Positions 1 to 20,791 of a DNA stretch of 20,791 nt are shown piece by piece. The notes under the pieces are model-generated. The model saw only the letters and a list, made by a program, of their open reading frames with translations. It searched no databases and had not been told where the DNA came from. This DNA is from a virus. Position 1 is the first letter of the stretch, and every line of letters begins with the position of its first letter. Made by a program: the position numbers and the translations under genes. Location: positions 1 through 20,791 of IMG/VR virus record IMGVR_UViG_3300032331_003215. The stretch is one strand, 5' to 3'.

Positions 1-119
1 GCGCGGTGATCGCACGCTGGGACGGGCAGGAAATCACAGCCGGGGACTTGACCCGAGTGGGGATCACCGCCATCGCGGTCTGGGTCACGATCGCCGCCAT
101 CCTTGAGGGATGGCGATGA
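1..119 (+). CDS. C-terminal end of a small membrane protein (5' truncated)
   Basis: A reading frame is open from base 3 and stops with TGA at 117-119; its start lies outside the window. The visible 38 residues end in a hydrophobic run (VGITAIAVWVTIAAILEGW) that looks like one transmembrane helix followed by a very short tail. The stop overlaps the ATG of the next gene (ATGA at 116-119), which is the usual spacing in this genome and supports this being a real coding end. No family can be recognised from this fragment; a small phage membrane protein is the most that can be said. Confidence 0.55.
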   Translation, partial: AVIARWDGQEITAGDLTRVGITAIAVWVTIAAILEGWR

Positions 120-301
120 GCCCGGTCTACGTTTGGCGCTGCGCAACTTGCGGCGAGATAGAAGAGCGGCACCAAACCGGCTTTGATCCGATCACGCCGC
201 GCTGCCTGAAGTGCGGACCGTTCATGCAGCGGGTCATAACAGCACCCGGGATCGTTCTCAAAGGGGACGGCTGGGCAACGAAGGAAGGGAAGGGGGAATG
301 A
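116..301 (+). CDS. FmdB-like zinc-ribbon protein
   Basis: A 61-residue protein with two CxxC knuckles (CATC near residue 10 and CLKC near residue 31) that would hold one zinc ion. The order knuckle, spacer, second knuckle, then a hydrophobic patch and a C-terminal G-D-G-W element resembles the FmdB/zinc-ribbon-8 family of small putative regulatory proteins that are frequent in phages. I chose the ATG at 116 over the in-frame ATG at 110 because GAGG at 105-108 is correctly spaced for 116 and because 116 gives an ATGA overlap with the upstream stop. The true role is unknown; the family name is by resemblance only. Its stop overlaps the start of the methyltransferase gene. Confidence 0.7.
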   Translation: MSPVYVWRCATCGEIEERHQTGFDPITPRCLKCGPFMQRVITAPGIVLKGDGWATKEGKGE

Positions 302-1548
302 GGCACGCATCGTTCTTCAGCGGAGTCGGCGGTCTTGACCTCGGCTTTGAACGCGCTGGCATTCACACGGTGAGCGTCAGCGAGATCGATCCATACGCCA
401 ACAGCGTATTGGCAGAGCGATTCCCAGACGCTCCGAATCTGGGCGACATCGTAAAACTTGCAGAGAAAGAGTTGGTAAATAAAGATGACGGAAGAAACTT
501 GGCTGATAAGAACGACAGGGGACTTTCACGATCCAACACTTCAGATAGAGAAGGACGGACTTCCGATGTTGGCGGCAAACCCAATGTCGGATCGGCAAAT
601 GGTGGTGGCGCAGATTGGCGAACCGCAGACATTTGGTCAGGTGGATTCCCCTGCCAAGACCTCAGCGTCGCAGGCAAGCGCGCAGGATTCGCAGGCAAGC
701 GCAGCAGCCTCGCCTTCACCTTCCTCGACCTTGTGGAGCAGCACCGACCTAGGTGGCTCGTGCTGGAGAATGTCCCTGGACTCTTCAGTTCCAACAAGGG
801 GGCTGACTTCGGACGGCTTCTCTATGAAATGGAGCAACTCGGGTATGGCGTTTCGTGGCGAACTCTGGACGCTCGCTACTTCGGAGTCGCCCAGCGACGC
901 CGTAGAGTGTTCCTTGTCGGCAGTCTTGAATCCGACCGCGCCGGTGAGGTTCTCCTTGAGTGCGAGGGCTGCGAGCGGCATCCTTCGCCGCGCTGGACGC
1001 AGAGGCAAGGTGTTGCCAGCGGCTCTCCAGACGGCTCTGGAATCGCTCGCACAGTCCGCGCCAGCCTCGCCAAGCGAGGCGAAAGAGGAGACGGTAGCGA
1101 TGACCTCATCGTCAGTCAGGCGCCTGACTCCGACAGAGTGCGAGCGGCTGATGGGCTGGACCGACGGCTGGACAATCAGCAAGGCGTGGCGCGCAAATCG
1201 TCGTTCGGACACTACGAGATCACTGAAGACGCAGGAACTCTCAAGTCATCAGGCGGCGACATCGGGGGGGGGTCGGAGAACTTGATTCTTTCGTTCCCAT
1301 CCCGGTTTGGCAGCAATGCCAATGTGACCGAGAGCCAAGCGCAGTCAATGGCACACAGCGCTGGAGCGCCGGCAGTGCTCCTCGACAGCGTAGGTGGCAC
1401 AACCGACGAGGATGATCTGCTCCCAGTCGGTCTGGACTCACACCGCTACCGCTGCTGCGGGAATGGAGTGGTCGCTCCAGTTGCCGAATGGATCGGCAGA
1501 AGAATCGTAGAAGCAGACCGCCGCTGGCGAGAAGGAGAGGGCGAATGA
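298..1548 (+). CDS. C5-cytosine DNA methyltransferase (Dcm-like)
   Basis: A 416-residue SAM-dependent enzyme predicted to methylate carbon 5 of cytosine in DNA. Motif I (FFSGVGGLDLGF) is at residues 5-16, an acidic SEID follows, the catalytic PCQ motif has Cys119, ENVPG (motif VI) begins at Glu157, QRRRRVFLV (motif VIII) is near residue 200, and a GNGVVAPVAEWIG motif X is near residue 388. The ATG at 298 follows a purine-rich ribosome site and overlaps the previous stop. Two oddities: roughly 50 low-complexity residues are inserted before PCQ, and motif IX (the RLTPxE..RL-G element) is missing from this frame but present in the overlapping frame (485-1285). The target site cannot be read. It may protect phage DNA from host restriction. 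Whether it is active without an in-frame motif IX is uncertain. Confidence 0.85.
   Translation: MRHASFFSGVGGLDLGFERAGIHTVSVSEIDPYANSVLAERFPDAPNLGDIVKLAEKELVNKDDGRNLADKNDRGLSRSNTSDREGRTSDVGGKPNVGSANGGGADWRTADIWSGGFPCQDLSVAGKRAGFAGKRSSLAFTFLDLVEQHRPRWLVLENVPGLFSSNKGADFGRLLYEMEQLGYGVSWRTLDARYFGVAQRRRRVFLVGSLESDRAGEVLLECEGCERHPSPRWTQRQGVASGSPDGSGIARTVRASLAKRGERGDGSDDLIVSQAPDSDRVRAADGLDRRLDNQQGVARKSSFGHYEITEDAGTLKSSGGDIGGGSENLILSFPSRFGSNANVTESQAQSMAHSAGAPAVLLDSVGGTTDEDDLLPVGLDSHRYRCCGNGVVAPVAEWIGRRIVEADRRWREGEGE
485..1285 (+). CDS. Out-of-frame overlapping phage gene inside the methyltransferase gene
   Basis: This 266-residue frame lies wholly inside the methyltransferase gene in a different forward frame, yet reads like a protein in its own right. 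It has a non-repetitive N-terminus, a DSPAKTSAS block read from the same bases as the PCQ motif, a W-rich middle, a serine-rich ECSLSAVL segment, then FSLSARAASGILRRAGRRGKVLP followed by LQTALESL. That last block is one I recognise from memory in phage proteins usually labelled methylase-associated. Near its end (residues 212-230) it carries RRLTPTECERLMGW, the motif IX of cytosine-5 methyltransferases. ATG at 485 is the natural start, with only a weak ribosome site upstream. Function is unknown. It could be an independent protein or could contribute motif IX to the enzyme by frameshifting. Confidence 0.6.
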   Translation: MTEETWLIRTTGDFHDPTLQIEKDGLPMLAANPMSDRQMVVAQIGEPQTFGQVDSPAKTSASQASAQDSQASAAASPSPSSTLWSSTDLGGSCWRMSLDSSVPTRGLTSDGFSMKWSNSGMAFRGELWTLATSESPSDAVECSLSAVLNPTAPVRFSLSARAASGILRRAGRRGKVLPAALQTALESLAQSAPASPSEAKEETVAMTSSSVRRLTPTECERLMGWTDGWTISKAWRANRRSDTTRSLKTQELSSHQAATSGGGRRT

Positions 1549-2504
1549 GCAGGCAGTACGAGTTCGTAAAGGCAGAGCAGCGGAGCCCAGAATGGCACGC
1601 GCTCCGCGCAGAGGGGATCACCGCAACAGATGCCACGGTCATCGCGGGGCTTTCGCCCTACAAGACGCCATATCAACTCTGGGCGGAAAAGACGGGGAAG
1701 GCGGAGCCCACACCCGTCGGAGCGGCGGCGCATCGGGGCATCATCCTCGAAGACGCAGTCGCGCGTTTTTACGAAGAGGAGACCGGGACGGAACTGCGAA
1801 AGTCAAACGGCGTCGTTCGGTTGAAGGAGCAGCCCTGGGCGATGGCGAGCCTTGACCGCACCGTCGTCGGGCAGCCTGGACTTGTCGAAATCAAGACAAG
1901 CGCAAGCCGCCGCTGGAGCCTTTACCCGGTGCCGCCGGAAGTTCAAGCCCAAGTGCAGTGGCAAATGTTCGTCACGGGCGCCCCGTGGGTTGACGTTGTC
2001 GCATTGCTCGGCGGGCTCGTTTTCCGCATTGAGCGCGTGAAGGCGGACACAAAACTCCAGGGCGAACTCTACAACCGGGCGATCGCATTCCGAAACGCGA
2101 TCGCAACAGACACGCCACCGCCGATGCAGGGGACGGACTCCGACACATTTGCGGTGGTCACGCCACAGGCGACAGACGAGTGGAACCCGGCAGACGAGGA
2201 AGCCGAGCGGGTTGCTCGCGTCTACGAAGAGACGCGCGTTGAAGCGAAGGCGCTTGACGAACAACTCTCCGAGTACGCGATGATCCTCAAGCAAAAGATC
2301 GGGGAGAAAGCCGGAGTCGCCGGTAACGGGTGGGTCGCAACCTGGAAGCAGAACAAGACCGCTGAGAAAACGGATTGGCGCGCGGTTGCCGCGGTCTTGA
2401 AGGGGATCGCCCCAGAAACCTACGACACCTCGGTCGGCGCCTTCACCTCGGAGACACCGGGGGCTCGCGTCTTCCGATTCAAGCGGGACGCTGACGGCGA
2501 ATGA
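1545..2504 (+). CDS. YqaJ/lambda-exonuclease-family recombination nuclease
   Basis: A 319-residue protein of the YqaJ viral recombinase family, which degrades one strand of double-stranded DNA ends to expose single strands for an annealing protein. The N-terminal SPEWHALRAEGITATDA region is typical of the family. The PD-(D/E)XK site is visible as Glu69, Asp104 and Glu115-Ile-Lys117. The start at 1545 has a strong GGAGAGG ribosome site and overlaps the methyltransferase stop as ATGA. Upstream in-frame codons from 1488 lie in methyltransferase coding sequence and are not needed. With the Rad52-like protein two genes downstream it forms a two-component, Red-like recombination system. Family assignment is confident; coupling to that annealase is inferred from position. 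Confidence 0.9.
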   Translation: MSRQYEFVKAEQRSPEWHALRAEGITATDATVIAGLSPYKTPYQLWAEKTGKAEPTPVGAAAHRGIILEDAVARFYEEETGTELRKSNGVVRLKEQPWAMASLDRTVVGQPGLVEIKTSASRRWSLYPVPPEVQAQVQWQMFVTGAPWVDVVALLGGLVFRIERVKADTKLQGELYNRAIAFRNAIATDTPPPMQGTDSDTFAVVTPQATDEWNPADEEAERVARVYEETRVEAKALDEQLSEYAMILKQKIGEKAGVAGNGWVATWKQNKTAEKTDWRAVAAVLKGIAPETYDTSVGAFTSETPGARVFRFKRDADGE

Positions 2505-3034
2505 TTGACGTCAAACTTACGCCCGAACAAATCGCCCGCTGCGTTGAGTGGACCGCTGCGAAGCAGGACTACAAACAGGCGCACGCGGTCGCAGACCAAT
2601 GGTACGACCGCAACAGCACGTCGCGGGCGGTTGACTTGATGGGGCGGCTTGGCGAAGTCGCGGGAGCCCAGGCGCTTGGTCTTGATTGGCAGGAAGCGCT
2701 TGACTGGGCAATCACGCCTGGCGGCGACGCAGGCATCGACATGACGGCACACGGCTTACGGTGGGATGTGAAGACGACAGCGAAGGAAGCGCTGATCTTC
2801 AACTCGCCGTTCCACTTCAAGGCGGACGCCGCCCTGCTGGTTCAACTGCTCGGAGACCGGGCAGTGCCAGACGCACCAGACGCCACCTACAGGGTCTGGG
2901 GAGTTTGCTCACGAGAGCGGTTCCTCAAAACGATGGAAGCCAGGGCATATGCTGGGCGCGATCGCGTCGCGGTCGACGCCGGACAAATGATGCCGGTCGC
3001 TGAGTTTCTGAAGTGGGTGAAAAGATGGGGGTGA
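2501..3034 (+). CDS. Putative PD-(D/E)XK-fold nuclease-like protein
   Basis: A 177-residue protein of unrecognised family. The pattern GRLGE (Glu52), then GGDAGID (Asp80), then a strand ending WDVKTT (Asp89-Val-Lys91) matches the spacing of a PD-(D/E)XK nuclease core, including a D-x-K pair at the end of a hydrophobic strand. The rest shows an N-terminal helix rich in Gln and Ala and a C-terminal WGVCSRERFL segment. It starts inside the end of the exonuclease gene (ATGA at 2501-2504) and precedes the annealase gene, so it sits between the two recombination genes. It may be a nuclease or a catalytically silent relative; the motif reading is mine and untested. Confidence 0.65.
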   Translation: MIDVKLTPEQIARCVEWTAAKQDYKQAHAVADQWYDRNSTSRAVDLMGRLGEVAGAQALGLDWQEALDWAITPGGDAGIDMTAHGLRWDVKTTAKEALIFNSPFHFKADAALLVQLLGDRAVPDAPDATYRVWGVCSRERFLKTMEARAYAGRDRVAVDAGQMMPVAEFLKWVKRWG

Positions 3035-3035
3035 A

Positions 3036-3051
3036 ATTGAACGATTGAACG
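3036..3051 (+). repeat. Two tandem copies of ATTGAACG
   Basis: The eight bases ATTGAACG occur twice in direct succession in the 49-base gap between the PD-(D/E)XK-like gene and the annealase gene. This AT-rich patch contrasts with the surrounding GC-rich DNA. It could be a protein-binding site or part of a leader. I do not see a convincing pair of promoter boxes around it, so a role is only a guess. Confidence 0.35.
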
Positions 3052-3083
3052 TCAACTATCAACCAAAGCGAATAGGGGGAACC

Positions 3084-3788
3084 ATGAGTAAGGAAATCGC
3101 ACAGGCGCTCGCGGCGCCATTTGATCCGAAGGATCTCAAGCAGCGCCCAGGGCGCGCCGGGATGACTTTCACCTACGCAGACGCGCGAGCGGTTGCGCAG
3201 CGGCTCGACGACGCGCTCGGCGTCACCGGGTGGCAATTTGAAGTCGCGGTCGCGGACGTTCCGCGGTCGGTCGTCAAGGGGAGCCTGACGCTGGTCATCG
3301 AGGGAAAGACAACGATCCGGGAAGACTTCGGATATCCGAACAGTGGGGCAGACGAGGAGCCGCTCAAGAGCGCCGCCTCAGACGCCCTGCGCCGCTGCGC
3401 CGCCCAAATCGGGGTCGGACGCAGCCTCTACAGCCCCGAGCAGGGGCAGGGTGGGGTGAAGACGCCACTAGTGGGGGGAACGCCCCGCTCCGTGGCTCCT
3501 ACACCCCTCTCCGACGATTCCAGCGGGGGGGATCAGGCGATCGTTCGGGCGGCAATGGCGTTCGCCCAGGGGGACGCGGCGGGAGCCGGGAACTGTCCCG
3601 CACACGGGACCCCGTTCATTCTCCGCCCAGGCGGGGTATCAAAGACGACCGGGAAGCCCTACGCAGAGTTCTACGCCTGCCCAACAAAAGACGCGGCGGG
3701 TTTCTGCAAGGCGCGCCCAGCGGCGCCGCGCCCAAAGCCGGCACCGGCTCGACAGCCAGAAGAGACGCTGGAAGAATTACCGTTCTAA
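3084..3788 (+). CDS. Rad52/Rad22-family single-strand annealing protein with C-terminal zinc motif
   Basis: A 234-residue protein. Residues 1-120 resemble the Rad52/Rad22 single-strand annealing family: an FDPKDLKQRPGRAG start, FTYADARAVAQRLDDALG, a VTGWQFEV strand, GSLTLVI, and then the signature LKSAASDALRRCAAQIGVG. These proteins coat single-stranded DNA made by the phage exonuclease and anneal it to homologous DNA. A low-complexity linker leads to a C-terminal cysteine/histidine module with NCPAHGTPF, then FYACP and FCKARP, which resembles a zinc ribbon and could help bind DNA. The ATG at 3084 has an AGGGGGA ribosome site; the in-frame codon at 3045 has none. The exonuclease is two genes upstream. 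Confidence 0.85.
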   Translation: MSKEIAQALAAPFDPKDLKQRPGRAGMTFTYADARAVAQRLDDALGVTGWQFEVAVADVPRSVVKGSLTLVIEGKTTIREDFGYPNSGADEEPLKSAASDALRRCAAQIGVGRSLYSPEQGQGGVKTPLVGGTPRSVAPTPLSDDSSGGDQAIVRAAMAFAQGDAAGAGNCPAHGTPFILRPGGVSKTTGKPYAEFYACPTKDAAGFCKARPAAPRPKPAPARQPEETLEELPF

Positions 3789-3800
3789 ACGGCTGACAAC

Positions 3801-3828
3801 GGGGCGGGCGCAGAGCAGCGTCCGCCCC
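3801..3828 (+). terminator. GC-rich hairpin after the annealase gene
   Basis: GGGGCGGGCG and CGTCCGCCCC can pair over ten base pairs with one G-U pair and an eight-base loop. It sits 12 bases after the annealase stop. No T-run follows, so it is not a textbook intrinsic terminator. It may stall polymerase, protect mRNA ends or simply separate two transcript segments. Confidence 0.5.
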
Positions 3829-3851
3829 GCAAGCGAAGAGAGGGGACAACG

Positions 3852-4316
3852 ATGGCTCGACAGTTTCTCAAACTGACAAGCGACTGGGACGAAGACGAGA
3901 GGATCGCCATGCTCCCGGACTTGGCGCAACTGCTGTTTGTGAAGACGCTCAGCCGCGCCAAGCGGCAGCGCCCAGGGGGGTCGTTCGGAAGCGCCGCCCA
4001 CCTGAAGGCGCTGCTACCAGACCGGCTGCACCGGCACCTTCCCGCGCTCTTCCAGGCGGGGCTTCTCGCGGAAGAGCAGGGGCGGGTGGTGGTCGTCAAT
4101 TGGAGCCGATACCAAGTCGATCCAACGACATCCGAGCGCAGCGCCCGATTCCGCGCAACGCACACGCAACGGTCACGCGACGGTGAAGTCACGGGCGAAA
4201 CACAGCGGGAGACACGAGACACGAGACTAGAGACAAGAGACTTAACTAAAAAAGTAAGTAACCGGGAAGGGAAGCCCGAGAGCGCCTACGAAATCATTCT
4301 GGGGAGAGGGCGATGA
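3852..4316 (+). CDS. Phage replication-type protein with probable winged-helix N-terminus
   Basis: A 154-residue protein beginning MARQFLKLTSDWDEDERIAML. That layout (a short strand, then helices including LAQLLFVKTLSRAKR, AHLKALLPDRLHRHLPALFQAGLL and a VVVVNW wing) resembles the winged-helix N-terminal domain found in phage replisome-organiser or replication-initiation proteins. The second half is polar and charged, with a run of short RETRDTR-like repeats, probably disordered. It sits between the recombination genes and the dNMP kinase, which fits a replication job. A GAGGGGA ribosome site precedes the ATG at 3852, and the stop overlaps the next start as ATGA. No helicase or ATPase domain is present. 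The assignment is by fold-like pattern, not by clear motif. Confidence 0.55.
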   Translation: MARQFLKLTSDWDEDERIAMLPDLAQLLFVKTLSRAKRQRPGGSFGSAAHLKALLPDRLHRHLPALFQAGLLAEEQGRVVVVNWSRYQVDPTTSERSARFRATHTQRSRDGEVTGETQRETRDTRLETRDLTKKVSNREGKPESAYEIILGRGR

Positions 4317-4873
4317 AGAGGAACCTTGCGCTCATCGGACCACAGGGGGCAGGGAAGACGACGATCGCCTCGCTGCTTTGCGAACACTTCGGATACGCCC
4401 GCGTTGCCATCGCAGACCCGATCAAGGCGATCGCCAACGACGCGTACCCTGGGCTGGGGAAGGAAGACGAATACGATGTGCGGACGTACAGCGGAACGCG
4501 CCGGACAACGGGGCGAGAATTGCTCCAAGACATCGGCGCAAAACTTCGGGAAGTCGATCTCGACATCTGGCTGCGTCAATTCAGGCGCCGCTACCTTGAA
4601 GCGATTAAAGCCGGGCGGCTGGTCGTGATTGACGACGTCCGGCTGGAACACGAAGTCCGATACCTGCAGCACATCGATCCGTTGCTCAGCGTCGTCCGGA
4701 TTCACGCGGACGGCGCCACGAGAGCGGAGCGCCTCGGGCGCCTCACGGGAGCGGGGGACGTAACTGAGACCGGCTGGGGCATTGCGCCATACGATCTTAA
4801 CGTGGATACTTCAACGGGGACACCGGAAGACGCGGTCGCAACGATCGCTCGGTGGTTGGAAGGGGAACGATGA
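4313..4873 (+). CDS. Deoxynucleoside monophosphate kinase
   Basis: A 186-residue P-loop kinase. A Walker A motif GPQGAGKTT is at residues 9-17, followed by a FGYARVAIADPIKAIA segment typical of phage dNMP kinases (T4 gene 1 type), a GRELLQDIGAKLRE helix, and a VVIDDVRLEHEV strand that matches the family's conserved DDVR motif. The enzyme phosphorylates dNMPs to dNDPs for DNA synthesis, and in several phages also handles modified nucleotides. It begins inside the preceding stop and ends overlapping the next start, so the genes are probably translated in a coupled way. Because this phage also carries methyltransferases and a glycosyltransferase, a role with modified nucleotides is possible but not shown. 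Confidence 0.85.
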   Translation: MKRNLALIGPQGAGKTTIASLLCEHFGYARVAIADPIKAIANDAYPGLGKEDEYDVRTYSGTRRTTGRELLQDIGAKLREVDLDIWLRQFRRRYLEAIKAGRLVVIDDVRLEHEVRYLQHIDPLLSVVRIHADGATRAERLGRLTGAGDVTETGWGIAPYDLNVDTSTGTPEDAVATIARWLEGER

Positions 4874-5073
4874 ATACTTTCCTGGAACTTGAAACATCGG
4901 CAGCGCAAATCGGATATCACTTTGACGCGCTCATGCGGCTGGAAGACGGGTACCTCGTCGTGCTTGAAGACACGATGGGGGCAACGCTTGAGTTTAAAGG
5001 CGCAACACCACAGGCGGCAGTCGAGTCCGCCATCTCTGGGTTGAGCATGCACACGGAGCGGCTCAACCCGTGA
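4870..5073 (+). CDS. Small hypothetical protein (67 aa)
   Basis: A 67-residue acidic protein. After a short helix it shows alternating strands (GYLVVLEDTMGATLEFKGAT) and then a helix (PQAAVESAISGL), a compact alpha/beta pattern that recalls small phage HicB-like or double-stranded-RNA-binding-like folds but is too short to name. ATG 4870 has an AGGGGAA ribosome site; the upstream in-frame codon at 4852 lacks one. Both ends overlap neighbours by a few bases. Confidence 0.7.
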   Translation: MNTFLELETSAAQIGYHFDALMRLEDGYLVVLEDTMGATLEFKGATPQAAVESAISGLSMHTERLNP

Positions 5074-5249
5074 CGATCCAGGGGCTCGGCATTGCGCTCT
5101 TGGCGCTGCACATCGCCGGGGCAGTATTGGTAGCGCTGGCGATACCAGAAGCGCGCAGACGAGGGAGCGTTGCAGCCGCTAGGATCTACCTGCTCATCGC
5201 GGCGGCAACCGTCGCGTGGATCTGGAAGGCGATGGAATGGCTGGCGTAA
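5070..5249 (+). CDS. Small two-helix membrane protein (GTG start)
   Basis: This frame starts with GTG at 5070 as part of a GTGA overlap with the previous stop and ends at TAA 5247-5249, giving 59 residues. It has two hydrophobic stretches (about residues 5-25 and 38-53) separated by an arginine-rich turn (EARRRGS), so it should be a helical hairpin in the membrane with a short polar loop. The architecture is holin-like, but it lies among DNA metabolism genes, far from any recognised endolysin, so I do not call it a holin. GGAG near 5055 is a possible ribosome site. Confidence 0.6.
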   Translation: MTIQGLGIALLALHIAGAVLVALAIPEARRRGSVAAARIYLLIAAATVAWIWKAMEWLA

Positions 5250-5431
5250 AGGCGCAAAAGGATAACGGCGGAAAGAGCATCGCAACGCGCTGGCGTGGCG
5301 CAAACTGCCACGCTTGCGGAGCATCAATCAGCGAACTCAAACAGGCGTGGCGCGTGCGCTGGATTACGCTGGAACGCCCGAGGAAGACCGCGATGGTTTG
5401 GCAACACCGCACATGCCAGGGCGGACGATGA
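5237..5431 (+). CDS. Small zinc-finger-like protein (64 aa)
   Basis: A 64-residue basic protein with a CHAC knuckle near residue 22 and HRTC near the C-terminus, a plausible CxxC plus HxxC zinc site. The rest (SELKQAWRVRWITLERP) reads as a short strand pair. The ATG at 5237 has GGAAGG well spaced in front and lies inside the last codons of the membrane-protein gene. The upstream GTG at 5216 is less likely. Similar tiny zinc proteins are common in phage early regions; function is unknown. Confidence 0.6.
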   Translation: MAGVKAQKDNGGKSIATRWRGANCHACGASISELKQAWRVRWITLERPRKTAMVWQHRTCQGGR

Positions 5432-5691
5432 GAATTGCGCGCCCGGCTCCGTTCCTTGACGACGGGGTTACGCTCATCCAGGAAGGCGATCGCTGCTGGG
5501 CAGAGGAAGCGCGCTTCAGCGCGCGCCCCTGGGCGAGCCTGTGGATTGAACGCAGCGGCGCAACGCCACCAGCCGGGTGGTTCTTTCTCAACGACGCACC
5601 AGCGAACCGGAAGACGATCGCGGACTGCGTCAAAGAGGGACTGCTAGAACTTGCGAACGACGACCGCGGCAAGATCGCGCGGGTGATTTGA
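5428..5691 (+). CDS. Hypothetical protein (87 aa)
   Basis: An 87-residue protein with no family I recognise. It has a strand-rich first half (DDGVTLIQEGDRCWAEEARF, then SLWIERSG) and a helical end (DCVKEGLLELANDDRGKIARVI). The pattern suggests a small compact fold. The ATG at 5428 overlaps the preceding stop as ATGA, and the stop TGA shares its last base with the next ATG. Confidence 0.65.
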   Translation: MRIARPAPFLDDGVTLIQEGDRCWAEEARFSARPWASLWIERSGATPPAGWFFLNDAPANRKTIADCVKEGLLELANDDRGKIARVI

Positions 5692-6050
5692 TGGGCGCCT
5701 GGAAAGACCTCGACCTGCAGGCAACACGCAGCCGCCGCGGGCGAACAGCGCGCAACCGCGGAAACGCCTTTGAGCGCGAAATCGCCACGCGGCTTAACGG
5801 CACGCGCATCGGCTGGACTGGCGGACCGACCGATGTGTCGACTGGCGTCTACGACATCCAGTGCAAGGTGGGCGGCTCGTTCCCCGAGCGGATCTGGGGC
5901 TGGCTCAACCGAATCGCATTTCGCCACGACAAACTGCGCGCGGTTGTGATTGGCGACAGCCCCGGACCTGGCACTAAGCGCCGCGTGCTGGTGGTCTTTG
6001 ATCTCGGTGAGTTTGCGGACTTCTTCGGACAACCGGAAGACAGCGAATGA
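5691..6050 (+). CDS. Putative PD-(D/E)XK resolvase-like nuclease
   Basis: A 119-residue protein. After a basic start it shows RNRGNAFEREIATRL (Glu28/Glu30), then GGPTDVS (Asp48), then YDIQCKVG (Gln57 and Lys59 after a hydrophobic strand), followed by a helix (FPERIWGWLNRI) and a strand AVVIG. This is the layout of small archaeal/phage Holliday-junction resolvases and VRR-NUC-like enzymes, with Gln in the place often taken by Glu. In a phage it would trim branched DNA before packaging. ATG at 5691 shares a base with the previous stop. The fold call is motif-based; an alternative is a restriction-like nuclease. Confidence 0.65.
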   Translation: MGAWKDLDLQATRSRRGRTARNRGNAFEREIATRLNGTRIGWTGGPTDVSTGVYDIQCKVGGSFPERIWGWLNRIAFRHDKLRAVVIGDSPGPGTKRRVLVVFDLGEFADFFGQPEDSE

Positions 6051-6445
6051 ACTTGGTCCTCTTGGCGATTGCCCTGACGCTAGGGGGAAATGGAAGTCCG
6101 CCCGATGGCAACGCATCGTGGTACGACGCAACCTACGCCCCAGGCGGCAAAACGCAAACAACCTGGTACACGCGAGCAGGCTTCACGCATTACGCGGCGA
6201 CGGGGACGTTCACCTGGGGAGACCGCCCGCTCTTCGCGCTTGTTTGCCGAACAGACGTACCGGGACGGTGCGTAGGAGTCACCATCGTCGACCGCTGCTC
6301 ACGCTGCCGCAGCGACTTGCGAAAGCCCTGGGGACCACGCAGCCGATCGATTGACCTGAGCCCAGCAGCCTTCGCACTGCTGGGGGACTTGCGCAAAGGC
6401 GTATTACCAGTCACAATCCAAATCGTTCACAGGGGAGCGCACTAA
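6047..6445 (+). CDS. Secreted RlpA-like double-psi beta-barrel protein
   Basis: A 132-residue protein. A short hydrophobic N-terminus (MNLVLLAIALTLGG) looks like a signal peptide or anchor. The rest has the features of an RlpA/expansin-type double-psi barrel: NASWYD near the start, a middle strand region with CRTDVPGRCVGV, then VTIVDRCSRC and the hallmark SIDLSPAAFALLGDL followed by GVLPVTI. Proteins with this domain bind or act on cell-wall glycans. The two CxxC-like pairs may form disulphides outside the cell. Neighbours are DNA-metabolism and unknown genes, not a lysis cassette, so it may alter the envelope during infection rather than lyse the cell. Confidence 0.75.
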   Translation: MNLVLLAIALTLGGNGSPPDGNASWYDATYAPGGKTQTTWYTRAGFTHYAATGTFTWGDRPLFALVCRTDVPGRCVGVTIVDRCSRCRSDLRKPWGPRSRSIDLSPAAFALLGDLRKGVLPVTIQIVHRGAH

Positions 6446-6463
6446 GAGAGCAGAGGGGGAAAC

Positions 6464-6640
6464 ATGAGGACACCAGAACAGAAAGCGAAAGACAGAGCAG
6501 ACCGGGAGACGTGGCTGCAGGAAACCTACGGCAAGAGCATGACCGTTGAGCAGCACGCGACACTCTATGCAGCGCGCCAAGCCATGCGGACGGAGATCGC
6601 CACAGAGAATGGCGACGATCCAGAAGGCGACGACGAGTGA
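6464..6640 (+). CDS. Small charged protein (58 aa)
   Basis: This short gene lies between 6445 and the next GTG start. It encodes 58 residues: a basic helical first part (TPEQKAKDRADRETW), a middle helix with EQHATLYAARQAM, and an acidic tail (NGDDPEGDDE). AGAGGGGGAAAC in front of the ATG is a strong ribosome site, and the stop overlaps the next gene's GTGA. No family is recognised. Confidence 0.65.
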   Translation: MRTPEQKAKDRADRETWLQETYGKSMTVEQHATLYAARQAMRTEIATENGDDPEGDDE

Positions 6641-7278
6641 AGATCATCCGAGCACTGACTGGCGATTGGATGCGCCTTGTCGCAAAACACACATACCCGA
6701 CGGCGCGCACATTGCGCGAACTGGAAGAGGCGATGGCGGCAGACCTCAAGATCACTTGGCGATCCTGCAACGCCTACATGCTGGAAGAGCGCCGAATGCC
6801 GGAAGACGCCGAAGAGCGCTTCATCGAACTTTACGGCGAACCTACGGAAGACGGATGGCGCGAAGTCGTTCTCCGCAACCGCGAAGACGACAGCCCGCCG
6901 CCAAAGCCACGCAGGAAGCGCGGACGGAACGCGGAAGTTACGCAGGCGTACCGGGACAACTGGCGCGCAGGGTTGATAGAAGCCGCACGCGCGCTGGCAG
7001 ACGGGGCGCTTGGTCACAGGCTCGGAGACTTTACGCAGAACACGGTCACCTACGGCGAAGTCGAACAGTTCGAGAAAGACCTTGACGCCGAGGAAGCAAT
7101 GCACACCTACAGAACCAAAGAGAGCGGGAAGGGCTTCAACGACCTCGCGGCGCGCAACGACTACGTGACAACCTGTTTGCGCTGTGAACTCGTCGGGGCG
7201 ATTGACGACAGCGCGCAGGAAATCAACGGGCTGGTATTCAAAGTGACCTGCGGCACGCGGTCGTACCGGTTCGGTTGA
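6637..7278 (+). CDS. Hypothetical protein (213 aa, GTG start)
   Basis: A 213-residue protein not recognised. The N-terminal 65 residues are helical (ARTLRELEEAMAADLKITWRSCNAYMLEERRMPEDAEERF) and resemble a helix-turn-helix in spacing, which suggests DNA binding, but the call is weak. A proline- and arginine-rich linker (PPPKPRRKRGR) follows, then a second helical part and a C-terminal end with CLRC and a later Cys, possibly a metal knuckle. The GTG start at 6637 forms a GTGA overlap with the previous stop, which argues for coupled translation. Confidence 0.65.
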   Translation: MKIIRALTGDWMRLVAKHTYPTARTLRELEEAMAADLKITWRSCNAYMLEERRMPEDAEERFIELYGEPTEDGWREVVLRNREDDSPPPKPRRKRGRNAEVTQAYRDNWRAGLIEAARALADGALGHRLGDFTQNTVTYGEVEQFEKDLDAEEAMHTYRTKESGKGFNDLAARNDYVTTCLRCELVGAIDDSAQEINGLVFKVTCGTRSYRFG

Positions 7279-7282
7279 TTGA

Positions 7283-7564
7283 ATGAAACCGTTCTGCCTC
7301 ACCTGCCTAGCATCCGCGCAACCGAACGCTGAGACGTGCGACGGCAGTCACACCGCTCCCATCAAGACGCAGGGAAACAAAACCGAATCGCTCCGTAAGC
7401 GACGGGAGCGTGATCGCGTGCGTTACCAAACGCAGCGAGAAAAGCGGATTGCGCAAATGCGGGATCATTACCTTACGAACAGGGAGCGCAGGCGTGCGGA
7501 ACACCGCGCTTACTACGCAGCGAACCGGGAACGCATCAACGCAAAGCGAAGAGGGAGCGGCTAG
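7283..7564 (+). CDS. Basic repeat protein with N-terminal cysteine knuckle
   Basis: A 93-residue strongly basic protein. It starts with CLTC and a further Cys and His (ETCDGSH), a possible zinc site, followed by a lysine/arginine-rich stretch and imperfect repeats of the form R-x-x-Y-x-x-N-R-E-R (HYLTNRERRRAEHR, then YYAANRERINAKR). Such repeats are known in phage and bacterial small nucleic-acid-binding proteins and next to HNH-type genes. An HNH gene lies two genes downstream. It likely binds nucleic acid. No clear ribosome site precedes the ATG at 7283, only four bases after the previous stop, so translation may be coupled. Confidence 0.6.
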   Translation: MKPFCLTCLASAQPNAETCDGSHTAPIKTQGNKTESLRKRRERDRVRYQTQREKRIAQMRDHYLTNRERRRAEHRAYYAANRERINAKRRGSG

Positions 7565-7576
7565 ACTCCGACAACG

Positions 7577-7596
7577 CCCGCGCTGCTCCGCGCGGG
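7577..7596 (+). terminator. Perfect 7-bp GC hairpin
   Basis: CCCGCGC and GCGCGGG pair perfectly around a six-base loop, starting 12 bases after the stop of the basic repeat protein. It has no T-run. It lies immediately before a second, longer hairpin, so the two probably work together as a transcript end or processing structure. Confidence 0.5.
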
Positions 7597-7602
7597 TCCC
7601 AT

Positions 7603-7633
7603 GCCTGCCGAGGGAGTCCTCCCCTCGGCAGGC
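7603..7633 (+). terminator. Perfect 12-bp hairpin, second of a tandem pair
   Basis: GCCTGCCGAGGG and CCCTCGGCAGGC form a perfect 12-bp stem with a seven-base loop, six bases after the first hairpin and 33 bases before the metallopeptidase gene. There is no T-run, so this is not a classic intrinsic terminator. A structured 3' end or RNA stabiliser is equally possible. Confidence 0.55.
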
Positions 7634-7665
7634 GCAACACACAGAGGGGACAACAGGGGGGAACG

Positions 7666-8073
7666 ATGGCGAGACAAGACCGACACACAGTCGTGCAAGC
7701 GTGGATCTCCCATGCCCAATTTCTCCTGCACCTTGACGAGTGGAAGATCACGATCGCCAAAGACGCTGCAGACGTTGAAGCCTGGGCAGACATCGACACG
7801 GGATCGGGGCAGAACTATGAAGCCGAACTACGGCTCAGTCACGACTTCTTCCGTCAGACGGCAGAGAGACAGCGCCTCGTCCTCACGCACGAACTGCTTC
7901 ACCTTGCCAGCGCACGCTACGCCCGCATCGTTGAAAACTTAGAAGACGCGCTCGGGAAAGTCGCGTGGGCGGTTCTGGCTCCGCAAATTGACGACGGGGA
8001 AGAGCGCATGGTTGAGTTCTTTGCCAACCTTCTCGCGCCCGGGCTTGACCTTCCGAACTTCCCCAAAGCGTGA
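7666..8073 (+). CDS. HELLH metallopeptidase-like protein
   Basis: A 135-residue protein with a zincin HExxH motif (His75-Glu-Leu-Leu-His79 in LTHELLHLAS) inside a helix, and a later EERMVEFFANLL helix whose Glu117 could be the third zinc ligand. Before it lies a strand region (EWKITIAKDAADVEAWADID). Small phage proteins of this type occur in accessory regions; substrates are unknown. CAGGGGGGAACG precedes the ATG, a strong ribosome site, and the gene follows the tandem hairpins, so it probably begins a new segment. The stop overlaps the GTG of the HNH gene. Confidence 0.7.
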   Translation: MARQDRHTVVQAWISHAQFLLHLDEWKITIAKDAADVEAWADIDTGSGQNYEAELRLSHDFFRQTAERQRLVLTHELLHLASARYARIVENLEDALGKVAWAVLAPQIDDGEERMVEFFANLLAPGLDLPNFPKA

Positions 8074-8396
8074 CGTTCGCTCGACCATGCCTCGACTGCG
8101 GAACTCTGACGACCGGTGGAGACCGCTGCGCGCCACACAGCGCCGCGGCACAGGCACGCTGGAAGGCTGGCAAGCCGAACCCTTACAGCGACCCGGCGTG
8201 GCGCCGGCTCAGCGCAATGGTCCGATCAAAGCGCCCCTGGTGCGAAGCCTGCGGGACGACAAAGGATCTGACCGTTGACCATCTTGACCCGGTCAGCAAA
8301 GGCGGACCGCTGCTCGCACCGGAACACAGGCTGCGCGTCGTTTGCCGCGCTTGCCACGGCAGGATGACAAAACACAGAAAGGAAAGCACGCGATGA
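8070..8396 (+). CDS. HNH endonuclease (GTG start)
   Basis: A 108-residue HNH-type protein. It has an N-terminal cysteine module (CLDC, later CAPH), then a YSDPAWRRLSAMVR helix and the core: CEAC (Cys58, Cys61), DH at Asp70-His71, PVSKGG, then CRACH (Cys92, Cys95, His96). The usual Asn of the motif is replaced near residue 86 by His in PEHRLRVV. HNH proteins near a terminase often assist packaging, but here the terminase is about 4 kb downstream, so a homing or nicking role is also possible. The GTG at 8070 gives a GTGA overlap with the metallopeptidase stop. Confidence 0.8.
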   Translation: MTFARPCLDCGTLTTGGDRCAPHSAAAQARWKAGKPNPYSDPAWRRLSAMVRSKRPWCEACGTTKDLTVDHLDPVSKGGPLLAPEHRLRVVCRACHGRMTKHRKESTR

Positions 8397-9601
8397 GAAT
8401 CGGTTTCTACAGCAACTCGCCCCATATTCCAAGTGGTTACGGTCAACAGTGCGCACAAGTGATCGAACGAATGGCGAAAGACGGACACGAAGTCGCGGTG
8501 ATGAGTAATCACGGCGCAGCCGTTCAAATGATGTGGAACAACATCCCGATCTTCCCAGACGGGTTGCGCCAATACAGCGTTGACCTTTTTCCGCAGCAAC
8601 TTGCTGGCTGGGGCGGGATTAGCATCGGGCTGTTTGACGCCTGGGTTCTGGTTCCAGTTGCCGAGCAACTGCGCACGCTCAAACTGGCGTGGTGGGTTCC
8701 GATTGACCACGAACCGATTCCACCGCTCGTTGCTGAGTTCATCGCAAAGAGCGGATGCGTCGCCATTGCCATGAGTCAACACGGGGAGAAGTGCCTGCTT
8801 GACGTTGGTATTCCGCGCGAAAACGTTGTCTACATTCCGCATGCGATCGACACCCGCAACCTATTCGTCGACAAGGGGCGACAGGCGCGAAAGGATATGG
8901 GCATCCCAGAAGACGCACACCTGACGATCATGAACGCTGCCAATCGCGGAAAGCAGCCGATCCGCAAAGCGTTCGCTCAAAATCTTGAAGCGATCGTGCG
9001 GCACCTGAATAAGCATGAAGACGCCTACGCGTACATCCACACGGAGCCCCTGGGACTCAGCGATGGCATGAACTTGCCGCGCTATCTCGGGTACCTCAAA
9101 GCGCCGGCTGAACGCATCCGATGGGCGGAACCGATCGCTTACCGCAACGGCATCCCGACGGAACACTTGCCGCTCATCTATTCGGCAGGGGACGTGTTGC
9201 TCGCCACCTCGATGGGGGAAGGTTTCGGCGTTCCGACTATTGAGAGTCAGGCGTGCGGCACCCCAGTCATCGTGAGCGACTGGGCTGCGAGCGCGGAACT
9301 CTGCGGACCATACGGGACAAAGATCGGGGGACAAAGAGACTGGGACGAACACCAGGGAGCCTGGTGGATCAACCCAGACATTGATCAGATCGCCGCGGCG
9401 CTTGAGAATAACTATCACCAGACGAAGGCGGGGCTGGTTGACCGGACGGCAGTCCGACGCTTTGCGCTGAACTTTGACGCGGACGATGTCTACGAAGCGA
9501 AGTGGAAGCCGCTCATCGCCATGCTTCACCAGCGCCCAGCGCCGGGGCAGACAGCCCAGCCCAGCCGAGCGCAACGTCGCGCAGCGCAACGAAGGAAGTG
9601 A
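8393..9601 (+). CDS. GT4-type glycosyltransferase (GT-B fold)
   Basis: A 402-residue protein with GT-B architecture. The N-terminal domain starts MRIGFYSNSPHIPSGYGQQ, a glycine-rich opening typical of family 4 enzymes. The C-terminal domain carries GEGFGVPTIESQACGTPV, with the E-x7-E pair at Glu276 and Glu284 that contacts the nucleotide-sugar donor. The basic, proline-rich C-terminal tail (about residues 380-402) is probably disordered. The enzyme would transfer a sugar, but the acceptor cannot be read: modified DNA bases, a phage surface protein or a host envelope glycan are all possible. ATG 8393 overlaps the HNH stop. Confidence 0.85.
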   Translation: MRIGFYSNSPHIPSGYGQQCAQVIERMAKDGHEVAVMSNHGAAVQMMWNNIPIFPDGLRQYSVDLFPQQLAGWGGISIGLFDAWVLVPVAEQLRTLKLAWWVPIDHEPIPPLVAEFIAKSGCVAIAMSQHGEKCLLDVGIPRENVVYIPHAIDTRNLFVDKGRQARKDMGIPEDAHLTIMNAANRGKQPIRKAFAQNLEAIVRHLNKHEDAYAYIHTEPLGLSDGMNLPRYLGYLKAPAERIRWAEPIAYRNGIPTEHLPLIYSAGDVLLATSMGEGFGVPTIESQACGTPVIVSDWAASAELCGPYGTKIGGQRDWDEHQGAWWINPDIDQIAAALENNYHQTKAGLVDRTAVRRFALNFDADDVYEAKWKPLIAMLHQRPAPGQTAQPSRAQRRAAQRRK

Positions 9602-9723
9602 CAAACGGGGGGGCGGTCAAAATCATACGCACGAATAGTCGCCGGCTATCCAACGCCGAGCCCAGCGCACAGGCGGGGGGGTTTTTAGGTTTTGGTGTAA
9701 AATCCAAACAGGGGGGAAAATGA
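9598..9723 (+). CDS. Candidate 41-residue gene filling the gap before metK
   Basis: A GTG at 9598 overlaps the glycosyltransferase stop as GTGA, and this frame runs to TGA 9721-9723, which overlaps the metK start as ATGA. The 41-residue product (NGGAVKIIRTNSRRLSN, ending AGGFLGFGVKSK) is basic with a glycine/phenylalanine-rich tail. Overlaps on both sides are the standard arrangement here, which supports it. Against it: the GAAGGA just before the GTG is too close to be a good ribosome site, and the stretch is AT-richer than its neighbours and might instead be regulatory. Confidence 0.4.
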   Translation: MTNGGAVKIIRTNSRRLSNAEPSAQAGGFLGFGVKSKQGGK

Positions 9724-10835
9724 GCAGGAAGACACTGACCTCGGAATCCGTAACGGGCGGACACCCGGACAAACTCTGCGACCAAATCAGCGACGGCATC
9801 CTTGACCGGTTGCTGGCTGAAGACCCGAACGCACGCGTTGCGGTTGAAGCCGCAGCGAAAGACAACACGGTCTGGGTCTTCGGGGAAGTCGGAAGCGCCG
9901 CCGAGCCGCACGCCGAAGCGGTCGTGCGTGACGTCTTCCGGCGCAACGGGTACACAGACCCGGATAGCGGAACAACGGCAGACACGGTGGAAGTCCGAAC
10001 GACGATCAGCCGCCAAAGCCCAGACATCGCTCAAGGCGTCGACAACGCAGACCCGCTCGGAGCAGGGGCTGGCGATCAGGGGCTCATGATTGGATACGCA
10101 ACGAAGGAAGCGCTTGGGTACATGCCGCTGCCGCTTTACCTTTCCAGGCAACTCACAAACGCGCTGACGCGCGAACGGGAGACCGGGCGGCTGCCGTGGT
10201 TGCGACCGGACGGGAAGGCACAAGTCAGCGTCCGATACGAAGACGGAGAGCCCGAGGAAATTACCGCGGTTGTCATCTCGGCGCAACACGCCTCGGACAT
10301 TGGCATTGACGAAGTCCGCGCAGCGCTTTCAGAAATTGCCAACAGCGTGCTGCCGAACTATTACCTCACCAATGAAACAGCCTTCCACTTCAATCCGACA
10401 GGGCGGTTCGTCATTGGCGGACCGGCTGCTGACTCGGGGCTGACCGGGAGAAAGATCATCGTGGACACCTACGGCGGCGCAGCGCGCCACGGCGGTGGAG
10501 CCTTCAGCGGAAAAGACCCGAGTAAAGTTGACCGCACTGGGGCATACGCCGCGCGCTGGCTTGCGAAAAGCATCGTCGCATCGGGACACGCAAAGCGCGC
10601 GGAAGTGGAACTTGCCTACGCGATCGGAGTGGCAGACCCCGTGGCGGTTAACGTCGACACGTTCGGAGAGGGAGACGACCGCGCGCTTGCCGCGCATTTT
10701 GACGACACCATTGACCTGCGCCCTGGCGCAATCATTGAGCGGCTAGGATTAAAGCGAGTCAAGTACCAGCGATGCGCGCGCACCGGACACTTCGGAGACC
10801 CCGAACTGCCGTGGGAAGAGGCGCTCGAGATTTAG
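9720..10835 (+). CDS. metK: S-adenosylmethionine synthetase
   Basis: A complete 371-residue methionine adenosyltransferase that makes SAM from methionine and ATP. The family's three repeated domains are visible. GGHPDK is at residues 13-18 (His15, Asp17), GAGAGDQG holds Asp119, Lys166 lies in DGKAQV, DSGLTGRK carries Asp238, Arg244 and Lys245, and FSGKDPSKVDR gives Lys265, Lys269 and Asp271. It is slightly shorter than typical bacterial enzymes (about 380-400). ACAGGGGGGAAA before the ATG is a strong ribosome site. In a phage it would raise the SAM supply, probably for the DNA methyltransferases at 298-1548 and 10845-12254. Nothing suggests decay. Confidence 0.95.
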   Translation: MSRKTLTSESVTGGHPDKLCDQISDGILDRLLAEDPNARVAVEAAAKDNTVWVFGEVGSAAEPHAEAVVRDVFRRNGYTDPDSGTTADTVEVRTTISRQSPDIAQGVDNADPLGAGAGDQGLMIGYATKEALGYMPLPLYLSRQLTNALTRERETGRLPWLRPDGKAQVSVRYEDGEPEEITAVVISAQHASDIGIDEVRAALSEIANSVLPNYYLTNETAFHFNPTGRFVIGGPAADSGLTGRKIIVDTYGGAARHGGGAFSGKDPSKVDRTGAYAARWLAKSIVASGHAKRAEVELAYAIGVADPVAVNVDTFGEGDDRALAAHFDDTIDLRPGAIIERLGLKRVKYQRCARTGHFGDPELPWEEALEI

Positions 10836-10844
10836 GGGGACACG

Positions 10845-12254
10845 ATGGCAAAGACAGAATGGCGCAATAGGATTACGAAAAGCGCGGAAGTCGCACCAGA
10901 GACGATCCTGCCAAACCCAGAGAATTACAGGGAACACCCGGACAGGCAACAGCGGCTCATGAGCGGGGCGCTCAACGAACTCGGATGGGTGCAGCCGGTG
11001 ATTGTTAACAGCCGAAGCGGAAGACTTATTGACGGACACATGCGCGTTGCGCTCGCGATCAGGCGCGCAGAGAAGACTGTGCCGGTGAACTACGTTGACC
11101 TCAGCGAAGAGGAAGAGCGCGTCGCGCTTGCAACGATTGATCCGCTGGGCGAACTTGCGCGCCAAAACGACAACGACCTGCGCTCGCTGCTTGCGCAAGT
11201 TTCAGTCAAAGATCGGGACCTGAAAGACCTACTCAGCGAACTCGACAAAGACGCAGGCGGGGATCAAGACTCCAGCGAAGAGACGCGCGAGACGCTGATG
11301 GCAAAAAATCGCGTTGACGAACTGCGTGCAAAGTGGAAGGTGAAGGCGGGCGACGTTTGGCAGGCTGGAACGCACCGGATCGGTTGCCTTGACGCAACAA
11401 ACCCGAAAGCGGTCGCCAAACTGATGGGCGCAAAAAAGGCGCACCTGGTCTTCACAGACCCGCCATACGGCGTGGCATACCAGGCAAGCGGACATGAGGA
11501 AATCAAAAACGACGCGCTGACTGGGGACGCACTTGTGGACTTTCTCGTCAAGTCTTTCAAAAACATGGAAGCCCACTCTTACGATGACGCAGGCTTCTAC
11601 ATTTGGCACGCCACGAGCAGCCGCGACGAATTTACACACGCGCTCAAGCGCGCCGGACTGCTTGAAAAGCAGTACCTCATCTGGGCAAAGCCGCAGCCCA
11701 CGCTCGGACACGCGGACTACCAACAGGCACATGAACCGTGCTTCTACGCGAGTAAAGCGGGACACCAGCCGCGCTGGTTCGGCGGGCGAGACAAAAACAC
11801 GGTCTGGGTTATTGCGCAGGCAGACGCAGAAAGGGCAAGCGCAACACTCACCGGCGGATTGATGATCAGCGCCGGAGACCGCCGCCTCTGGCTCAGCGAC
11901 AAATCGCCAAAGGGGAAAAAACTGCGCACCTTCAGGATTGAGCCTGGCGAGCGCCTGGAACTCAATGAACCGGGGGACGAAAGCGACATTTGGATTGTCG
12001 GAAGGGATACGACAAAGCCCTACCACCCCACGCAAAAACCCGTTGAACTCGCAGCGCGGGCGATCCGCAACTCCACGGAGCCAGGCGACATTGTGGTCGA
12101 CCTTTTCCTCGGGAGCGGTTCCACCGCGGTTGCTGCAGAGCGCACAGGGCGAACTTGCTACGGGACAGACTACGACGCAGGGTACGTCGCAGTTATTCTC
12201 GAGCGCCTAAGCGAAGAGGGGCTGAAGCCTGAGCGCATCAACGAGAGCGCGTAG
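10845..12254 (+). CDS. ParB-like domain fused to DNA methyltransferase
   Basis: A 469-residue two-part protein. Residues about 15-105 are a ParB/Srx-like domain (PNPENYREHPDRQ, GWVQPVIVN, LIDGHMRVALAI). Residues about 165-460 are a DNA amino-methyltransferase with TDPPYGVAY (Asp205-Pro-Pro-Tyr208), then HPTQKPVELAARAI and the SAM-binding VVDLFLGSGSTAV near residue 415. DPPY before the SAM motif is the beta-class order. It should methylate adenine N6 or cytosine N4. Such fusions are common in phages and may protect against restriction or regulate packaging. It follows metK by nine bases, so SAM supply and use are adjacent. The target sequence is unknown. Confidence 0.9.
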   Translation: MAKTEWRNRITKSAEVAPETILPNPENYREHPDRQQRLMSGALNELGWVQPVIVNSRSGRLIDGHMRVALAIRRAEKTVPVNYVDLSEEEERVALATIDPLGELARQNDNDLRSLLAQVSVKDRDLKDLLSELDKDAGGDQDSSEETRETLMAKNRVDELRAKWKVKAGDVWQAGTHRIGCLDATNPKAVAKLMGAKKAHLVFTDPPYGVAYQASGHEEIKNDALTGDALVDFLVKSFKNMEAHSYDDAGFYIWHATSSRDEFTHALKRAGLLEKQYLIWAKPQPTLGHADYQQAHEPCFYASKAGHQPRWFGGRDKNTVWVIAQADAERASATLTGGLMISAGDRRLWLSDKSPKGKKLRTFRIEPGERLELNEPGDESDIWIVGRDTTKPYHPTQKPVELAARAIRNSTEPGDIVVDLFLGSGSTAVAAERTGRTCYGTDYDAGYVAVILERLSEEGLKPERINESA

Positions 12255-12263
12255 AAGACCCGC

Positions 12264-12749
12264 ATGGGAACCCGCGGACCGGCACCAAAGCCAACACGCC
12301 TGAAGATCATCTCTGGGGAGACGCGCCCAAGCGTCATCAATTACGCAGAGCCCATCCCGGGCGGCGGACCGCTTACCGCACCGGAAGACTTGCGCCCGGA
12401 AGCGCGCGTCGTCTGGGAGCGCGTCATTGACGCGATCGGACACACCGGGGTGTTGACGTCGGCAGACAAAGACCTGCTCAGGCTTTACTGCGAGACGCTG
12501 GTTCGCTACACGGAAGCCGAGGGCATGCTCTCAAAGACTGGACCGTTGATCCGTGGAAGAGACGGGAACCTAGTCAAAAACCCGCTGCACCAAATCGTCA
12601 GAGACAACGCAGACTCAGTGAAAAAGTACGCGCGCGAACTCGGGCTCACGCCGGCTGCTAGGGTTGGACTGAAGGGGGACATTGATGGTCAAGCGAACTC
12701 GGCAACCGCGAAACTCGACGCCATTATCCGCGCAGCACGCCGAGCCTAA
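12264..12749 (+). CDS. Terminase small subunit, P27 family
   Basis: A 161-residue protein opening MGTRGPAPKPTRLKIISGET, the typical start of P27-type small terminases, followed by helices (RPEARVVWERVIDAIG, GVLTSADKDLLRLYCETLVRY, KNPLHQIVRDNADSVKKYARELGL) that form the DNA-recognition and oligomerisation region. It recognises phage DNA and presents it to the large subunit. Only a weak ribosome site precedes the ATG. The gene end overlaps the large-subunit gene by 65 bases, so the two are probably coupled in translation. Confidence 0.9.
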   Translation: MGTRGPAPKPTRLKIISGETRPSVINYAEPIPGGGPLTAPEDLRPEARVVWERVIDAIGHTGVLTSADKDLLRLYCETLVRYTEAEGMLSKTGPLIRGRDGNLVKNPLHQIVRDNADSVKKYARELGLTPAARVGLKGDIDGQANSATAKLDAIIRAARRA

Positions 12750-14196
12750 AGAGGAAGGCGACGTCGTCGCGGACTTCATCGAGTCCTTCTGCCGCCTTTC
12801 ACGCGGCGATGAAGCCGGGCAATTGATCACCCTACGACCGTGGCAGCGCGAAATCCTTCGGAACCTTTTTGCCCATACGAAGGAAGGCAAGCGCAAGCAT
12901 CGCCGCGGGCTGCTGCTTATGCCACGGAAAAACGGGAAGAGTTTGCTGGCGGCGGGCATTGCGCTCTACTCGCTGTTCACGGAAGTCGGTGCCGAAGTTG
13001 CTATCGTGGCTGGGGACCGCGCCCAGGCTCGTATTATTTTCCGCGAGTGCGCACGCATGGTTGAACTTGACCCGATCCTTAGCAGGAAACTGCACACGCT
13101 CCGAGACGTCATTGAATACCCGGAGACAGGAAGCGTGCTGCGCGTTTTGTCCAGCGAAGCGAGCCGCGCCGAAGGCTACAACTTCAGCACCGTCCTCTTT
13201 GACGAAATCCATGTGCAGCCAGACGACCGCCTTTGGTCAACCGTGAACCTCGGTAGCGGCGCACGAAAAAACCCGATGGTGCTGGGCATTTCCACAGCGG
13301 GGACAAAGACAGACAACCGCGGGCAAGACTCGCTCTGCTATCGGCTTTGGCAATATGGGAGACGGCTGGAAGCCGGGGAACTAAAAGATGACGCGTTCTA
13401 CTTCCGATGGTTCACGGCACCAGACGAACTGGAGTGGAACTCAGAGGAAGCGGCACAAGCGGCGAACCCAGCATGGGGAGACTTCCTTGACCCGGATGAC
13501 TTCAGCGCTGCGGCAAAGAGTATTCCAAAACATGAGTACGAGACAAAACGACTTTGCCGCTGGGTTTACAGCGCGGACCCGTACCTTCCAGCGGGGACAT
13601 GGGACGCCTGCGCAGACTCGGAGATTGCGCTCAACGAAGAAGACCCTGTCGTCATCGGGTTTGACGGTTCCTACTCGAACGATTCAACAGCGCTGGTTGC
13701 GTGCAGGATTGCGGACCGGGCGATCTTTGTGCTTGGTCACTGGGAGCGCCCGATTGACGGAGACCTTGCCTGGCGCGTTCCGATCGAGGAAGTCGAAGCG
13801 CGCGTTGAGGAAGTCTGCGCAACGCATGCAGTCAAAGAGATTGTCTGCGACCCATTCCGCTGGCAGCGATCAATGGAAGTCTGGCAACAGCGCGGACTCC
13901 CGGTCGTTGAGTTCCCACAAACGCCAGGGCGAATGGTTCCAGCGACTGCTTCGCTGTACGATGCAGTTGTTAACGGACAACTGAAGCACACTGGAGACCC
14001 ACGCCTTGCGCGGCACGCAGCGAACGCAACGCCTTACTATTCGCGCGCAGGGGTCATGGTAAAAAAGGAAAGCAAAAACAGCCTCAAGCGCATAGACTTA
14101 CTTGTGGCTGCAATCATGGCTCACTCTCGTGCGGGTACACTCGGAACAGCACCAGAGCCGGCACCAAAGCCGCGAGTGGAATACCTCGAACTGTAA
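12685..14196 (+). CDS. Terminase large subunit
   Basis: A 503-residue packaging motor. The ATPase half has MPRKNGKS (Walker A, residues 79-86) and TVLFDE (Walker B, Asp173-Glu174). The nuclease half has acidic residues at strand ends: GFDGSYS (Asp327), IVCDPF (Asp389) and KRIDLLVAA (Asp471), as in RNase H-like terminase nucleases. It cuts concatemers and pumps DNA into the prohead. The ATG at 12685 has AGGGGGA at good spacing; a TTG one codon earlier is unlikely. The gene begins inside the small-subunit gene and precedes the portal gene. Confidence 0.95.
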   Translation: MVKRTRQPRNSTPLSAQHAEPKEEGDVVADFIESFCRLSRGDEAGQLITLRPWQREILRNLFAHTKEGKRKHRRGLLLMPRKNGKSLLAAGIALYSLFTEVGAEVAIVAGDRAQARIIFRECARMVELDPILSRKLHTLRDVIEYPETGSVLRVLSSEASRAEGYNFSTVLFDEIHVQPDDRLWSTVNLGSGARKNPMVLGISTAGTKTDNRGQDSLCYRLWQYGRRLEAGELKDDAFYFRWFTAPDELEWNSEEAAQAANPAWGDFLDPDDFSAAAKSIPKHEYETKRLCRWVYSADPYLPAGTWDACADSEIALNEEDPVVIGFDGSYSNDSTALVACRIADRAIFVLGHWERPIDGDLAWRVPIEEVEARVEEVCATHAVKEIVCDPFRWQRSMEVWQQRGLPVVEFPQTPGRMVPATASLYDAVVNGQLKHTGDPRLARHAANATPYYSRAGVMVKKESKNSLKRIDLLVAAIMAHSRAGTLGTAPEPAPKPRVEYLEL

Positions 14197-14205
14197 GGGA
14201 GACGA

Positions 14206-15411
14206 ATGGGAATCCTTGATCGCATTCTCGGGCGCGAACAGACAGAGCAGCGCGCCATCGGCGGCGGCTGGGGTAACGACTGGTGGCGCGATGGCACCAA
14301 CAAGTACGCAGGCGTTGCGATCAACCAGGACAACGCGCTCGACATTACAGCGGTCTACGCGGCAGTAAAACTATACGCAGACACAGTTGCGTCGCTTCCG
14401 TGGGGCGCATATATCCGATCAAGCGGAAGCCGCAACCCAGTGCAGCGACCACGATGGATGGATCAACCGATCCCGGCGAATCCTAACTTCACAGGCTTTG
14501 ACTTCCGACATCGCATCGTGACCAGTTTGCTATTAGATGGCAATACCTTCATTCTGACTATGCGCGATAACGCGGGAGCAGTCGTGGAGTGCAGGGTGCT
14601 TGACCCGCGCAAAGTTGAAATCCGCGTGCTGCCAGACGGCACGCCCGAGTACCACATCAAGAGTGATCAGGGGACAGGGGTCTTCGGAACAGACGACATT
14701 GTTCACATTACGCTGCAGGGCGGGATCACGGAAAACTTGCGCGGGCTTTCGCCCATTGAGCGCCACCGCGTCACGCTTGGACTGGCAGCCGCAACGCAAC
14801 TCTACGGCGCCAAGTTCTACGAGCAGGGTGCAGCCCCCAGTGGCATCATCAAAGTTGCTGGCGAACTCAACGCAGACCAGGCGGAGAATCTCCGCGCTGC
14901 GTTCGGACGCAAGCACGAAGGCGTGGACAAGATGCACAGAGTCGCAGTCCTTACCGGCGGCGCAGACTTCACTTCGCTCAGCGCAAAGATCACAGACCTC
15001 GCGCTGATTGAAACCATGCAATGGGGGACAGAGAGCATCGCGCGAATCTACGGCGTCCCGCTGCACCTTCTGCAGTACCCGGGCGGCAACACGTCATATT
15101 CTAGCGTCGAAGTGATCAGCATTGAATGGTTGCGCCTCGGACTAGGACCACTCATCGCGCGCATTGAAGCCGCGCTCCAGCGCTTGGTCGTGGGGAATAC
15201 AACCTTCATCAAGTTCAACCTCGATGGTTTACTCCGCCCTACAACCAAAGAGCGCTACGACGCATATCAAGTAGCATTGAATAATGGCTGGCTTTCCGTA
15301 AATGAGATCAGACAACTTGAAGACCGCGCGCCGATTGGCGCAGGCGGAGACGAATTCCGACAGCCGCTCAACATCGGCGTGATCGGGGATAGCACAGGGA
15401 GTCAAGGCTGA
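14206..15411 (+). CDS. HK97-type portal protein
   Basis: A 401-residue portal protein, about the usual size for HK97-type portals. Recognisable parts are an early ALDITAVYAAVKLYADTVASLP helix, the FDFRHRIVTSLLLDGNTFIL region, a conserved stem/crown segment (GLSPIERHRVTLGLAAATQLYGAKFYEQGA), AFGRKHEGVDKMHRVAVL and a late IARIYGVPLHLL with SVEVISIEWLRLGLGPL. It would form the dodecameric ring through which DNA enters the head. AGGGAGACGA precedes the ATG, ten bases after the terminase stop. Its stop shares the first base of the next ATG. Confidence 0.93.
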   Translation: MGILDRILGREQTEQRAIGGGWGNDWWRDGTNKYAGVAINQDNALDITAVYAAVKLYADTVASLPWGAYIRSSGSRNPVQRPRWMDQPIPANPNFTGFDFRHRIVTSLLLDGNTFILTMRDNAGAVVECRVLDPRKVEIRVLPDGTPEYHIKSDQGTGVFGTDDIVHITLQGGITENLRGLSPIERHRVTLGLAAATQLYGAKFYEQGAAPSGIIKVAGELNADQAENLRAAFGRKHEGVDKMHRVAVLTGGADFTSLSAKITDLALIETMQWGTESIARIYGVPLHLLQYPGGNTSYSSVEVISIEWLRLGLGPLIARIEAALQRLVVGNTTFIKFNLDGLLRPTTKERYDAYQVALNNGWLSVNEIRQLEDRAPIGAGGDEFRQPLNIGVIGDSTGSQG

Positions 15412-16628
15412 TGTACGAAATCATTGACATTGATGGCACGCTGACGACGAGCGGAGACACGCCGCGCGCGGAACTCGTTCAGTACGTCAAGGAAGACACC
15501 GCCCAGGAAGGCGTCAAGTTCATCATCGTCTCCGCGCGCCCGGTTGCGCGCCTTGAAGAGACAAAGGCGTGGCTTGCTGAAAATGACATTCCATATGACC
15601 AAATCCATCTAAACGACTTTGATGGAGCCGGGAAGGGACCGAACGTCGGACTTGCCTTCAAGGAAGCCAAGTTCAAGGCGCTGATTGAGCAGTACGGAAT
15701 TGCCAGCGGGTCCAACCCTGACGGTATTGACTACGTCATCGACAACGACCCGGAAGTCATCGCCATCGCAAAGAGCCTCGGGCTTGACGCCCACACACCG
15801 CAACAGCACCTACAAGACGAGGGGCATCCAGAGATTGGCGGAACCGAAGCGGAAGGAAGCGACAAACTAGACGCGAATGGCGCAACGCCACCAATTCGCA
15901 GCGCTGGAAAGGAACTTGAGACCCGCGCAACGGCAATCGGTGACTTCACCGTCACCGAGACGTCGGACGGTCAGCGCACCTTCACTGGGTACGCTGCGCT
16001 CTTTGATTCCCCGAGCGCTGGGCTTCCGTTCCGCGAAGTCATCAAGGCGGGCGCCTTCAAGCGCAGCCTGACGCGCGCCACGGCGGGACAGAAAATCGTC
16101 TCGTTCCTCTTCGGGCATGATGAGACCCGAGCGCTTGCGACAACCGCCAGCGGGCGCCTGCGTTTGACGGAAGACGCAAAGGGGCTGCGCGTTGAAGCGA
16201 AACTTGACCCGACAGACCCGGACGCCGCGAAGGTGATCTCCATGCTCACGCACGAGAGCGCCGCCGCCGGCATGTCATTCGGGTTCACGGTGCCAAAGGG
16301 CGGCGATGCCTGGAGCGGCGAAGAGCGCACGCTCAGCGAAGTCAACCTCATCGAAGCATCCATCCTCAGCCCCGGACAGCGCGCAGCCTACCCTGCGACG
16401 ACCGGGCTCGCGGCGGTCCGAAAGATTGCCGCACCGCGCATCGGCGTTGACGCCGATCGCCTTATTTCTACGCTCGAATCCGTCAAGGCGGGAAAGGAAC
16501 TCTCCGACGACGAAGTGGAAGTCCTCGACACCGTTCGCACCCGGCTCGCGCCGAAGCGAATGGCGACAGACCCTACGATCGCCGCTGCGAAACTCCTGCT
16601 CGCAAAGATGGAAGACGAGACGGTCTAG
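15411..16628 (+). CDS. HAD-phosphatase domain fused to HK97-type prohead protease
   Basis: A 405-residue protein with two parts. Residues 1-130 have the HAD-superfamily pattern: IIDIDGTL (Asp6, Asp8), IIVSAR (Ser41), a lysine-rich helix around residues 84-90, and YVIDNDPE (Asp111, Asp113). This resembles the phosphatase side of polynucleotide kinase-phosphatases. A polar linker (about 135-170) leads to a U35-type prohead protease: TFTGYAALFD, then FGHDETRALA (His236), AAAGMSFGF (Ser289) and VNLIEASILS (Glu315), which fit the catalytic triad. The protease should cut capsid scaffold and delta domains. The linker is a likely place for self-cleavage. Position between portal and capsid is exactly as expected. 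The phosphatase role in a head protein is unknown. Confidence 0.88.
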   Translation: MYEIIDIDGTLTTSGDTPRAELVQYVKEDTAQEGVKFIIVSARPVARLEETKAWLAENDIPYDQIHLNDFDGAGKGPNVGLAFKEAKFKALIEQYGIASGSNPDGIDYVIDNDPEVIAIAKSLGLDAHTPQQHLQDEGHPEIGGTEAEGSDKLDANGATPPIRSAGKELETRATAIGDFTVTETSDGQRTFTGYAALFDSPSAGLPFREVIKAGAFKRSLTRATAGQKIVSFLFGHDETRALATTASGRLRLTEDAKGLRVEAKLDPTDPDAAKVISMLTHESAAAGMSFGFTVPKGGDAWSGEERTLSEVNLIEASILSPGQRAAYPATTGLAAVRKIAAPRIGVDADRLISTLESVKAGKELSDDEVEVLDTVRTRLAPKRMATDPTIAAAKLLLAKMEDETV

Positions 16629-16693
16629 GGTCACGAAGCATCGCCCCGCCGCGCATTGAACGCGAGCCCGCGAGAGCGCTCCCGCCCGGGACA

Positions 16694-16733
16694 GGAAAAA
16701 AAATAAAAACCAATAGCGAAAGGAAACAAAATC
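16694..16733 (+). promoter_or_regulatory. A-rich leader and ribosome site of the capsid gene
   Basis: The 40 bases before the capsid ATG are almost all A and G with few pyrimidines (long A-runs, then GCGAAAGGAAACAAAATC). AAAGGA at good spacing is the ribosome site. Unstructured A-rich leaders favour efficient initiation, which fits the most abundant virion protein. The patch stands out sharply in this GC-rich genome. The roughly 65 bases before it (16629-16693) hold no gene I can see. Confidence 0.55.
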
Positions 16734-17885
16734 ATGGCAGACCTTAAGCATCTGGCTGAGAAGCGCGCACGCCTTCTCACCGAGGCGAGTGACCTCGTCA
16801 GCGCAACCGCCGAGAAGGGCGACGCTCTTACCGGCGAGTCGCAGGCTCGCTTTGAGTCCCTCACCAATGAGGCGGCTTCAATTGCCGCCGCGATCCGCTC
16901 CGAGCGTGACGCAGCCGAGGCTCGCTCCGCTGCTGACGCAGTGCGCGCTGAGTACGCCGCTGCCGTTGCTCCGTCGACCTCGGTCGATTCGGACGACGCC
17001 GCTGAACTTCGCCGCCTCGCACGCGATGGTGGTGAGCGCAACTTTGAGTACCGCGATGTCACGAAGGCAACCGGTCTCGGAAACCCGGTGTCGGTCGCTG
17101 GGCTTGTCAACGTCATTGCCGGTCAGGTGAACCCTTTCCTCAATCCAGACGTTGTCGAAATCATTCGCGCCTCGACGGGCAATAACGTGCTTCTGCCTCG
17201 CGTGACTGCGCTTGGCACCGCCGGCTCGGTCTCCGAAGCCGGACAGATCAACGAATCGGACGGCACGCTGTCCAATCTTTCGTTGACGCCTGTGAAGTAC
17301 GCAACGCTGCTCCAGATTTCCAGCGAACTCATCAATGACGCTGCATTCGACATCTCCAACTTCGTGGCGGAGAAGGCGGGGCAGGAAGTCGGCATCGCGC
17401 ATGGCGCCTTCGCAGGCACCGCGGTTGCGGCGCAGGCTGGCACTGGCGTCACCGGCGCAACGACGGTCTACGCACCGACGTATGCAAATCTCGTTGACTT
17501 GATCTATTCGGTCAAGCAGCAGTATCGCCGCGCACCGAAGCGCGGGTTCCTTGCGAATGACGCGACAATTGGCGGCATCATCAAGTTGCTTGACGATCAG
17601 AAGCGTCCGATCTTTATCCCGGGCGACCTTTCTAAGCCGGACACCGTTCTCGGTTTCCCGGCTTACTCGGCGCCACTTGCGGACACCGCTGCAAACGCGC
17701 TCAGCGTTCTCTTCGGTGATCTTTCCGCGATCAAGACCGTCCTGGTTGGCGGCGTGGACATCGCTTCTAGCGTTGACTTCGCCTTCAACTACGGGCTCGT
17801 CACGTACCGCATCCAGGTGCGCGGCGCGACCGGTCTCATCGAGCAGACCGCGGTCAAGGCGTTCAAGGGCGGCGCGGCTTCCTAA
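16734..17885 (+). CDS. Major capsid protein, HK97 gp5-like
   Basis: A 383-residue capsid protein. Residues 1-80 are a charged coiled-coil (KRARLLTEASDLVSATAEKGDALTG and after), the typical delta/scaffold domain removed by the prohead protease. The rest matches the HK97 fold: a GLVNVIAGQVNPFLNP segment, a LLPRVTALGTAGSVSE strand set, SNLSLTPVKYATLLQISSELI, FLANDATIGGIIKLLDDQ, and GFPAYSAPL near the C-terminus with IQVRGATGLIEQTAVKAF at the end. The gene uses a visibly different codon mix (more CGT, GCT and GTC-type codons) than its neighbours, as expected for high expression. It follows the prohead protease, which should cut it. Confidence 0.93.
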   Translation: MADLKHLAEKRARLLTEASDLVSATAEKGDALTGESQARFESLTNEAASIAAAIRSERDAAEARSAADAVRAEYAAAVAPSTSVDSDDAAELRRLARDGGERNFEYRDVTKATGLGNPVSVAGLVNVIAGQVNPFLNPDVVEIIRASTGNNVLLPRVTALGTAGSVSEAGQINESDGTLSNLSLTPVKYATLLQISSELINDAAFDISNFVAEKAGQEVGIAHGAFAGTAVAAQAGTGVTGATTVYAPTYANLVDLIYSVKQQYRRAPKRGFLANDATIGGIIKLLDDQKRPIFIPGDLSKPDTVLGFPAYSAPLADTAANALSVLFGDLSAIKTVLVGGVDIASSVDFAFNYGLVTYRIQVRGATGLIEQTAVKAFKGGAAS

Positions 17886-17910
17886 TCGGAGCCTGAACCG
17901 TTAGGCGGAA

Positions 17911-17934
17911 GGGGCGGGGCGAAAGCCCCGCCCC
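17911..17934 (+). terminator. Perfect GAAA-loop hairpin after the capsid gene
   Basis: GGGGCGGGGC and GCCCCGCCCC form a perfect ten-base stem closed by a GAAA tetraloop, 26 bases after the capsid stop. A GNRA loop on a GC-only stem is very stable. There is no T-run. In phages such hairpins often give partial termination or protect the capsid mRNA 3' end, which lowers expression of downstream genes relative to capsid. Confidence 0.7.
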
Positions 17935-17956
17935 GGAAGCCCACAGGGGGGCAAGC

Positions 17957-18118
17957 ATGAAATGGACTGAACGGCTGCAGGCGATCACGGCAGCCCTGGC
18001 TAGAATCAACGCACAGGGGGCTAGGAGCCCCGTAGAGCGGACTATTATCAAAAGGCGGGTGCAGACAGCCACCCTGCCTAGAGCGACCGCCACGGGGCGG
18101 GAAAGGGAGACCCGGTAA
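17957..18118 (+). CDS. Small basic protein after the capsid gene (53 aa)
   Basis: A short frame from ATG 17957 to TAA 18116-18118 encodes 53 residues, with a helix (KWTERLQAITAALARINAQ) followed by a strongly basic stretch (ERTIIKRRVQTATLPRA). ACAGGGGGGCAAGC is a strong ribosome site at the right distance, and the stop shares a base with the ATG of the next gene. Both facts argue for a real gene. It may be a head-associated or DNA-contacting protein, which is a guess from position and charge. Confidence 0.6.
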   Translation: MKWTERLQAITAALARINAQGARSPVERTIIKRRVQTATLPRATATGRERETR

Positions 18119-18378
18119 TGGCACTGACGACGGGACAAGTGAACATCGTCGCAACGGCGACACCGATCGCCCAGTCCGATTCAGACGGCTGCGCCATCCA
18201 CATCCACATCCCCGGCAACACGGGGCTATACCTCGGAGCATCAAACGTGACCACAGCGAATGGGTTGTTCCTTGATAAGGGCGCAGGAGTGCGAACGTTT
18301 CAATTGAACGCGGGGGACGCGCTCTACGGCATCGCAACTTCCGGAACCGTGGCGATTACCTATCTGAGGATTGACTGA
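18118..18378 (+). CDS. Small head-region protein (86 aa), possible capsid decoration
   Basis: An 86-residue protein that is almost all predicted strand: MALTTGQVNIVATATPIA, CAIHIHIPGNTGLYLGASNVT, and TFQLNAGDALYGIATSGTVAITYL. This pattern, its size and its place between capsid and connector resemble small beta-rich head proteins found in many long-tailed phages, some of which decorate capsids. Start and stop share bases with both neighbours. The role is inferred; a minor virion protein is a safe reading. Confidence 0.65.
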   Translation: MALTTGQVNIVATATPIAQSDSDGCAIHIHIPGNTGLYLGASNVTTANGLFLDKGAGVRTFQLNAGDALYGIATSGTVAITYLRID

Positions 18379-18974
18379 TGTCCTACGCCACGCTTGCGGA
18401 ATTCAAGAGCAGCATCGGGATCACCGACTCGACGGACGACACGCCGCTCCAATCGGTGCTTGACGCAACCGACCTGCTTATCAACAACTACTGCGACACC
18501 AAAGTAGGGTTCGGTCAAACCGCATCGCAGACGCGCTACTACACGACAAACTCAATCCTTTATTGCCTCACCGATCCGATTGTCAGCGTCTCGGAACTGA
18601 AGACAGACAACAGTGGCATGGGGACATGGGACGTCACATGGAACGAAAGCGACTACATCCTCGCGCCAAAAAACGCGGCGCTTGACTCGCGTCCCTACAC
18701 GGAGATTGATACAAACGTCGCGCAAGTGAAAATCTTCCCCACGCGATACATTGGCGTTAAAGTCACTGGCGTCTTCGGTTATCCGTCCGTACCGGCTGCA
18801 GTCAAGCAAGCGGCGTTGATCCAGGCGGGTGCGGTTTGGTCGTCCAGGACAGCCCCGTTCGGCATCATCGGTTCACAAGATCTCGGCGGCGTACTTCGGC
18901 TGAGCAGAGCGCTGCACCCGGAAGCCCAAGTGCTGCTGGAGCCGTACCGCAATCGGCTGGGCATCGCAGGGTGA
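18378..18974 (+). CDS. Head-tail connector protein (gp6-like adaptor)
   Basis: A 198-residue protein opening MSYATLAEFKSSIGITDSTDDTPLQSVLDATDLLINNYC, the typical start of HK97 gp6-like adaptors that bind under the portal. After it come strands with tyrosines (TRYYTTNSILYCLTDPIVSVSELKTD) and a helical end (AVKQAALIQAGAVWSSRTAPFG). It should form the ring joining the portal to the tail. It begins inside the previous stop (TGATG). Confidence 0.85.
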   Translation: MSYATLAEFKSSIGITDSTDDTPLQSVLDATDLLINNYCDTKVGFGQTASQTRYYTTNSILYCLTDPIVSVSELKTDNSGMGTWDVTWNESDYILAPKNAALDSRPYTEIDTNVAQVKIFPTRYIGVKVTGVFGYPSVPAAVKQAALIQAGAVWSSRTAPFGIIGSQDLGGVLRLSRALHPEAQVLLEPYRNRLGIAG

Positions 18975-19408
18975 ACGATCAGACGGTCCTCTCTGCGCTT
19001 GCCGCACACCTGGTCGCGGCAACGCCGCCAACCGGGTACGCGCTGCGAGCAGTCCACACGTTCCCGCCCGATAACCTTGCGGTCGTACCAGCGGCGGTGA
19101 TCCTTGCGGGAGACGACAAGATTGAATACGGAGCAGCGGTCCGAACGATCACGCTCAACGTTTCTGCAGCGATTTACATCTTGCCGCAGGCAGACCTTGC
19201 CAGAAAGTACACCGACCTCAGTGCCTGGCGCACCTGGCTTCGGGACGTTCTGATTGACGGCGTCACGCTTGAAAACACAGCGCAAGTCGCGCAGGCTTCT
19301 GTGACGTCAACGACGTTTGGCACAGACGTGTGGGCAGACCAGGACTACCTTACGGTTACCGCTACAATCGAAGTAAGCGCTGTCGAAGCGATCAACGCGT
19401 CAGCATAA
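18971..19408 (+). CDS. Neck or tail-terminator-type protein (GTG start)
   Basis: A 145-residue protein. A GTG at 18971 gives a GTGA overlap with the connector stop, so I prefer it to earlier in-frame starts, which fall in connector coding sequence. It has an N-terminal helix (DQTVLSALAAHLVAATPP), a strand region (RAVHTFPPDNLAVVPAAVILAGD, TITLNVSAAIYIL), a helix with WRTWLRDVLIDG and closing strands (YLTVTATIEVSAVEAI). The order alpha, beta, alpha, beta and its place between connector and tail tube fit a tail-terminator or head-closure protein. Confidence 0.7.
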   Translation: MNDQTVLSALAAHLVAATPPTGYALRAVHTFPPDNLAVVPAAVILAGDDKIEYGAAVRTITLNVSAAIYILPQADLARKYTDLSAWRTWLRDVLIDGVTLENTAQVAQASVTSTTFGTDVWADQDYLTVTATIEVSAVEAINASA

Positions 19409-19426
19409 AAAAGCAAGGAGACACAA

Positions 19427-20434
19427 ATGCCTGCAGCAAGCGCCGGTAATATTCTCTTCAGCAAATTAGTAGCGTTCAAGGAAGCGACCGCTGGAACGAT
19501 CCCTACGCTTACCAGCGGTGGGCGCAAGTTGCTCGTGACGCCAACAGGCGCCATCACCACTGGTACGACGATTGAACTTGGCGCCGATCGCAGCGTTGCG
19601 CTTCGCAACCCGCTGATCTCCACCACTGGAGTGATCGTCTCGCAGGAGCCTACTGTTTCTGCAACCGTTCCAGCAATCTCCGTGGGCGAACTTCCGCTCT
19701 GGCTGTCGATGACAAAGACCGTATCCGCAACCGGAACAGCGGCGCCATACCTCTGGGATTACGACTATTCAATGACGACGGCGAACAGCCCAACGTCGTA
19801 CACGCTCGTCGCAACAGACGGTCAGCAACAGTATGCGCTCAACTACACGCTCGCAGAGAGCATCACGCTCGCCGCTGATCGCAGCGGGCTGACCAGCCTG
19901 AGCGCTAACCTCTTCAGTCAGTCGATCGCAAAGAATTCTGCGTCGCTCGCTGACGGAGTTCCGGCTTCGCCTTTCATGGCGGGACGCCTGTGGACTGCGT
20001 ACCAGAGCGGGACGGTTTTTCCCGGTACGGCTTCAGGCACCGCGTATAACTATCTTCTCGACTTTAGCCTTGACTGGAACTCCGGCATCACGAAGCAGGC
20101 GTACCTTGCAGGCACTGCAGTCTTCAGCACGCATGCCGAGAGCGGACCGTTCACTGGGACGCTTTCGCTGACGGTATCGTCAACGGCTTCAGCGGTGACA
20201 ACTTGGTACGACGCGCTGCAGGCTGCAACGCCGGTTGGCGTTCGGCTTACTTGGTCAAACGGAACGCACAGCGTCAACGTCCTAACGATGATTGTGCCAA
20301 CCGATGTGCAAGTTCTCGCAGGCGCAGAAGACGGACTGACCACCTACGCAGTCACCGGTTCGCTGGTCTACGATCCAACCAGCGCGAAGAGCCTGCGCAT
20401 TATTGTTGGGAGCGACCTCGCAACGCTTCCATAA
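19427..20434 (+). CDS. Major tail tube protein
   Basis: A 335-residue protein rich in Thr, Ser, Ala and Gly with long beta segments, such as GRKLLVTPTGAITTGTTIELGADRSVALRNPL, TVSATVPAISVGELPLWLSM and TGTLSLTVSSTASAVTTWYDAL. The PYLWDYDY segment and a final GLTTYAVTGSLVYDPT strand look like a tail tube fold. Location right after the neck genes and before the tail chaperone gives strong support. It should polymerise into rings along the tail. AAGGAG at good spacing precedes the ATG. Confidence 0.85.
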   Translation: MPAASAGNILFSKLVAFKEATAGTIPTLTSGGRKLLVTPTGAITTGTTIELGADRSVALRNPLISTTGVIVSQEPTVSATVPAISVGELPLWLSMTKTVSATGTAAPYLWDYDYSMTTANSPTSYTLVATDGQQQYALNYTLAESITLAADRSGLTSLSANLFSQSIAKNSASLADGVPASPFMAGRLWTAYQSGTVFPGTASGTAYNYLLDFSLDWNSGITKQAYLAGTAVFSTHAESGPFTGTLSLTVSSTASAVTTWYDALQAATPVGVRLTWSNGTHSVNVLTMIVPTDVQVLAGAEDGLTTYAVTGSLVYDPTSAKSLRIIVGSDLATLP

Positions 20435-20454
20435 GTTAAAGACAGGGGGGGAAC

Positions 20455-20745
20455 ATGACACAGGCAAAACCTACCGCGCGAACAGTTGAAGTAGAACTTG
20501 CAACACCATACGACGGGTGGAAGGCGACGATGAAGGCAGACGGGATCACCGCGCGCATTTTCATCAAACTCCAAAGCAACGACGTCAGCGAACAAATGAC
20601 CGCGATGGCTTCGCTTGTCGTTGCGCATAACTTCCTTGACTCAGTTGGTGAGCCGGTAGAGTCGGTGCTCGATGCGCCGATCGACGCACTCACGGCAGCG
20701 ATCGCCAAGTGGAGCGATGCGGTAGCAGCACTCCCCCCTCGGTAA
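20455..20745 (+). CDS. Tail assembly chaperone, first frame
   Basis: A 96-residue protein, the short first product of a two-frame tail chaperone gene. It has an N-terminal strand region (RTVEVELATPYDGWKATMKADGITARIF) and helices (DVSEQMTAMASLVVAHNFLDSVGEPVESVLDAPIDALTAAIAKWSDAV), typical of such chaperones. In lambda-type phages the ribosome shifts -1 near the end to make a longer fusion. C CCC CCT lies just before the TAA and the -1 frame stays open to the window end. AGGGGGGGAAC is the ribosome site. Confidence 0.8.
   Translation: MTQAKPTARTVEVELATPYDGWKATMKADGITARIFIKLQSNDVSEQMTAMASLVVAHNFLDSVGEPVESVLDAPIDALTAAIAKWSDAVAALPPR
20733..20739 (+). other. Candidate -1 frameshift slippery heptamer
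   Basis: C CCC CCT sits in the frame of the tail chaperone as the X XXY YYZ pattern, six bases before the codon preceding TAA 20743-20745. A -1 slip would re-read T20739 as the start of TCG GTA AGG and continue with SVRLDAQRLAAGRAIAP to the window edge without a stop. Only 53 bases follow, so the fusion partner cannot be judged. Confidence 0.55.
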
Positions 20746-20791
20746 GGCTCGACGCCCAGCGGCTGGCGGCGGGTCGTGCCATCGCGCCGCA

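Follow-up and report, generated by a model that had tools for sequence, protein, structure and literature searches.

The window, a 20.8-kb IMG/VR virus record of 20,791 nucleotides, carries in its first part a C5 cytosine methyltransferase gene (298-1548, here called alpha), inside which a second frame, displaced by +1 and here called beta, is open over 801 bases (Table 1). Alpha matches PF00145 (E 7e-50) and TIGR00675 (E 7e-49) and contains motifs I, IV (PCQ), VI (ENV), VIII and X, as befits a member of the C5 methyltransferases; it does not, by itself, read as a complete single-chain enzyme, the motif IX regular expression being absent from the alpha frame and present only at +1, and the alpha-frame translation of 1078-1282, the stretch lying over motif IX, giving no methyltransferase profile match for this motif. 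Beta is composed of a conserved core (GELWTL...GILRRAGRRGK), followed by the motif IX that alpha lacks.

Table 1. Features of the methyltransferase locus in the window
Feature	Position	Strand	Basis
Alpha, C5 cytosine methyltransferase: motifs I-VIII, variable region, motif X	298..1548	+	PF00145, TIGR00675
Nested ORF (beta), +1 frame of alpha, 266 aa, open	485..1285	+	
Probable beta coding sequence from ATG 566 (alternatives ATG 584, ATG 599)	566..1285	+	Aligned start of relatives; upstream AAGGA
Shine-Dalgarno-like AAGGA, 10 nt before ATG 566	551..555	+	Sequence
Alpha motif IV, GGFPCQDLS; beta reads DSPAKTSA	640..666	+	Sequence
Alpha motif VI, ENVPGL	766..783	+	Sequence
Conserved nested core of beta, MKWSNSGM...GILRRAGRRGKVLPAALQTALE	824..1045	+	
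Alpha motif VIII, FGVAQRRRRVF; beta reads SESPSDAVECS	880..912	+	Sequence
Motif IX SVRRLTPTECERLMGWTDGWT, beta frame, about aa 208-230	1112..1174	+	Regular expression, PF00145, TIGR00675
Alpha motif X RYRCCGNGVVAPVAEWI	1444..1494	+	Regular expression; PF00145 299-323

The profile matches of beta to PF00145 (positions 252-297, E 0.01) and TIGR00675 (positions 266-303, E 8e-4) are weak taken singly, as is that of the alpha C-terminus to the short motif at PF00145 299-323 (E 0.19); since, along PF00145, the part matched by beta adjoins that matched by the end of alpha, the two chains jointly fill one methyltransferase profile. The nested ORF also matches PHROG 16143 and PHROG 1008 (E 9e-5 and 7e-8); the former, labelled DNA methyltransferase, has a profile which matches the nested core alone and does not cover motif IX. 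AlphaFold, run on an input from which four rows of the phage collection had been left out, modelled beta confidently only over about 50 helical residues, the two to three helices that end the core; no solved structure resembling this part was found, and a search of BFVD returned a phage cytosine methyltransferase together with an 81-aa protein of mycobacteriophage Thibault.

The locus had been singled out, from the letters alone, as two open frames in the same DNA, and its ORF 485-1285 is indeed open at +1 to the methyltransferase; likewise, the bases of GFPCQDLS in motif IV yield SPAKTSAS, as had been described, and the block SARAASGILRRAGRRGKVLP lies over the alpha residues that follow motif VIII. 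As to the surroundings, the ATG of a YqaJ exonuclease gene (1545-2504) overlaps the alpha stop codon, and with a Rad52-family annealing protein (3081-3785) it forms a two-component recombination module downstream of the methyltransferase. Farther along, an S-adenosylmethionine synthetase with all three Pfam domains (9720-10835) is directly followed by an N6/N4 DNA methyltransferase whose N-terminus looks ParB-like (10845-12254), a source of methyl donor in a genome that encodes two methyltransferases being thus provided by the synthetase.

Conservation of the nested frame and its start

Taken by itself, the open frame is only mildly unusual: in synonymous shuffles of alpha the probability of finding no stop in the +1 frame over 485-1282 is 0.03, so that the caution of the original prediction about chance frames in GC-rich DNA was a fair one, whereas 5000 such shuffles never produced motif IX. 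A chance open frame is not strongly excluded from the window alone; it is rejected by conservation across relatives. Among 38 complete-type relatives sharing less than 90% identity (with a 75% cut the outcome is similar), pairwise differences at the four-fold sites of alpha amount to 0.35 inside the overlap vs 0.68 in both the preceding and the following flank (Mann-Whitney, 4e-13 and 6e-30); the nested frame contains 0 stops in 5651 codons, vs 159 +/- 9 in synonymous shuffles, and its identity is 0.533 vs a null of 0.246, while the stops of the +2 frame are at the null level (225 vs 247). In the clade of the window (11 loci), the four-fold differences of alpha go from 0.38 before the overlap to 0.215 in the core and 0.09 in motif IX, rising to 0.54 after it; the 1664 nested codons contain 0 stops (20.2 +/- 3.8 expected), the nested identity is 0.723 vs a null of 0.334, and the +2 frame equals its null. 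The conservation ends at the nested stop codon.

Because the first loci had been found via the nested frame, the test was rerun on loci found via alpha alone: the core is present in 79/79 of these, with 12 nested stops in 9781 codons (vs 274 +/- 12) and none at all in 71 of 77 loci, and in no locus of this sample is the +2 frame open; being biased towards the query alpha, the sample gives no share among all phage C5 methyltransferases. The phase of the variability points the same way. Past motif VIII, where alpha can vary freely, the codon positions reverse their usual order: over ACQGILRRAEKRGKK (GILRRA) the wobble base of alpha is the most conserved (0.44 bits) and its position 1 the least (1.56). 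Within motif VIII (QRRRR) the second arginine is encoded by CGC in 98 of 150 loci, vs about 18% of the upstream arginines.

It might be argued that some cause other than protein coding, such as RNA structure, codon bias or shared descent, constrains the bases, the open frame being a by-product; besides the P value of the window frame, the identity of the +2 frame, which is also above its null (0.435 vs 0.235), shows that some base-level similarity exists. However, stops are depleted at +1 only, in both samples, and at GILRRA the variability follows the phase of the nested frame, the end of which is also the end of the conservation; such an explanation is considered highly improbable. As judged from these substitution patterns, the overlap is real dual coding, with selection at the protein level in both frames, and the natural dual-coding pair originally proposed is borne out by suppressed synonymous rates, absence of stops, the phase switch of variability and conserved internal starts, against shuffle and within-gene controls.

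The start of the nested gene deserves a separate comment. The frame originally put at 485-1285 is conserved, as claimed, but its start at 485 is the less likely one: since the conserved N-terminus begins at 566-599, the true beta start probably lies there. A candidate start at the N-terminus of the core is available in 84 loci; of these, 60 have a Shine-Dalgarno-like tetramer at the right spacing (null 39 +/- 3.8, maximum 49) and 68 have ATG as the start codon (null 48 +/- 3.9, maximum 61). In seven members of the window clade GGAGGT precedes the nested ATG by 8 nt, and in many complete-type phages the nested ATG is preceded by AAGGAGTGG; the start signal of the window itself is weaker than those of its relatives owing to an insertion in alpha at this place.

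Distribution and architectures

In phages, a tblastn search with the nested protein hits methyltransferase genes in their +1 frame. Scanning IMG/VR with the nested-frame alignment gave 80 loci which, with six annotated phage loci and the window, make a set of 87; in all 87 the nested core lies at +1 within the N-terminal half of the methyltransferase. A scan of bacterial genomes added 80 loci from Pseudomonadota, Bacteroidota, Planctomycetota, Actinomycetota, Bacillota and others, with the core at +1 in 78 and a frameshifted alpha in the remaining two, so that in 165 of 167 loci combined the core is found at +1 inside a C5 methyltransferase gene. No free-standing homologue of the nested protein was seen in these searches, the core never being found apart from a C5 methyltransferase gene. 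Of the two outcomes named beforehand as counting against a second gene, the confinement of its homologues to such genes has come true, but constraint in the methyltransferase frame only has not, the constraint on the nested frame being strong.

The arrangement of the C-terminal motifs is more varied. In 42 of the 87 loci motifs IX and X are both in alpha and the nested ORF, of about 150-170 aa, is separate; in 25, alpha stops before motif IX, and IX and X belong to a separate downstream ORF (for example genes 113/114 of Mycobacterium phage Lucky2013, locus L003), so that, counting the nested ORF, the locus would encode three proteins; in the 11 loci of the window clade alpha retains X, and IX is carried by the nested ORF; in two, motif IX is fused to the nested ORF and alpha ends before it; seven were left unclassified. 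The window and its ten relatives (L008-L017), which share the layout with IX at +1 and X back in alpha, are a single branch in the maximum-likelihood tree of alpha (support 100/99). The nested ORF is also contained in the dmt gene of phage P1 (locus L005), itself a well-studied gene, where, at 1787-2275, it is unannotated, lies at +1 and ends in the conserved core, thus offering a convenient laboratory test case. In two other loci (L176 and L148) the alpha frame is broken between its N-terminal part and motif VIII; in the former, one open frame of 599 codons links the N-terminal part of alpha, the nested core and motifs IX-X.

A motif IX out of frame with motifs I-VIII and X could suggest a decayed methyltransferase, carrying two compensating frameshifts or sequencing errors. 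The decayed gene is nevertheless ruled out, its probability being practically nil, by the occurrence of the same partition, with both frames open, in ten more contigs, which come from separate metagenomes and share as little as 49% nested identity, motif IX being the most conserved part in these relatives. Programmed ribosomal frameshifting, fusing the N-terminal part of alpha to the nested frame into one methyltransferase chain, would agree with the observation that motif IX, and in locus L006 also motif X, continues the nested frame, and that the C-terminal part sits in other frames in other classes. It is regarded as quite improbable, given that the window would need two shifts, into +1 for motif IX and back to 0 for motif X, that conserved start and Shine-Dalgarno signals of its own belong to the nested frame, and that the conservation of this frame already covers motifs IV-VIII, ahead of any point at which a shift would be useful.

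A candidate two-subunit methyltransferase

M.EcoHK31I is a two-polypeptide C5 methyltransferase (YGGCCR), whose beta is read from another frame inside alpha; going by the title of a 1995 paper, two proteins are reportedly required. In this enzyme the larger subunit comprises motifs I-VIII and X together with the target recognition domain, motif IX alone being left to the smaller; in M.AquI, another split C5 methyltransferase, the small subunit has both IX and X (PMC3404938). The window follows the former, its large chain having I-VIII and X and its small chain IX only, and its beta, too, is encoded in another frame inside the alpha gene; the two-subunit layout itself is already known from M.EcoHK31I. 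Unlike that enzyme, the pair of the window is phage-borne. The beta of the window contains the GILRRA core, which is also present in phage enzymes whose alpha has retained motif IX. The likeness to M.AquI is limited to the sharing of motifs between two chains and to the 25 loci with IX-X in a separate downstream ORF, since in the window X stays in alpha and it is IX that is nested. A mycobacteriophage methylase gene likewise contains an out-of-frame protein, the ShiLan domain, which is an HNH endonuclease encoded by a mobile insertion (PMC11855218); an identity of this type was rejected, nothing being inserted in the window and both frames sharing conserved methyltransferase motifs.

Given that the motif partition equals that of M.EcoHK31I, the locus probably encodes a two-subunit C5 methyltransferase, with a beta subunit started inside the alpha gene and supplying motif IX in trans. 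In the mechanism proposed, alpha would supply motif X and the variable region besides the motifs for catalysis and for S-adenosylmethionine binding; ribosomes starting at the internal Shine-Dalgarno/ATG would make beta from the +1 frame, with its conserved core, predicted helical C-terminal part and motif IX; the two chains would associate, and motif IX of beta would complete in trans the small (target-recognition) domain, as described for M.EcoHK31I. Activity would then depend on beta, and the phage DNA would be methylated, presumably against restriction. The original prediction was right in seeing a second coding frame and missed that this frame holds the methyltransferase motif IX, by which its product is related to the enzyme; as the holder of the enzyme's own motif, this product is best read, in the window and its ten relatives, as a second subunit.

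The nested protein could, alternatively, be made and selected without being a subunit, its core having an independent task (regulator or anti-restriction, for instance) with motif IX travelling along, and alpha working without IX or being inactive. The persistence of the core in the 42 loci with IX in alpha and in the 25 with a separate IX-X ORF would fit this explanation, which is held to be unlikely in view of the absence of the core away from C5 methyltransferase genes, of the constraint on motif IX, the strongest within the window clade and on a motif missing from alpha, and of M.EcoHK31I, in which the same partition works as an enzyme. Within the two-subunit reading, the 42 loci imply that supplying motif IX cannot be the sole function of the nested protein; the simplest guess is that, where alpha already has IX, the core is a conserved partner or regulator of the enzyme. 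There is a reasonable, though not a strong, case that many phage and prophage C5 methyltransferases, even single-chain ones with all motifs such as P1 Dmt, are two-gene loci with a conserved nested partner, to which some lineages moved motif IX, giving rise to obligate two-subunit enzymes. The breadth of the arrangement in phages and prophages and the retention of the core in complete single-chain enzymes, including that of phage P1, are apparently new; in the openly accessible literature searched, nothing was found on a nested core in phage methyltransferases, on its breadth or on its presence in complete enzymes.

If translated, the nested frame would make these loci a widely conserved same-strand overlapping gene pair, distributed across the phages and prophages of many bacterial phyla, in which active site and partner sequence are locked base by base; this would provide a clean system for measuring the mutual constraint of overlapping genes. 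Very few phage methyltransferases of the nested type have been studied, though the arrangement is widespread, and enzymes whose genes were recoded, codon-optimised or cloned from a single frame may be missing a subunit that they need.

A second family and its annotation

The second PHROG family matched by the nested ORF, phrog_1008, is the +1 frame of another family of C5 methyltransferases (phrog_363), with members for example in Zavarzinella and Salmonella phage epsilon15; members of phrog_1008 that looked free-standing are in fact nested in these genes. In 80 loci of the epsilon15 type, found via alpha, motif IX is at +1 in 72 and motif X in alpha in 75, and the +1 frame has 22 stops vs 257 +/- 11. 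The likeness to the window consists in the nested motif IX and in the match of PHROG 1008 to the nested ORF of the window; the differences are that the methyltransferase belongs to another subfamily, that beta is longer, with repeated GWPTP-type segments, and that it has LNPxxSRWLMGFP where the window has RRLTPTECERLMGWP. A second family nesting motif IX is, apparently, also new. A Klebsiella aerogenes plasmid, considered as a candidate EaeI/EcoHK31I-like system, proved to be an epsilon15-type remnant with shifted frames.

The two PHROG families labelled DNA methyltransferase are thereby explained, their members being the alternative frame of methyltransferase genes. Gene callers pick one of the two frames and seldom both: only alpha is annotated in epsilon15, and only the nested frame in W5_chr3 (Mte8-like) and phiKX1. 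In loci L186 (1501-2430) and L185 (1870-2478) the annotated coding sequences, an Mte8-like protein and a hypothetical protein respectively, are the nested frame, and the methyltransferase frame that shares these bases has no annotation.

Follow-up and report, generated by a model that had tools for sequence, protein, structure and literature searches.

In the window, a 20,791-nucleotide stretch of virus DNA (IMG/VR record IMGVR_UViG_3300032331_003215), our results support the fusion of a predicted and probably active HAD phosphatase to a prohead protease. The fusion is real and widespread, and it is unreported in the open-access literature searched, in which no paper on a HAD-protease fusion was found. 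The combination and the swapping of modules that accompanies it are new; the component parts are already known. The fused open reading frame, its coordinates and every residue named in the original prediction (D6, D8, S41, K84/K87, D111, D113, H236 and S289) were verified, and the features concerned are as follows.

14206..15411, plus strand: portal protein (Phage_portal, E 2.7e-81).
15411..16628, plus strand: HAD phosphatase-prohead protease fusion gene, 405 amino acids; its own ATG overlaps the portal TGA by one base.
15411..15815, plus strand: HAD domain, approximately residues 1-135 (PHROG 415/505, T4 Pnkp-phosphatase-like predicted fold, conservation in 85 relatives).
Within the HAD domain of 15411..15815, plus strand: D6, D8, S41, R43, K84, K87, D111 and D113, the listed catalytic-motif residues.
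15834..15935, plus strand: polar, disordered linker, residues 142-175 (pLDDT under 50), with no in-frame start codon.
15918..15926, plus strand: E170-T-R172 junction motif, putative self-cleavage point R172/A173 (36 of the 37 fused proteins have E-x-R).
15963..16403, plus strand: Peptidase_S78 prohead protease domain, residues 185-331, with His236 and Ser289 (Pfam/NCBIfam, T4 gp21 fold match).
16734..17885, plus strand: HK97-fold major capsid protein, MCP (Phage_capsid, E 6.6e-33); its N-terminal scaffold part ends at FEYR107/D108 according to the phiC31 alignment.

The N-terminal domain carries the motifs expected of a HAD phosphatase, and these are conserved among 85 distinct sequences. Motif I (DxDGT) occurs as D6-I-D8-G-T, in which D6 is kept in 84 of the 85 sequences and D8 in all of them. 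The serine of motif II (S41, 85/85) lies in the strand 36-44, and the lysine of motif III is represented by K84 and K87 (both 85/85) on the helix 77-95. The acidic pair of motif IV consists of D111, which is present throughout (85/85), and D113, which is found in 78 sequences and replaced by serine in 7; R43 is also invariant. Among the PHROGs, the N terminus matched the polynucleotide-kinase families PHROG 415 (E 2e-9) and PHROG 505 (E 9e-6). The Pfam HAD models were borderline at best and fell just or well below their cut-offs; Hydrolase_3 scored 20.2 bits where 20.9 was required. A PDB search with the single sequence gave no useful match, and a profile search matched 1xpj and Pnkp1 weakly. 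In an AlphaFold model of the fusion built from 37 relatives, the pLDDT is approximately 95 for the HAD domain, below 50 for residues 142-175 and approximately 90 for the protease core. When the HAD model was compared with the PDB using VIA-align, the best match was the phosphatase domain of T4 Pnkp (1rrc/5uj0; Z 16.2, rmsd 1.9-2.0 over 117-118 residues), followed by Pnkp1 (Z 15.6) and then by the Nir2 and lipin phosphatases (Z 13-15). Because the predicted fold is HAD-like, the possibility that the N-terminal half would prove unlike HAD on structure prediction is ruled out.

The kinship to Pnkp extends to individual residues. In the sequence alignment, D6, D8, R43, K84 and D111 are the equivalents of T4 D165, D167, R213, K258 and D277. 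However, the domain differs from T4 Pnkp in that it is fused to a protease and lacks the 5′-kinase half, since HAD occupies the N terminus from residue 1 and the protease comes next, and in that T4 residues R176, D254 and D278 have no equivalents: according to the alignment, the loop of the first is absent, and the other two are replaced by G80 and N112, the latter position being D in 8 of the 85 sequences. We take these three residues to be required for the 3′-phosphatase activity of T4 Pnkp, and their absence means that the substrate of the HAD domain cannot be deduced. The earlier suggestion of a nucleic-acid phosphatase is upheld insofar as the domain is akin to Pnkp in fold and sequence, and no further, and the three residues are lacking. 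As aligned and modelled, the domain is like a Pnkp phosphatase without deserving that name, and nucleic-acid ends are, by kinship, our best guess for its substrate.

The C-terminal half scores above the cut-offs of both Pfam Peptidase_S78 (PF04586, residues 185-331; 94.9 bits, cut-off 21, E 7e-27) and the NCBIfam proheadase model (TIGR01543; 78.7 bits, cut-off 59, E 4.5e-22). The fold of the modelled protease matched T4 gp21 (VIA-align, Z 11.1), and the active-site residues H236 and S289 are invariant in the A3 alignment. With the S78 profiles above their cut-offs and the linker disordered, the prediction of a complete protease with His236 and Ser289 after a polar linker holds, and each half of the fusion is confirmed by domain search and predicted structure. 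The HK97-type prohead protease (Peptidase_S78, TIGR01543; PHROG 80) has the same domain, the same His and Ser residues and the same location, between the portal and major capsid genes. It differs in having no HAD domain, and the stand-alone proteases of Labrenzia phage V1 and Rhizobium phage RHph_Y3_1 begin at the protease itself.

Scans of IMG/VR identified many contigs with the same fusion, which amount to 85 distinct HAD-protease fusions on environmental virus contigs; a sequencing artefact joining two genes is thereby ruled out. In the fetched contigs, every complete HAD open reading frame is joined to a protease, and no stand-alone HAD gene was found apart from fragments at contig ends and a single split frame (L099). 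Median dN/dS values of 0.34 (HAD domain) and 0.20 (protease), which are rough because they come from a simple counting method and often divergent pairs, indicate purifying selection on both. A start-codon scan of the window open reading frame found no in-frame ATG, GTG or TTG from residue 2 to residue 251. For the window, this rules out that the protease is translated separately, and each protease molecule there comes with HAD; in relatives, unlike the window, in-frame start codons do occur in that region and may allow separate translation. When 50,697 records of isolated phages were searched with tblastn, the fusion was not seen among the matches listed, in which the HAD matches were nearly all to polynucleotide kinases. 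In prokaryote genomes, only two matches to the fusion were obtained, both weak and partial. An apparently fused homologue has already been deposited in UniProt (A0A6J5R419, "Prohead protease", uncultured Caudovirales phage; 501 amino acids), with 48% identity to the whole model over 507 columns of structural alignment. It is named as a protease only and, judged from its length, probably has an extra module of approximately 110 amino acids.

The window has no DNA-level similarity to known phages. By protease and terminase, the nearest isolated phage is phiPsal1, which infects the actinobacterium Pontimonas, so an actinobacterial host is likely for the window as well. Elsewhere in the window, a complete S-adenosylmethionine synthetase with all three Pfam domains (9720-10835) adjoins a DNA methylase gene (10845-12254), and a C5-cytosine methylase is encoded at 211-1548; the phage may make its methyl donor itself. 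A group 1 glycosyltransferase (8342-9601) lies between the replication/recombination genes and the AdoMet synthetase, and phiPsal1 also has a glycosyltransferase gene, directly after its capsid gene. The window further encodes a deoxynucleotide monophosphate kinase-like P-loop protein (4313-4873), a Rad52-like annealing protein (3045-3788) and a YqaJ exonuclease (1488-2504).

The HAD domain is one of several modules found at the N terminus of these proteases. In most relatives, another module, of approximately 110 amino acids, lies between HAD and the protease, and in one of them (L011:2747-4741) this "VPxYI...RHxxDW...PGPGAVA" module is present twice, the second copy having diverged. A model of a relative with this module (L006) gave the same structural matches for HAD and protease as the window model; among the matches listed, which HAD dominated, there was no known fold for the module. 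Other relatives have, instead of HAD, a short "ITD...GWATVKEDGEVIGCH" module and a cysteine-rich stretch that is weakly HIPIP-like. The long prohead protease of phiPsal1 has the same module order as these non-HAD relatives, with GCH and cysteine-rich modules in place of HAD. Two proteases (L054:2718-4664 and L075:2831-4762) have four N-terminal parts: a GCH module, a DUF5824-like part, a cysteine-rich HIPIP-like part and the module of approximately 110 amino acids. In a tree of the protease domain, in which the L100 and phiPsal1 tips are very long and of unsure placement, well-supported branches require the N-terminal type to have changed at least 10 times. In several pairs of relatives, moreover, the N-terminal module is the sole difference. 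L036, which has HAD, and L035, which does not, are 90% identical across 3.2 kb of upstream DNA and 96% identical across 1.1 kb of downstream DNA, whereas the HAD stretch between them has no alignable DNA and an unrelated module stands in its place. This clean replacement of a cassette and the changes on the tree indicate that the protease N terminus is a site of exchange.

The linker ends close to a motif that recurs in the capsid protein. E-x-R occupies positions 170-172 in 36 of 37 fused proteins (ETR172 in the window) and closes the scaffold part of the MCP in 92 of 93 rows (EYR107 in the window). The phiC31 record marks the mature capsid protein, with a cut at EKR/DGTKAGNP that aligns with EYR107/DVTKATGLGNP of the window, and both borders are also E-x-R in phiPsal1, Labrenzia V1 and Rhizobium RHph_Y3_1. 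The motif shared by the linker junction and the MCP cleavage point suggests a cut between R172 and A173. However, E-x-R is likewise conserved at protease positions 238-240 and MCP positions 62-64, two places at which cleavage is either unexpected or unknown, and it occurs near the N termini of the stand-alone proteases; therefore, the motif may be structural. From these alignments, self-cleavage at R172/A173 that frees the HAD domain is plausible.

The explanation that we prefer, with our confidence evenly divided, is that the HAD domain is an exchangeable, probably active and Mg-dependent cargo that enters the prohead, is freed at ETR172 and is either ejected or active in the head. HK97-type proteases are built into the prohead, with approximately 60 copies in HK97 and approximately 90 in D3 (PMC12749128), and the HAD domain would enter because the protease itself is taken in. 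The activated protease would then cleave behind ETR172, recognising E-x-R just as at EYR107 of the capsid protein, and the freed, folded domain of approximately 15 kDa would stay in the head, from which it might be ejected with the DNA or in which it might act; its target would be the end of a nucleic acid or a substrate resembling a nucleotide. What the computations provide is one polypeptide with both catalytic sets intact, a flexible linker, a protease that lacks a start of its own and repeated swaps of the N-terminal module, and from these we infer the encapsidation, the release and the substrate. That the phosphatase is delivered in a timed manner, as the original prediction proposed, is a hypothesis, and any action against host nucleases would be speculative.

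Proteases of the HK97 type usually end up cut into small fragments by their own activity, and the HAD domain could be destroyed as well, which is a point against its delivery as cargo. The same established behaviour would fit a rather unlikely alternative in which the domain acts in the cytoplasm late in infection, the fusion merely couples its expression or amount to head assembly, and the domain is lost at maturation; expression would indeed be late, given the fixed position of the open reading frame between the portal and capsid genes. Yet a plain adjacent gene would suffice for this purpose, with no need to join the enzyme to the protease, and the fetched relatives never have HAD alone and exchange the module as a cassette. 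We also consider it unlikely that the N-terminal modules (HAD, the GCH/cysteine module and the repeat module of approximately 110 amino acids) serve head assembly as spacers, targeting elements or regulators that keep the protease inactive or bind scaffold, with the chemistry of HAD being secondary. Although the occurrence of several unrelated modules at one position fits a need for bulk over chemistry, the catalytic residues of HAD are essentially invariant in 85 sequences, which would be needless for a mere spacer, and the proteases of many phages have no such N-terminal part. It is very improbable that HAD is a binding domain that has kept its fold and lost its reaction and that holds, for example, nucleic acid or phosphate. 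The absence of the Pnkp substrate residues R176, D254 and D278 and the serine at position 113 in 7 of the 85 sequences would agree with such a loss, but the nucleophile D6 is kept in 84 of 85 sequences, and the acid/base D8, S41, K84 and D111 are kept in all 85.

An enzyme-like N-terminal domain on a head maturation protease is also found in isolated phages, namely BFK20, phi673 and phi674 (PHROG 9644). There, the N-terminal domain is not HAD but a P-loop domain that is kinase- or small-terminase-like. The protease gp5 of corynephage BFK20 (L170:2207-3259) begins with such a domain (GPPCAGKSS), on which its record is silent, and the domain resembles proteins that actinophage annotations call polynucleotide kinase or small terminase subunit (PHROG 4581, E 2e-15); according to the record, gp5 was detected among the structural proteins. 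A broader parallel is offered by phage polyvalent proteins and MuF-fused effectors, enzymes carried into the head on structural proteins (PMC5512222). In sequence and predicted structure, the window fusion likewise places an enzyme domain on a head protein. The fusion is absent from the passages of that paper that were consulted, and the term "prohead protease" appears there in the reference list only.

These cases point to a wider and tentative possibility, which we would sooner doubt than accept: the head protease may be a general carrier of exchangeable N-terminal enzymes that go into the prohead together with it and, once freed by its own E-x-R cut, are delivered with the genome. Its cargo would include the HAD phosphatase, the P-loop kinase-like domain and the cysteine-rich modules, with roles such as mending nucleic-acid ends or countering host nuclease defences. 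Scaffold proteases have so far been regarded as disposable tools of assembly. The Pnkp-phosphatase-like domain of the window lineage and the Pnk-kinase/terminase-like domain of BFK20 suggest that reactions on nucleic-acid ends take place in the head or close to it. If this reading is true, swappable enzymes on the protease would represent a packaging route for phage effectors that has been hidden by the annotation "prohead protease".
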